Origin: a virus
DNA: 47,345 nucleotides
Strand: one strand, 5' to 3'
IMG/VR virus record: IMGVR_UViG_3300009788_000038
Span: 1 to 47,345 of that record
Below, piece after piece: positions 1 through 47,345 of the stretch. The notes beneath the pieces are model-generated. The model was not told the origin of the DNA. It did not search any database and saw nothing but the letters and a program-made list of their open reading frames with translations. Each line of letters begins with the position of its first letter. Within the stretch, counting starts at the first letter, position 1. Position numbers and translations under genes: made by a program.

Positions 1-123
1 ACGGCTGACAGTCGGGCGGAATACCGCCATTGACGGGGCTAATAGCTTATCCGTCTTGTATTCTTTTCGGAGCTTGCTCCGAATTACCAACTATAGTACA
101 AAGTTCCATATACCTTTTCATTA
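1..123. repeat. Terminal direct repeat, left copy (genome closure)
   Basis: Bases 1-123 are identical to bases 47223-47345. The repeat covers the end of the scaffold gene and the spacer before the capsid gene, including a GGCGG-TATT-CCGCC hairpin. An exact overlap at both contig ends is what a circular assembly gives; a real short terminal repeat is the alternative. Removing one copy leaves about 47,222 bp. Confidence 0.95.
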
Positions 124-928
124 CTTCTTTGCGCCTAGGCGCGAATTTATTCTTAAACGTTTCAGACTCCATTATTTCTTTCAGTTCCACCTTCGGGTCT
201 TTAGCGTTAGATGGAAGTTCTTCAACTTTCAATATCGTTCCTTCTTTCGTCCTGTTCTTAATATCTTGCAGCATACCGATTATCTCAGGGTCAGATGCCA
301 ATCCTTTCTTTTCGAGGGTTGTATAAATACCAAGCTCGTCAGCAATTTCCCGCGACTCTACCATCATATTCTGATATGCGACTTCGCCGCCTGCTTTCGT
401 TACCAATGCCTTACGGATAGTTTCTTTATCTGCTTCGGAAGTTGCTATTCTTTCTGTTTCCGCCTCAGCCTCAGCAGCCATTACCTCTTTGATAATATCA
501 CGCTGGAATTGGACTAAACCTTTCGATTGTTCTTTGTTCAAATGGATGTCTTTGGAAAATTTCCTGAATCGGCTAATCAAAGCATCGTCAAACGGTATAG
601 TTTCGTCTGCTTCGTACTCATATTCACTTTCATTAGAGATACCGGTAATCTGCTGATAATATTTCTCCCAACCATCAGCATCGTCAAGCGACTCAGGCTT
701 GAATATATGCTCGCCACGACCTAAGACTTTTTCAAGTTCGGCATAGCTTGTAGTAACGTCTTCTACGGACGACCACTTCTTTGTCTCAAATAATCCCTTT
801 ATATTTTCGGGCATAGTGTTTCTGTGTTCGTCCGAGAGCGGCATCCAACTCGTAGGTTCCGTTTCCGGCGCTTCGGTCTGAGCAGTCTTTACCGGCTCAG
901 TGCTTACATCTAATAGTTCATTCGGCAT
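47..928 (-). CDS. Capsid scaffolding (assembly) protein
   Basis: This 293-residue acidic, helix-rich protein contains Q/E/K-rich stretches typical of podovirus scaffolds and no enzymatic motif. Residues about 28-70 (PLSDEHRNTMPENIKGLFETK, cut here as PLSDEHR...FETK) resemble the N-terminal segment often seen in phage scaffold proteins, and the C-terminus is basic (APRRKEVMKRYMEL), as expected for a coat-binding tail. It lies between the portal (upstream) and, across the circular junction, the major capsid gene, which is the classic scaffold position. The ATG at 928 follows AAGGAAGGAAGAAA. Function rests on position and composition more than on a diagnostic motif. Confidence 0.75.
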   Translation of the reverse strand: MPNELLDVSTEPVKTAQTEAPETEPTSWMPLSDEHRNTMPENIKGLFETKKWSSVEDVTTSYAELEKVLGRGEHIFKPESLDDADGWEKYYQQITGISNESEYEYEADETIPFDDALISRFRKFSKDIHLNKEQSKGLVQFQRDIIKEVMAAEAEAETERIATSEADKETIRKALVTKAGGEVAYQNMMVESREIADELGIYTTLEKKGLASDPEIIGMLQDIKNRTKEGTILKVEELPSNAKDPKVELKEIMESETFKNKFAPRRKEVMKRYMELCTIVGNSEQAPKRIQDG

Positions 929-1163
929 TTTCTTCCTTCCTTAAATATCCTTCGTTTATATACCACATAATATCGAGGTACACTTTACGCTTTCCTTCTT
1001 CACCTGCTGTTTGTTGGGCATTAGGGTTTTGCCAACACATTGTCGAATTATCTACATTGCATTTTCGGCGTAGTAACTTGTCCAATACCTTACCGTCGTC
1101 AGACTGCCATATTCTCTTGAGAGCCTGTGTAATTAGTTCGTTCTGTTTATCTCTTTCTATCAT
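918..1163 (-). CDS. Small unknown protein between portal and scaffold
   Basis: The 81-residue product is charged, with one CWQNPNAQQTAGEEGKRKVYLDIMW-like central segment (residues about 43-67) and no recognisable domain. Small proteins of this type commonly follow the portal gene in podovirus head operons. It has a good ribosome site (AAAGGAAGAAA before ATG) and its end overlaps the scaffold start by 11 bases, so the two are probably translated together. No function can be assigned. Confidence 0.7.
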   Translation of the reverse strand: MIERDKQNELITQALKRIWQSDDGKVLDKLLRRKCNVDNSTMCWQNPNAQQTAGEEGKRKVYLDIMWYINEGYLRKEENAE

Positions 1164-1173
1164 TTTCTTCCTT

Positions 1174-2790
1174 TTATAATTGCTCCGCTAACGACCCTGC
1201 TTCCGGTACACTGCTCACGTTCTTATATGCTTTACTTGCATCAGCACCTATTTGTGCCTGAGCAGCAGCTAATTCTAACTGTTGTTTTTCTGCTCTTGCC
1301 GCTATCATTTCATCGAAGTCTGTAAGGTTCTCGGCTGGCGCTCCGCCACTTATCCATGCAGTCCTGAACACTCTGTCCATATTTACGTTTTCAAGGACAG
1401 GCACGAACTCCTGATATGGTGCATACTTAGCCAAGATGACTTCCTGTGCATTAGACTGAACATTAGCCATCGCCAGAGCTAATCGTCCCTGATAGACTAC
1501 ATCGTAATCAAAAGAGGCCGGAGGCTGAGGGATACGCTTGCCCTTCTTAGGAGTCTTCATTAGTAAGTCTAAGACTCTCGTTAGCATTGGTGAAAAGATT
1601 TCATTCGCTAAAGAAACTACAGCAGGAGTAGCTATAACTATCAATTCTTTTTCTCGTATAGCTGCTTCTGTGGCCGACATATTCCTATGGTCGCCCATAG
1701 CTTCAAATAAGTCATTAAAAAATGCCATGCGTATAATCAGACGCATCTGTAATATAAACTCAGCATTGCCCTGAAGGTTAATCCCCGAAACATAAGGTTG
1801 AGGGTACTGAGCGCCTGAGCGCACGTAAATAGTGCCATGTGGGCCTGTAACCGGCTGACCTACCACTCCGTCATCTTCCATCATCATAGGCGGGTCGTTG
1901 GCTATTTCATTGGACATAATATAAGAAGCCGCCACACGATTGAGCATTCGTATATCGTCAATGTACTCCATAGCGGGGCCGTAACCCATTATCCCGCCTG
2001 GAGTACGGGCGAAACGCGCTACCAGATAAGGAAGATGTTTGAAGTCAGGGTCTTCTTTGACTATTTTCTTGTCTTGAATACAAATGTAAAACGATTTAAC
2101 CTTACCAGACCCTACTCGGCCATCGAAGTCTTTATTAGGTGCGCAGACGTGGACATATTCGTGTTTTTCACTCAGTTTACCAGCTTTGTAATCTGCGGCA
2201 GCGGATTTACTGAGGTTCTTTATACCAAACGCCTGAGCAGCCTGCCTGACGGTATAGAATATCTGACGATAGACAGTATCAATCTCGCCACGGTTATTAT
2301 CGTCAAAGAACATGAATCCGATATGATGGGCCTTGAATACAATATCACCATCTATCATCTCTACCGAAATCACACCCGTCCCGAAAACTATCATCGAGCG
2401 AATAGTAAGGAACATCTCTCTCTGGAAGTTGCTTCTCATCAGTTCGGCATGGGTCTGGGTAGCGGCAATAGACATCCACTTCTGATATTCAGGCTGCTGG
2501 TTAAGATTGTAATCCTGAGCTTTGAAACCATGCCAGAACGAACCGGCAGGCATGAGATAAGTGAATATCCCTGAAGTCATTCTGTAAGCCGACCTTACCG
2601 CCGTATCATCGTATTTATCTATCGTATTGATAATCTGGTCTGTCGATAAAGCGTTGCGAACCTGGTCTTGTGCAGCAGGCCAGGCATACTTACCGGCTTC
2701 GCGCCTCTCGTTATCTGTACGAGACTTGCGCGTTTTCGCCGCTCCGTAGCGTTCAAGGACTTCATCTACTTTGATAGGCTTTTTAGCCAT
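1174..2790 (-). CDS. Portal protein (head-to-tail connector, T7 gp8-like)
   Basis: The 538-residue product matches the head-tail connector family of podoviruses: an N-terminal helical part with RREAGKYAWP, a conserved MPAGSFWHGFKA segment near residue 80, RSNFQREMFLTIRSMIVFGTG around residue 120, the GYGPAMEYIDDIRMLNR helix near 275, and the ATEAAIREKE clip/helix region near 375. It forms the dodecameric ring at one capsid vertex through which DNA is packaged and to which the tail attaches. Length is normal for the family. Its start overlaps the previous stop as TAATG, so translation is coupled. Confidence 0.93.
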   Translation of the reverse strand: MAKKPIKVDEVLERYGAAKTRKSRTDNERREAGKYAWPAAQDQVRNALSTDQIINTIDKYDDTAVRSAYRMTSGIFTYLMPAGSFWHGFKAQDYNLNQQPEYQKWMSIAATQTHAELMRSNFQREMFLTIRSMIVFGTGVISVEMIDGDIVFKAHHIGFMFFDDNNRGEIDTVYRQIFYTVRQAAQAFGIKNLSKSAAADYKAGKLSEKHEYVHVCAPNKDFDGRVGSGKVKSFYICIQDKKIVKEDPDFKHLPYLVARFARTPGGIMGYGPAMEYIDDIRMLNRVAASYIMSNEIANDPPMMMEDDGVVGQPVTGPHGTIYVRSGAQYPQPYVSGINLQGNAEFILQMRLIIRMAFFNDLFEAMGDHRNMSATEAAIREKELIVIATPAVVSLANEIFSPMLTRVLDLLMKTPKKGKRIPQPPASFDYDVVYQGRLALAMANVQSNAQEVILAKYAPYQEFVPVLENVNMDRVFRTAWISGGAPAENLTDFDEMIAARAEKQQLELAAAQAQIGADASKAYKNVSSVPEAGSLAEQL

Positions 2791-2996
2791 TACTCACCTA
2801 ATCTTTTATGAAGCGCCGCAAACAGAGCACTTCTAATACCTGATAGTCGTGTTGACGGAGCGCCGCCTCTAACCAGCTTCTTACGTCTTCGCCTACCGAC
2901 TTCAGTAGCGTCCTCTGTCACTGTCTCGATAGTCTCAGGTTCCGCTTGCTGCACAGGCAACTTCTGCTTCTTTGGACTGGAAAATATTCGGCTCAT
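2790..2996 (-). CDS. Small basic/acidic protein upstream of portal
   Basis: This 68-residue protein has an acidic middle (ETIETVTEDATEVG) followed by a basic patch RRRRKKLVRGG and a hydrophobic C-terminus. It shares ATGA with the gene before it and TAATG with the portal after it, so it is part of the packed head operon. It has no known domain; a minor structural or assembly role is only a guess from position. Confidence 0.65.
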   Translation of the reverse strand: MSRIFSSPKKQKLPVQQAEPETIETVTEDATEVGRRRRKKLVRGGAPSTRLSGIRSALFAALHKRLGE

Positions 2997-3163
2997 GTTA
3001 GCTCCCTGCCTAAAAGCATAGCAGCTAAAGTCTTTATTAACTCTATGCCTGGATTAGGCTCTTCAACCGACTCTTCGGGAAGGGCTTGAGGAGCCTGCGC
3101 GGTAAGCTGACTCTCTCTACCCAACCTGTCAAGGTCGTTTATGTCAATCGCGTTAGAAGACAT
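2993..3163 (-). CDS. Small acidic protein in head operon
   Basis: A 56-residue ORF beginning MSSNAIDINDLDRLG and ending AAMLLGRELT, with a Pro/Glu-rich centre. It has a clear AGGAG site just before the ATG and its TGA overlaps the next ATG (ATGA), which is the main evidence that it is real. No domain is recognised. Confidence 0.6.
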   Translation of the reverse strand: MSSNAIDINDLDRLGRESQLTAQAPQALPEESVEEPNPGIELIKTLAAMLLGRELT

Positions 3164-3171
3164 AGTTACTC

Positions 3172-3333
3172 CTATATCTTAGTAGCACAGGTGCTATTGC
3201 AATCAGGATTAGTGCAAACCGAATAATTAAATTCGACTATACTAAACTCCGTACCGCAGTTATCGCATTTGTACTTATTCATTTTTGGCTTTGACTTTAC
3301 AGTCGGCTTTGCTGCCTTTTTCTTTTTAGCCAT
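3172..3333 (-). CDS. Small zinc-ribbon protein
   Basis: The 53-residue product has a lysine-rich N-terminus (MAKKKKAAK) followed by CDNCGTEF and a second cysteine pair CTNPDCNSTC, forming a four-cysteine zinc ribbon. It could bind nucleic acid or act as a structural adaptor. TAGGAGAAATC precedes the ATG at good spacing. It belongs to a group of tiny Cys-rich proteins between terminase and portal (4770-5595). Confidence 0.65.
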   Translation of the reverse strand: MAKKKKAAKPTVKSKPKMNKYKCDNCGTEFSIVEFNYSVCTNPDCNSTCATKI

Positions 3334-3341
3334 GATTTCTC

Positions 3342-3590
3342 CTAATCAATATAAGCCAGAATATTGTGCATGTGCATAACAACGAATGGGTCGCCGCCAA
3401 TCGTAACCGGCTCAGCACCACTTTCCAGGAAAGCAATGTGAGTATAATTCTCCGGGTCTCCGACCCCCGTCTGTGGAGCCGTGTGGAGACCTGGATAACC
3501 GCCAAGATTATATTCGACGATAATACCCATATTCGTTTTGCCTGCGTCCAACTGGACACGCACTCTATATTTTAATAAATGAAAAGCCAT
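3342..3590 (-). CDS. Unknown small virion-operon protein
   Basis: The 82-residue product (MAFHLLKYRV...) is mixed hydrophobic/polar and beta-strand-like, with GYPGLHTAPQTG and VVMHMHNILAYID segments. It starts just 2 bases before the end of the spike-like gene, with GGAG eight bases before its ATG inside that gene, implying coupled expression. No family is recognised; a small tail or fibre accessory protein is plausible from context only. Confidence 0.6.
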   Translation of the reverse strand: MAFHLLKYRVRVQLDAGKTNMGIIVEYNLGGYPGLHTAPQTGVGDPENYTHIAFLESGAEPVTIGGDPFVVMHMHNILAYID

Positions 3591-3592
3591 GA

Positions 3593-4549
3593 TTAAGACT
3601 CCGATACATAAGGAACCTGGTCAGAAGTACCGCCAGAACCTGTAAAGATATTGTCGCACCATCTTGCCGCATTACCATCCCACATGTGGCCTGGGTCAGC
3701 TTCTGATGTCGCTGTCGTGCCTCGGTTACGGGTTACATACGCAATATTGGCCGCGTCCTGAATCATCTTTCCAGTGACATTGAAAACATTGTTATCAATT
3801 TTAATAACACCACCAGAGTTCTCAGTCGTTCCTGCTGCAATCAAGACACCTGTGGCAGCAGAAATATAATTATCTCTAATTATAGTATTTGAGGCATCCC
3901 CAGTTCCAAGGGCGACAAAAGCACCAGAAATCATGTGTCGCTGGTTACGAGTTTCACAATCTCTAACCTCTAAACTCGGACAAGCCACTGCATTTATCGC
4001 ATACGGAGCCGCAAGGCCGGGTGCGGCAAAAGTACAGCCAATAAACTTGATGAAACTTGAAACAGATGTCAGCGTCCAATGATTACTGGCGGCTTCATTT
4101 TGAAACTGCATATTGTACCAACTCGAACCGCTGCACTGAGTTGTCACTGGCACATGACTGCCGTAAAGGATGGGTTTAGTTAACCCATAGGCTGAGCCAA
4201 CTCCGATTATGTCAGTGTTCGATGCGAGGATTACCAAGTCCTCATTAAGCAGCTCGCCGCAAACATAAAGGGTTGCCCGATGTGCGTCTGATTGGTTACC
4301 AGTCGTTTCTGTGTAGGTATGACATGCGGCCAGACCCTCGGCTGTCGTCTTAAAAGCTGACAACCAACCTAATCCGTTACCAGAGGACGTAACACTGCCA
4401 TCAACGTAGAAAACGGACGGCGCACCTCCCTTCGTTCCTGCGGAAAACGGCTCCATTCCTGCATTGCCTCGAATCCTGCCATCTGGCAAAAGACGAATCG
4501 TCTGGCCATCGACTGCGGTTTTTCTTAATTTTGAAGCATAAGTTGCCAT
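3593..4549 (-). CDS. Beta-helix tail-spike-like protein
   Basis: The 318-residue protein has the repetitive beta-strand pattern of right-handed parallel beta-helices (VICGE-like YVCGELL, NTDIIGVG, SFIKFIGCTF, SLEVRDCET, NTIIRDNYIS, VIKIDNNVF), the fold of phage tailspikes and pectate-lyase-like proteins. The short N-terminus (residues 1-35) may attach it to the virion. It probably binds or cleaves surface polysaccharide, but no catalytic residues can be assigned and it is shorter than most tailspikes. It lies in the head operon rather than beside the tail fibre at 31126-32955. Confidence 0.7.
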   Translation of the reverse strand: MATYASKLRKTAVDGQTIRLLPDGRIRGNAGMEPFSAGTKGGAPSVFYVDGSVTSSGNGLGWLSAFKTTAEGLAACHTYTETTGNQSDAHRATLYVCGELLNEDLVILASNTDIIGVGSAYGLTKPILYGSHVPVTTQCSGSSWYNMQFQNEAASNHWTLTSVSSFIKFIGCTFAAPGLAAPYAINAVACPSLEVRDCETRNQRHMISGAFVALGTGDASNTIIRDNYISAATGVLIAAGTTENSGGVIKIDNNVFNVTGKMIQDAANIAYVTRNRGTTATSEADPGHMWDGNAARWCDNIFTGSGGTSDQVPYVSES

Positions 4550-4612
4550 GTTACTACTCTCTTTCTACCCTCGCGGGTATTAAATATTGTCTGCTTTTAG
4601 CAGAACTTTTAG

Positions 4613-4768
4613 TTATTCATGCCCGAATATACGGACATAACTTTTGTCGTATTTCTTTTTTCCTTCTTTAGTCATTCTCTTTTGTATCTCATGTATCCAG
4701 CAGTGGTCGTTACCGCCTGCTACTTCAGCCCTGCTCTTCGGTGCGTAATTCTTTCTATATGGTTTCAT
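4613..4768 (-). CDS. Small basic unknown protein
   Basis: A 51-residue Lys/Arg/Tyr-rich ORF starting MKPYRKNYAP and containing HCWIHEIQKRMTKEG. The stop lies 63 bases before the spike-like gene, and the start abuts the previous gene's stop (spacing one base). A single histidine/cysteine cluster hints at metal binding, but no domain is recognised. Confidence 0.5.
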   Translation of the reverse strand: MKPYRKNYAPKSRAEVAGGNDHCWIHEIQKRMTKEGKKKYDKSYVRIFGHE

Positions 4769-4769
4769 T

Positions 4770-5438
4770 TTACATCATGTCCTTCTCAGTCATTCCTCTG
4801 GCGTACTCGTCTTCATCACCAGGAGAAGTCTGAGCGTTCTCGCTAAAAGTATTTGCTTCCTCGATGGTTTCGTCAGCTTCAAGGTTTTCGATGTCAGCCA
4901 TGATTTCCGCTTTCTTTCGCATACCACCTGTCGGTATGTGAGTAGCTACACCAAGTCTCTTTGCTTTTTGCAGATATGTCTCAGGCTTGGCGTTTATAGT
5001 CTCAGGTGATGTCATCGTCCGTATCTCGGCCTGTGTCGGTGGATAGGCAGGTCTTCCCTCCACTAACGCCTCTCGAATCATGTCTTTTACAACGGCCATC
5101 TCTGCCTTTATCATTTTGCTTACATCCTCTGTCGTCAGTTTTTTGTCAACGTATGTCCTCTTCCGTTGGTCTTCTTCTTTTTTCATTTTATTTACTTCTT
5201 CCGGATGCTTGTTACATTTCAGACATATCCAGCAGTTCCACGGCTCGCCAAGGCGGGTCAAGGGGCGTTTGCACTTCTGGGTTGCACACTCCGGCACGTT
5301 CTCTGGAATGGGATTACAGGCGTGGCATCTGTAACTGTGAGTTACTTCGGTGAATGCCATCTGTCTTCCACACGACGGACACTCTGGCACTGACAGTGCG
5401 GTTTTTTCTACTTTCGGTTCTGTTAATGTTGCTTCCAT
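4770..5438 (-). CDS. Multi-zinc-ribbon protein with acidic tail
   Basis: This 222-residue protein has several cysteine pairs: CPSC with CHAC (residues about 19-41), then CATQKC and CWICLKC (about 51-75), so it could hold two zinc ribbons. A charged helical middle (KKLTTEDVSKMIKAEM) and a SAP-like stretch (TYLQKAKRLGVATHIPTGGMRKKAEIM, about 152-178) follow, ending in an acidic tail. SAP-like helices bind DNA, so a DNA-handling role near packaging is reasonable, but this is inference. Confidence 0.65.
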   Translation of the reverse strand: MEATLTEPKVEKTALSVPECPSCGRQMAFTEVTHSYRCHACNPIPENVPECATQKCKRPLTRLGEPWNCWICLKCNKHPEEVNKMKKEEDQRKRTYVDKKLTTEDVSKMIKAEMAVVKDMIREALVEGRPAYPPTQAEIRTMTSPETINAKPETYLQKAKRLGVATHIPTGGMRKKAEIMADIENLEADETIEEANTFSENAQTSPGDEDEYARGMTEKDMM

Positions 5439-5442
5439 TTTC

Positions 5443-5595
5443 TTATCTCCTTATTTCAATTCTATCACGTTTGTTATGTGGCGTTGGATGCCAACTGCAT
5501 TTAGGGCATATCATATATGGGTCTCTTTGACCTTGCTGTTGCCTTAATATCATTTCCGTACTATCGCCACGACTCTTGCATCTTGCACATTTCAT
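5443..5595 (-). CDS. Zinc-ribbon microprotein
   Basis: The 50-residue ORF begins MKCARCKSRGDS and carries a second pair CPKCSWHP, giving a compact CxxC...CxxC zinc ribbon. It overlaps the preceding 24-residue gene as ATGA. It is likely a nucleic-acid-binding or structural zinc protein of unknown role. Confidence 0.6.
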   Translation of the reverse strand: MKCARCKSRGDSTEMILRQQQGQRDPYMICPKCSWHPTPHNKRDRIEIRR

Positions 5596-5666
5596 TTCTT
5601 CTTACCCCGTTTAGGTCTCTTGTGTCCGGGTCTGCTCTTGTATGGCTTGGTTCCTTTATGCGGCAT
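5592..5666 (-). CDS. Very small Lys/Arg-rich peptide
   Basis: A 24-residue ORF (MPHKGTKPYKSRPGHKRPK...) that is almost entirely basic. A good AAGGAG site precedes the ATG and the TGA overlaps the next start (ATGA), which supports translation. It might neutralise nucleic acid charge; no family is known. Confidence 0.45.
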   Translation of the reverse strand: MPHKGTKPYKSRPGHKRPKRGKKK

Positions 5667-5689
5667 CAGTTACTCCTTGCTCCGAAAAA

Positions 5690-5779
5690 TCATTTCTGCT
5701 TATTAGTCAATTTCTTCCCGTGTACGCTCCCGTGTTTTAGTATTTCACGTGCTTTTTTCTTAGTTAGTTTCTTTGCCAT
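5690..5779 (-). CDS. Very small basic peptide
   Basis: A 29-residue Lys-rich ORF (MAKKLTKKKAREILKHGS...) directly after the 104-residue gene, with its start 5 bases from that stop. The upstream context GGAATAATGAT gives a modest ribosome site. The KKKAREIL segment could form an amphipathic helix. Coding status is plausible but not certain. Confidence 0.4.
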   Translation of the reverse strand: MAKKLTKKKAREILKHGSVHGKKLTNKQK

Positions 5780-5783
5780 ATCA

Positions 5784-6098
5784 TTATTCCAATTTCATCA
5801 TATCGCCGACAATACCGCTGACATCAGTTAATACATCCTGAAAATCTCTATGTGAACCGTGAAATACATATTCATTCGATTTGTATTGCGGTTTACATTT
5901 TGCCGCTCTCATCCCACGCTCAACCATACTTATCTCGGCAACTTCATGTAAAAATCCCTCTAAGATTTCACGGGGCTTTCCTTTTGACCCAACAGTTATC
6001 AAGGTTTTTCTATATGAGAAACTTGAACCAAAACTCTTCCTGTTCCTTATAACCTTGAACGGAATATTATTTATTCGTACTTTTTTTGGTAATCTCAT
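5784..6098 (-). CDS. Metallopeptidase-like phage protein (HExxE variant)
   Basis: The 104-residue protein has the layout of small phage metallopeptidase-like proteins: an N-terminal strand pair (KVRINNIPFKVIRN), then FLHEVAEI at residues about 49-56 where related proteins have HExxH. The second histidine is replaced by glutamate (HEVAE), so canonical zinc protease activity is doubtful. A later HGSHRDFQDVLTD segment offers other histidines. It lies just downstream of the large terminase gene. Confidence 0.55.
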   Translation of the reverse strand: MRLPKKVRINNIPFKVIRNRKSFGSSFSYRKTLITVGSKGKPREILEGFLHEVAEISMVERGMRAAKCKPQYKSNEYVFHGSHRDFQDVLTDVSGIVGDMMKLE

Positions 6099-6104
6099 AC
6101 TTTA

Positions 6105-7691
6105 TTATTTCCAATGACTTATAGTATGTGTCGGGCGGTCCACCTTATTAGTACCCTTCGGTCTCGGTGATTGTCTCGATGCTGCCAGTAAAAAATAAAG
6201 TGTGCTATGATAGAAATGGTCGTCGCCAAGTTTAATCCACCGAGGTTTCTTCAAGCCAGTATCGGGATGCGTTATGACCGTCTTGGCTGTTCGAGTCATC
6301 TGCCTTGCGTATTCGTTCACTAAAATAGATTCTCTCGGAATCCGAATCTTTGTCTCAGTAAAAGTCGTATGGACTTTATCGCACCATTCGTTTCGATTGA
6401 CCTTGACTATTCCGGTCTTGCCGTCAAACTTCGGCTTACATGGTGACTGCTCGCTGTATTGACAAAGATAACTCATATAAGGCTCAGTCCTTTGAAATTC
6501 CCTTACCCCGTGGTCGTAAGGCCCGGAATCTATCACTGCACTGTAGACGTTCATCTTCAAGGCTATGTCGTGGACTTCGTACAGATTATCATAAATCCCA
6601 ATGTGAGAAATATCATAAGATTCTCTTGAAGTTCGTGTCCCTATGACCACGTGAATCTTCTTACCTATATCCATACCCATAACAGTCTCGCCGGACGATA
6701 CCATTCTGTTATGGTCAGGAGTACACCTTGACAAAACGACCGTCTCGTCCAACTGGCTCTCGGCTTCGGTAGTGGCTATTCCTAAAGTAGAACGCATAAA
6801 CTCCGAGCGCTTTCTGCCTTCGGTATTATTGAACTCGTATATATAATCGTCAAGATTAGCCAAAGGCGAAAGGAGTCCCGACACCCAAAAACCAGCTTCC
6901 CTTCGATCGGGATATTCAGCCTGCCAATCGCCGTCAACTACGAATATCTCCGAATGACAATGAATGCACGCCCTGAACCATCGACCGTCTTTTCGGATAA
7001 TGCTGTTCGGAAAAGTCTCACCCAGACAAGTGTGCCTACCGCACGTTCTGCATTTAATCTGCCATTTCCTCTGGTCGCTTTCTTCGTAGCGAAGGTCGAT
7101 ACCGTAATTTGGAAATGTAGGAGTGCCGAAATTTCTTTCAATACCAAACTTCGACCTCTTTAATCTTTGTTTGGCCTGGTACGCCATATCTAAGTCCATG
7201 AGGTCAAGCTCGTCCCTATCAATTTCATCACAAGGAATCGACCTCAAATTATCAGAGTCTTTCGTGGCAGAGCCGCCTACCTTTTTAGGCTGAGCGCCTA
7301 CCATTACAATCGACCGTCCATTTATCTCCCTGCACATCGTAGTATTGGTATCGCCCTTATTCATTATCCACGGATTGAACTGGAATATCGGGTCGAAAGA
7401 AACTTGGCTTAAACGTTCCACCGCAGTCTTGGTAGGCATCATATAGAGAATGTTCTGTTCGTATCTACGATACTTGCAGGCGTGGACGGCATTCAAAAAG
7501 ATGGCCGTAGTCAGGCACATCTGGGCGCCCTTCTTGCAGTTGGAAATCCTTTTCTCGCAACTGATTATATCGAAAAGATATGCCATTCCCTCAAGAGTAA
7601 ACTGAATACCGTCCCTCAAGAATAAGCGCTTCTTGTTCGCCCATACCAAAGGGTCGTTTGCCATCATTTTTTCTTCTGCCTGTGTTATCAT
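6105..7691 (-). CDS. terL: Terminase large subunit (GpA-like family)
   Basis: The packaging motor ATPase and nuclease. Visible features are a Walker-A-like loop NCKKGAQMCLTTA, the Walker B motif CDEIDRDE, a CRTC...CIHC zinc-binding pair typical of the GpA-type terminases (near the middle), and a C-terminal RNase-H-like nuclease region starting VMGMDIGKKIHV with a later acidic AVIDSGPYDH. I place the start at 7691 (MITQAEEK..., 528 aa) because an open frame extending to 7763 runs through an intrinsic terminator; a start at 7667 (MMANDP) is also possible. No strong ribosome site precedes either. Confidence 0.92.
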   Translation of the reverse strand: MITQAEEKMMANDPLVWANKKRLFLRDGIQFTLEGMAYLFDIISCEKRISNCKKGAQMCLTTAIFLNAVHACKYRRYEQNILYMMPTKTAVERLSQVSFDPIFQFNPWIMNKGDTNTTMCREINGRSIVMVGAQPKKVGGSATKDSDNLRSIPCDEIDRDELDLMDLDMAYQAKQRLKRSKFGIERNFGTPTFPNYGIDLRYEESDQRKWQIKCRTCGRHTCLGETFPNSIIRKDGRWFRACIHCHSEIFVVDGDWQAEYPDRREAGFWVSGLLSPLANLDDYIYEFNNTEGRKRSEFMRSTLGIATTEAESQLDETVVLSRCTPDHNRMVSSGETVMGMDIGKKIHVVIGTRTSRESYDISHIGIYDNLYEVHDIALKMNVYSAVIDSGPYDHGVREFQRTEPYMSYLCQYSEQSPCKPKFDGKTGIVKVNRNEWCDKVHTTFTETKIRIPRESILVNEYARQMTRTAKTVITHPDTGLKKPRWIKLGDDHFYHSTLYFLLAASRQSPRPKGTNKVDRPTHTISHWK

Positions 7692-7703
7692 AATATTTTT
7701 GGG

Positions 7704-7746
7704 CAACAAAAAAAGACCGTGTAAGTGTGTAGCCCTACACGGCCTT
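7704..7746 (-). terminator. Intrinsic terminator before terL
   Basis: On the minus strand, AAGGCCGTGTA pairs with TACACGGTCTT (11 bp with one G-U pair, arms 7736-7746 and 7713-7723), followed by seven U residues. The G-U pair would be an A-C mismatch on the other strand, so leftward RNA is the functional one. It ends the 8182-7805 operon and sits only about 13 bases before the terL start, like other hairpins in this genome. Confidence 0.85.
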
Positions 7747-7804
7747 GATTGTTGCTTTTTCAAGCGAGGGATTTATTCCCCACAGAAAGGTAATTATTTA
7801 ATTG

Positions 7805-8182
7805 TCAAACTTGTTTATAAAACTTTGCTAACATATACTCACAAATACAATTTCTGTATTGTCTATTGTTGTATTCTTCATTTGTTAATACATAATTAAA
7901 CTCACGCTTATCCTCCCGTAATCGCATCCTTACAAAACCTTTATCAAAATAATCTGGATAAACCCGAAATAATTTGCCGCCATAACAAAATGCTTCATCG
8001 AGGCCATCGTCTATCGGAATAAGAAAATCGTCATTTATTGTGGCATCCAATGCTTCCTTGGCCTTCATAAGTTTGGCAAGAGTCAAGACGTTTTCTGGCT
8101 CAGCTTGTGCCTTCGGCACAAACGCCGCATATACCCCTACGACAAAAGCTGTTACTGTCTTAAAGAAATTACGTCTATTCAT
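7805..8182 (-). CDS. Exported protein with twin-arginine-like signal
   Basis: The 125-residue product starts MNRRNFFKTVTAFVVGVYAA, which fits a Tat signal (RRxFxK followed by a moderately hydrophobic stretch) with a likely cleavage after AQA near residue 27. The mature part (LAKLMKAKEALDATINDDF then a beta-rich region) has no recognised domain. Tat export of a phage protein is unusual. It is the last gene before the terminator at 7704-7746 and overlaps its upstream neighbour as ATGA. Confidence 0.65.
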   Translation of the reverse strand: MNRRNFFKTVTAFVVGVYAAFVPKAQAEPENVLTLAKLMKAKEALDATINDDFLIPIDDGLDEAFCYGGKLFRVYPDYFDKGFVRMRLREDKREFNYVLTNEEYNNRQYRNCICEYMLAKFYKQV

Positions 8183-8382
8183 AAGAGTAAATCCTCATAT
8201 CGGACTATACTACGACCATATAACAAAGAATCTGAAATATGTTTATGAAATTTATCCCAATTTATCATATTGCTAATTTTCCATGCCCACCATCTTACCA
8301 TGTGACTCGCAGATTTATATTGCTCACGGTTCATACCTCGAACAATTTCATCTTTCAACTGAAAAGTAAAATGCCTGTTCAT
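8179..8382 (-). CDS. Small Trp-rich unknown protein
   Basis: The 67-residue protein contains ASHMVRWWAWKISNMINWDKF in its centre, rich in Trp and basic residues, compatible with a helix that lies on a membrane or on DNA. It is coupled to both neighbours by ATGA/TAATG-type overlaps. No family is known. Confidence 0.6.
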   Translation of the reverse strand: MNRHFTFQLKDEIVRGMNREQYKSASHMVRWWAWKISNMINWDKFHKHISDSLLYGRSIVRYEDLLL

Positions 8383-8579
8383 TATGTTAACTTCACCGCC
8401 TTTACTGTGTTCCAGTTGATATTGGCAAACGGATAACGTCTCAACATTAAACCTATGGGGTCTTTAGTTACAGCCATTAGTCTTGTCCATTTCGTTCTAC
8501 CGATAAAAATATCCCAAGCATCATAACCCCTGTCCACCGCCCATTTGCCGATAACTTTAATTCTCTTGCGCCTGTTCAT
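8382..8579 (-). CDS. Small basic unknown protein
   Basis: The 65-residue product (MNRRKRIKVIGKWAV...) is basic with several aromatic residues and no recognised domain. It overlaps the previous gene by 23 bases and abuts the next start, as usual in this tightly packed operon. Confidence 0.6.
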   Translation of the reverse strand: MNRRKRIKVIGKWAVDRGYDAWDIFIGRTKWTRLMAVTKDPIGLMLRRYPFANINWNTVKAVKLT

Positions 8580-8748
8580 TTGGTTTCTTTTCCACGAATT
8601 TCAATCTCACCAATTTGTCATCCACTATTTTATATATGCCTTTCTGAGTAGCGACAAAAATAACGCCTTGAAATTCTAACATAGAGACTATTACTTTATC
8701 CTCATCGGCTTCGGCGAGTGGAAATTTGATTCCTTTGCGTTTTTCCAT
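8557..8748 (-). CDS. Small conserved-type phage protein
   Basis: The 63-residue product contains VIVSMLEFQGVIFVATQKGIYKI, a pair of beta strands resembling one blade of a propeller-like repeat. Similar short proteins, with a VAML-EF-G-VFVAT-KGVY pattern, are known to me as hypothetical phage proteins often located near lysis or tail genes. No biochemical role is known. Confidence 0.6.
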   Translation of the reverse strand: MEKRKGIKFPLAEADEDKVIVSMLEFQGVIFVATQKGIYKIVDDKLVRLKFVEKKPNEQAQEN

Positions 8749-8917
8749 TTTTCTCCATTAAGTATTTCTTATATTCAACCTCAGCGGCCATTTCCTTCCT
8801 TTGGGCATACAAAAGCCTCAAGACAGTATTACGATCTATGACGGGCGGTTTAGCCACTGAGCAGCCTGTCAGAGCCAGTAATGCTATCACAGTAAGATGT
8901 ATCAACCGTCTTGTCAA
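8702..8917 (-). CDS. Small lipoprotein (possible outer-membrane spanin)
   Basis: The 71-residue product begins with a basic N-terminus and hydrophobic segment ending in the lipobox LALTGC (cysteine about residue 19), so it is probably exported and lipidated. The mature part is short, charged and helical. It uses a TTG start; AGGAGAAGTC precedes it at good spacing and no ATG lies upstream in frame. Size and lipobox fit an Rz1-like o-spanin, but no partner with a transmembrane segment and coiled coil lies beside it; the 29098-29510 pair is a better candidate. Confidence 0.6.
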   Translation of the reverse strand: MTRRLIHLTVIALLALTGCSVAKPPVIDRNTVLRLLYAQRKEMAAEVEYKKYLMEKNGKTQRNQISTRRSR

Positions 8918-8925
8918 GACTTCTC

Positions 8926-9069
8926 CTAAGTAAAAAATACAGTTATCTCATCGGGCATATAATTTACAATCTCTGTGTAATGAAAATGCTTGCCGTTTTT
9001 CAATACGATACTGTAATCGAGTCTTTTAGCCAAATACCAAAAAAATCTGTACAATATATTATTTATCAT
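8926..9069 (-). CDS. Small unknown protein
   Basis: A 47-residue ORF (MINNILYRFFWYLAKRLD...) with an aromatic N-terminal helix and a beta-like tail. Its ATG overlaps the preceding TGA (ATGA), and its stop lies next to the ribosome site of the lipoprotein gene. Coding is supported mainly by this packing. Confidence 0.5.
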   Translation of the reverse strand: MINNILYRFFWYLAKRLDYSIVLKNGKHFHYTEIVNYMPDEITVFFT

Positions 9070-9260
9070 TTATTCTCCTGTGGCTTTGGGGAGTCCTCTT
9101 CAATAATCTTCTTTATCCATTCGTGCTTCATTAAACCCCATACTATTCCCCTGAAAAAATTGGCTTTCGTTCGACTATTGTAAAATAAATTACCCATTTC
9201 AAGTATGTTTTCCGCAACCTTTCTTCCTAATTTACACGAACGGGTTTCTCCATTACTCAT
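9066..9260 (-). CDS. Small unknown protein
   Basis: The 64-residue product is rich in Lys/Glu with NLFYNSRTKANFFRGIVWGLM in the centre, probably helical. No domain is recognised. It is coupled to 8926-9069 by ATGA. Confidence 0.55.
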   Translation of the reverse strand: MSNGETRSCKLGRKVAENILEMGNLFYNSRTKANFFRGIVWGLMKHEWIKKIIEEDSPKPQENK

Positions 9261-9280
9261 ACTTCGTCCTTATGGGCTAA

Positions 9281-9550
9281 TCACTTTCTGTTTTCCTGTG
9301 TCTCTGCTTCTATTAATTTACGGCCTTCTTTGATTACAATATTATCACCCCGAATTTCGTCAAGAATAGAATCTGGCGGCCCAAGATTAAATGTTTCTTT
9401 GCAAATTCTACACTTAATAGCTTCAACGTCCAAACCTGATAAATCGGATTCATTGCCGTTACAATACCAATTATCAGCTTCACACCAAGGACACCACACA
9501 CGATACCAAGATTCTGCATAAGTGATATACTTTACTTCTATCTTACTCAT
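9281..9550 (-). CDS. Zinc-ribbon protein
   Basis: The 89-residue protein carries CPWCEADNWYC and CRICKETF, giving a CxxC...CxxC zinc ribbon across residues about 20-52, followed by a charged C-terminus (IVIKEGRKLIEAE). The family is unknown; similar zinc-ribbon ORFs occur at several places in this genome (3172, 4770, 5443, 12496, 24579). Confidence 0.6.
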   Translation of the reverse strand: MSKIEVKYITYAESWYRVWCPWCEADNWYCNGNESDLSGLDVEAIKCRICKETFNLGPPDSILDEIRGDNIVIKEGRKLIEAETQENRK

Positions 9551-9553
9551 ACT

Positions 9554-9718
9554 TTACGCCTCTACTGGACTTTCTGGAGCTTGAGAGGGGACTGGGGGAG
9601 AAGTTTTAAGTATATTTTCAGCAGTCTCCCGCTCATTAGAACATTCTCGACAACTACAAACTGGACGAGATATTATCTCGGTTGCTATTTTAAACTTTCG
9701 GGTATTTTTGTTTTTCAT
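9554..9718 (-). CDS. Small Cys-containing protein
   Basis: A 54-residue ORF with CSCREC near residue 21 and a Pro/Ser-rich tail. It overlaps the previous gene as ATGA and ends three bases before the start of the next gene. It may bind a metal through the clustered cysteines, but three cysteines are too few for a standard ribbon. Confidence 0.5.
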   Translation of the reverse strand: MKNKNTRKFKIATEIISRPVCSCRECSNERETAENILKTSPPVPSQAPESPVEA

Positions 9719-9906
9719 ATTCCGTCTATCCTGTAACCATATTCAGCATTTTCAGCCTGAGCCTTCAATATAACCCTTCTTAGAGAAGTATCTATAAAAC
9801 GAGGGTTCTTCCCAAAATCTTCCTTAACACTATCTTGGGCGAATTGTGTGTAACCCTTATATTTACGGCCTTCTTTGCGTATTACTATATAATCGTCTCT
9901 ACCCAT
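9715..9906 (-). CDS. Small unknown protein
   Basis: The 63-residue product starts MGRDDYIVIRKEGRKYKGYT and looks like a small mixed alpha/beta protein. I choose the ATG at 9906 rather than 9918 because the preceding membrane peptide gene ends there (ATGGGTAG overlap), implying translational coupling. Confidence 0.55.
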   Translation of the reverse strand: MGRDDYIVIRKEGRKYKGYTQFAQDSVKEDFGKNPRFIDTSLRRVILKAQAENAEYGYRIDGI

Positions 9907-10012
9907 AAAATAACACAATCAATGCCAAACCAATAACAATAAGCTCAAAGCCGATTATAACTTTTATTTGGCGTCGCCTTAACTGTTGTCTCATTCGATG
10001 TTCAATGCACAT
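9899..10012 (-). CDS. Single-pass membrane microprotein
   Basis: A 37-residue ORF: a very basic N-terminus (RQQLRRRQIK) followed by one hydrophobic helix (VIIGFELIVIGLALIVLFYG). By charge the N-terminus should stay in the cytoplasm. It overlaps its downstream neighbour by 8 bases. It might be holin- or pinholin-like in size, but nothing specific supports that. Confidence 0.5.
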   Translation of the reverse strand: MCIEHRMRQQLRRRQIKVIIGFELIVIGLALIVLFYG

Positions 10013-10015
10013 AGT

Positions 10016-10174
10016 TTATCCATTCACAGGACTCTCCGGACATCTCACAATCACACCGGAACGAACCAGCTTATCAAAGTTGTGCTGTTCAATAGTATTA
10101 ACTACGTAATCATGCCTATCCACATCCATTATACGCTTGCGTAACTCCTCAGTTCTTTTCTTGCGCTTGTTCAT
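10016..10174 (-). CDS. Small unknown protein
   Basis: A 52-residue ORF (MNKRKKRTEELRKRIMDVDR...) with a basic helical N-terminus. The stop TAA lies 4 bases before the next ATG. The ribosome site is poor, so confidence rests on operon packing. Confidence 0.45.
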   Translation of the reverse strand: MNKRKKRTEELRKRIMDVDRHDYVVNTIEQHNFDKLVRSGVIVRCPESPVNG

Positions 10175-10191
10175 CGTATAAAGCGAAAAGA

Positions 10192-10464
10192 TTAAAGTTC
10201 CAGTCTTTCAATAATTTCATTCACCTTTTCAATGTCAGTCTCGACCGTTGCGCTGACGCTCGACAAATCAATCGCAAATTGACTCGAAAGCATTTCTTTA
10301 GGCACATCGCTCGCTGGAGTCGTTGGCGCAGGCTTTCTCATTATATCTTGCAGCTTGTCAAAAAGAATCCCTATCCTATCGTGGAGTTGCTCTTTACCAT
10401 CATTGAGTCTGACAAATTCTTTTGAAATCTCGCCTTGTTTACATTCCACTGTTGCATTTTCCAT
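10192..10464 (-). CDS. Helical/coiled-coil unknown protein
   Basis: The 90-residue product contains two predicted helical segments (QLHDRIGILFDKLQDIMRK and VETDIEKVNEIIERLEL) with heptad-like hydrophobic spacing. GAAAGGGTTATT precedes the ATG. It could be a small oligomeric phage protein; no family is known. Confidence 0.6.
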   Translation of the reverse strand: MENATVECKQGEISKEFVRLNDGKEQLHDRIGILFDKLQDIMRKPAPTTPASDVPKEMLSSQFAIDLSSVSATVETDIEKVNEIIERLEL

Positions 10465-10517
10465 AATAACCCTTTCTTTCTTCTTTTACTTATTGTCAAG
10501 TTAAACCTTAAAGTCTG

Positions 10518-10712
10518 TCAAATTTGAAATTTCAGGGATAAGTAGGTACTTATAGCCGACCGGCCACCCCCGTTCCCGACCCCCGCCCCCTCGTTAAAAA
10601 AGGAGTCTCTATCAATGCTCAAGGGCGGCTCAACACCTCTCTCTGTGCCTAATAGTAGTATCCGGTCGTGTAGTTGTACTGGCCTTATCTCTGTTGGCGG
10701 TCTATCGTCCAT
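10518..10712 (-). CDS. Small unknown protein containing the G-quadruplex tract
   Basis: This 64-residue ORF begins MDDRPPTEIRPVQLHDRILLLG, eight bases after GGAG, and its ATG overlaps the previous stop by 11 bases, so the start looks real. The second half is low-complexity Gly (EGAGVGNGGG) because it runs through the G-tracts at 10567-10590. It may be a true peptide or a coupling ORF; no function is known. Confidence 0.45.
   Translation of the reverse strand: MDDRPPTEIRPVQLHDRILLLGTERGVEPPLSIDRDSFFNEGAGVGNGGGRSAISTYLSLKFQI
10567..10590 (-). other. Strong G-quadruplex motif
   Basis: The minus strand has four G runs of 5, 5, 3 and 5 with loops of only 1, 2 and 3 bases. Runs of this kind and loop length form very stable quadruplexes. 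It is an outlier in a moderately AT-rich genome and lies in the leftward transcript, inside the 10518-10712 ORF. Confidence 0.7.
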
Positions 10713-11133
10713 GCTCTACTCTCCATGCCTCAGTACATACTCCGTTGTAGTTTGCGTCGCCAGGCTTGCCAGTGACTACACCAGTACAGACAGCGCTGTG
10801 AGGTTCATATCTGTCCGGGAATAGGTGTTGATAGTTGATGGCTGCTGCTGTCCGCTTGGCTTTCTCGGCCTCGATTATCTTGCCGTTGTCATCTCTGCTC
10901 ATCTGATTGATAGTGGCTTGCACACCTAGATGTAAGTCTGTGAAGCACTTGATGTCCTTGCCTCGCTTAGCTCTTGTTACGGTAACAGGCTTGACTGGTC
11001 TTAGCGTAACAGACTTAGGCGTTACGGTACTCATTCTGTTACGGTAAAACTCTTGCTTACACTTAGGACTGCAATAATGGCTCGTACTACGCTTAGCCTC
11101 ATATTCAGCCCCACATTGCTTACAATTAGCCAT
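10702..11133 (-). CDS. Zinc-finger protein
   Basis: The 143-residue protein starts MANCKQCGAEYEAKRSTSHY then CSPKCKQEFYRNR, a CxxC...CxxxC finger like that of many small DNA-binding phage proteins (residues 4-30). The remainder has a basic linker (RAKRGKDIKCFTDLH) and a C-terminal alpha/beta part with two more cysteines. AAGGAGTTAAGA precedes the ATG at 11133, favouring it over 11154. It follows the HTH protein at 11151-11510 and may work with it. Confidence 0.65.
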   Translation of the reverse strand: MANCKQCGAEYEAKRSTSHYCSPKCKQEFYRNRMSTVTPKSVTLRPVKPVTVTRAKRGKDIKCFTDLHLGVQATINQMSRDDNGKIIEAEKAKRTAAAINYQHLFPDRYEPHSAVCTGVVTGKPGDANYNGVCTEAWRVEHGR

Positions 11134-11150
11134 TCTTAACTCCTTATCAA

Positions 11151-11510
11151 TCAAGCACTTCCAGCCAGCTTCAACTTATAGACCTTGCAAGCAGCGTCCA
11201 TAGCCTTCTTCTCGGCTTCTGGCACGGTTACAGGCTCGGTTTTAGTCGAGATTACCTGCTTGTCTACCTGTCCTAAGACGTTTTTGCCTAAGAACTTAGA
11301 TAAATCAGGGCTTGTTGCTTTTAGAGTGTCTTGAGTTTCTCGCAGATTAACCCTATACATTGCCCACCAATGCTTTAGTTTCCGTCCACAATGCCTCTTA
11401 AGAGTATTTACAGCCACACCCACAGCCTCAGCTATTGTATTAGAATTGCAGTTTATGAGCGCAAGACGTTCTATTTCTTGCATTTGTTCGTTAGTAAACT
11501 TAACAGCCAT
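11151..11510 (-). CDS. HTH DNA-binding protein, possible terminase small subunit
   Basis: The 119-residue protein has a homeodomain-like helix-turn-helix in residues about 5-40 (EQMQEIERLALINCNSNTIA then AEAVGVAVNTLKRH), followed by a region where related small terminases carry the lysine-rich loop (PDLSKFLGKNVLGQVDK). HTH proteins of this shape recognise packaging sites and recruit the large subunit. It lies 3.5 kb upstream of terL in the same leftward direction, which is unusual, so a transcription regulator is the main alternative. Confidence 0.55.
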   Translation of the reverse strand: MAVKFTNEQMQEIERLALINCNSNTIAEAVGVAVNTLKRHCGRKLKHWWAMYRVNLRETQDTLKATSPDLSKFLGKNVLGQVDKQVISTKTEPVTVPEAEKKAMDAACKVYKLKLAGSA

Positions 11511-11584
11511 CAGTTATCTATCCGCCTCTTAGGCATATATATCAGTAAACTCTCTTTTAGGCCTTGCCATTTATAGTTTATCTT

Positions 11585-11755
11585 TCATTTAACAACATCT
11601 CCAACTTTGGTGCGGAGCTCCTCTCCTGTTCTCATTACTCCATCCCAGTTTTCCCACCAACGGCCATCATTGGTCTAATAATAGCTTTCTCCTGTTTTTT
11701 CTCCAGGTTCTGGCCTGACTATCCTTAGTGTATTTTCGCCGTTATTTACCATCAT
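11585..11755 (-). CDS. Small gene interrupted by an in-frame amber codon
   Basis: From ATG at 11755/11752 the frame encodes about 25 residues (MVNNGENTLRIVRPEPGEK...SYY), meets TAG at 11675-11677, then continues in the same frame for 29 more residues (TNDGRWWENWDGVMRTGEEL...) to TGA at 11585. The part after TAG has a protein-like composition (Trp-rich, DGRWWENWDG) and there is no other gene in that stretch. It is therefore either a gene split by a point mutation, or one read through. The start is coupled to the previous gene by ATGATG. Confidence 0.5.
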
Positions 11756-11967
11756 TCAAAAGCCTTCTGCAATATCCTTAAATAATCAGATTCCCATTCC
11801 TTGAGCTTGTATATACAGCCATCAACACTGTCAGTTCTTGGTTTTAACTGCTCTAACAACCCTACCGCCACTTTAACACATCCCTTCACTTGTTCTATGA
11901 GCATTAGATTTTGGTTTGGCTGTTCAGGCTTGTCTATTGTCCTTAGTCCTTTGAATTGCTCGGTCAT
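11752..11967 (-). CDS. Small helical unknown protein
   Basis: The 71-residue product (MTEQFKGLRTIDK...) is largely helical, with LMLIEQVKGCVKVAVGLLEQL suggestive of an amphipathic or coiled-coil helix. The start at 11967 is chosen over 11985 because it overlaps the previous stop as TGATG. No family is known. Confidence 0.55.
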   Translation of the reverse strand: MTEQFKGLRTIDKPEQPNQNLMLIEQVKGCVKVAVGLLEQLKPRTDSVDGCIYKLKEWESDYLRILQKAFE

Positions 11968-12146
11968 CAGTAATTCTCCAGCCATTCGGCTATTTTAGCC
12001 TTGTCGCCCATTATAAACGCATCGTCGGAAGTCTGGCATATCGCCGTTATAAATCTTTCCTCAACTGGCAAGTCGTATAATAACCTATACGCAGCGTGAA
12101 ATGCCCTGACTTGTAATATATCGAGCTTTGTCAAGCCTGCTACCAT
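11967..12146 (-). CDS. Small unknown protein
   Basis: A 59-residue ORF (MVAGLTKLDILQVRAFHAAY...) with regular helical pattern and no domain known to me. GCAGGATAA precedes the ATG and the stop overlaps the next start. Confidence 0.55.
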   Translation of the reverse strand: MVAGLTKLDILQVRAFHAAYRLLYDLPVEERFITAICQTSDDAFIMGDKAKIAEWLENY

Positions 12147-12156
12147 TTATCCTGCC

Positions 12157-12264
12157 TTATGCTGTCCAGATGAGACCTAAAATCAATACAACCCCAAGCA
12201 AAACAATCAACCATAAAGGCATAGTTTCAGCATCGTGCCAAACGTCTCTATCATATTTGTCCAT
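12157..12264 (-). CDS. Single-pass membrane microprotein
   Basis: A 35-residue ORF: charged N-terminus (MDKYDRDVWHDAETMP) then one hydrophobic helix (LWLIVLLGVVLILGLIWTA). The acidic N-terminus could face outward. No ribosome site is obvious; the small-gene context supports coding. Confidence 0.45.
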   Translation of the reverse strand: MDKYDRDVWHDAETMPLWLIVLLGVVLILGLIWTA

Positions 12265-12289
12265 ATTCTTACACCCAGGATATGTTATA

Positions 12290-12499
12290 TTAGCTATTAA
12301 CTTGGTCTTCAATAGAAACACTTACTTTTGTGTCCATAATCCGCCTTAATACTCCTAAAACTTCTCCATAAAGAACAAAAGTTGTTGGGTCGTATTTGTT
12401 GGATATTCGAAGTTCCCCAATCTCGTTCAGGTTAAAAGTAAAGTCACCAAAAGACTCCTCAATGAGCGTTTTGGGCGTATCATATACTAAATCCTTCAT
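12290..12499 (-). CDS. Small unknown protein
   Basis: The 69-residue product from MKDLVYDTPKTLIEESFGDF has alternating strands and a final helix. The ATG at 12499 overlaps the previous TGA (GGATGA), so it is preferred to 12523. No domain is recognised. Confidence 0.55.
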   Translation of the reverse strand: MKDLVYDTPKTLIEESFGDFTFNLNEIGELRISNKYDPTTFVLYGEVLGVLRRIMDTKVSVSIEDQVNS

Positions 12500-12654
12500 C
12501 CTAACTTGAACTCCTTTCGACACTTTTTACATTCTATTACTTCGCCCTTATTGCCTTTTATTTTGTCCACAAACTCATCATACTGACTAACTTCCAAACA
12601 ATGAGGACAAGTCGCTTTTATCTGCCTGACCCAATTATTGCATTTTCTTCTCAT
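12496..12654 (-). CDS. Zinc-ribbon microprotein
   Basis: The 52-residue ORF contains CPHCLEV and CKKCRKEF, a standard CxxC...CxxC ribbon, after a basic N-terminus MRRKCNNWVRQIK. It is the second gene of the leftward 12.9-7.8 kb operon and is preceded by an 8-bp hairpin at 12672-12703. Confidence 0.6.
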   Translation of the reverse strand: MRRKCNNWVRQIKATCPHCLEVSQYDEFVDKIKGNKGEVIECKKCRKEFKLG

Positions 12655-12671
12655 ATTCTTAGACCGACACA

Positions 12672-12703
12672 CAAACGGGGGTATTAAGATTTTAACCCGT
12701 TTG
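12672..12703 (-). promoter_or_regulatory. Leader hairpin
   Basis: CAAACGGG (12672-12679) pairs with CCCGTTTG (12696-12703), eight perfect pairs around a 16-base loop, 18 bases before the zinc-ribbon start at 12654. No U-tract follows, so a regulatory or mRNA-stability role is more likely than termination. Confidence 0.5.
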
Positions 12704-12732
12704 GTATCTTTGTATCCTATAAGTCTATTACT

Positions 12733-12891
12733 TTAGTAAGTACAACAACCAAGCACATTGTAACCGCAATTAAGCGAATTTACCCCACTTGTGCCAGCCA
12801 CAACGCTGGGGGTTCTCTCTTGTACGTTGCTGTCGGTATGGCCTATTGTCATTGTTGGCTTTTCTCGGTCTTTTTTAGATTCAAATACCAT
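12733..12891 (-). CDS. Possible small gene after the tRNA terminator
   Basis: A 52-residue ORF (MVFESKKDREKPTMTIGHTD...) ending in a Cys/Tyr-rich tail (YNVLGCCTY). It fills an otherwise empty stretch downstream of the strong terminator at 12938-12987. There is no clear ribosome site, and no family is recognised, so coding is uncertain. The surrounding 12655-12937 region otherwise holds only the hairpin at 12672 and AT-rich spacer. Confidence 0.35.
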   Translation of the reverse strand: MVFESKKDREKPTMTIGHTDSNVQERTPSVVAGTSGVNSLNCGYNVLGCCTY

Positions 12892-12937
12892 AATCAAGGC
12901 AAAGCCAGTTCGTTCTAACCTTAAACTGTTTATTTAT

Positions 12938-12987
12938 AAAAAAAGCGGCCAGCCTATAATTCAAGGTTAGAACTATAAGCCAGCCGC
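12938..12987 (-). terminator. Strong intrinsic terminator after tRNA
   Basis: On the minus strand an 18-bp stem (arms 12970-12987 and 12945-12962, all paired when G-U is allowed) with a 7-base loop is followed by seven U residues. Four pairs are G-U that would be A-C mismatches on the plus strand, showing leftward RNA is selected. It lies 6 bases after the tRNA and ends the structured-RNA/tRNA unit. Confidence 0.93.
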
Positions 12988-12992
12988 AATAA

Positions 12993-13064
12993 TAGCAGAG
13001 ACAGGAGTCGAACCTGTAATCTCCTGCTTATGAGGCAGGCAAGTTACCATTACTCTACTCTGCG
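12993..13064 (-). tRNA. tRNA with CAU anticodon (Met, or Ile2)
   Basis: The minus strand folds as a full tRNA: D stem GAGT/ACTT, anticodon stem CCTGC/GCAGG with loop CTCATAA (anticodon CAU), 5-base variable loop, and T arm ACAGG-TTCGACT-CCTGT. The acceptor pairs 6 of 7, with an unpaired 1-72 position (C-U). Bacterial initiator tRNA also has an unpaired 1-72 position, but this one lacks the three G-C pairs of an initiator anticodon stem. CCA is not encoded. It may read AUG, or AUA if its C34 is modified. Confidence 0.9.
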
Positions 13065-13099
13065 ATATATTTATCATATCAGCCAATCCTTAACGTGCT

Positions 13100-13430
13100 A
13101 ATATGTTTAATTTTGGCGGCGTGGTAAGGTTCGACACTTACATTTCCAAGGTTTCACGCCGAGCGTTTTCTCTTAAACTACGCGCCATATTTTTATCATA
13201 CTTGCTTACTGCAAATATGTTCGTATTCGATGTCGCTGATTTATTGTTCAAGCCCAGCGACACAAGCTCTTTAATATTTAGTGCTGCCAGTGATAACGGC
13301 TAAGCCACGTGTCCTTATAGGATATTCACTTAAATCTGTTAACGGTTATAACTCCAGCAGCACCATCAATACTCGGCTATCCCAATTAGGTAATGCCGAG
13401 GCTCGACAGCTATATACTGCCGAGGATGTA
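13100..13430 (-). ncRNA. Candidate structured RNA of unknown class
   Basis: Between a leftward promoter (13436-13464) and the tRNA, the minus strand has no convincing gene but many strong helices: 13417-13424/13402-13409 (8 bp), 13395-13400/13372-13377 (6 bp), a long-range 13357-13363/13281-13287 (7 bp), 13255-13262/13231-13238 (8 bp perfect), and a nested pair 13155-13160/13118-13123 (6 bp) around 13137-13141/13124-13128 (5 bp). Large structured RNAs next to tRNAs are known in phages (GOLLD, ROOL), but I cannot match this one to either. Confidence 0.55.
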
Positions 13431-13435
13431 AATGT

Positions 13436-13464
13436 ATTAAATCACAAAAACCTCAATTTGTCAA
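13436..13464 (-). promoter_or_regulatory. Leftward sigma70-type promoter
   Basis: TTGACA (13464-13459) and TTTAAT (13441-13436) are separated by exactly 17 bases. The predicted start near 13429 would give a transcript covering the structured region and tRNA, ending at the terminator 12938-12987. Confidence 0.75.
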
Positions 13465-13550
13465 TAAAAATAAATAAAAGTTTTTTGCTCCATAACCCTA
13501 TTTAATGCCGATACTTATAAAATAGTCGATGTCACTACCTGATTTTTCTA

Positions 13551-13579
13551 TTGACAAGATTAAAGATTTCGGGTAGAAT
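13551..13579 (+). promoter_or_regulatory. Rightward near-consensus sigma70 promoter
   Basis: TTGACA (13551-13556) and TAGAAT (13574-13579) with a 17-base spacer, the best promoter in the window along with 30538-30566. Transcription would begin near 13586, 38 bases before the first gene of the rightward cluster. It stands back to back with the leftward promoter at 13436-13464. Confidence 0.88.
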
Positions 13580-13623
13580 TATCGATAGTAATAGAAACAA
13601 CATTTAACTGAAAGGACACGACA

Positions 13624-13920
13624 ATGGAACGAATCACACAAAAAGACCTTGAGTATCTGGTCAAAAGAATCAACGAAGTTACAAATTCGACACAAGCAAG
13701 TTATAGCCCTGTAAATCGCGGCAAGGGATTAAAAGCCAATATCGGCAATTACCATCTAAGCTATGCTTATGGCGGCGTTCAGCTTGTTCGGATGGTAAAT
13801 GAGGCCGGTGGCATTGAAACGATTAGCCGACCTTGCCACGTTCCAAAACGAGAACTGTACAACTGGATGCGGGCATTTATAGCAGGCTTAAATCACGTAG
13901 AAATCAACATTCCTTCTTAA
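13624..13920 (+). CDS. First rightward gene, unknown protein
   Basis: The 98-residue protein (MERITQKDLEYLVKRINEVT...) resembles hypothetical phage proteins that open with DLE-LV-RIN and carry a beta-sheet section (GNYHLSYAYGGVQLVRM) and a C-terminal helix (NWMRAFIAGL). It follows a consensus promoter and GAAAGGACACGACA, so it is probably strongly and early expressed. Its function is unknown. Confidence 0.75.
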   Translation: MERITQKDLEYLVKRINEVTNSTQASYSPVNRGKGLKANIGNYHLSYAYGGVQLVRMVNEAGGIETISRPCHVPKRELYNWMRAFIAGLNHVEINIPS

Positions 13921-13978
13921 ATATCAGTCTCGACCGGGTATGGCGGTTCGACTCCGCACGGGGCTTTATGGGTACAAA

Positions 13979-14044
13979 GACACGACAAAACGAAATATTA
14001 TAGCTCGCCTGGGGATACCCCTCGATGTCGTGTCCTGCCCCAGG
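13979..14044 (+). promoter_or_regulatory. Possible RNA switch or pseudoknot
   Basis: GACACGAC (13979-13986) pairs perfectly with GTCGTGTC (14027-14034). Inside, GGGG-ATA-CCCC (14011-14021) forms a hairpin. CCTGGGG (14008-14014) also pairs perfectly with CCCCAGG (14038-14044), which either crosses the first helix as a pseudoknot or replaces the inner hairpin. The second stem is followed by GGGCTTTATT, a weak terminator-like tail. The layout suits a cis-acting switch controlling the downstream gene at 14072. Confidence 0.5.
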
Positions 14045-14071
14045 TGGGCTTTATTATGAAGGGATAATAAA

Positions 14072-14314
14072 ACGACTGAAGGCCAATTCTTAAACAAAAT
14101 AGACGAACTAACCGACACAACAGCAAGCGACATGCGCGCAAAAGCGAGGAAGTTTCTTAAAGATGGTGGCGATGTAAATCTCAATAATTGGGAGAATGAT
14201 TATAGGTTTCCCAAAATTGTTATGACCGCACTTTGCCGAGAAGCCGCTTATCAGTGGGAACCCTTGACAAAAGTTGACCGAAAACAAGTCTCAGTTATTG
14301 AAAGTCAAATTTAA
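14072..14314 (+). CDS. Unknown protein, probable ACG start
   Basis: The frame is open from 14060 and encodes a coherent protein (TEGQFLNKIDELTDTT... through YRFPKIVMTALCREAAYQWE). The first ATG (14132) has no ribosome site, but AAGGG at 14059-14063 is eight bases before ACG at 14072, giving an 80-residue product. I annotate the ACG start; the alternative is 60 residues from 14132. No family is recognised. Confidence 0.55.
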   Translation, partial: TTEGQFLNKIDELTDTTASDMRAKARKFLKDGGDVNLNNWENDYRFPKIVMTALCREAAYQWEPLTKVDRKQVSVIESQI

Positions 14315-14324
14315 GCCCATCCTA

Positions 14325-14346
14325 CCGCGCTTGTAACAGAGCGCGG
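14325..14346 (+). promoter_or_regulatory. Intercistronic hairpin
   Basis: CCGCGCT (14325-14331) pairs perfectly with AGCGCGG (14340-14346) around an 8-base loop, with AAGC/GCTT further out. It sits between the stop at 14314 and the ribosome site (GAAAGGAAATT) of the next gene. It has no U-tract. Confidence 0.55.
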
Positions 14347-14382
14347 ACTCTTGAGCTTAAACACTTGAAAGGAAATTGAAAA

Positions 14383-14811
14383 ATGGGATGCGACATACAT
14401 TTACATATTGAAGTGAAATTGAATGGAAATTGGGAACACTGGGGCAATCCAAATATAGATAGAGATTATAGATTGTTCGCTGTTATGGCAGGGGTACGAA
14501 ACAATTACAAGATAATACCAATCTCAGAACCTAAAGGCTTACCAAATGATTTAACTCGTATAACTCAATACGCTTCCGATTATGAAGGCATAGACGGACA
14601 TAATTATTCGTGGCTTAACTCGAAAGAAATAGTAAAATTAGAAGCGTACGTTCGACGTATAGCCAATAAAGAAAACCGATGGTGGGATTTGGAAGCTCAC
14701 ATTCTCCATAGTTATCTACTCGGAAATTTATTTGGTGGTATCGAAACTTATCCAGAAGATAGACCAAAAGAAATAACTGATGTAAGATTTATATTCTGGT
14801 TTGATAATTAA
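14383..14811 (+). CDS. Conserved-type phage protein (MGCDIHLHIE family)
   Basis: The 142-residue protein opens MGCDIHLHIEVKLNGNWEHW and continues with RDYRLFAVMAGVRNN and PKGLPNDLTRI, a pattern I recognise from hypothetical phage and bacterial proteins of unknown role. The N-terminal CDIHLHIE has a metal-binding look (Cys, Asp, two His). Tryptophan- and histidine-rich later parts (HNYSWL, RWWDLEAHILH) fit the family. The ATG follows GAAAGGAAATTGAAAA. Confidence 0.7.
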   Translation: MGCDIHLHIEVKLNGNWEHWGNPNIDRDYRLFAVMAGVRNNYKIIPISEPKGLPNDLTRITQYASDYEGIDGHNYSWLNSKEIVKLEAYVRRIANKENRWWDLEAHILHSYLLGNLFGGIETYPEDRPKEITDVRFIFWFDN

Positions 14812-14815
14812 CCCC

Positions 14816-14829
14816 CCTGCTCACGCAGG
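14816..14829 (+). promoter_or_regulatory. Small hairpin before ribosome site
   Basis: CCTGC-TCAC-GCAGG forms a tight 5-bp hairpin that ends one base before the GAGAAAGGA ribosome site of the gene at 14846. Confidence 0.4.
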
Positions 14830-14845
14830 AGAAAGGAATGATAAG

Positions 14846-15046
14846 ATGGAATATCCAGAAGAATACCCTAAATATGAAACAGGCGCAAGAAGCAAGGCTT
14901 GTTATGAGCGAGAAATTGCAGAATTATCAAAAAAGTTATCCAATATCAAGAAGCTCACTATGGTTGATATTGGCCAAAGCAAAGCACCATCAAAACAGGA
15001 GTATAAGGACGCAATGTTGGCTATCCAACGAGAAATTGAGAGATAG
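14846..15046 (+). CDS. Small helical unknown protein
   Basis: The 66-residue product (MEYPEEYPKYETGARSKACY...) is charged and helical (REIAELSKKLSNIKKL). GAAAGGA is 8 bases before the ATG at 14846. No family is recognised. Confidence 0.6.
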   Translation: MEYPEEYPKYETGARSKACYEREIAELSKKLSNIKKLTMVDIGQSKAPSKQEYKDAMLAIQREIER

Positions 15047-15091
15047 CTCGCCACAGAGCAATCTGGGGGCTTATATGGGTATCTAAGGAGA

Positions 15092-15262
15092 ATGAGCAAG
15101 AAAAGATTAAAATTCAAGAAACGTCACAGATTCAGTTTATCTGAGTCAATGCCAAGTGAACGTAGAATGAATGAGAGACAATCTGAGATTTGGAATTTAT
15201 CGAGCTTACCCCGACCCAAAAGAAAGAGAAGAATATATCGAAAGTTTTATCATTGCCCTTGA
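15092..15262 (+). CDS. Small Arg/Lys-rich protein
   Basis: A 56-residue highly basic ORF (MSKKRLKFKKRHRFSLSESM...PRPKRKRRIYRKFY) with AAGGAGA directly before its ATG. It may bind nucleic acid. It was found by reading past the neighbouring longer frames. Confidence 0.5.
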   Translation: MSKKRLKFKKRHRFSLSESMPSERRMNERQSEIWNLSSLPRPKRKRRIYRKFYHCP

Positions 15263-15283
15263 TGGGCTTATAGGAGAATGATT

Positions 15284-15541
15284 ATGAAATTTCAAATGGG
15301 AGACATTGAAACTCAAGTTGTATGTTATAAAGATGGGACAGTTGCTCATCGGCGACAACCAATTTCTCATCAACCCCAATTCTCTTTTGAACAATTAACA
15401 GAGCTTGTCCGGCGTTGGAATAGCTATGAGGATTTATTGGCAACGTGTGAATATACTCAAAGATTGCTTCTTAAAGGTTTCGGCCAACAAACTCACGCTG
15501 TAGCAATGCTTGAAGCCGCAATCAAGCAAGCAACCTCTTGA
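15284..15541 (+). CDS. Unknown protein, end of rightward cluster
   Basis: The 85-residue protein (MKFQMGDIETQVVCYKDGTV...) has a beta-rich first half and a helical second half (EQLTELVRRWNSYEDLLATC). AGGAG is 7 bases before the ATG at 15284; an ATG at 15278 is too close to it. Its 3' end overlaps the convergent gene at 15522 by 20 bases, with no terminator visible between them. Confidence 0.65.
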   Translation: MKFQMGDIETQVVCYKDGTVAHRRQPISHQPQFSFEQLTELVRRWNSYEDLLATCEYTQRLLLKGFGQQTHAVAMLEAAIKQATS

Positions 15542-16187
15542 GATTTCCTTTGAGCTTTACTTGAGTTCTTTTCTGTAACGTCTGAACCAAACATCTCACC
15601 TTATCTTTTGACGGCTCCGGTAAGTTGTGACCTTTGCTATCCGCTCCGATATTGACCCATATTGGATTTGCTAAAATGATAAGGTCAACTAAATCATCTA
15701 AGTCAAAATCGAAGATAGGCTCTATCGTTACCATCGTCTCAAAATCCTTGTAGCTCAATTCAGCTAAGGCCATAGCCCTTTGCGAAACTGGTGGAGCTTT
15801 GGATTCTACTATGTCCCGATTCGTTTCAATGGTAGTGCCAAAAAGAACTTTATCTGGATAATGGCCAAAGAAGTCTAAGAATCTCTTAGGATTTTTGCTT
15901 TGGAGTAAATATCTGTTTTTAGGATATAGGGTTAGTTGGCACAAAACCTCCTCTACCCAATCAGCTGGAACATCGTCAGCAAACAAATCTATCGTATGGC
16001 CTACGAAGATAAAGTTTCCTTCGCTGAGATTTGTTTCCAAATCTCTCTCGTCAATATGAAGCGGCGGCTGTTCGCCCCATTTTTTCATATAACAATAAGA
16101 GCAATCGTGACTACATTTTCCTCGAATCGGACTCCATGTATGGCTTACGAACTCGTACATATTACCTTTTTGCTTTTTTAGGGGCAT
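15522..16187 (-). CDS. Radical-SAM-like phage Gp37/Gp68 (DUF5131) protein
   Basis: The 221-residue protein has HTWSPIRGKCSHDCSYCYMKKW in its first 40 residues; the CSHDCSYC cysteines match the CxxxCxxC 4Fe-4S site of radical SAM enzymes. Further family segments are IFVGHTIDLFADDVP, LQSKNPKRFLDF, LFGTTIETNRD and VTIEPIFDFD. Proteins of this family occur in many phages; the reaction is unknown. Length is near that of shorter family members. AAGGAGAAAGAA precedes the ATG at 16187, which overlaps the previous stop. Confidence 0.85.
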   Translation of the reverse strand: MPLKKQKGNMYEFVSHTWSPIRGKCSHDCSYCYMKKWGEQPPLHIDERDLETNLSEGNFIFVGHTIDLFADDVPADWVEEVLCQLTLYPKNRYLLQSKNPKRFLDFFGHYPDKVLFGTTIETNRDIVESKAPPVSQRAMALAELSYKDFETMVTIEPIFDFDLDDLVDLIILANPIWVNIGADSKGHNLPEPSKDKVRCLVQTLQKRTQVKLKGNLKRLLA

Positions 16188-16357
16188 TTCTTTCTCCTTA
16201 GCGAATTTCTACTCACGCATTCTTGTTGACCATTGTCGATAAATTCAATCATACAACTATTCTTTTTGCCTCGGCTGAGAACTCTGCACGCTCGACCTTT
16301 CATAGTAGCTCGCTTCTCGTTGTTACCCCACCGGTACTCATAGAGCTGCTCACTCAT
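16178..16357 (-). CDS. Small basic beta-rich protein
   Basis: A 59-residue ORF (MSEQLYEYRWGNNEKRATMK...) with a short beta-barrel-like pattern (ACRVLSRGKKNSCMIEFIDNG). It ends inside the start of the Gp37/Gp68 gene (ATGCCCCTAA overlap) and has a GGAGAATGA ribosome site. It probably accompanies that enzyme. Confidence 0.6.
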   Translation of the reverse strand: MSEQLYEYRWGNNEKRATMKGRACRVLSRGKKNSCMIEFIDNGQQECVSRNSLRRKKCP

Positions 16358-16379
16358 TTCATTCTCCTAACTACTAACT

Positions 16380-16616
16380 TTAAGTTTTGCCTGTAAAACA
16401 TCCCTTATTCATCAATCCTTTACGCACAGCCTTAGCTCTCAAGTCGCCTATTTGTTTTCTTAATTGTTTATTATCAGCCTCAAGCTCTACAATTCGCACT
16501 TTTAACAAACCACAAGCTTGAGTCCCGATTATCTTCGCCGTTTTGAGTTCTTTGATTCGTTTAGCTTGGATACACCGTGTTGTTTCAAGTCTTAGAATTT
16601 CTTGGGCCTTTCTCAT
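16380..16616 (-). CDS. Coiled-coil unknown protein
   Basis: The 78-residue product is basic with a leucine-zipper-like stretch (VRIVELEADNKQLRKQIGDL). It could form a dimer or bind DNA. The gene has a TTAAGGAGAAATAC ribosome site. Confidence 0.6.
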   Translation of the reverse strand: MRKAQEILRLETTRCIQAKRIKELKTAKIIGTQACGLLKVRIVELEADNKQLRKQIGDLRAKAVRKGLMNKGCFTGKT

Positions 16617-16676
16617 TCGTATTTCTCCTTAACTTAAACCCTTCGTACTATTTCCGCAGCTTGGTTTAGTCCGTCC

Positions 16677-16820
16677 TTAACGCCGGCTATATTCATCTTC
16701 CATTTGCTTAAATAGACAAGCTGGGCATACGCCAGAAGGAAACTTTTTCAATGCTTCAATTCTCTCACTGTTTCTATGGCCGCAGGGATTCAATATGTCT
16801 TCTTCTTTTTTCCCCATCAT
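16677..16820 (-). CDS. Small Cys/His metal-binding-like protein
   Basis: A 47-residue ORF with NPCGHRNSER and CPACLFKQ, giving Cys-His and CxxC ligands for one zinc. The ATG at 16820 overlaps the previous TGA as ATGA. Confidence 0.55.
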   Translation of the reverse strand: MMGKKEEDILNPCGHRNSERIEALKKFPSGVCPACLFKQMEDEYSRR

Positions 16821-17002
16821 TTACCTTCTTTCTCCTTTATTATTTCATCGTCACAGGCTTTTAGTATTTGCATAAGTTCGCCCCGTGTTTTCATAAACGG
16901 TTGGTATTTCTTCGCGTCAGGATATTCTCGGATACAATTCTCAACGCTTTTAAGACTACTGTTGATATATTTCTGTATCAAGGTAATGTTTTCGGTGTTC
17001 AT
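16817..17002 (-). CDS. Small helical unknown protein
   Basis: The 61-residue product (MNTENITLIQKYINSSLKSV...) is helical and charged with no known domain. Coupled at both ends by ATGA overlaps. Confidence 0.55.
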   Translation of the reverse strand: MNTENITLIQKYINSSLKSVENCIREYPDAKKYQPFMKTRGELMQILKACDDEIIKEKEGK

Positions 17003-17079
17003 CTAATAAACGGTTTCAATTTCTCTCTCTGAGCATTTACTTTGTCGCTGGTACTGCGAGTATCTTTATCTTTACTCAA
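16999..17079 (-). CDS. Possible 26-residue peptide with TTG start
   Basis: From TTG at 17079 the frame encodes SKDKDTRSTSDKVNAQREK... and ends in a TGA that overlaps the next ATG. The coupling is suggestive, but the ribosome site is poor and the peptide is short. Confidence 0.35.
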   Translation of the reverse strand: MSKDKDTRSTSDKVNAQREKLKPFIR

Positions 17080-17204
17080 TATCTAACAACCCTTATGATT
17101 ACTAATATTATTTAAAAGATATTAGTATTAGTAGTATAGCCTGTTACATTGTTGTATCATTCATAAACCTTTTGTGACTAATAAGTTAAATCTAACAGCC
17201 CTTG
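17080..17204. repeat. AT-rich region with direct and inverted repeats
   Basis: TCTAACAACCCTT (17082-17094) recurs as TCTAACAGCCCTT (17191-17203). Between them lies a 9-bp inverted repeat TACTAATAT (17100-17108) and ATATTAGTA (17119-17127). Nothing coding is seen here. With the DnaA-box-like site at 17293-17301, this is a candidate replication or regulatory region. Confidence 0.5.
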
Positions 17205-17363
17205 TTACTTTTTTGTTAGATATTCTGTGATATTAACAATTTCCACGACTTTGCCTGTGCGAGAGTCAATACTTAACAGGATTAGCAACAGGTTATCCAC
17301 AGGTTTAGTAACAGCCTTTTTAACGGCAGTATCTATGACTTTTCGTGATATTTCTTTGTTCAT
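17205..17363 (-). CDS. Small unknown protein
   Basis: A 52-residue ORF (MNKEISRKVIDTAVKKAVTK...) with alternating helix and strand. AGAAAGGACACC precedes the ATG, itself next to the terminator-like hairpin at 17376-17466. It contains the sequence TTATCCACA (plus strand, 17293-17301), which matches the DnaA box. Confidence 0.6.
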   Translation of the reverse strand: MNKEISRKVIDTAVKKAVTKPVDNLLLILLSIDSRTGKVVEIVNITEYLTKK

Positions 17364-17373
17364 GGTGTCCTTT

Positions 17374-17478
17374 CTAAAAAAAACTGGCGGCCTTTGACTT
17401 GCCTACGCAGACAAGCCAAAACGCAGTCGAATCGGATTTAGGGGTATCATTATTTTCGGCCGCCAGCCCTTTTCTCAT
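17374..17478 (-). CDS. Possible leader ORF running through a hairpin
   Basis: A 34-residue ORF (MRKGLAAENNDTPKSDSTAF...) with GAGGAG just before its ATG and a TAG made by the U-tract, four bases before the next ribosome site. It reads through both arms of the 17384-17466 stem. Coding is uncertain; it could act as a leader that lets ribosomes open the hairpin. Confidence 0.3.
   Translation of the reverse strand: MRKGLAAENNDTPKSDSTAFWLVCVGKSKAASFF
17376..17466 (-). terminator. Terminator-like hairpin abutting a ribosome site
   Basis: Arms 17458-17466 and 17384-17392 pair perfectly (9 bp), enclosing a 65-base loop with an inner CTTG/CAAG hairpin, and are followed by eight U residues. The U-tract joins directly to AGAAAGGA of the 17363 gene. 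The HNH gene ends 19 bases upstream, so this can terminate it or attenuate the next gene. Confidence 0.65.
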
Positions 17479-17484
17479 TTCTCC

Positions 17485-17994
17485 TCAGATTACTTTCTTT
17501 CTCTTGTGGAGTTTTTTATGACATTTAGCGCAAGTCGGCAAAACATCCAACCAATGCTCTTTTTCATATCCCTTGTGATGGTGATATTGCGTTGCTGGAT
17601 GGTTGCTATATGAACATTGTAGAGTATCAGGGCGAGGCATTTTGCCAGCACGAACAGCAATATTGACAGTAGCCCAAGCCTTCTGTAATTCGGGATGTTG
17701 GGTGCAATATCGCTTTAGTGTATTCTTATATTTCTCCGTTTGCCGATGTCGTTTTTTTGCAATTGCATACCTTCCTGATTGATGATAGTATTGTCGGTAA
17801 AGTTGCTGATAAATTCTTGCGGATTCTTGTTGTTGGTATTTTTTTTGGCGATTCTTAACAATTTCAAGGCTTTGGTATTTTCTGGCATAAGCCTTTTGGC
17901 AAACTTTACACTCGTTGAAATAACCATCTTTGGAATGATTTTTGTAAAACTCAGAAAGTGCCTTTGTTTGCAAACAAATCCGACAGGTCTTCAT
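17485..17994 (-). CDS. HNH endonuclease (free-standing, homing-type)
   Basis: The 169-residue protein begins MKTCRICLQTKALSEFYKN with a CxxC...CxxC finger (residues 4-36), has a long basic helical linker with KKYQQQESARIYQ, and ends with an HNH motif YHHHKGYEKEHWLDVLP followed by CAKCHKKLH. It probably nicks or cuts DNA as a mobile endonuclease. The start at 17994 follows AGAGGTATTAAA; the frame open to 18099 runs through a structured leader. It is a paralogue of 29552-30055. Confidence 0.85.
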   Translation of the reverse strand: MKTCRICLQTKALSEFYKNHSKDGYFNECKVCQKAYARKYQSLEIVKNRQKKYQQQESARIYQQLYRQYYHQSGRYAIAKKRHRQTEKYKNTLKRYCTQHPELQKAWATVNIAVRAGKMPRPDTLQCSYSNHPATQYHHHKGYEKEHWLDVLPTCAKCHKKLHKRKKVI

Positions 17995-18028
17995 TTTAAT
18001 ACCTCTCGTAGTATTTCTCGATAATATT

Positions 18029-18083
18029 GTGCAGAAGGGCGGTTCGAGATGCACCGCCTTTTCGGGGGCTACCCTATCTGCAC
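18029..18083 (-). promoter_or_regulatory. Three-way-junction leader RNA of the HNH gene
   Basis: GTGCAGA (18029-18035) pairs with TCTGCAC (18077-18083), closing two inner hairpins, GGCGGT/ACCGCC (18038-18043/18053-18058) and GGG/CCC (about 18065-18074). The predicted transcription start of the promoter at 18087-18115 falls at its 5' end, and the HNH ribosome site follows 30 bases later, so it is a compact 5' UTR fold. Confidence 0.6.
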
Positions 18084-18086
18084 AGT

Positions 18087-18115
18087 ATCGTAACATCATA
18101 TCTTAGAACTTTCAA
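18087..18115 (-). promoter_or_regulatory. Promoter for HNH gene
   Basis: TTGAAA (18115-18110) and TACGAT (18092-18087) with a 17-base spacer on the minus strand. The -10 is imperfect, but its spacing to the structured leader (first transcribed base near 18080) supports it. Confidence 0.5.
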
Positions 18116-18128
18116 TAGGAAATATATT

Positions 18129-18425
18129 TTATTTTTTGAGGGCTATCAGGGCTGCGATAATCCAGTGGATGGGCTGGGCTTCCCGCGAGAACCATCTCCA
18201 TAATGTTTCATCCTGCGGATTTCTCCTACATTCAGTGCAATGCCAATAAACAGTTAGAACCGCCTTTACGAAAGAGCATCTGTGTATATATTTTACTTCA
18301 TCCCTGAGCCTAAATGCAAGGTCAGCAAGGGATTCGCCTGTTTTCCTGCCATTTTGAGTACAAAAGACCCATTGTTCCTCCTTGCTCATATCTAAGACTT
18401 TGAGTAATTCTTCCGCCGTTGCCAT
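18129..18425 (-). CDS. Unknown phage protein
   Basis: The 98-residue protein (MATAEELLKVLDMSKEEQWV...) has CTECRRN in the centre and ends QPIHWIIAALIALKK, an ending reminiscent of phage ABA-sandwich domain proteins. I cannot confirm that domain. The start follows a GAAAGGATAG site. Confidence 0.6.
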   Translation of the reverse strand: MATAEELLKVLDMSKEEQWVFCTQNGRKTGESLADLAFRLRDEVKYIHRCSFVKAVLTVYWHCTECRRNPQDETLWRWFSREAQPIHWIIAALIALKK

Positions 18426-18435
18426 ATCTATCCTT

Positions 18436-18846
18436 TCACGTTAAAAGTTTCGGCATTTCAGTCTTTTCGAGTTGTGCGACATTTTCCGGCAACCTCATAA
18501 AATCACCCACCGTAGAGCCATCAGACAAACACAACTGAGCCAAAAACTGGTCTTCAAAGGATTCTACCCCCGCCTCGATTTCCTCAAATTTCATCTTCAA
18601 GGTCATATAGAGAATCCGCCATCTTTGTCGCATTTCCTGCTCATACTGCTTTTCCGTCTTGTCGTCTTTTGAGGGCATCGGAACATTCTTTTTGTAAACC
18701 TTACCTTTATATTTCCAACCGACACCATCGCCGCGAGGACTCCTGCCCCAAAAAGATTCTTCGATTCCATAAGATACCAAAAGCTCCTCTATCTTCTGCT
18801 TCGAGCGTGCTATCGGAACAGATGTGTTCTTTGCGTATCTTGCCAT
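18436..18846 (-). CDS. Conserved-type phage protein (MARYAKNTSV family)
   Basis: The 136-residue protein starts MARYAKNTSVPIARSKQKIE and continues KYKGKVYKKNVPMPSKD, a pattern common in hypothetical phage proteins found near recombination genes. The rest (RQRWRILYMTLKMKFEEIEAG) is helical. No activity is known. It has a good GAAAGGATAG ribosome site. Confidence 0.7.
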   Translation of the reverse strand: MARYAKNTSVPIARSKQKIEELLVSYGIEESFWGRSPRGDGVGWKYKGKVYKKNVPMPSKDDKTEKQYEQEMRQRWRILYMTLKMKFEEIEAGVESFEDQFLAQLCLSDGSTVGDFMRLPENVAQLEKTEMPKLLT

Positions 18847-18859
18847 AGCTATCCTTTCT

Positions 18860-19471
18860 TTATCCCCACTGTTCGGCCATTGCGTTGGCTATGCCCCACC
18901 AAAATTTACTACGAGTTTTTGCCCGATTACTACCACCCATAGCTTCGTTCCAATGCACATTTTTACCCGTTTTCTCGCATACATATATAGGCTTCGGTTT
19001 CGATGTATGAGTTTTTGATTCAAATAATGTATCATCTTCTAAATGAATTAACAATGAGAGATTTTTTAACCAGAGACAAGTTGTTTTGTAAAATGGTTCA
19101 CCAAAATACCAAGGTTGTATTATCTGTGAATATTTTGCTATTGTTGGACTTGCGCATCCTTGTGGATTTTCTACGCATATCTTTTCTATCGGAGCTTCCC
19201 ATAATTGCCTAAAAAACTCTAAGGCACCTAATCTCTTTTTGCATCTTCCAATATCATTCCAACTTCTTGTCGCTGCGTAACTTAGATAAGTGCAAGGTGG
19301 GTGTGCTATCATTAAATCCCAACCGTCACCGAGAATTTCAAGTACATCACCTTGAATATGTTGCCCTGGTCGCTCAGTCGGCAGTAAATCACAACTCCAA
19401 ACATCGTGGCCTTTTGCCCTGAAAGCGTCACGGACAATTCCACTAAATTCACAAGCTACTAAAACTTTCAT
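18860..19471 (-). CDS. Small phage C5-cytosine methyltransferase-like protein
   Basis: The 203-residue protein begins MKVLVACEFSGIVRDAFRAK with a Rossmann-like SAM-binding start (ACEFSG), has DLMIAHPPCTYLS with the catalytic Pro-Cys pair (motif IV, about residues 53-65) and VENPQG (motif VI-like, about 103). It ends RSKFWWGIANAMAEQWG, typical of this phage group. Full C5 methyltransferases are longer, so target recognition may be minimal or supplied elsewhere. It may protect phage DNA from host enzymes. Confidence 0.8.
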   Translation of the reverse strand: MKVLVACEFSGIVRDAFRAKGHDVWSCDLLPTERPGQHIQGDVLEILGDGWDLMIAHPPCTYLSYAATRSWNDIGRCKKRLGALEFFRQLWEAPIEKICVENPQGCASPTIAKYSQIIQPWYFGEPFYKTTCLWLKNLSLLIHLEDDTLFESKTHTSKPKPIYVCEKTGKNVHWNEAMGGSNRAKTRSKFWWGIANAMAEQWG

Positions 19472-19478
19472 TTATCCC

Positions 19479-19559
19479 TCAAAGCGGCTCAACGAACGTC
19501 ATATATATTAACGCTGCCGCTATAAATAAAAATATAAAGATTAGAATTTTAAGTTTCAT
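19479..19559 (-). CDS. Membrane micropeptide
   Basis: A 26-residue ORF that is almost a single hydrophobic helix (MKLKILIFIFLFIAAALIYM...). Its ATG overlaps the TGA of the previous gene (ATGA), which argues that it is translated. Confidence 0.45.
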   Translation of the reverse strand: MKLKILIFIFLFIAAALIYMTFVEPL

Positions 19560-20017
19560 CTGATTCGGATCCCCAATTTATTAAACAACGGATTACAATA
19601 AACAACGCGCTCGACATATTTCAGGGCATTACCACGCAAAATAGATTGTCGGCCTGTTCTGCAACAAGGTAAAACCAAGACCATAGTCACTTTCGGGTAA
19701 TCGGCGGCCATCAGTTTGAATCTGCGAATGTCAGTCTGTCGCAAGGCGGTCTTGACTTCGTGGAAACAAGTTCTCTTTAAGCCGCCGTCTGTTTCGTGAA
19801 CCTCAAAGTCCGGGGTGTATTGCCGTTTCATTCGGTATCGCTCGGCGAACTGGAAAGTCTTTGTCTCGTAACCCCAGAAGTCGATAGCTCCTAATTCGAG
19901 AAGCCTTTGCAGATACATTGCCCACTTGTACTCTATCTTGGACTTGAAATGAAACTCACGGCCATCGAGTATAACGTGCTGTGGTTCATTTCGCCACTCG
20001 TAACAAATCCGTGCCAT
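19556..20017 (-). CDS. PD-(D/E)XK-type endonuclease (TnsA/DUF1064-like)
   Basis: The 153-residue protein begins MARICYEWRNEPQ, has the family strand RYRMKRQYTPDFEVHE with the catalytic Asp in YTPDF and the following FHEVKTALRQTD carrying ExK (about residues 88-117), then RRFKLMAADYPKVTMVLVL. This fits small Holliday-junction or single-strand nucleases of phages. The ATG at 20017 is preceded by GAAAGGCCACAG and lies after the upstream stop (20029); the frame open to 20047 overlaps that gene. Confidence 0.7.
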   Translation of the reverse strand: MARICYEWRNEPQHVILDGREFHFKSKIEYKWAMYLQRLLELGAIDFWGYETKTFQFAERYRMKRQYTPDFEVHETDGGLKRTCFHEVKTALRQTDIRRFKLMAADYPKVTMVLVLPCCRTGRQSILRGNALKYVERVVYCNPLFNKLGIRIR

Positions 20018-20028
20018 CTGTGGCCTTT

Positions 20029-20724
20029 CTATACAAATCCCCGACAAGCCTTTACTGCCCTATCGCATCGGCGAAGTAATTCGCCTTGTGGTGCATTTTT
20101 TAGTATCCCATCGTGGACGAGTTTTATTGCTTGAGACATTTCGTTAAGTTGAATGTGAAAGTTTGGTCGGTAATTCATTTGCAGCCAAAGCATATCGAAA
20201 GCTATTGCGTGCAAATAACTATCTGGCAATATGTTAAGTTTGGGGCGTTTTTTCTCAGTCAAGCCCGTACCGTAAGGCGTCAATAGTCCCCAGAAGTCCG
20301 GTAACTCCTCTGGTTTGCAAATTCCTTTTTCAGCAACTACCCAATGGGCTGTTCCAACAGGTTCCAATCTTGCTTTTGCATGGGGAGTCTTTCTGCTACC
20401 GAAGGTATTCAGGAAATCGGGACGTGACACCTTAACCTCGAATACGCAAACATAATACCTGTCAATATCACCGAAAACTCTTTGGCGATTCATATACCCC
20501 TCATATTTCTTTGTCGAGTATTGGGGATTCATATATTTTTTGGTCAACCCTGAATGAAGGGTGTATTTCGTATGCTCTGCATCGTACATCCCTGCAATAG
20601 CTACATAGTCTGCGATATAACCAACTACGTTAGCTTCAGGGAATCCACACATCTTGAATGAGCGATTGCCTATCCAACGTACAAGCATATTTTGTAGCTC
20701 TTTATGTCTGTCACTTGTTGCCAT
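20029..20724 (-). CDS. MmcB-like PD-(D/E)XK nuclease
   Basis: The 231-residue protein carries VVGYIADYVAIAG (catalytic Asp, about residues 33-45) and YYVCVFEVKVSRPDFLNTFG (ExK, about 90-109), the signature of MmcB-type DNA-repair proteins, followed by HWVVAEKGICKPEELPDFWGLL, also typical. Members are thought to act in DNA repair. It has a GAAAGGCCAAGG ribosome site directly after a terminator-like hairpin (20737-20775). Confidence 0.75.
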   Translation of the reverse strand: MATSDRHKELQNMLVRWIGNRSFKMCGFPEANVVGYIADYVAIAGMYDAEHTKYTLHSGLTKKYMNPQYSTKKYEGYMNRQRVFGDIDRYYVCVFEVKVSRPDFLNTFGSRKTPHAKARLEPVGTAHWVVAEKGICKPEELPDFWGLLTPYGTGLTEKKRPKLNILPDSYLHAIAFDMLWLQMNYRPNFHIQLNEMSQAIKLVHDGILKNAPQGELLRRCDRAVKACRGFV

Positions 20725-20736
20725 CCTTGGCCTTTC

Positions 20737-20775
20737 TAAAAAGAGCAGGGGTACGAGTCAATCTCATCTACCCCT
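20737..20775 (-). terminator. Terminator-like hairpin abutting a ribosome site
   Basis: AGGGGTA (20769-20775) pairs with TACCCCT (20747-20753), with an inner GAG/CTC helix, followed by GCTCTTTTTAG. The U-tract joins directly to AAAGG of the MmcB-like gene. It follows the gene 20800-21045. Confidence 0.65.
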
Positions 20776-20799
20776 ACTATGTCGTCTCGGAGGAGTATA

Positions 20800-21045
20800 T
20801 CAAGGTGTCGGCTCTGCCATCTTCTCAGGGTTCATTTCCTGAAACGCCCGAAAGTCATTGACGCTCTTGGTGACTTCTGCCTTCTGGTCAAGGTTGTCTA
20901 TAATCAGGAGATACGCGAGAAGGATAGGTAAAGCCTTTCTGTCCTTCGCTCTGAAAATAAACACCGGCTCTGTCTCTGGCACTGGGACTTTATTACTTCT
21001 TTTGACTAACCGATTGTCTTCGATTTGGTACTTGCGCTCGTGCAT
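20800..21045 (-). CDS. Conserved-type phage protein
   Basis: The 81-residue protein contains EPVFIFRAKDRKALPILLAY, a sequence I know from short hypothetical phage proteins of this type. It has no assigned role. GAAAGGATTCAA precedes the ATG. Its TGA leads into the hairpin at 20737-20775. Confidence 0.65.
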   Translation of the reverse strand: MHERKYQIEDNRLVKRSNKVPVPETEPVFIFRAKDRKALPILLAYLLIIDNLDQKAEVTKSVNDFRAFQEMNPEKMAEPTP

Positions 21046-21055
21046 TTGAATCCTT

Positions 21056-21124
21056 TCATAAGTTATTATTGCGGCCAGCGCGTCGGACGGTGGTCAACCA
21101 CAAACTTTTACAGAGACAGCTCAT
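21056..21124 (-). CDS. Possible short leader ORF
   Basis: A 22-residue ORF (MSCLCKSLWLTTVRRAGRNN...) that starts inside the hairpin loop and ends at TGA overlapping the GAAAGGA ribosome site of the next gene. AAGG lies close before the ATG. Coding is uncertain. Confidence 0.25.
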   Translation of the reverse strand: MSCLCKSLWLTTVRRAGRNNNL

Positions 21125-21138
21125 ACCTTAACGCTGGC
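21074..21138 (-). promoter_or_regulatory. Leader hairpin
   Basis: GCCAGCG (21132-21138) pairs with CGCTGGC (21074-21080) on the minus strand, with an inner GTGG-TTGA-CCAC hairpin. The first arm includes the final codons of the NinB-like gene (21128-21559). No U-tract follows. Confidence 0.45.
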
Positions 21139-21559
21139 GTAAATCAGGGTCCGGTGGGCCAATATTCCAACCCTTGACCATTGATTTTGATAGTATTTCT
21201 TCGATGTAGGCTGACATATTCTTTTTGCCTACACCTTTTGTTGTGAGCCGCCCTATTCCAATCCTGCCACCAGAGCCATCGTCAATAAAGAATATCTCCT
21301 TTTTGAGCAGGGCAAGGCCGTTGCACTCGCGCTTCAATTCCGTATCCCACCAACCCTTTGTCTCGCCATTCTCATCGTTCTTTACAAGGTCTCGCAAGCA
21401 CACACCGTGATACCAGCGTCTCTGCCGGTCGGTGATATGCTCCAATGGCGTTAAGGTCTTTATTGCACCACCTGGCTGTAGCTCAGCCAGTATATCCTTC
21501 AAGGGCTTGGCGAAGGTGGGCCCACCGTTAATTATTGATATTACTTCGTGAGTGCTCAT
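21128..21559 (-). CDS. NinB-like recombination protein
   Basis: The 143-residue protein has TDRQRRWYHGVCLRDLVKND early and a late LTTKGVGKKNMSAYIEEILSK. The pattern of a Q/R-rich-W start and a C-terminal helix with M-x-x-Y-IE fits the NinB (Orf) family that helps RecA-type strand exchange on SSB-coated DNA. The resemblance is moderate; an unknown phage protein is the alternative. It sits two genes after ERF in the same operon, which suits the assignment. Confidence 0.55.
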   Translation of the reverse strand: MSTHEVISIINGGPTFAKPLKDILAELQPGGAIKTLTPLEHITDRQRRWYHGVCLRDLVKNDENGETKGWWDTELKRECNGLALLKKEIFFIDDGSGGRIGIGRLTTKGVGKKNMSAYIEEILSKSMVKGWNIGPPDPDLRQR

Positions 21560-22275
21560 TAGTAATTAATAGAAACGTGAGGGATTGCGTTCTCTTTGAG
21601 CGCTGAGATAAAGCGGTTGGCATCGTCGGGGTCAAAAGCCAAGTCGTCCAATACAGAGCGTATCTCATCTTCGATTTTCTGTCGGTACTTTTTGTTCTCG
21701 ACACGCCGTTTCTCTTTGGCTTCCTCTTTATCTTTGCGAACTCTCTCGATAGTCTCTTTGACAGCGGCCGCGTTTTTGGCATCCAGTTCTGCTTTGGCCT
21801 TGGCTCGTTCGGCGGCTTCCTCGGCAATCTTCTTTTCTCTTTCTTTGCGCTCTTCCAAAGCCGCGTCTCTGGCAACCTTATCCTCAGCTTCTTTGACGGC
21901 TGCTTCTGTGGCCTCAAGTTCAGCTAACCTCTTTTCCTCGGCTTCCTCGAATAGCTTTTTCTCAGCGTCAATGACCGCCTGCTTCTCAGCCTCGATAGCA
22001 TCGAGAGGTTCTTTGTGGACGGCTATCATCCCCTCGACCTCGGCAGTTAGCTCGTTCTTCTTTCCGTCCAACCTTCGGCCAAACGCTAATGCTTCGGCTT
22101 TTGCGTCCTTGTGAACATTGCTGATTAAGGTCTTGACTTTACGCAGCTTAGAGATATGGCTTCGGGCATCCTTTTCGCCTTGCGGGTCTGCGTAGTCAAA
22201 GACTAGCTTTTCGTTTTCGGCTGTGGCTTCTGCTAATGTAGCCGTGACCGCATCAAATACTGCTAACTCATTCAT
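21559..22275 (-). CDS. Long coiled-coil phage protein
   Basis: The 238-residue protein starts MNELAVFDAVTATLAEATAE and has a DVK-like stretch SKLRKVKTLISNVHKDAKAE followed by about 100 residues of Glu/Lys/Ala-rich coiled coil (residues 95-205) and a C-terminal globular segment (PDDANRFISALKENAIPHVS). Proteins of this shape are regularly found beside ERF and exonuclease genes in phages. It may be a recombination accessory. Its start abuts the next gene by one base. Confidence 0.65.
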   Translation of the reverse strand: MNELAVFDAVTATLAEATAENEKLVFDYADPQGEKDARSHISKLRKVKTLISNVHKDAKAEALAFGRRLDGKKNELTAEVEGMIAVHKEPLDAIEAEKQAVIDAEKKLFEEAEEKRLAELEATEAAVKEAEDKVARDAALEERKEREKKIAEEAAERAKAKAELDAKNAAAVKETIERVRKDKEEAKEKRRVENKKYRQKIEDEIRSVLDDLAFDPDDANRFISALKENAIPHVSINY

Positions 22276-22289
22276 ACTATTGCTCCTTT

Positions 22290-22478
22290 CTATGGTTCGG
22301 TCATCAATATTGCTTCTAACCGCAACTCAGCGACACACTCTTGGTATTCTTTGTAAAACCCTTCACAATCTTCATAGCACCCAGAATCACTCATATAAAA
22401 ACTTCCCTTGCAACCTTCGCAAACACCTTCTTTTGTCATTTGAAAGGCTTCATCGTTTTCGTATTTATATTTAGCCAT
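22290..22478 (-). CDS. Small Cys-rich protein
   Basis: The 62-residue product starts MAKYKYENDEAFQMTKEGVC and has CEGCKGSFYMSDSGC plus CEGFY and later Cys, enough to bind one zinc. AAAGGAGTAACACA precedes the ATG at 22478, which is preferred to 22508. Role unknown. Confidence 0.6.
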   Translation of the reverse strand: MAKYKYENDEAFQMTKEGVCEGCKGSFYMSDSGCYEDCEGFYKEYQECVAELRLEAILMTEP

Positions 22479-22492
22479 TGTGTTACTCCTTT

Positions 22493-23323
22493 CTATTGGT
22501 CTTTCCATTCTAACGATTCCGATTTTTCAATCATCACTTCCTCTGGCAAGACGACATCGAGAATCTTCCTTATTGCGTCTTTGTCTTTGGGGAGAGGCAA
22601 CCTCTTTTTGTGCTTAATGATTGCGGCTTCAAACTTCTCTCTACTCCAAACGAAACCCTCAAGCAAATCTGGCTTATGTTCGCACTCGAAGTCGAAATAT
22701 GCCTGGTCAACGATTTTGTTCTGTTCGTCCTTTTTCGTAGGCTTGCCCGCTTGTGGAGCTGCCCCTGCGCCATCATCGTCTTGGTCGGCGGTTGCAAGTC
22801 CTGTCAGAGCCAAGAGCGTGTATCTCTGCAAGTAGGTCACTGTGCTGCCAATAGCCTGTATGACGTTCTTGCTACCCGTTGCATCAGGCGGAGCGGACAA
22901 ACAGCATTCCTCACTATGTCCCATTGCGTGAGTAATCTTGCACGTCACCTTGACAGAGCCGTTGTCCTGAGAAGTCACCCAAGCGGCCGTAAGGCAGTGT
23001 TTGCTGAGTTCTGTGTTAATCTTGGTGGTTACGTTGTGGAGACTGGCGTGCTTGTAGTTTGTGGTTCCTTTTGTTGTACTATAACCCACGGTCTTATCTT
23101 TGAGTATCTTAGGCGGGTTTGCCTTAAATTCCGACATTGCCACAACGTAAGCCTTTTTTGCTTCGTTGGCCTCCCACTGCATCTGCACTTTCAAAAGTGC
23201 CTCTAATTTATCTACGTCAATCTTTCCGTCAGCTTGTTGCACTAAAGCCGCCGCTGTCATAAGCGGGGACTCAGCAGGTGCCGTAAGTGCCGATTCGGTT
23301 TTTTGTTTCTCGTTCTTAGCCAT
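22493..23323 (-). CDS. erf: ERF-family single-strand annealing protein
   Basis: The 276-residue protein has the ERF signature: KDKTVGYSTTKGTTNYKHAS near residue 80 and AIGSTVTYLQRYTLLALTGL near 160, followed by DQDDDGAG. ERF proteins anneal complementary single strands for recombination and genome circularisation. The C-terminal part after residue 190 is variable and includes a DFECEHKPDL segment. With the exonuclease at 23977-24582 it forms a two-component recombination system. Confidence 0.9.
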   Translation of the reverse strand: MAKNEKQKTESALTAPAESPLMTAAALVQQADGKIDVDKLEALLKVQMQWEANEAKKAYVVAMSEFKANPPKILKDKTVGYSTTKGTTNYKHASLHNVTTKINTELSKHCLTAAWVTSQDNGSVKVTCKITHAMGHSEECCLSAPPDATGSKNVIQAIGSTVTYLQRYTLLALTGLATADQDDDGAGAAPQAGKPTKKDEQNKIVDQAYFDFECEHKPDLLEGFVWSREKFEAAIIKHKKRLPLPKDKDAIRKILDVVLPEEVMIEKSESLEWKDQ

Positions 23324-23967
23324 TATTTAGCTCCTTTCTTTTTAGTTTCGTTTTTAGCGCTTGGTAAAAATTTGAGTCCTTTATCAGCAAATTTCAGTAC
23401 ACTTTTGGCATCAGTTGTAAACTCACTGAGCTTTCTGATTATGTTTTGGATGGCCATTACGAGCTCAGTAAAGAACTGCTCTCTTTCCGCGCTCCACGGC
23501 ACTTCTATGGCTCCTTCCCAACCTGGACTCGGAGCCCATCGGAAGCCCGCGCTTTCGGGGATGCTATGTTCTGTTTCGACGTATTTTTCTACGGTATCAC
23601 AATCAGGACAAGTCCACGTTCGCTTAATAAGAACCTCACACCCTAATTCAAGCTCAAGTCCGTTGTCATTAAAACCTTTGTCGCATTCAAAAACTATTTC
23701 TCCGTTTTCTTCAATGCTACATTGCCCCTGGAATACAATAACGATGACCTTTTCGTCTTTAACTGACGCATCCAAATACATAGCCGATGCTTCTTCGTAT
23801 GCTTTGTTTACTTCTTTGAGCGAGTCCCCATAAACATATTCGCCACAAATATTACGCGCGCCGGGCGGCACTTGTATTTTGAATTTGCCATCTTTGGATG
23901 AAAACTTGACGATTTTCATCACATTCATTTTCCCAAAAATAGCTTCTGTGTTACTTACTACCGCCAT
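23323..23967 (-). CDS. Unknown protein between recombinase and exonuclease
   Basis: The 214-residue protein has a beta-rich N-terminus, KVIVIVFQGQCSIEENGEIV with a Cys, and a zinc-ribbon-like TCPDCDTVEKYVETEH (single CxxC). A conserved SIPESAGFRWAPSPGWEGA segment follows. No family is known to me. It shares one base with ERF and probably works with it. Confidence 0.6.
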   Translation of the reverse strand: MAVVSNTEAIFGKMNVMKIVKFSSKDGKFKIQVPPGARNICGEYVYGDSLKEVNKAYEEASAMYLDASVKDEKVIVIVFQGQCSIEENGEIVFECDKGFNDNGLELELGCEVLIKRTWTCPDCDTVEKYVETEHSIPESAGFRWAPSPGWEGAIEVPWSAEREQFFTELVMAIQNIIRKLSEFTTDAKSVLKFADKGLKFLPSAKNETKKKGAK

Positions 23968-23976
23968 TATGCCACC

Positions 23977-24582
23977 TCAAAACTTACCATCGTCTATTTT
24001 GGCTATCATTGCTTTTAGCTCGTTTACGAATACGCCGACCTCGCCGGCCAGCTTCATAAAGTAGCCTTGGTCCCGCTCCACACGGACACAGAACATCGGC
24101 TGCGATAATACTCTGGGGTCAAAGCTCACGAAATCACACCACCGTCGCTCTGTAATCCAGAGTAAGCCCTGTACCTGCGGGATATGCGCAGTTGGCATCT
24201 TGCCGCTTATGATTGTCTCGATATGGGTGGAGGACAGGGGGCATTTAATCTCCAACAGGCCAGGTTCGCCGATAAGGCCATCGGGAGATCCGCCAACATC
24301 TTCATCCCGCATCACGAAGCCGACTTGCTCTACTTTGCAATTGTTCCTAATCTCATAGTACCTTCGGGCTTCGGCCTCAGTCTCGCTGCCCTTGTCCATA
24401 ATCTTGTTCGTATAGGAAGTTCCGTCACGGAGTCCCGTAAGTCTCTCGGCGGCAAGTTTGCGCATGTAAAGCCCTCGGCCAGTCTTTTTGTTCAAGACTC
24501 TATAAAAGTGGCTGGCTGAGACAACGCCGAGTTTGGCGTCAAACCATTCTTCACTTAGTTGTACGCAGTCGATTATCTTCAA
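23977..24582 (-). CDS. YqaJ-type viral exonuclease/recombinase
   Basis: The 201-residue protein (TTG start, preceded by GAGG at eight bases) has the PD-(D/E)XK core: MRDEDVGGSPDGLIG with catalytic Asp about residue 102, and GLLEIKCPLSSTH with ExK about residue 112. An early helix EEWFDAKLGVVSASHF and GSETEAEARRYYE are typical of lambda-exonuclease-like proteins. It would resect double-strand ends to supply single strands for the ERF protein. Confidence 0.85.
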   Translation of the reverse strand: MKIIDCVQLSEEWFDAKLGVVSASHFYRVLNKKTGRGLYMRKLAAERLTGLRDGTSYTNKIMDKGSETEAEARRYYEIRNNCKVEQVGFVMRDEDVGGSPDGLIGEPGLLEIKCPLSSTHIETIISGKMPTAHIPQVQGLLWITERRWCDFVSFDPRVLSQPMFCVRVERDQGYFMKLAGEVGVFVNELKAMIAKIDDGKF

Positions 24583-24734
24583 GAGTTTAACCTCACAGCT
24601 TCATCGTGCTTCTCGATGGTTTGGATTTCTCCGCCACATTTAGGGCAGATATTTTCGCCACAGTTAGAACACTGATAAGGTTCATCTTCAACGTAAGTCT
24701 GATCACAACTCAAACAGATAAATTTTTGTTCCAT
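24579..24734 (-). CDS. Zinc-ribbon microprotein with six cysteines
   Basis: A 51-residue ORF with CLSCDQTY, CSNCGENI and CPKCGGEI, three CxxC pairs, so two ribbons or a single extended one. It overlaps the exonuclease start (TTGA) and follows GGAGAATATT. Unknown role. Confidence 0.55.
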   Translation of the reverse strand: MEQKFICLSCDQTYVEDEPYQCSNCGENICPKCGGEIQTIEKHDEAVRLNS

Positions 24735-25093
24735 AATATTCTCCAAACACAATATCCCTCACGCTTCTCGCTTGTACGCTTTATCTTGCCCTTGACTCGC
24801 AAGCCAGAGAGACGCCGTTGGATAACGTGATATTTATTTGCGTGTCGCCACATTGCCAGTTCCCTTGCGGTAAAATCTTTTGCTCTCGGATGAATCTGTA
24901 AGTAATCTTCAATCCAACCAAAGACCTGAGCTTCCTGTTCGCTCATCTTGCCGCTATCAATCATCTTCTGGCCGGCGTCAAACGAAGTCTGCGGGTCTTG
25001 TGTATGCGCTATGGGCTGATGGCAGAGCTTGTCAACTTCGGCCTGCGCTTTCATTCCGGCTACTGCAAAGTCGAATAGAGTCAGTGTATCCAT
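24710..25093 (-). CDS. Winged-helix-like DNA-binding protein
   Basis: The 127-residue protein begins MDTLTLFDFAVAG and has HTQDPQTSFDAGQKMIDSGK, a sequence frequent in phage proteins before a winged helix, then VFGWIEDYLQIHPRAKDFTA and HVIQRRLSGLRVKGKIKRTS. The last part has the helix-wing pattern of DNA-binding phage regulators. The start at 25093 overlaps the previous stop as TAATG. It could regulate the recombination operon. Confidence 0.6.
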   Translation of the reverse strand: MDTLTLFDFAVAGMKAQAEVDKLCHQPIAHTQDPQTSFDAGQKMIDSGKMSEQEAQVFGWIEDYLQIHPRAKDFTARELAMWRHANKYHVIQRRLSGLRVKGKIKRTSEKREGYCVWRILWNKNLSV

Positions 25094-25341
25094 TATGGTT
25101 TCTCCCAAGCCGTAATAATGCTCTTTCGCTTTTTGTCATAAACGACAATTAAATCATATCCCTTGACATCATTCACAACGAAACGGCTGACTCTGTTACT
25201 TTGCTTGCCGATAGGGATAGCAGGGCCGAACTGTATCCTTCTGACAATTTGCGCCTTCAAGTCCTTGTGGTACTTGAGGTCAAATCGCTGTCGAAAGCGC
25301 AATCTCGTATGCCTGAATTGTCTTTTGGTTTTAGTTGTCAT
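25093..25341 (-). CDS. Unknown basic phage protein
   Basis: The 82-residue protein is Arg/Lys-rich (TKTKRQFRHTRLRFRQRFDL) and has a later sheet (KGYDLIVVYDKKRKSIITAW) that resembles small phage proteins of the RelE/BrnT size, though no toxin motif can be named. The start overlaps the previous gene as ATGA. Confidence 0.6.
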   Translation of the reverse strand: MTTKTKRQFRHTRLRFRQRFDLKYHKDLKAQIVRRIQFGPAIPIGKQSNRVSRFVVNDVKGYDLIVVYDKKRKSIITAWEKP

Positions 25342-25613
25342 TGCTCAATGCTTCTGATAGCACACCAGTCACAATACGCTTTATCAGTTTCCGCCCCCCA
25401 AATTCCATCAATCTTGCCGTCATACAGACCTTGAGCCTTGAGCCGTTCCTGAGCTTCTGCTGGACACTGGACGTAGTTTGGGTCAACCGTAGGCACTAAC
25501 TTCACGATAGGCTCGTATGGCGGGTACAGATAGCCTACATAAGCTATTACGGCTATGCCTGTACCTAATATCAGGAACACAACTAATAATGTTTTGAATA
25601 TTGATTTAATCAT
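25338..25613 (-). CDS. Membrane-anchored peptidoglycan-binding-like protein
   Basis: The 91-residue protein has one N-terminal membrane helix (LLVVFLILGTGIAVIAYVGY, residues about 9-28) and a C-terminal segment AQERLKAQGLYDGKIDGIWG followed by AETDKAY, which matches the peptidoglycan-binding domain pattern. It is the most cell-wall-related gene here and could take part in lysis, but no cell-wall-cutting domain is present. Confidence 0.65.
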   Translation of the reverse strand: MIKSIFKTLLVVFLILGTGIAVIAYVGYLYPPYEPIVKLVPTVDPNYVQCPAEAQERLKAQGLYDGKIDGIWGAETDKAYCDWCAIRSIEQ

Positions 25614-25830
25614 TGGATTTGTCCTCGATTAGCTCAAGTTCACAACAGGGTATTCTTGACACTCTTTTGTTGCCATCAAATTGAACCACTGCGCATTGAG
25701 GCCATATTTCGGTTGGTGGGGTTGGATGTTTAACTAAACGAATATATACGCCATATTTTGTTCTCATAAGGCTACTCTTGCGGTTCAAGAAATGACGGTA
25801 ACTCCATTTTATTTTGTCGCCTGCTTTCAT
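25606..25830 (-). CDS. Small SH3-like unknown protein
   Basis: The 74-residue protein (MKAGDKIKWSYRHFLNRKSS...) looks beta-rich, as in SH3-like barrels (AVVQFDGNKRVSRIPCCELE). It overlaps the peptidoglycan-binding gene by 8 bases. Its ribosome site is GGAGAATGAAG, right after the 25846-25900 hairpin. Confidence 0.55.
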   Translation of the reverse strand: MKAGDKIKWSYRHFLNRKSSLMRTKYGVYIRLVKHPTPPTEIWPQCAVVQFDGNKRVSRIPCCELELIEDKSND

Positions 25831-25845
25831 TCTTCATTCTCCTTT

Positions 25846-25900
25846 AACAACGGCAAGGCCGTCCGGTGGCCTAAAGCCCGTCCGTGAGTGTGCCGCTGTT
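25846..25900 (-). promoter_or_regulatory. Leader hairpin
   Basis: AACAGCGGCA (25891-25900) pairs with TGCCGTTGTT (25846-25855), ten pairs with one G-U that would mismatch on the plus strand. The 35-base loop contains two copies of CGGACGG. The stem joins directly to AAAGGAGAATG of the next gene. Confidence 0.55.
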
Positions 25901-25907
25901 ACCCATA

Positions 25908-26099
25908 TTAATCTATATCAAACGCTGCATCTTCCAAAATTACTTTAGCTTTTTGATATAGAGCTTCTTCTTCGTTAATCGCTTCTTGCTCTATCTCGTG
26001 CTGTATATCAGCAAATTCACTATCAGTTAAAGCCGATGAACTCACTACTTGCTCACACGCTATTTGACGTGCCTTTTCCAAAAATGTAAGCCTATCCAT
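25908..26099 (-). CDS. Small acidic unknown protein
   Basis: The 63-residue product is acidic and helical (FADIQHEIEQEAINEEEALY). No family is known. Confidence 0.55.
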   Translation of the reverse strand: MDRLTFLEKARQIACEQVVSSSALTDSEFADIQHEIEQEAINEEEALYQKAKVILEDAAFDID

Positions 26100-26101
26100 T
26101 G

Positions 26102-26416
26102 CTATTTCTCCTGATGTTCAATATAAGGGCTTGACCACGTACTCAGGGCACGCCCAACTCTGTGTACTGTGTGGCATCCGAATATGCCCACAGCCAGTAT
26201 TAAAGCAGCGATACCGGCAATTACAAAACATACGATAGCTCCGGTTCGGCACTTCTTGACTCTGGCCTGTTCGACTTGTTCCGGCTCGATGATTCCAACT
26301 TCGGATACATCGTGCCAAAATCGAGCTGCAATCAATAAATCATTCAACCTTGCAACTTCGGCCTTTGCCTTCCTGAGTGCCTTTTTTTGGACTTCTTTGA
26401 TTTTTAACTCATTCAT
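26102..26416 (-). CDS. Membrane protein with helical N-terminus
   Basis: The 104-residue protein has a charged N-terminal helix (KKALRKAKAEVARLNDLLIA), then a membrane segment (GAIVCFVIAGIAALILAVGI, residues about 59-78). No domain is known. Its stop is 2 bases from the next gene. Confidence 0.6.
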   Translation of the reverse strand: MNELKIKEVQKKALRKAKAEVARLNDLLIAARFWHDVSEVGIIEPEQVEQARVKKCRTGAIVCFVIAGIAALILAVGIFGCHTVHRVGRALSTWSSPYIEHQEK

Positions 26417-26441
26417 AACAATTCCTCTCTATTTTTTCTCG

Positions 26442-26840
26442 CTAATCTCCTTGTTCCATAAGTTTTTTGATGTCGAGAAAGCAACCATTAAAGTATAGTG
26501 CTATAACTTGTTGCTGTTCAGGGTAAGATAGCGTATCCATCTGGTCTGCGTAATAACCTTTTAATAATAGAAATCTTGCTCTCATCACTTTAGTTTCGGC
26601 CTCATCGATTATTCTAAAATCAGGCGGATTGGTTCTCCTTATCTCGTATCTTCCGTCGCCTCTTTTGGTAATTTTTATTGGTATTGGAATGTCAAACGGC
26701 AGCCGTTCCTCGCTAATTATGTGTTCTACGATGGGGCTGTATGCAATATCCAACATCACCATTTCAGCAGTTTCTTCTACGTTGTTGCCGTCTATGATTT
26801 CATCAGGTATAAATTTTTTGAGTTCATCTATCAGACTCAT
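26442..26840 (-). CDS. Unknown protein
   Basis: The 132-residue product has an acidic N-terminal half (LKKFIPDEIIDGNNVEETAE), a beta-like PFDIPIPIKITKRGDGRYEI and a helical C-terminus. No family is known. It is preceded by a GGAGATTGAGTA-type ribosome site. Confidence 0.55.
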   Translation of the reverse strand: MSLIDELKKFIPDEIIDGNNVEETAEMVMLDIAYSPIVEHIISEERLPFDIPIPIKITKRGDGRYEIRRTNPPDFRIIDEAETKVMRARFLLLKGYYADQMDTLSYPEQQQVIALYFNGCFLDIKKLMEQGD

Positions 26841-26843
26841 TAC

Positions 26844-27284
26844 TCAATCTCCTTGTTTTCTCTTTAGGCTCATTAACATTTGGCCGAAATCACACCAGAA
26901 CTTATAGGCTTCGGCCTCTGTATGCCAATTGCCAGCTATATGAACTGGTGCGTGTGCAAATTCTCTTGTATCAATCTTGTATTCGTGTACGTCAAGTTTG
27001 AAATGCGTCAACTCCTCGCCCCAGCCCTCCATCATCTTGAAGATGTTGCCGAAGATAATCTCCGGTAGAGCATTTCGTCCGTACTCTGCATCTATTGCAA
27101 AAGAAGCGCTGCCGACAGAAGAAAGATTGTTTGTCCAATCATTCATCGCTACTCTTAGTTCGCCTCGTTTATCTACCCCAAAATCCCCGTGTCCAAGTTT
27201 CGGCTTCTCGGCAAGTTCGGCTTGCAATTCAACAATTCGTATTTCGTGCAATCTTATTTTCTCTTCGATTTCATACTTTTTCAT
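26844..27284 (-). CDS. Unknown protein with coiled-coil start
   Basis: The 146-residue protein begins MKKYEIEEKIRLHEIRIVEL, a coiled coil, then a mixed region with GHGDFGVDKRGELRVAMND and IAGNWHTEAEAYKFWCDFG. No family is recognised. Confidence 0.6.
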   Translation of the reverse strand: MKKYEIEEKIRLHEIRIVELQAELAEKPKLGHGDFGVDKRGELRVAMNDWTNNLSSVGSASFAIDAEYGRNALPEIIFGNIFKMMEGWGEELTHFKLDVHEYKIDTREFAHAPVHIAGNWHTEAEAYKFWCDFGQMLMSLKRKQGD

Positions 27285-27289
27285 ATCTT

Positions 27290-27739
27290 TTATCCTTTCT
27301 TGTACTTTTTGAGGGCAGCTTCAAATCTCTTTTTATTATCGTAAGCCCATTTACAATAACCAATATGAGAACATTTCTCCTGAGTTGTAGTTTCAGCAAA
27401 CCAAGTGCCATCATCGTTAATACAGAAATCTCCGCCACAATCAGGTATAAAATTAAATCTTTCGCACGCTAAAACCAACTCATTTATCGCTGCTTTGGAA
27501 GTGTCGAGGCGGCCGCAGGCTTCAAGAATAGTTTCTTCCATTGTTGTGCGTGGTTTTGATGGACAATGAGTAGCAATTAGTCTTGCTCGTCTTGTAAACT
27601 CACTCGCCGGTGGTTGCTCTTTGGTGAGGAGTTCAATCACTTGGTCGGCTTTAAGATAATAAAATACATCGCGCTGTGACTTGCCTGATGCGGTTTTTAT
27701 ATCTTCCAACAACTCAATCGCTTCTGTATCTTTGGTCAT
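27290..27739 (-). CDS. Unknown protein
   Basis: The 149-residue protein has several helices (YYLKADQVIELLTKEQPPAS) and a Cys/His-containing C-terminus (DCGGDFCINDDGTWF, EKCSHIGYCKWAY) that could hold a metal. No family is recognised. It overlaps the previous gene as ATGA. Confidence 0.6.
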   Translation of the reverse strand: MTKDTEAIELLEDIKTASGKSQRDVFYYLKADQVIELLTKEQPPASEFTRRARLIATHCPSKPRTTMEETILEACGRLDTSKAAINELVLACERFNFIPDCGGDFCINDDGTWFAETTTQEKCSHIGYCKWAYDNKKRFEAALKKYKKG

Positions 27740-27921
27740 TTTTTCTTCCTTGCCTCTTTCAATACCTCTGTGACGACAGATTTAATATCTACGCCAGTAG
27801 CAAATTGAAGTGGATTATCTTTTAGGGCGACGGCTATGGGATTATTGAAACCTGTTTGTCCGCCACCGAATGAACGGAATTTCCGACCAATAACTTGTGT
27901 TATTCTATCAACTTTTTTCAT
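27736..27921 (-). CDS. Small conserved-type phage protein
   Basis: The 61-residue protein ends FATGVDIKSVVTEVLKEARKK, an ending I recognise from short phage proteins. GAGGTAAAGACA precedes the ATG. No role is known. Confidence 0.55.
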   Translation of the reverse strand: MKKVDRITQVIGRKFRSFGGGQTGFNNPIAVALKDNPLQFATGVDIKSVVTEVLKEARKKK

Positions 27922-27976
27922 TGTCTTTACCTCACTGAGCCTCAGCCAAGTGAACCCTTTCGCAAGACCGGAAGCT

Positions 27977-28207
27977 CTAATTCAAATGTGCATATTCACC
28001 GAGGAATTTACCCTCAACCCAAATCTGCTTTGGATTTTGAACAAACGGACTATCAAAAATATCGCAAGTTTGAGAGTCTGTGAACACAGCAAACATTTTC
28101 TTCTTATTCATTCCGTTTGTGTACTCCCAAGCGCTACCTGCGTCACCATCTGCTTGCATTTCTTCAATTAAGTGTTGTACGGTTTCAATCTTATTAACTG
28201 TCATCAT
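27977..28207 (-). CDS. Unknown small protein
   Basis: The 76-residue product (or 75 from 28204) is mixed with FTDSQTCDIFDSPFVQN in its middle. AAAGGAAAGA precedes the ATGATG start. No family is known. Confidence 0.55.
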   Translation of the reverse strand: MMTVNKIETVQHLIEEMQADGDAGSAWEYTNGMNKKKMFAVFTDSQTCDIFDSPFVQNPKQIWVEGKFLGEYAHLN

Positions 28208-28437
28208 TCTTTCCTTTCAAAATATGAGCTTGCCGTTTTTGTGAAAAACAGTGAATACATCAGCGGTTCTGTAGAAAGGAGGAGACGGGAGGCTCTTGGC
28301 GTGCTTAAAAAGACGGGACGGGCGGGTTCTTTAATATTACTCACAATGTTCGGGTCTTGCTTACGCGGGGCGACATCTACCGCAGCCCGCCGTCCCTTAT
28401 GAAAAAACCTCAATGTTTTCAAATTTGTCACTTTCAT
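28204..28437 (-). CDS. Possible leader ORF through a terminator-like hairpin
   Basis: A 77-residue ORF (MKVTNLKTLRFFHKGRRAAV...) follows GAGGA and ends in a TGA overlapping the next ATG. It passes through both arms of the hairpin at 28315-28396. It could be a translated leader controlling the next gene, or just a chance frame. Confidence 0.3.
   Translation of the reverse strand: MKVTNLKTLRFFHKGRRAAVDVAPRKQDPNIVSNIKEPARPVFLSTPRASRLLLSTEPLMYSLFFTKTASSYFERKE
28311..28396 (-). terminator. Terminator-like long-loop hairpin
   Basis: GGGACGGCGGG (28386-28396) pairs with CCCGCCCGTCCC (28315-28326), 11 bp with one bulge, followed by GTCTTTTTAAG. The loop is about 60 bases. It shares the stem motif GGGACGG with the hairpin at 45131-45166. 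Confidence 0.55.
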
Positions 28438-28457
28438 CAAAATACTATTCCTCAGCC

Positions 28458-28670
28458 TTAGACAGCATATAGCCCATCTTGATTTTTGTGGGCTGCCATT
28501 TCTAATGAACACCCCGATATTCGTGTGCGTTCGGTTGTGTAAACAGTGCCCCATAACTGACATTTATCTTCTTGGCACTCTACAAATACTGTTTCCGCAG
28601 TCATAACATCTGGACATTCATCATTGAAACTTGTAACGACTGGCTTACTCATTATTGGGCATATTTGCAT
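28458..28670 (-). CDS. Small Cys-rich protein
   Basis: The 70-residue protein has seven regularly spread Cys/His-type residues (ECPDVMTAETVFVECQEDKC and later SGCSLEM). GAAAGGATAGTAAA precedes the ATG at 28670. It may be a small metal-binding protein of unknown role. Confidence 0.55.
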   Translation of the reverse strand: MQICPIMSKPVVTSFNDECPDVMTAETVFVECQEDKCQLWGTVYTTERTRISGCSLEMAAHKNQDGLYAV

Positions 28671-28674
28671 TTTA

Positions 28675-28788
28675 CTATCCTTTCAAAATAAAATAACCGA
28701 GGACGGGGCTGCGAAACCAGAACTTCAGGGATGAAGGACGAACCGCCCTCGGCTTGAAAACTAAACTGCGTGAATCATTGTTTCGCAT
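28675..28788 (-). CDS. Possible leader ORF through a hairpin
   Basis: A 37-residue ORF (MRNNDSRSLVFKPRAVRPSS...) preceded by AGGACGG. It runs through both arms of the hairpin at 28697-28752 and ends at TAG four bases from the next ATG. Same design as 17374-17478. Confidence 0.3.
   Translation of the reverse strand: MRNNDSRSLVFKPRAVRPSSLKFWFRSPVLGYFILKG
28697..28752 (-). promoter_or_regulatory. Hairpin with U-rich tail abutting ribosome site
   Basis: CCGAGGGCGG (28743-28752) pairs with CCGTCCTCGG (28697-28706), ten pairs with one G-U, with an inner CTTCA/TGAAG hairpin. TTATTTTATTTT follows, joining to GAAAGGA of the next gene. Confidence 0.6.
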
Positions 28789-28805
28789 TTTTTACCGTCC
28801 TATAT

Positions 28806-28877
28806 TGAATTATCAAAAACACTCAAGCTCAGGCTGTCATCAACAGCCCAAGTCTGAAAGTTTTAATTTCGTTTCAT
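28806..28877 (-). promoter_or_regulatory. Possible attenuator with 4-residue leader peptide
   Basis: AAAAAAGGAGTAGAAAA leads to ATG at 28877 and the ORF MKRN-stop. Directly downstream CTTGGGCTGT (28843-28852) pairs with ACAGCCTGAG (28828-28837), ten pairs with two G-U, then a five-U tract nine bases on. No other gene lies in 28789-29030, which is otherwise AT-rich spacer. Confidence 0.4.
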
Positions 28878-29030
28878 TTTTCTACTCCTTTTTTGGCTCC
28901 AAAAAATCGGTACTAAGTACATCGGTTATTCAATCAGATTTCTTTAGAAAAAGCAAGAACCAAATTTAGCACTATCTTGTCGTTTTTATTATGTTTAGTA
29001 ACGACAAAGACTTATGAACCTAAAAACAAA

Positions 29031-29067
29031 GAAAAAAAGTGACCAGACTCGGAAAAATCCGGTCACT
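29031..29067 (-). terminator. Intrinsic terminator
   Basis: AGTGACCGGA (29058-29067) pairs with TCTGGTCACT (29038-29047), ten pairs with one G-U that would mismatch on the other strand, followed by seven U residues. It ends the lipoprotein gene. Confidence 0.9.
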
Positions 29068-29097
29068 CATTGGGAGGGGATGATGACTTATATTAAG

Positions 29098-29316
29098 TTA
29101 TTCAAATAAATCGTTTGGGTCAAAACCCCTAATCCAAATCACAGCGCCGGTGACTTTGGCTTTGTCGCCAGCTTCCAGATACAATTCGGGGCCAACGTTG
29201 TAACCTGCGTGAACTGTGGTTTGTCCCTCAATAATTGGTGATGCCCTAAAGTCGCCTCTTTCACAACCTGCCAAGCTAACCACCAATAAACATATCAGGA
29301 TTGTTAACTTTTTCAT
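29098..29316 (-). CDS. Lipoprotein, o-spanin-like
   Basis: The 72-residue protein has a signal peptide ending in the lipobox SLAGC (Cys about residue 18), then a beta-rich tail (TTVHAGYNVGPELYLEAGDK). It directly follows the membrane/coiled-coil gene at 29313-29510 with an ATGA overlap. This pair layout is typical of inner and outer spanins that fuse the membranes at lysis, though unlike classical o-spanins the mature part is not proline-rich. Confidence 0.6.
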   Translation of the reverse strand: MKKLTILICLLVVSLAGCERGDFRASPIIEGQTTVHAGYNVGPELYLEAGDKAKVTGAVIWIRGFDPNDLFE

Positions 29317-29510
29317 TGGTTTTCTCCTTTAGCTAAAGTTAATAATAGTATATCGAATTTCCCATTCAAATCACTATACGATTTCTCCAGTTTTGTTACC
29401 GATTCCGATAAATGCTTAACGTCATTATATAGGATACCAGAATTGAAAATTAAACCTATTATGGATATACCAACAATCAACCATTTTGATAAATCATACG
29501 TTTTTTTCAT
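29313..29510 (-). CDS. Membrane protein with coiled coil, i-spanin- or holin-like
   Basis: The 65-residue protein starts MKKTYDLSKWLIVGISIIGL (one N-terminal membrane helix, residues about 10-32) and continues with a coiled coil (VKHLSESVTKLEKSYSDLNG). The topology, N-terminus in and coiled coil outside, fits an i-spanin; some holins look similar. AAGGGAAGGAAAAA precedes the ATG at 29510, favoured over 29531. Confidence 0.6.
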   Translation of the reverse strand: MKKTYDLSKWLIVGISIIGLIFNSGILYNDVKHLSESVTKLEKSYSDLNGKFDILLLTLAKGENQ

Positions 29511-29551
29511 TTTTTCCTTCCCTTTTCTCAAGAACTATTTATAATAATGAG

Positions 29552-30055
29552 ATGATTATATCTGAACAAACTCAAACAAAACGATGTACTTACTGCAAAC
29601 AAATCAAATCTCTTTCGGAATTTTTCAAACATTGTAGAAAAAAAGATGGCTATTGTTCTGAGTGTAAAATCTGCAAATTGAAATATGACAAAGAATATTT
29701 TCAGACTAAAAAAGGTAAAACAACATCTCGTAAAGCTGTTCTTCGTTACCGCGCCACTGAAAAGGGCAAGGCAGTATTTCGCAAAACAATGTCTCGTTAT
29801 TGCCAGTCCGAAAAAGGCAAGGCTAATTATAAACGTTACCGTGCTCGTCATCCTGAACGATGCAAGGCAAGAGATGTCGTAAATCATGCTGTACAAGCAG
29901 GGAAATTGCCTCGCGCTAATACTATGCCTTGCTACTACTGTCCCACCCAAGCAGAACAATATCATCACTATAAGGGTTATGAACCTGAACATCGCCTTGA
30001 TGTTGTGCCTATCTGTAGAAAATGTCATAATAGACTCCGCAAAAAAATAGCTTGA
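29552..30055 (+). CDS. HNH endonuclease (second copy, opposite strand)
   Basis: The 167-residue protein has CTYCKQIKSLSEFFKHC and CSECKICKLKYD (CxxC pairs), a linker with internal repeats (TEKGKAVFRKTMSRYCQ, SEKGKANYKRYRA) and a C-terminal HNH, AEQYHHYKGYEPEHRLDVVP followed by CRKCHNRLRKK. It closely resembles 17485-17994, so the two are paralogues. It interrupts a leftward region. A TATAAT at 29540-29545 would start transcription almost at the ATG. Confidence 0.85.
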   Translation: MIISEQTQTKRCTYCKQIKSLSEFFKHCRKKDGYCSECKICKLKYDKEYFQTKKGKTTSRKAVLRYRATEKGKAVFRKTMSRYCQSEKGKANYKRYRARHPERCKARDVVNHAVQAGKLPRANTMPCYYCPTQAEQYHHYKGYEPEHRLDVVPICRKCHNRLRKKIA

Positions 30056-30074
30056 AATCCAACGCGCCGTACCG

Positions 30075-30308
30075 TTAAGTTTTATTTTTGCCATCGGCAT
30101 CCTCAGTAACTATAATCTGCATCTTTTGCGTATCTAAACTCCATTTACCTTTAATGCCCATTCCTACAACCACACCGGCAATGAAATTATTTATCTCGTT
30201 ATTGGCACGATTGATTTCAACTTTGGCAGCAAGTGGAATATTAATGCGCTTCAGCTTTGAGGTTTCAGTATCTTTGGCTTTGTTTAAGCTCGCCTTTGGT
30301 TTCGGCAT
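30075..30308 (-). CDS. Small unknown protein
   Basis: The 77-residue protein has a basic N-terminus (KPKASLNKAKDTETSKLKRI) and a beta-helix-turn-like centre (ANNEINNFIAGVVVGMGIKG). No family is known. Confidence 0.55.
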   Translation of the reverse strand: MPKPKASLNKAKDTETSKLKRINIPLAAKVEINRANNEINNFIAGVVVGMGIKGKWSLDTQKMQIIVTEDADGKNKT

Positions 30309-30520
30309 ACCATTTTCCTTTCTATTTTATTTTCAAGAGCACGCCTTATTACTTTGTTTACTACTTCGTATTCCTCTGGCGTCATTTCTGTTCGATACTC
30401 AGGACTATCCCAAGAAGTAGTAAAAGCAAATTGAAAAGATTCGTCTGTAATATCTATGCCTGCACCAGCACCTAAGCAGATATTACAACTCCCTGTCATA
30501 TTGTATTCTAATTCAGACAT
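30284..30520 (-). CDS. Unknown small protein
   Basis: The 78-residue protein (MSELEYNMTGSCNICLGAGA...) has one CNIC and a helical C-terminus (EYEVVNKVIRRALENKIERK). AAAAAGGATAAAATT precedes the ATG at 30520. No family is known. Confidence 0.55.
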   Translation of the reverse strand: MSELEYNMTGSCNICLGAGAGIDITDESFQFAFTTSWDSPEYRTEMTPEEYEVVNKVIRRALENKIERKMVCRNQRRA

Positions 30521-30537
30521 AATTTTATCCTTTTTTC

Positions 30538-30566
30538 TTGACTCTTTCAATTTTATATGTTATAAT
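30538..30566 (+). promoter_or_regulatory. Rightward near-consensus promoter
   Basis: TTGACT (30538-30543) and TATAAT (30561-30566) with a 17-base spacer. Transcription would begin near 30573, 18 bases before the gene at 30591, its own moron-like promoter in an otherwise leftward region. Confidence 0.85.
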
Positions 30567-30590
30567 GCCGTTTTAATCAAGGAGATAATT

Positions 30591-30914
30591 ATGAATCAAA
30601 CATCAGATTGCCTTGCTGACCACCCTGTTGTTGGTTATGTAGCTGGCGAACCTCAAAAAACAAACATAGTTTATTGCCAGCAATGTAAACATATAAGACG
30701 AGACGAGACAATAACTACAGGAACTCCCCCACCAGGAGAGCCTCTTGATGCGTATTGCGACCACGAAAAAAACGTCATTAGCAAATCTTTTGATACGTGG
30801 TTTCAAAATGTCAAAGATGTAAAACATAAACGAGAACCTTCTGAAATAAATAAAAATAACGATTGCGTATGGCACGAACCTACCAATACTTTCGTAGGCA
30901 CAAAAGCATTATAA
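30591..30914 (+). CDS. Moron-like gene of unknown function
   Basis: The 107-residue protein (MNQTSDCLADHPVVGYVAGE...) has Cys pairs YCQQCKH and YCDHEKN, so it may bind zinc. AAGGAGATAATT precedes the ATG and a near-consensus promoter lies just upstream. A gene on the opposite strand with its own strong promoter is the hallmark of a moron, suggesting expression independent of the phage cycle; function unknown. Confidence 0.7.
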   Translation: MNQTSDCLADHPVVGYVAGEPQKTNIVYCQQCKHIRRDETITTGTPPPGEPLDAYCDHEKNVISKSFDTWFQNVKDVKHKREPSEINKNNDCVWHEPTNTFVGTKAL

Positions 30915-31115
30915 TTACGCATCGAGTACAGCTATTTTGGCTTTCAACTCATCTATCCTTTTTTGAGTATCAGCCAGTTGCTTGGCTTTGTCAAGCTCTA
31001 AATGGTCAATCTGGATCTGAATCTCAGCCCTGTCCTCTTCGGTAATGTGGGTCTCATTTGTAGTATTAGTTACCGTAAGAATGTCCTTGTCTTTTTTTAC
31101 GTATGTTTCTGTCAT
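30915..31115 (-). CDS. Small helical protein after tail fibre
   Basis: The 66-residue protein (MTETYVKKDKDILTVTNTTN...) ends in a coiled coil (DHLELDKAKQLADTQKRIDE). TAGGAGATACATA precedes the ATG at 31115, better than 31166. It could be a fibre chaperone, by position only. Confidence 0.55.
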   Translation of the reverse strand: MTETYVKKDKDILTVTNTTNETHITEEDRAEIQIQIDHLELDKAKQLADTQKRIDELKAKIAVLDA

Positions 31116-31125
31116 TATGTATCTC

Positions 31126-32955
31126 CTATAAGAAGTGTAATACTGCTTTGGCCAATCCCGCACCAACTACCGTTTCTATTGCGTGACCTATTTCCTGAAA
31201 ATGAACTGCTACAGCCGGAGCATTGCTCACGTCCGCACTGCCAGCAGTAGCTGAACTTATTAACCTGTCGTGATGAACACAGCCACCAGCATCCAAAAGT
31301 ACCTCTGCTATACCCCCTTGCACAATCCACACTTCCGAACCATCTGCTACTCCAGCATTGTAAACTACTCCTATGACATCAAGAGCATTGGCATCGGCCA
31401 CTTTATATGAATTCTCATCTGTATCATCGGCCTCGACTAACTGACCCTCAACGCTATTAGAACCCGTATTATTTGTTAGCTTGATTGCATAGCCACCTAT
31501 TGCAGTTATTTTAGCTTTTGTCCAGAAAACATCTAAGCTACTATCTATCGTTTCGGCCAAAGTCGGACTATCTCCATCTGAGCCAATATTGATATAACGC
31601 TCTATCTTCCCTTTTTCATCATCGGCAACGCCATCGTGACTTATCTCTATTCTTGCAAGAGTAGTAACTTCTCCGCCCGATTGTTCACCTTTGAAGTTTA
31701 GTCTTGATTCCCTGCCGCCATCTGAGTCTTCGTGAGTAGTGTTCCATAAAGTCTGGTAAGGAGTGCCGCTTGCAAGAGTTAAATCGCCTACGTTGAATCT
31801 TATAGATTGACTTGTTACAGTTGAATTAAAGATGCCATAAATAAGACAATCGGTTAATTCGGCGGCGGCACTTCCCCTGTCTTGATTGTCTATAATGAGA
31901 AGATTTGAGTTTGTGGTTTGTTGAACACCCGAAATATAACCGATAAAACAATTGGTAGAACCCGTTGTTATTCTAAAACCAGAGGCGTACCCGATAAAAG
32001 TATTCTCACTATAAATGCTTTGCCCAGACGTTCCTGCTCCGGCACTTCTCCCAATTAAAGTATTTCTATCTCCCGTCGTTTGGTATTGTCCAACAAGTTT
32101 ACCGATACCAATATTGTCCTCACCGGACGTCTGTGCCTGTAATGCTTGTTCGCCAATACCGACATTGCTTCTTCCAGTGCTTTTCCACATCGACTTGCTA
32201 CCAATAGCGATATTATCATTACTGGTAGTATTTGCAGCGAGTGAAAAATACCCTATCGCCACGTTCCTTGAACCTGACGTATTTTCCAACAAAGAACTAA
32301 ATCCCAGAGCAAAGTTCTCGTCGCCACCTGTATTCGATTTTAATGCTAAAGCACCGATTACCACATTAAATATGCCCGAATTATCAGTTCCTCCTGTAAG
32401 ACCGGCCCCTGCTTCCTTGCCAATATATATTGAACTGCTCCCAGTATTATTAAATCCAGCGTGATACCCTATTCCTACATTTGTACTCCCATCAGCATTA
32501 TCAAACGTGCCCTCGCCCAGAAATATATTAAGATTAGCAGCAGTTCCAGTCCTAAAAAAAGTTGTACCATCAATCTGCAAGGCGTTATCTTCATCAGTTG
32601 CATTAAAAGTACTGGCAGTTAATATATTTGTCGCAGAAGCATACGTTAAACCGGCATCATCAGAAATTACTCCGCTTGCACCAGCAAAAAGAACTCTTGT
32701 CGCTGTAAGGCCGGAGAGAGTTGCTCCTACCCAAATAGGACTTGCATCTGTATTTACATCTTGATGAACATTCAATAAAGAATCGTGGTCGATACCGCCT
32801 GGAACAGCTACTCCGCTTATAGATTGACCTATAAGCGTTAGGTCAATAGAGGATGTATCAGATATGGCATTTACGTACTGAGGGTGGTCATTATCATCAA
32901 GACCAGGCAAATCTCCGTGTTCTATTATTCTGCGTAAGCGTCCTTGACGTTCCAT
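31126..32955 (-). CDS. Tail fibre with YadA-like beta-roll repeats
   Basis: The 609-residue protein has an N-terminal HGDLPGLDDNDHPQYVNAIS (residues 13-32), as in many tail fibres, then from about 125 to 350 a run of short repeats with the pattern N-x-x-I-G (NVGIGYHAG, NVVIGALAL, NVAIGYFSL, NIAIGSKSM, NVGIGEQAL, NTFIGYASG), as in the head of trimeric autotransporter adhesins. The last 130 residues (AIKLTNNTGSNSVEGQLV...) resemble a capsid-cement-type beta domain. It probably forms a trimeric host-binding fibre. Confidence 0.8.
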   Translation of the reverse strand: MERQGRLRRIIEHGDLPGLDDNDHPQYVNAISDTSSIDLTLIGQSISGVAVPGGIDHDSLLNVHQDVNTDASPIWVGATLSGLTATRVLFAGASGVISDDAGLTYASATNILTASTFNATDEDNALQIDGTTFFRTGTAANLNIFLGEGTFDNADGSTNVGIGYHAGFNNTGSSSIYIGKEAGAGLTGGTDNSGIFNVVIGALALKSNTGGDENFALGFSSLLENTSGSRNVAIGYFSLAANTTSNDNIAIGSKSMWKSTGRSNVGIGEQALQAQTSGEDNIGIGKLVGQYQTTGDRNTLIGRSAGAGTSGQSIYSENTFIGYASGFRITTGSTNCFIGYISGVQQTTNSNLLIIDNQDRGSAAAELTDCLIYGIFNSTVTSQSIRFNVGDLTLASGTPYQTLWNTTHEDSDGGRESRLNFKGEQSGGEVTTLARIEISHDGVADDEKGKIERYINIGSDGDSPTLAETIDSSLDVFWTKAKITAIGGYAIKLTNNTGSNSVEGQLVEADDTDENSYKVADANALDVIGVVYNAGVADGSEVWIVQGGIAEVLLDAGGCVHHDRLISSATAGSADVSNAPAVAVHFQEIGHAIETVVGAGLAKAVLHFL

Positions 32956-35900
32956 TTATTCCTCTATTGGATTCTCTTGAAAATATTTTAATGCTTCAAG
33001 ACTATCAATGCTTAATAAACCACTCTCTGCAAGTTTCAAAACAGTCTTGCCCTGCTTCAATTTAATATTAACAATTTCGGCTTTGGCTGCCGCTTTGGCT
33101 TGGCCTGTTATAAATTCTACAAGTTGGCCTTTTGCAAAGTCGTGAGCCTTTTCATAGTCTTCAGTATTCACTAAACCAAACAATGCTTTATATGTTAGTT
33201 CGCCAGCCCTTCGCCATAGTTGAGTATTTTCCTCTTTGGTGAGAATATCATATCCCGCCCTGTCCCCTAAAAGCGTAGGCGAAACTTTAATGTCTTTGTC
33301 CCACAATCTTCGCAGTTCATCTACCACTACATCCTGTCTGATTTTAGACGGTCGGGTCGGGTCAACCATAGTCTCTAAAACATTGCCACCATATCTCGGC
33401 AAGTCCTGACCGAATACATCTATCTTTGGTGGTAAGCCTCTGCGGTAAATTGGTATCCGGCTCTGGATTCTTTCTTTCGGGCCAACCGCCCGTCTTGCCC
33501 TGTCGTCTTGCGCCCTTGCTATGTCCGCTACTATTGTTGGTACTAACGAGCCTGACATCGAAGTAAACCATCTTTCAAAAGAACGTTCAGGGTCAGTAAG
33601 GGCATCTACTGCCAAATTGACACCACGCACAAACGTCTGTTCTGTAAACGACTTTCCCCCACCAGCCATAGCTTCTATCATAGCTTCAGTCGGACTTCCT
33701 TTGCTATCTAAGGCTTGCTGAAAATAACCTCCGATAACTAAAAGATTTCCAGTTGGCCCAAATGCTTGAACATCCCGCCACTTGTCACCTACCTTAATAC
33801 TGTTCGGCCTTTTGCCTTCAAGCTCCCACAACTTACGTTCCTTTTCACTTTTTGGAAAACTAAGAGCAATCAGTCCAGCTTTGAATAACTGCGCACCAAG
33901 ATATAAGGCTGCCGTTCCGACTACCGTCCTGCCTGCTGCTTGTGAGAATTTCCTTTGATTAAATTTGCCTTCGTGTATTTCGTGCGCTATCTCTTTAACT
34001 ACACCGACAGGGGAATAATTGATAATCTGCATAGCAACTGCCGAAGGTGTTCGGCTAAACGGCACAATATTTTCTCCGCCCTTTACCTTTTGGATAGCCT
34101 TGCCTAAATCACCTAAGTTAGTTCTGTTCGTATATATAGCGGTATCTGCATCTTCTTTAGCTATTATTAACATTCTATCGGTCGGGTTCTTTTGGAGATT
34201 ACTTATATAATCCTTATATTCTTTTCCTTTCAATTTCTTAGTCTTTGCTTGTGCAATTGCCTGACTACGTAGCGACCTCGAATAAGCTCCGTAAAACCAA
34301 GGTTGGTCTTCTGCACCTAATAGATGAAATACAAATTCAGTAATAGCTTGTATTGTTCTTGCTACTTTACTTGTACCAAAATTTGTTTTCTTGTAGTCGT
34401 ATTTCTCTCCCACATTTCTTTCATCGTGGCCTGTCCTCAGATACTTCCAACCCTTACTTAATCCTTCTACCCATCCAGTGCCATATCCTTTTACTGTAAA
34501 CGCTACTGTTCTCTCGCCGGTAACTAAAGCTACACCACTATCTATAAGGGCGGCAGGAATATCTTTTGCCGTTTCAGACACAGCGTGACCTGCGGTAGAT
34601 AATATATTCAGGCCGGAAGTTTTTAATCCTGTAAGCAAGGTTGCTTTCCAATAAGTAATAAGCCTGTCATATAAATCGCTTTTGGTAGTCACTTTGGCCA
34701 ACTGTTCCTCAAAGGCTTTGCCGAATACTCTTTCGATTTGAGTAGCTTCATTAGGGGTAATGGATGAGCCTGCAAGTAATTTCTGGAAAGACTTTTGGGT
34801 ATTCACTACCTCGAAGTATCGCAAGTCTGGATGTCCAGTTATCATAAGATAAGCAGAGTTCTTTACTTCTGGGTCGAGAGAATCTTCTATAGACTCGTAT
34901 ATCTGGTCATATTCCGTAAGCGGCCCTTTGAGTAATCCAGTCGATAACTGTATCGCTTGCTCGGCAGGCATACCTCTTTTGAGATTCTCTCTCAATGCAC
35001 CCGCCGCAGCACCTACTCTCTTTCTAAGAGCTTCTTTTTTTGCAACCTCAGTAATAGGACGTACCGCCTTAGCTGCTCCTAACGCCCTGTGTATAGTTTG
35101 TATCGGGTCAACACCTCCAAGTATGTCCTTAGTCTCTTTTGATAATGGTGGTATCTTTGGCTTCTTTACTTTAGCTACCTCTGGCTTGGCCTTTGCTAAT
35201 CTTGCTGCTCGTTTTGCGGCAACTCTCTTTTTTGCTTCGGCTTGTGATATTCCTGTTCGGCGTGCAATTTCATAATTGATTTCTGTAAATCTGGCAGCAT
35301 CTTCCTGTGATAAATGCGATATACCTGGCTCGGCAATTATCTGTCTCTCAGGAGCTATTTCATCAAGACGAGCTATTTCGGTTTCAATTTTCTTATCAAA
35401 TACAGCAGATTCTTTCTTTAGTTCATCTAATGTCATATCCCCTACTACCGCCTCTGGCTTGGTTGGGGTAGGGGGCTGGGCTAAAAATTCTTGTGCCCAT
35501 TTGCCTCGAATTAAAGCATCAAAAGGCTTTCCTAATTGCTTGTAAGCCGTCACTCTGGCATTGCCGTTTATAACTTCAAGTCGGCCGCTTGGTAACCGTT
35601 TCAATATTGGCGGTGGAACCTCTTGTCCCTTCTGGATTGCGTCAACAATTGAAATTGCCCTTTGCTTTGCTGTCTCAGCAGATTTATCGCCTTTTTTGAA
35701 ATCTACCATTTCTGGTCGAACATTGCGTGCAACCAAAAAACGCTTGCCTTCATCGGTTTGTAACTGTTCTATTTTTTCCCACGCCTCTGCTGGTTTCTGG
35801 GGTATTTCTACCGCTTCGGCGGGCTTTCGTGGCTGTATCGAGGGCTGTGGGGCTGGAATGGCCTCTGTGGGGGGTGTTTCAGCCTCGGCGATAGCCTTCT

Positions 35901-37368
35901 CGGCAGCTCTTTCGCCGACAGTCTTGACTGCCGATAGATATTGGTCAGCTTCCTCTATGCCACCTTCTCCATTTTTGATTTCGATTGCTTTCTTTGCCAC
36001 TTCTGGTGATACCCCCACCTTTTCTTGTATCGCCTTTTGGAGTTGCGAATCCTTAGTAAACTTACCAAGTTGTCCTACGCTTACTTTGATTGCGCCCGGA
36101 ACGCTGAGAACAACAACCTCGCTCAATGCGTTTGTAAGTTCTAAGTCTTGTTTGACGCCAGCCAGTACCCTATCTAATGTATCCGCACCTTCCGGCAAAC
36201 CAAATGTTTGTGTCCCTACTAATCCGTGAAGTAAAGTTGCAAGTCTTTCTTCACCGTACTCTCCGATTAGATTACTATACCCGGCCTTTGTAGCTATCCT
36301 CTTTGCGAACTTGGCGGCCGTATTGTCTGGGGCCAATTTTGACCATCCCTTTTGTAGTGCTGAAAGGAACTTGTTGCCGAAAGGTAATTTGTTTATTGCT
36401 CCGCCTGCTACATAACTCAAACCGCCCGTTATTGTTTTACCTGCCTCTTCAGAAGCGGCTTCGATAAAAGTCTCTCCCCATCCCAACGCTATCGAAGTAG
36501 CCCACCCTTCATCCTCATTGAGACTTCTACGCATTGTATTAGCAAATACTCTCTGGGGCATACCTATAGTTGTCCTTACAGCGGAACCGGCAATCCAGCC
36601 GCCCGTTTTTGCAAACAGTTTACTCTTGGCGTGTTTCTGCAAGAGTTTCTTTACCGGCGCAGAACCGGAACGATACAAGCCGCCCGTTAGAGAAAATTCA
36701 AACATCCACGCTGGAAGAACTGAAAGACCTTGACCAACCCTGCCCCAGAAGTTATACCCCCGCTCCTCACGTTTAGCCATTGCTGTTATATAACCTGTCA
36801 CGCCGTCAATATCATCTTGTCTTGCAGACTCAACGGTTATCGCCTTTCGCCTATTAAGATATTCTTGGTGGGACATAGAAATTAAACCAGGTCTGCCATA
36901 TTCCCAATCCAATCTTCGCCTTTCTCTTTCAACTTCTTGTTCCCAATCAAAGTCAGGGTCATTCAATCGAATCGATGCTAACTTGATTTTCGCCAACTCC
37001 AAACCCTCAAGAAATGGGCCAGTGACAGGTATCTTAAAAAGAGCATCTTCTGTAAGCCCACCCAAAAATCCGATAGGTTTTTGTTTTTCAAGCCTATCAA
37101 GGGATTCGTGGTACGCCTCAGAGTCACCAAGAGAGAGATTTAATTTATCAGTATTTACTAAAATTTCCGTTGATTGCTTGTCTATTTTGTGAGGGTCAAT
37201 GGGTGGAACATCAACATCATTAGGGTCGTTATGCAAAGCGGTGGGCGGCGTTGCACTAAGCCTCAATCTTGGCGCTTCTCTTATAGCCGCTAAGTCTTCT
37301 TGCCAGTTAGGTTCAGCTATCGCCGTGCCACCTTTTATCTCTTGTAAATCTTGTTTCCAATCGGGCAT
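32956..37368 (-). CDS. Giant internal virion / DNA-ejection protein
   Basis: At 1470 residues this is the largest gene. Its place after two other ejection-like genes and before the fibre matches T7 gp16-type internal core proteins. It has long helical parts, many P/A-rich linkers around 490-530, and a ParB/Srx-like piece near 540-640 (ISIVDAIQKGQEVPPPILKR and VINGNARVTAYKQLG), which often contacts or cuts DNA. No lytic transglycosylase motif could be seen. Confidence 0.7.
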   Translation of the reverse strand: MPDWKQDLQEIKGGTAIAEPNWQEDLAAIREAPRLRLSATPPTALHNDPNDVDVPPIDPHKIDKQSTEILVNTDKLNLSLGDSEAYHESLDRLEKQKPIGFLGGLTEDALFKIPVTGPFLEGLELAKIKLASIRLNDPDFDWEQEVERERRRLDWEYGRPGLISMSHQEYLNRRKAITVESARQDDIDGVTGYITAMAKREERGYNFWGRVGQGLSVLPAWMFEFSLTGGLYRSGSAPVKKLLQKHAKSKLFAKTGGWIAGSAVRTTIGMPQRVFANTMRRSLNEDEGWATSIALGWGETFIEAASEEAGKTITGGLSYVAGGAINKLPFGNKFLSALQKGWSKLAPDNTAAKFAKRIATKAGYSNLIGEYGEERLATLLHGLVGTQTFGLPEGADTLDRVLAGVKQDLELTNALSEVVVLSVPGAIKVSVGQLGKFTKDSQLQKAIQEKVGVSPEVAKKAIEIKNGEGGIEEADQYLSAVKTVGERAAEKAIAEAETPPTEAIPAPQPSIQPRKPAEAVEIPQKPAEAWEKIEQLQTDEGKRFLVARNVRPEMVDFKKGDKSAETAKQRAISIVDAIQKGQEVPPPILKRLPSGRLEVINGNARVTAYKQLGKPFDALIRGKWAQEFLAQPPTPTKPEAVVGDMTLDELKKESAVFDKKIETEIARLDEIAPERQIIAEPGISHLSQEDAARFTEINYEIARRTGISQAEAKKRVAAKRAARLAKAKPEVAKVKKPKIPPLSKETKDILGGVDPIQTIHRALGAAKAVRPITEVAKKEALRKRVGAAAGALRENLKRGMPAEQAIQLSTGLLKGPLTEYDQIYESIEDSLDPEVKNSAYLMITGHPDLRYFEVVNTQKSFQKLLAGSSITPNEATQIERVFGKAFEEQLAKVTTKSDLYDRLITYWKATLLTGLKTSGLNILSTAGHAVSETAKDIPAALIDSGVALVTGERTVAFTVKGYGTGWVEGLSKGWKYLRTGHDERNVGEKYDYKKTNFGTSKVARTIQAITEFVFHLLGAEDQPWFYGAYSRSLRSQAIAQAKTKKLKGKEYKDYISNLQKNPTDRMLIIAKEDADTAIYTNRTNLGDLGKAIQKVKGGENIVPFSRTPSAVAMQIINYSPVGVVKEIAHEIHEGKFNQRKFSQAAGRTVVGTAALYLGAQLFKAGLIALSFPKSEKERKLWELEGKRPNSIKVGDKWRDVQAFGPTGNLLVIGGYFQQALDSKGSPTEAMIEAMAGGGKSFTEQTFVRGVNLAVDALTDPERSFERWFTSMSGSLVPTIVADIARAQDDRARRAVGPKERIQSRIPIYRRGLPPKIDVFGQDLPRYGGNVLETMVDPTRPSKIRQDVVVDELRRLWDKDIKVSPTLLGDRAGYDILTKEENTQLWRRAGELTYKALFGLVNTEDYEKAHDFAKGQLVEFITGQAKAAAKAEIVNIKLKQGKTVLKLAESGLLSIDSLEALKYFQENPIEE

Positions 37369-38993
37369 TATTTATTCCACTCTGCAAGAAACTCTTTTTG
37401 TGTAGCCCCTGCTTTCTTCGCTTTTTTCCACGCCGCCTCAAACGCCGGTTTCTGTTCCGGCGAAAGACTTCTGAATGCTTGGTTTAACGCATCAAGAGAA
37501 AATGTAAGTCTTAATTCTGCCTGTGCCGCTACCTTTTTAATAGCTGCTACTGCCACTTCACCTGCAGTAAGAGGATTCCTAAGTTGTTCGGGCGTTTTAC
37601 GGTATTGAGTAAGCAATGACCGACCTTCTGTATATATCTCGTCAGCATTAGCATCTGGCTTTGTCTTCAACCAATCCCTTAATGCTTTTTTGTATTGGTC
37701 GAGATTGTCAAATTGTAATTGCCTCAAAACTTGAGCCTGGTCTTTGTCGAATTGGGATGTAAGTTGTGCCAATCTTTCAGCAAAACCCAATTCACTTGGA
37801 TGCGTTACGAGTTGGCCTAAAGCAAAAACCTCACGTTCCTTCATTGCTCTAGCTTGATAACTTTCAAATTTTCTTTCAGCAAGGCTAAATAACTCATCAT
37901 AAACATTATCGTCTATCGTCTTATTTGTATATCGCTCTTCTGTTAATCTGTTACGAAATTCAGGTACAGTAACAGCACCGGTAGAAATATCATAAGCCAT
38001 TGCTTCAAGCTCGCCCTTGACAGTCTCGTTAGTTTCTATCACTATGCCTTTGGCTTTTCTTTCGGCTTCGGCGTTCATTTTAACACGGAACGATTCCTGT
38101 TCTTTTTCGTCAAGAGACGTATTATTTATCATATTGTAAGTTATCGTACCATCGTGGAGAGCTTGACCTAACTCGTCTCTGTCAATCTCCTGCTGTGTAT
38201 CAAGAGATTTATCTGCTAACGCTTTAGCTGAATATGCCGATGCTATAATATCATCCATATCCTTGGCATTAAGACCATCTTTATCCTCTCTACCTTTAAT
38301 CTTAGCTTTTTTCTTCTGCATCTGTGCAATAAACTTATCTATATCAAAGTCTTCGTCCGTCCTTCTACTCTGATTTATCCAGTAGCCTTTCTTGGCTGCT
38401 CTTAAAGCCTCTTCCATCTGTTCAGCAGCTATCTCAGGAGTTGTTTCACGGAGAAATGCGGCTTCCAATGATTTCATAGCCTTGTCTATCTTGTCAGCGT
38501 CACCCTTACTGCCATCATCGTTGGCTATTAAACCATCCAGATTTATTTTGCCTTCTGTAATATCGTTCTTTATATCCTGATTAGTAGCTGCTAATCGCAC
38601 CCTCATCGCCATTTCATCGTTATGTGCCTGTTGCTCAATATCCTGCTTAGCTTTCGTCTTCTTTGACATCTTTAGCGAAGCGTAATCAGCACTATGTTTT
38701 GCAGAGATTTTAGCCAAACCCTCTTCCCATGTATCGGGGTCTGGATTATCTACCATGAATTGTTGCATTTCTAATTCGGCAAGTGTTCTGGAGCGACTTG
38801 CTTTCGTAGCAGCCAACGAATCCTGCGCATCACGTTTGCGTATGGCAAGTTCGGCAAAGACATTAGCTACGTCTGCACCAACCTTCAAAGCCTCTACACT
38901 CGAAGTATCGACAGGGAAACTTCTTGGGTCAACAAGCTGTGCCTGTCGCACTGGTATCTGTTCTTCGGATGTAAAGCGCTCGACTCGCGGCAT
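37368..38993 (-). CDS. Helical internal virion protein
   Basis: The 541-residue protein is mostly alpha-helical and charged (ATKASRSRTLAELEMQQFMV, QQEIDRDELGQALHDGTITY) without known catalytic motifs, like the gp15-type ejection proteins. It overlaps the 1470-residue gene by one base and follows the 197-residue gene by 3 bases. Confidence 0.65.
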   Translation of the reverse strand: MPRVERFTSEEQIPVRQAQLVDPRSFPVDTSSVEALKVGADVANVFAELAIRKRDAQDSLAATKASRSRTLAELEMQQFMVDNPDPDTWEEGLAKISAKHSADYASLKMSKKTKAKQDIEQQAHNDEMAMRVRLAATNQDIKNDITEGKINLDGLIANDDGSKGDADKIDKAMKSLEAAFLRETTPEIAAEQMEEALRAAKKGYWINQSRRTDEDFDIDKFIAQMQKKKAKIKGREDKDGLNAKDMDDIIASAYSAKALADKSLDTQQEIDRDELGQALHDGTITYNMINNTSLDEKEQESFRVKMNAEAERKAKGIVIETNETVKGELEAMAYDISTGAVTVPEFRNRLTEERYTNKTIDDNVYDELFSLAERKFESYQARAMKEREVFALGQLVTHPSELGFAERLAQLTSQFDKDQAQVLRQLQFDNLDQYKKALRDWLKTKPDANADEIYTEGRSLLTQYRKTPEQLRNPLTAGEVAVAAIKKVAAQAELRLTFSLDALNQAFRSLSPEQKPAFEAAWKKAKKAGATQKEFLAEWNK

Positions 38994-38996
38994 AAT

Positions 38997-39590
38997 TTAC
39001 CTCGGTAAAACCGTACCTCCACCTGAAAATGTAGAAAATCTCTGGCTTGTCGTGAATGATGGCAATGTTCCAAATGTACTTGCTGTCGGAATAGTAGCGG
39101 TAGTTGCTGCTGTACCGAACTGCGAAGATAATGCCGCCGCACTAAGCAATGAACCCGTAGCCTTTACATAAGAAAGTCTTTGTGCCTGAGTACCAAGTGT
39201 CTTTGCCCAACGGCCTTGAGTAGCTATGATAACGCCTCTTTCTCGCAATGCCCCTGCCCTGAATACTCCTCTTCTGAGGGCTAAGTTTCTATCTATTGAA
39301 AATTGGGTCGCTGTATCTACAAGCGCAGCTAAAGTAGCGCCTGCAAGGCCGGTTCCCTGTTTACCTATTCTCGCCAACTGCCTTGCCTGGAATATCTTCT
39401 GCTTACGGGCAATACGTCTTTCTTCTAAACGAGAAGCAGCTTCCTCGGCTTTGGCTTGACGGACCAGGGACTCTTGATTTCTTAATGCTATTTTCTTAGC
39501 AAACGAACCTTGAGCTTTAGCTATTTTACCTTCCTGTATTGCACTTGCAGCCTGTAAACCACCTGCTATCAATATTGCTGCTTGAGCCAT
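38997..39590 (-). CDS. Small internal virion protein (gp14-like)
   Basis: The 197-residue protein starts with a small-residue hydrophobic segment (MAQAAILIAGGLQAASAIQE), then a long helix with Arg/Lys/Ala (LVRQAKAEEAASRLEERRIA) and a Gly/Ser/Thr-rich tail. T7 gp14-type ejection proteins share this layout. It overlaps the GNAT-like gene by one base. Confidence 0.7.
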   Translation of the reverse strand: MAQAAILIAGGLQAASAIQEGKIAKAQGSFAKKIALRNQESLVRQAKAEEAASRLEERRIARKQKIFQARQLARIGKQGTGLAGATLAALVDTATQFSIDRNLALRRGVFRAGALRERGVIIATQGRWAKTLGTQAQRLSYVKATGSLLSAAALSSQFGTAATTATIPTASTFGTLPSFTTSQRFSTFSGGGTVLPR

Positions 39591-39994
39591 TAACTCACCG
39601 AATATTTATAATAAATGTTACCTTTGAACTTTTGAGATTCGCCTGTTTTCTCCAGTCCTATCATTCTTGCAAGTTTATCACCTTTGCAGAAGTCCTTTAT
39701 TATGTAAGTTGAAATCTTTATCTCGCCTATAGAGTCCACCATAGCAGTATAAGTTTCTCGAATAGTTCTTGCCCATGTATAAGCTGCTTTCCTGCACTTC
39801 TTGGATACTTTTACCCATATCAGACCTTCGGTATCGGAAATGAAAGTAATACCACCACAGGCCATTATCTTGCCATTCTCTATTCCAGTTACAACTACGC
39901 TTCGTTTCCCTACTTGAAGATTCGGCAATAAAGATGAAAACGGTTCTACGGCATCTTTAATTTTCGACCAGTCGGAGTCTTTGTATAATCTCAT
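39590..39994 (-). CDS. GNAT-like acetyltransferase of tail module
   Basis: The 134-residue protein (MRLYKDSDWSKIKDAVEPFS...) resembles the small GNAT-type proteins found next to podovirus tail genes. The strand GKIMACGGITFISDTEGLIW and helix CRKAAYTWARTIRETYTAM fit the fold, but the acetyl-CoA-binding Q/RxxGxG/A loop is not clear. GGAGGTG precedes the ATG at 39994, which is preferred to 40036. Confidence 0.6.
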   Translation of the reverse strand: MRLYKDSDWSKIKDAVEPFSSLLPNLQVGKRSVVVTGIENGKIMACGGITFISDTEGLIWVKVSKKCRKAAYTWARTIRETYTAMVDSIGEIKISTYIIKDFCKGDKLARMIGLEKTGESQKFKGNIYYKYSVS

Positions 39995-39996
39995 TA

Positions 39997-42900
39997 TCAC
40001 ACCTCCACCTCCGTTATCGTAGCTAAAGCCGTCCAAGGTACGGGATCATCGGATAGAATGACTGTATAAGCCTCTTCATTAAATCCACCTTCGGTCGCCC
40101 TGTCGGTTTTAGGTGTATCTGCTGACTCGGTACTATAAAGCGCTCCTATATCAGTTAAAAATTCTGTTACTGTCCCGTTCTCGGTATCTTTAATATCATA
40201 TTCCACACCCGCAGAGCCTAAGAGTGACTTGATATATCGCGTAGTTACCGAAGTTACCCGCTTGATTTTGGTCTGTAATGCGCTCGGAGCCTGTGGTACG
40301 GCAAGCCTCATAGACCTTGCTTTCATTGTGTAGGGAAGACCTACTTGTATTACTCGTGCCTGTGTAGCTACTGTCGCCTTCTTTAGAGTTACCACGCCCG
40401 TACTTGCGTTAGCAACTGCGTCGTCAAATACTTCGCCGTCTGCGAAGACAGAGACCGTTTCGCCCTTCAAGTGCAAGGCGGTAACTGTAGATACTAAACC
40501 GCCATCAGTCGTAAGGCATGAATCTACAAACTTAGCATCCTCAATATCACTTCCCCAATCCCTCGGAGCAAATAACTCTGTGTAATAGACTGTCGATGAA
40601 TCAATTACCCTTCGGACATTCACCCATATCTCATCTTCGGTTGTTCCGTGAATAACCGCCACCGATTCTACGAAACCCGTAGGAGTCTCTACTGCTGCCG
40701 AATTACCGAATATCTGCCTTGCCCAACCTGAGACTTCTTCTTTCGGTTCGTAAGTAAACGTAGGTAAAACTCCGTCTGTACGCACTATCCATATCAATGA
40801 ATCAGGGCTGCGAGAGACGGCTATATTCGTAGGCTGAGAGTCTAAGAGGCCATAGGCAAGAAGCGTGGCATCATCGACAACGAAATTTTCGGTTACGGAG
40901 TCGAATTTCATCGCTCCTAACTTCTTGCCCTGCCTCTGAAGAAAGAAAATGCTGTCATTCAACATTACAGGCTGAATCGAACCTGAAGAAAATCCCGTCT
41001 GTGGTGTACTCTTTTTGTCTAAAGGCGTTATCGGGTCTTCCGGATTCTGGGCAGAGAAGCTATATTCCCTATTAGCTGCGCCTATCGCCATTACTCTCCT
41101 GCTCATCATCCATTGAATCTGAGAAACTTCGTTGTCTTTGACTATTGCCGTTACAGCTTCATTGTCAAGGCCGGTTGTAAATGCCATATTCTCATACAGA
41201 CCTGACTGAGACGACCATTTTTTGTCAGGGTCATTTGTAGATGAAGCCCACCATAATCTATCTTCGTGGAAGCCTACTGTTCTTGGAAAGCCTCTATACG
41301 TTGACCATGCACCTTCCGCCCACATTGAAGTAGTAACTGCATTATCATTGGTATTGTTACTTAGAACTTTATCCACGACCTCTACAGTAACGACTGTGGC
41401 CGAGGTGAACCCTGTTATCTTTACGATACCGTAATTTATCTGTTCTTTAGCGGTAAGAGTACCATTTATCGAATTATCAGAACGAGTCATTGCATAAAGA
41501 ACATCATCTTCATCTTCTGTCCACGAAAAAGCTGTAGCCGCTCGGAATGAACGATAAGTCTGCCAATTACCATTACCTTCCTTGCGCCATAATTGCGCCA
41601 TTTTACCAGTTGCTATCGGTTCAAAAGTAACAGTAGCATCACCTTTAATAAATATAGCCCCGCTCGCAAATGTCGTCAAAGTAGGGACTACATTAGTGTC
41701 TTTGGCGAAGGTGTCTGTATCGTTATCATTGTCACGAGTATGTTTTACCAACCATAACGCCCCTACCATATTTGTATTAAACGGAGTATGTGCTATAGCA
41801 GTGAGTGTTCCAGTTGCTCCGGTAGGAAAATAATATTCAGACCTTACTACACCTCCAGTTCTTGCAAACCCTACCAGAGAAGTGCTGTTTGTATTTTCAT
41901 CAAGAAATGGCCCACCTGTAAACGGTACATCTCCAATTGACCAACTTTTATCACCAAATCTCGATAATTTTTGAGGATGGAGGTCTTCGTGAGCTATATA
42001 CATTACATCAGCAGACTGAGTATAATGAATTTCAAATGCTCGTGCAGTTGTATAAGGTGAAACTATTGAATAAGGCGTAGTAGAATCAGCACCAACTAAT
42101 GAAAGTATTTCAGCTAATGAAAGTTCCTTGCTGAATACAGCAATGTTATCCAGTTTATCTACCCAATAATCTGTGCCAGTATCATCTCCGCAAATGTGAA
42201 TATCCGCAGCTTTATTTTCCATCGCAACATAACCAACTTCAGTTATCTTGGTAGTTTCCCATTCTACCCAATCTATATATAATTTCATTCCTTCAGCAGC
42301 ACTACTACCACCTATTCCATTGTAAGTAGCCATAACAAAATGCCAACCAACAGAAGGAGTATCTTTGGTTACAACATAAGCAGATTTAGTTGCACTTTGG
42401 TCGTATATCTCAAATCGTAAAACATTACTCAAACTTCCAAATGTTTCATCTATCATTAACTTCCACTCATTTTGTACACCGCCCCATTTACTAATTATAA
42501 CTTGGTCATCTGCGCCAGCAGTAAAGTACGCCCAAGCCATTATGCTAAAGGGGCCATTAGTGCCTTCTATAAAAGTAAAATCATTATGGCTATCTATCTC
42601 AATAAATGCTTCGCCCGTTAGATTTATAGTAAAATCGAAGCATCCGTTTATGCCACCTGAATTGTGCAAATCATCAGTGTTATAACTGCTTGAGCCTTTG
42701 ACTTCCCCTTCGTGCGTATTGCCATCGGCATCAAGAACAACGGTAGTAGCTAAATTATCGTTGCATTTCCAATGACCCACAATACTTCCAATAGACGATA
42801 AATCCTCAGTGCCAAGAGGTTTATACAATATATCTTGGTCTTTATAAAATCTCAGAAGTAAATTAGTCCATTCCAAGATAAGTGCATCACCAACTGAAAA

Positions 42901-43107
42901 TTCAAACGGAATCAGATTTGCTCTTGTCGCAGAAATGGCCTTGAAAATCGTGCCTGGCCTTTTAGTAAACCCACCGTGAGGCAGTACAAGTGCGTTGATA
43001 AGTTTGGAGGCACCGTTGTAATATTTGTTCAGGTCGGTACGACCGTCCATGTGCTGAGACAATTCTCCAGCATTCCAGGCATTTTTAATCAGTTTCGTTG
43101 TCGGCAT
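39997..43107 (-). CDS. Tail tubular protein B-like protein with LamG insertion
   Basis: The 1036-residue protein has a canonical N-terminus NAWNAGELSQHMDGRTDLNK and GGFTKRPGTIFKA (residues about 8-57), and from about 338 the typical SPYTTARAFEIHYTQSADVM and HPQKLSRFGDKSW. Between them, residues about 108-335 form an extra LamG/concanavalin-like module (GHWKCNDN..., PFSIMAWAYFTAGADDQVII, VGWHFVMATYNGIGG). The core is a tail-tube or tail-needle component; the module likely binds sugar. Confidence 0.85.
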   Translation of the reverse strand: MPTTKLIKNAWNAGELSQHMDGRTDLNKYYNGASKLINALVLPHGGFTKRPGTIFKAISATRANLIPFEFSVGDALILEWTNLLLRFYKDQDILYKPLGTEDLSSIGSIVGHWKCNDNLATTVVLDADGNTHEGEVKGSSSYNTDDLHNSGGINGCFDFTINLTGEAFIEIDSHNDFTFIEGTNGPFSIMAWAYFTAGADDQVIISKWGGVQNEWKLMIDETFGSLSNVLRFEIYDQSATKSAYVVTKDTPSVGWHFVMATYNGIGGSSAAEGMKLYIDWVEWETTKITEVGYVAMENKAADIHICGDDTGTDYWVDKLDNIAVFSKELSLAEILSLVGADSTTPYSIVSPYTTARAFEIHYTQSADVMYIAHEDLHPQKLSRFGDKSWSIGDVPFTGGPFLDENTNSTSLVGFARTGGVVRSEYYFPTGATGTLTAIAHTPFNTNMVGALWLVKHTRDNDNDTDTFAKDTNVVPTLTTFASGAIFIKGDATVTFEPIATGKMAQLWRKEGNGNWQTYRSFRAATAFSWTEDEDDVLYAMTRSDNSINGTLTAKEQINYGIVKITGFTSATVVTVEVVDKVLSNNTNDNAVTTSMWAEGAWSTYRGFPRTVGFHEDRLWWASSTNDPDKKWSSQSGLYENMAFTTGLDNEAVTAIVKDNEVSQIQWMMSRRVMAIGAANREYSFSAQNPEDPITPLDKKSTPQTGFSSGSIQPVMLNDSIFFLQRQGKKLGAMKFDSVTENFVVDDATLLAYGLLDSQPTNIAVSRSPDSLIWIVRTDGVLPTFTYEPKEEVSGWARQIFGNSAAVETPTGFVESVAVIHGTTEDEIWVNVRRVIDSSTVYYTELFAPRDWGSDIEDAKFVDSCLTTDGGLVSTVTALHLKGETVSVFADGEVFDDAVANASTGVVTLKKATVATQARVIQVGLPYTMKARSMRLAVPQAPSALQTKIKRVTSVTTRYIKSLLGSAGVEYDIKDTENGTVTEFLTDIGALYSTESADTPKTDRATEGGFNEEAYTVILSDDPVPWTALATITEVEV

Positions 43108-43664
43108 TATTCAGTGTACCATCTGTAATAGGCTGTAACTATAGTTCCAGTTGAGCCAGCGCCAGTGAATAGCCCTTCCCAGAATCGCTTACCCAGAACC
43201 GGAACAATAACACTTGCAACATTATCAGCATTATGGTTATTGATACCAACTTGGTCGGCAGTTACTCCACGACCGTTTGTCGTTGCAGTTATGGAATGAA
43301 CCCACAATAACGTATCAGTAGCGGCAACAACCTCAGCCTTGCCAGCAATTAAAGCCAACTTCGCCACAAATTCCCTTGGGCCGGTTTCGCCCATTGAGCA
43401 GTAAAGTTCAAAGTCGGCAGTCTTACCATCAGCATCAGTAGCAAAGAATATGGTAAAGATAAACTCTAACTTAACTGCGTCAAGATTGAGTCCCGCTCCA
43501 CCAACAGCGTACAAATCAAGCGCACCTGCTCCAGCGCCATCAGTTCCCCACCAACCCAAACCTTGCACGGCTGCGTTGGCAATGTAAGTTGTATCCGGTG
43601 TACCAGCAACATCAGCTATTTGATAGAACTGTTCCCAACCAGATGATTTTCTTCTTGGTGCCAT
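43107..43664 (-). CDS. Unknown structural protein
   Basis: The 185-residue protein (MAPRRKSSGWEQFYQIADVA...) is rich in Ala/Gly/Thr with a beta pattern (VKLEFIFTIFFATDADGKTA). It overlaps the B-like tail gene by one base and probably belongs to the virion, perhaps as a tail or neck accessory. It shares general texture with 43674-44171. Confidence 0.55.
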   Translation of the reverse strand: MAPRRKSSGWEQFYQIADVAGTPDTTYIANAAVQGLGWWGTDGAGAGALDLYAVGGAGLNLDAVKLEFIFTIFFATDADGKTADFELYCSMGETGPREFVAKLALIAGKAEVVAATDTLLWVHSITATTNGRGVTADQVGINNHNADNVASVIVPVLGKRFWEGLFTGAGSTGTIVTAYYRWYTE

Positions 43665-43673
43665 GATTAACTC

Positions 43674-44171
43674 CTAAAGTATTCGTGCATATATTTTAAC
43701 GTCTGTAATCGTTGTCAATGCCGTAACGTAGGCTTTTAGAAACTGGAGTCCAACATTGTCCCAACCGACTTTGCATGGATGAGAATTACCGGAATCGGCT
43801 CGCAATATATTGTCCTCGGCGAGATGATAATTGGTTAAAGTAATCGTATCGACCCATCGCCAGTCACCGGATTCGACAATATCGGCGACACTACTAATCG
43901 CCAGTGAGCATATAGGCTCTTCCGGCCCGCCCGGCGCTGAACCTGTAAATACTATCGTTCCCGTACCGGCAGGTTTAGTTAGAATAAGAATTGCAATTCT
44001 ATATGCTCTTGTCTCGTCAGCCACACCGCCAAACTTGGCCTGCTTGAAATCTATATCGCCGGAAGTCACACCTAAAGGAAATTCCGTAGGCGCAGCAGTG
44101 GTCGTACCACCTGTTATCGTCTTGATAAGAGAATAACTTCCTATAATAGATTTTTCAGCTTCGGCTTTCAT
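43674..44171 (-). CDS. Unknown structural protein
   Basis: The 165-residue protein starts MKAEAEKSIIGSYSLIKTIT and is beta-rich with GSAPGGPEEPICSLAISSVA in the centre. The ATG at 44171 overlaps the previous stop as ATGA, so I reject the longer frame from 44219. A tail accessory role is inferred from position. Confidence 0.55.
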   Translation of the reverse strand: MKAEAEKSIIGSYSLIKTITGGTTTAAPTEFPLGVTSGDIDFKQAKFGGVADETRAYRIAILILTKPAGTGTIVFTGSAPGGPEEPICSLAISSVADIVESGDWRWVDTITLTNYHLAEDNILRADSGNSHPCKVGWDNVGLQFLKAYVTALTTITDVKIYARIL

Positions 44172-45115
44172 GTAACGAAATAATCTCCTGTACCACCACT
44201 TTGTCTCGCAGCAAGCCACGAAGAGCGAAAGTGCGGCCTTGGCTTTCCTTCGGCGGCGTCGGCACTTCTCGCCTGCGGCATTACCAAACCTTCGTATTCA
44301 TTTATTAGTGCCTCTTTTTTCTCTGCGTCACCCGTCAAACCAACTACTATTTTAGATGCAAGTTTCAGGGCTAATGCAGCTTTCGCTTTGGCGCTCCATT
44401 CAGCCATAGTAGTTTGCTTCCAGACGTATTCAACGAAAACTATATCTTTATCTATCCCTCTTGCGGCGACATTAGCTGATGTTATATCGGCAACAACAGT
44501 GTCGGAGGTGTGAGTAACAAGGACTTCGTAAGTTACCGATGTTCCCGTTATTCCAGCCGCGAGTTTTCCAGCAGTTATATCCGCCGCTATCGTAGAAGAT
44601 GTATGATTAATCAAGACCTCATAGAAAGTCTGACCGCTCTTAATGAACTGGTCGTCTATATAAGCCGTACCCGTAACCCATGTGTCGGGCGTAACTGCGT
44701 AGAACTGGCCATCATAATACTTTACTCCGGTTGACCATGAATTAGGGCCGGCACCGGCGTCAGAATGAATATAATCACCCTTGACTTCCCAAGGGGGAAC
44801 ACCTGCCTGTCTGCGTGAAACGTCTGAACCTATAGAGTTATCCACCGTCAGGATTCGAGCGTAATCAGTAGGCGTTGCGTATTTGCGGTCGTAACCAAAG
44901 ATAGGTCTGTCGGTAAACTCGTAGAGGATAACGTCCTTCTTGGCAAAATTCCACGGATGGTCTTCGAGAGTTTCGTTTTGCGAATCGGTGTAATATCTTA
45001 TGCAGAGTACCGCCTGCTTAGAAGTCGTATCACCTTCGGTTACTTTGTACTCACCTATAAGCCCTAAAGCATTATTGTACATTACTTCAGCGTCAGAAAG
45101 TGCGATTTTAACCAC
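44168..45115 (-). CDS. Tail tubular protein A-like protein with sugar-binding insert
   Basis: The 315-residue protein (GTG start) has the family N-terminus DAEVMYNNALGLIGEYKVTE, then HPWNFAKKDVILYEFTDRP and FGYDRKYATPTDYARIL, which clearly mark tail tubular protein A. Residues about 130-215 carry a W-TGTAYIDDQFIKSG-type sequence and two YEVL-x-HTS repeats, like CBM5/12 or ChiW-type sugar-binding pieces. The family normally lacks this segment. It probably forms the tail adaptor ring. Confidence 0.8.
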   Translation of the reverse strand: MVKIALSDAEVMYNNALGLIGEYKVTEGDTTSKQAVLCIRYYTDSQNETLEDHPWNFAKKDVILYEFTDRPIFGYDRKYATPTDYARILTVDNSIGSDVSRRQAGVPPWEVKGDYIHSDAGAGPNSWSTGVKYYDGQFYAVTPDTWVTGTAYIDDQFIKSGQTFYEVLINHTSSTIAADITAGKLAAGITGTSVTYEVLVTHTSDTVVADITSANVAARGIDKDIVFVEYVWKQTTMAEWSAKAKAALALKLASKIVVGLTGDAEKKEALINEYEGLVMPQARSADAAEGKPRPHFRSSWLAARQSGGTGDYFVT

Positions 45116-45130
45116 CTACTTTCTAAGTAT

Positions 45131-45166
45131 GGGGACGGAACCCAAAAGCGTCAAAGCTCCGTCCCC
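45131..45166 (-). promoter_or_regulatory. Perfect 9-bp hairpin before TTPA
   Basis: GGGGACGGA (45158-45166 arm) pairs with TCCGTCCCC (45131-45139), with an 18-base loop, between the duplicated virion genes and the TTPA start. No U-tract follows. It may block or time translation, or act as an mRNA-processing end; it shares GGGACGG with the hairpin at 28315-28396. Confidence 0.6.
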
Positions 45167-45173
45167 GTTAATA

Positions 45174-45653
45174 CTAATCTTCGACAATATAAAGCGTTGC
45201 CACAGAAATATCCGTTCCATCCGTAACACCTGCCGCAGCAGTGGTTACAGTCACTGTATGCTCATCGTCCTGAGCAACAGCAGCTACCGCTCTTGTAGCT
45301 GGAATAAAGAAATGTGCCGCAGCAGCCCAACTTGTCCACGCCTCAGCCGTAGTTGCAGCGGTGATATTACCTGCGGGGTCAACAAGTTGAAGGTCGGCGG
45401 TAACTGCGTTAGTAGCAGCAGTATTTCCGACATAAAAGCCGAGGACTCTCGCGCCTTTAGGAACGGCGCCCATTGTGATAACGCCACCGGCGGCCATCGT
45501 ATCTCCATCGAACTCATAGTTATCGTAACGAATCCTAAGTTTGGTTCCCCATTGATTTGCACCATCCATAAAATCCGAAATAGTGCCGGTGTTGGCATTC
45601 AGAGCCGCACGTTTTGTGGCATTTACGCCATTAGCTGTAGTAATAAGTGCCAT
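45174..45653 (-). CDS. Duplicated small virion protein, copy 2
   Basis: The 159-residue protein (MALITTANGVNATKRAALNA...) aligns nearly end to end with its neighbour at 45677 (GGVITMGAVPKGARVLGFYV in both). The small Ala/Thr-rich beta proteins in this position are often capsid decoration or head-fibre proteins. It has AAGAAAGGAGCCTA before the ATG, like the other copy. Confidence 0.7.
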   Translation of the reverse strand: MALITTANGVNATKRAALNANTGTISDFMDGANQWGTKLRIRYDNYEFDGDTMAAGGVITMGAVPKGARVLGFYVGNTAATNAVTADLQLVDPAGNITAATTAEAWTSWAAAAHFFIPATRAVAAVAQDDEHTVTVTTAAAGVTDGTDISVATLYIVED

Positions 45654-45676
45654 AAATAGGCTCCTTTCTTAAAAAG

Positions 45677-46159
45677 TTAATCTTCGAGAATATACAGCGT
45701 TGCTACGGTAATATCAGTACCATCCGCTATTGTCTGAGCAGCAATAGTTGTTACTGTAACTGTATGCTCATCATCTTGAGCAACAGCGGCAACTGCACGA
45801 GTAGCAGGAATGAACAGATGTGCCGCAGAATTCCAACTTGTCCATGCAGCAGCAGTGGTTGCAGCAGTAATATTACCCGCAGGGTCAACAAGAGATAACG
45901 TGGCTGTAACTGCCGATGAGTTAGCTGTATTGCCAACATAAAAACCAAGAACTCTCGCGCCTTTAGGAACCGCACCCATTGTTATGACGCCGCCTTGAGC
46001 CATCGTATCGCCGTCAAACTCATAGTTGTCATAAACAACCCTTAGCTTAGTTCCCCACAGATTCGCACCATCTATAAGGTCGGTAAGCGAACCGGTATTA
46101 GCATTCAGAGCCGCACGCTTCGTGGATTCAACGCCATTTGCAGTTGTTATAGCTGCCAT
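45677..46159 (-). CDS. Duplicated small virion protein, copy 1
   Basis: The 160-residue protein (MAAITTANGVESTKRAALNA...) is the tandem twin of 45174-45653, with the same 5' signals. The two differ at scattered positions (such as ISDFMDGANQW against LTDLIDGANLW), meaning an older duplication followed by divergence. Located right after the capsid gene, it is probably a head decoration protein. Confidence 0.7.
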   Translation of the reverse strand: MAAITTANGVESTKRAALNANTGSLTDLIDGANLWGTKLRVVYDNYEFDGDTMAQGGVITMGAVPKGARVLGFYVGNTANSSAVTATLSLVDPAGNITAATTAAAWTSWNSAAHLFIPATRAVAAVAQDDEHTVTVTTIAAQTIADGTDITVATLYILED

Positions 46160-46174
46160 AAGTAGGCTCCTTTC

Positions 46175-47146
46175 TTAGATACATTCGATTTTGATAATTT
46201 TCGATTCGTCCATGCGGATAGCATTCATTCCGACACGCGCGGAAATTTGCCATATCTGCTTGCGAGGAAGCCAGTCCACGTTGAAAATAGGACTTTCATG
46301 GCGGGCGAATAACATGGTTTCGTTAGTGAAAACAGGAAGCTCATAGACACTGGTATCACCGTCTATGTCATTAGTCGAACCAATAACGATTCGGTTGGTC
46401 TTCCTGAACTTAAATCCCATATACTCATTTACAACGCCAGCTACGAGAGATTTGAGCATACTGGTATCAATAGACTGAGTTTCGGCCTCTCTGAGCAAGT
46501 CAGACGCCTGTTTGGGGGCGATAGCGATGTTGAACATGGCATCAGGATCGTTTTCAAGCTCTTCAAGAGCCTGCCGAGATAGAATCAGCTTCTCTATCGT
46601 AAGACCTGTTGATACACCACCTACTGTATAGTCGGATTGGACATCGTGAACTATCGTTCTGCCGCCTGTCGTAATCCTTGTAGAATAGACATAGATAGTG
46701 TCTGAAAGAACAGCTGTATCGTCACCCGGACTCTTACCAGCCCTTACATCAGCGAAGAAAGCATCGGTAATAGTCTTGTTCTCTTTTCTGATTACAGCCT
46801 TGGCAAGTGCCCCCATATAAGCAGAAGTAGGGTCGGTGTGAAGAGCGATGTCATCTTCCTTATCGACGAAAATCCCCTTACGGGCGAATTTAGGTGTTAT
46901 CCACCTCTTGTTGTGTACCATGTCCTCGATGGGAATGTCCTCGAACCGGGTCTCTTTGTCGTCAAGCTCAATGTCACCAACGAAGTCGTAAGACTGGAAC
47001 TCCCCTGTGATTCGCTCTTCACGAACAAGACCCGTGTAAATAGGTCTCCGCTCCTGAAGGATTGCCTCGTACCCCGTAGTCCAGGCATTGTAGAATGCCT
47101 CAGTGTAACCACGGGTTGTATTGGTATTGGTATTGATGTCAGCCAT
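46175..47146 (-). CDS. Major capsid protein
   Basis: The 323-residue protein (MADINTNTNTTRGYTEAFYN...) has the features of a HK97-fold podovirus coat: an N-arm, an FEDIPIEDMVHNKRWITPKF segment, and a C-terminal ESPIFNVDWLPRKQIWQISA with RVGMNAIRMDESKIIKIECI. It follows the scaffold gene across the circular junction. AGGAGGCCAATAAA, the strongest ribosome site here, precedes the ATG. Confidence 0.88.
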   Translation of the reverse strand: MADINTNTNTTRGYTEAFYNAWTTGYEAILQERRPIYTGLVREERITGEFQSYDFVGDIELDDKETRFEDIPIEDMVHNKRWITPKFARKGIFVDKEDDIALHTDPTSAYMGALAKAVIRKENKTITDAFFADVRAGKSPGDDTAVLSDTIYVYSTRITTGGRTIVHDVQSDYTVGGVSTGLTIEKLILSRQALEELENDPDAMFNIAIAPKQASDLLREAETQSIDTSMLKSLVAGVVNEYMGFKFRKTNRIVIGSTNDIDGDTSVYELPVFTNETMLFARHESPIFNVDWLPRKQIWQISARVGMNAIRMDESKIIKIECI

Positions 47147-47160
47147 TTTATTGGCCTCCT

Positions 47161-47197
47161 AAAAAAGTAACATTTACGGTTTACGCTCAGGTTACCT
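47161..47197 (-). terminator. Terminator-like hairpin abutting capsid ribosome site
   Basis: AGGTAAC (47191-47197) pairs with GTTACTT (47165-47171), seven pairs with one G-U, followed by six U residues that join straight onto AGGAGG of the capsid gene. A seven-residue ORF (MVSNEVT) overlaps the first arm. It resembles the arrangement at 17376-17466 and 20737-20775. Confidence 0.6.
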
Positions 47198-47222
47198 CGT
47201 TAGAGACCATTGCTTTCAGCTT

Positions 47223-47345
47223 ACGGCTGACAGTCGGGCGGAATACCGCCATTGACGGGGCTAATAGCTTATCCGTCTTGTATTCTTTTCGGAGCTTGCT
47301 CCGAATTACCAACTATAGTACAAAGTTCCATATACCTTTTCATTA
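47223..47345. repeat. Terminal direct repeat, right copy
   Basis: Identical to bases 1-123. With the left copy it shows the contig closes on itself or has a short terminal repeat. Confidence 0.95.

Follow-up and report, generated by a model that had tools for sequence, protein, structure and literature searches.

A structured RNA upstream of the packaging genes in six diverse phages, very probably an undescribed family

GOLLD and ROOL are large, conserved, structured phage RNAs that occur beside tRNAs and whose function is unknown. In the lambda pR'-6S RNA-tR' unit, a strong promoter is followed by a short leader and an intrinsic terminator, and the late operon is expressed by antitermination. 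The tRNA is located in a variable linker in some GOLLD members, ROOL is often found near tRNA islands, and OLE dimerises partly through a palindromic loop (PMC12286853). For the kissing loops OLE L9.3 and GOLLD L21a, covariation of the palindrome was used as a signature (PMC12286853). In HK022, the putRNA works on RNA polymerase in cis, suppressing pausing and termination (PMC9378689). An abundant, orf-less noncoding RNA of about 800 nt from ICP1 was likened to GOLLD and ROOL (PMC7567579).

The DNA studied here (the window) is a stretch of 47,345 nucleotides, IMG/VR virus record IMGVR_UViG_3300009788_000038. An earlier note had described in it a unit comprising a promoter, a structured stretch without a convincing gene, a CAU tRNA and a terminator, and all of these elements were confirmed. 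A sigma70-type promoter, TTGACA-17-TTTAAT, was read from the sequence at exactly 13436-13464(-). The tRNA-Met(CAU) at 12992-13065(-) was identified by ARAGORN and by RF00005 (64.1 bits, above the cut-off), and the terminator was found as an 18-pair stem followed by U7, with the hairpin at 12945-12987(-). The gene-free stretch was about 370 nt long and folded strongly (z -3.9 to -4.4); for 13066-13430(-), the minimum free energy was -107.9 kcal/mol, which was below 100 of 100 dinucleotide shuffles (z -3.86). Promoter, folded region, tRNA and the terminator-like hairpin with its U-tract (S1-U7) are all on the minus strand. Folding placed two hairpins at the 5' end, P0 (CUCGGCAG..CUGUCGAG; 13402-13424(-)) and a second one at 13372-13400(-). 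The perfect 8-bp helix that had been claimed at 13231-13262 (UGUCGCUG/CAGCGACA) is present in the sequence but is not a conserved element, the linker sequence there not being shared by the homologues. Likewise, the nested helices claimed at 13118-13160 are present but lie in the non-conserved linker and overlap a degenerate tRNA-like element. The 3' boundary, which had been set at the terminator, was too short, since paired and conserved sequence extends to about 12663.

The claim that the RNA belongs to no known class held. When Rfam was searched at gathering and permissive thresholds, the tRNA was the only match in the region, and when 12500-13500 was compared with all 4227 families by cmscan (E up to 10), no RNA class but the tRNA appeared, and no ROOL. 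A match to SpF41 (30 bits) was rejected because it consisted of just the tRNA plus the terminator. The parallel with GOLLD and ROOL that had been drawn was not borne out as homology in covariance-model searches (RF02032, RF03087), and even with E allowed up to 10, the GOLLD model (RF02032) matched none of 10 related phage records. A literature search, of incomplete coverage, found no description of the RNA family. We rate it as a new family among the structured phage RNAs beside tRNAs, a kind that is already known.

The RNA resembles GOLLD (RF02032) in being a phage RNA beside or around tRNAs, in placing the tRNA of some members within a variable linker and in its palindromic covariation of the kissing-loop type (PMC12286853). 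It differs from GOLLD in that its 5' domain is less than half the size, it precedes packaging genes, and it has a predicted pseudoknot (S1/S2) across a terminator-like hairpin. Like ROOL (RF03087) and OLE, it is a structured phage or bacterial RNA, although it is unlike both in architecture. With the HK022 putRNA it shares the arrangement of a nascent phage RNA with a promoter before it and terminators after it (PMC9378689). However, putRNA is about 70 nt long, has two stem-loops and belongs to early genes, whereas the core of the new RNA forms either a rod or a three-way junction, contains a palindrome in its bulge and belongs to late genes; the two-stem-loop architecture was not found in the new core, and homology is not claimed. 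The ICP1 RNA is similar in being a large, orf-less phage transcript, but it precedes a lysis cluster in a phage without tRNAs.

A homologue search, which the earlier note had proposed, yielded five diverged homologues with compensatory changes in other IMG/VR phages, giving a family of six with the window; the core helix P3, a palindrome and the hairpin P4 covary. One homologue was found without any RNA pattern: G021 (IMGVR 3300028610_000454; IMGVR_UViG_3300028610_000454) was recovered as a relative via its terminase, and its diverged copy has the same promoter, 5' hairpin, core and P4 and an identical tRNA, with a linker that could not be aligned. At the two ends of the G021 contig, which is about 46.6 kb long, 144 nt are repeated exactly, so that it is probably a complete circular genome. 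The other four homologues, L047, L060, L184 and L205, were found by pattern scans in which chance matches in coding genes were set aside; since four of the five were found through conserved letters, the set is biased towards invariance of helix P1. The coding-gene matches (among L039-L056, L181-L183, most of L184-L209 and, in genome_contigs, L061-L180) were rejected because they lacked P2/P3 and the tail; among the matches listed for the genome_contigs scan, GC-rich chance matches in coding sequence were found. A 26-nt match in L005 was also rejected as a chance match in coding sequence. One further record, IMGVR 3300024265_000262, carries DNA nearly identical to the window.

Promoter, core and S1-U7 were present in all six phages, always in this order. 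A TTGACA-type promoter occupies the same place in the homologues, the L060 version being TTGCAA, and a hairpin is found at the position of P0 in every member, its sequence differing among phages. In each of the six, the 5' domain had a more stable fold than its shuffles (z -1.7 to -4.4). A covariance model, R1, built from the six cores scored 79-96 bits in these phages, with one copy per genome (93.5 bits for the window core), and also matched L002, whose DNA is that of the window. Among the other records searched, none matched R1 convincingly, one having an E of 0.3. There was also no match in 398, 395 and 398 genomes of three phyla, an uninformative result without a known host. Searches of INPHARED and PLSDB by blastn revealed no sequence related to the core or to a conserved 3' block, and the RNA was absent from the first relatives of a neighbouring 98-aa protein, save for one identical copy. 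The region is noncoding, since the homologous cores (77-101 nt) differ in length by non-multiples of three and contain 1-nt indels. Stops are also present in the homologous cores, the reading frame is not kept, and a frame-conservation test among the homologues was negative. The refuting conditions named in the earlier note, as far as they could be checked, left its proposal standing. It may be concluded with high confidence that this is an undescribed structured RNA family common to six diverse phages that otherwise share little.

An upstream DNA element, GTAGTGACAT (GTRGTGACAT; 13529-13538(-)), was found before the promoter in the window, G021, L047 and L060. It was not found upstream of the L205 promoter, and the L184 contig is too short to tell. 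In the window, a divergent gene is located upstream of the RNA promoter, and a plus-strand promoter (13551-13579) is near the element. Judged by its sequence and its place between divergent promoters, GTRGTGACAT is a candidate binding site for a phage regulator.

The conserved core (13280-13364(-)) was delimited by the six-homologue alignment, RNAalifold, pair counts and R1. It is about 60-85 nt long and is made up of P1, P3 and, between them, a bulge or loop that contains a palindrome of 6 nt; the adjoining core tail AAAUAUUAAA (13270-13279(-)) is conserved in the alignment. Because a good tRNA is present in only three of the six phages, the core is the constant part of the unit. RNAalifold gave a rod composed of P1 (GGUGCUGCUGG/CUGGCAGCACU; 13357-13364/13280-13287(-)), a 9-nt bulge and P3 (13336-13343/13292-13299(-)), and both helices were also recovered in pair counts. 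Alternatively, the core would fold as a three-way junction that includes a short P2 (GG/CC) and a loop of 8 nt. P3 is mostly RRUAACAG/CUGUUAYY, its pair 30-85 being G-C, A-U or G-U among the homologues, and double compensatory changes were seen in P3 and in the palindrome. At columns 17-89 and 18-88, G-U pairs that exist on the minus strand only are conserved in all six.

The palindrome, recognised in pair counts and located between P1 and P3 at 13346-13351(-), is UUAUAA in the window, UUGCAA in G021 and UCGCGA in the four others. Of its three self-pairs, two differ on both sides among the phages, and all three stay intact. The covariation score with the palindrome pairs was 0.197, compared with 0.139 in shuffles, and 4 of 500 shuffles scored as high; without these pairs, the score was not exceptional. 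Since adjacent nucleotides are unable to pair within one strand, a two-molecule contact is the natural reading, in line with the argument made for OLE and GOLLD (PMC12286853). With three variants only, the palindrome is suggestive, but not proof, of a contact between two RNA molecules.

Over its 74 nt, the tRNA-Met(CAU) shows no difference between the window, G021 and L184, yet the L184 terminase is only 34% identical. This tRNA is initiator-like in its 1:72 C-U mismatch and A11-U24 and lacks the three anticodon-stem G-C pairs. A degenerate tRNA-like element was detected at about 13114-13187(-) (RF00005, 21.1 bits, below the cut-off). L060 has no good tRNA and two tRNA-like matches (34 and 24 bits), the first of which is homologous to the window element (score 68, reached by 0 of 1000 shuffles). 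By eye, the elements of the window and L060 have an encoded CCA, no D-loop GG and an 8-nt T-loop. In L047 and L205, the tRNA is absent. P4-type hairpins, helices of about 9 bp with compensatory changes among homologues, were found in the window at 13197-13219(-) (first copy, CAUAUUUGC/GCAAGUAUG) and, just 5' of the tRNA, at 13075-13105(-) (CAUAUUAGC/GCUGAUAUG). Since two of the six phages have no tRNA and L060 has only degenerate elements, the tRNA is optional, and this distribution indicates that it is cargo of the unit, not its definition. Of the earlier proposal of a structured RNA cotranscribed with the tRNA, the RNA and the shared unit were therefore supported, but a constant tRNA was not. 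A putative RNase P cut between the structured RNA and the tRNA is plausible.

Hairpin S1 (12945-12987(-); loop 12959-12973) is followed by the U7 tract at 12938-12944(-), and S1 with a U-tract is present in all six phages. The entire S1 loop of the window is complementary to the 3' strand S2, GUUUAAGGUUAGAAC (12912-12926(-)), over 15 bp counting G-U; in the other five phages, the complementarity covers 9-12 nt. The complement is located 18-46 nt beyond S1 in every phage, and its sequence is phage-specific. Watson-Crick runs were 8-11 for a loop and its own S2, compared with 4-7 (one 8) across phages, and the complementarity had p of 3e-4 to 0.023 in each case. This specificity amounts to large-scale compensatory change. 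The phage-specific match implies either that transcripts reading across S1 are of importance or that the pair forms a pseudoknot in a longer RNA. Because the pairing would form too late, it would have no effect on termination at S1 itself. No promoter for a second transcript was found by eye between S1 and S2.

Beyond S2, a 3' block conserved in the window, L060, L047 and L205, and thus common to four of the six phages, was aligned at 12663-12871(-); it stops just short of the first ORF. It includes CUAAAAAAGACC, CUAAAGUAAUA, CCGACAGCAACGUACA..GCGUUGUGG (12798-12836(-)) and a segment E3, CAAACGGG..CCCGUUUGUGUGUCGGU (12663-12703(-)). By eye, one of its helices changes from GGCCA/UGGCU to ACCCA/UGGGU. 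The block alone folded no better than shuffles in five of six phages. Its sequence is absent from G021 and L184, which have other sequence there. After S2, G021 (L026, about 200-320) has strong helices (CAACAACGGAAUA/UAUUCCGUUGUUG and GUCUAAC/GUUAGAC; z -2.7) that do not resemble the 3' block found elsewhere in the family.

In each of the six phages, terminase genes lie downstream of the unit and on its strand, at a distance of 1 to about 6 kb. The downstream gene is the phrog_675 terminase large subunit in the window, G021, L184 and L205 and the phrog_51 terminase small subunit in L047 and L060. With two types of packaging module, the RNA keeps its position before packaging while the genes differ. 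In the window, the first ORF after the RNA (12496-12654(-)) encodes about 52 aa with Zn-ribbon-like cysteines, noted by eye, and same-strand genes run from it to the large subunit at 6105-7763(-). It is the packaging operon, rather than an array of tRNAs, that regularly adjoins the RNA. A promoter, a leader and a terminator placed immediately before same-strand packaging genes reproduce the layout of the lambda pR' type, in which the late operon follows. The lambda late leader differs in having no tRNA or comparable conserved fold, and no Q-like protein was identified here. A DUF5131 (phrog_2045) gene is near the RNA in the window (15522-16187(-)) and in L047 (9202-9885(-)), which have different terminases. 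An int-alpA RNA match (RF02996, 42.1 bits, above the cut-off) at 18016-18084(-) overlaps the start of an endonuclease VII-like ORF (17485-18099).

The family is well supported; for its function, we tentatively infer a regulatory leader of the late or packaging operon that would control readthrough, a reading that we give somewhat less than even confidence. RNA polymerase would start at the strong promoter, and P0, the core and P4 would fold on the nascent RNA. By its sequence, the shape of S1 fits a putative intrinsic terminator, and most transcripts would stop at S1-U7, releasing the 5' domain plus, where present, a pre-tRNA, which would be freed by RNase P and 3'-processing; the tRNA would be an optional cargo of the leader. 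A fraction would read through S1 by action of the core in cis on the polymerase and/or of a phage regulator, giving an RNA that includes S2 and the 3' block as well as the genes for terminase and structural proteins. In this readthrough RNA, the S1 loop and S2 would form a pseudoknot, which may serve to protect or label the late mRNA at its 5' end. Points against the model are that the 3' block is weakly folded and not shared by G021 and L184 and that the tRNA is not constant.

The main rival, considered rather unlikely, is a structured RNA that would act in trans and associate with itself, in the manner of GOLLD, ROOL or OLE. Its palindromic loop would produce homodimers or higher multimers, the linker holding the tRNA would be variable, and a place ahead of the packaging genes would merely give late, abundant expression. 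A palindrome kept through two-sided changes, as in OLE L9.3 and GOLLD L21a (PMC12286853), is consistent with this explanation, as are the long RNA spanning the tRNA and the two homologues that keep the RNA without a tRNA. However, no more than three palindrome variants are known, the self-duplex of the window's UUAUAA is weak (-0.6 kcal/mol, compared with -7.9 kcal/mol for UCGCGA), neither GOLLD nor another Rfam family matched, and folding of the 3' block is weak. Neither a trans-acting RNA nor the leader model explains what the S1/S2 pairing does. An unlikely, more far-reaching reading is a new class of phage RNAs of large size (about 750-800 nt) that would self-associate via the covarying palindrome, with an embedded tRNA and tRNA-like elements, a pseudoknot across their own terminator hairpin, and tRNA release coupled to control of the packaging operon.

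It is improbable that the unit is a tRNA-processing leader with a decayed tRNA array whose sole product is the tRNA. The degenerate elements at 13114-13187 and in L060, the P4 hairpins preceding each tRNA or tRNA-like element and the 100% identical tRNA in three phages would agree with such an origin, but L047 and L205 keep promoter, core, P4 and S1 without a tRNA, the most conserved part is the core, which is not tRNA-like, and the S1/S2 covariation is given no role. Even less probable is a DNA-level element, namely a packaging or recombination site or an operator cluster whose inverted repeats merely look like RNA. Its location upstream of the terminase in six of six phages, the nearby conserved GTRGTGACAT and the fact that S1/S2 and the palindrome are inverted repeats could be read in this way; nevertheless, several of the conserved pairs exist as G-U only on the minus strand, each inverted repeat differs in sequence, unlike a protein site, and a promoter and a U-tract flank the region.

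The new family is separate from GOLLD and ROOL, is of a size that can be synthesised and has a fixed place heading the packaging genes. It offers a testable palindromic contact and a puzzle, a terminator loop that is predicted to pair beyond the terminator. Control of late transcription by such RNAs and the generality of self-pairing loops in phage RNAs can now be tested.
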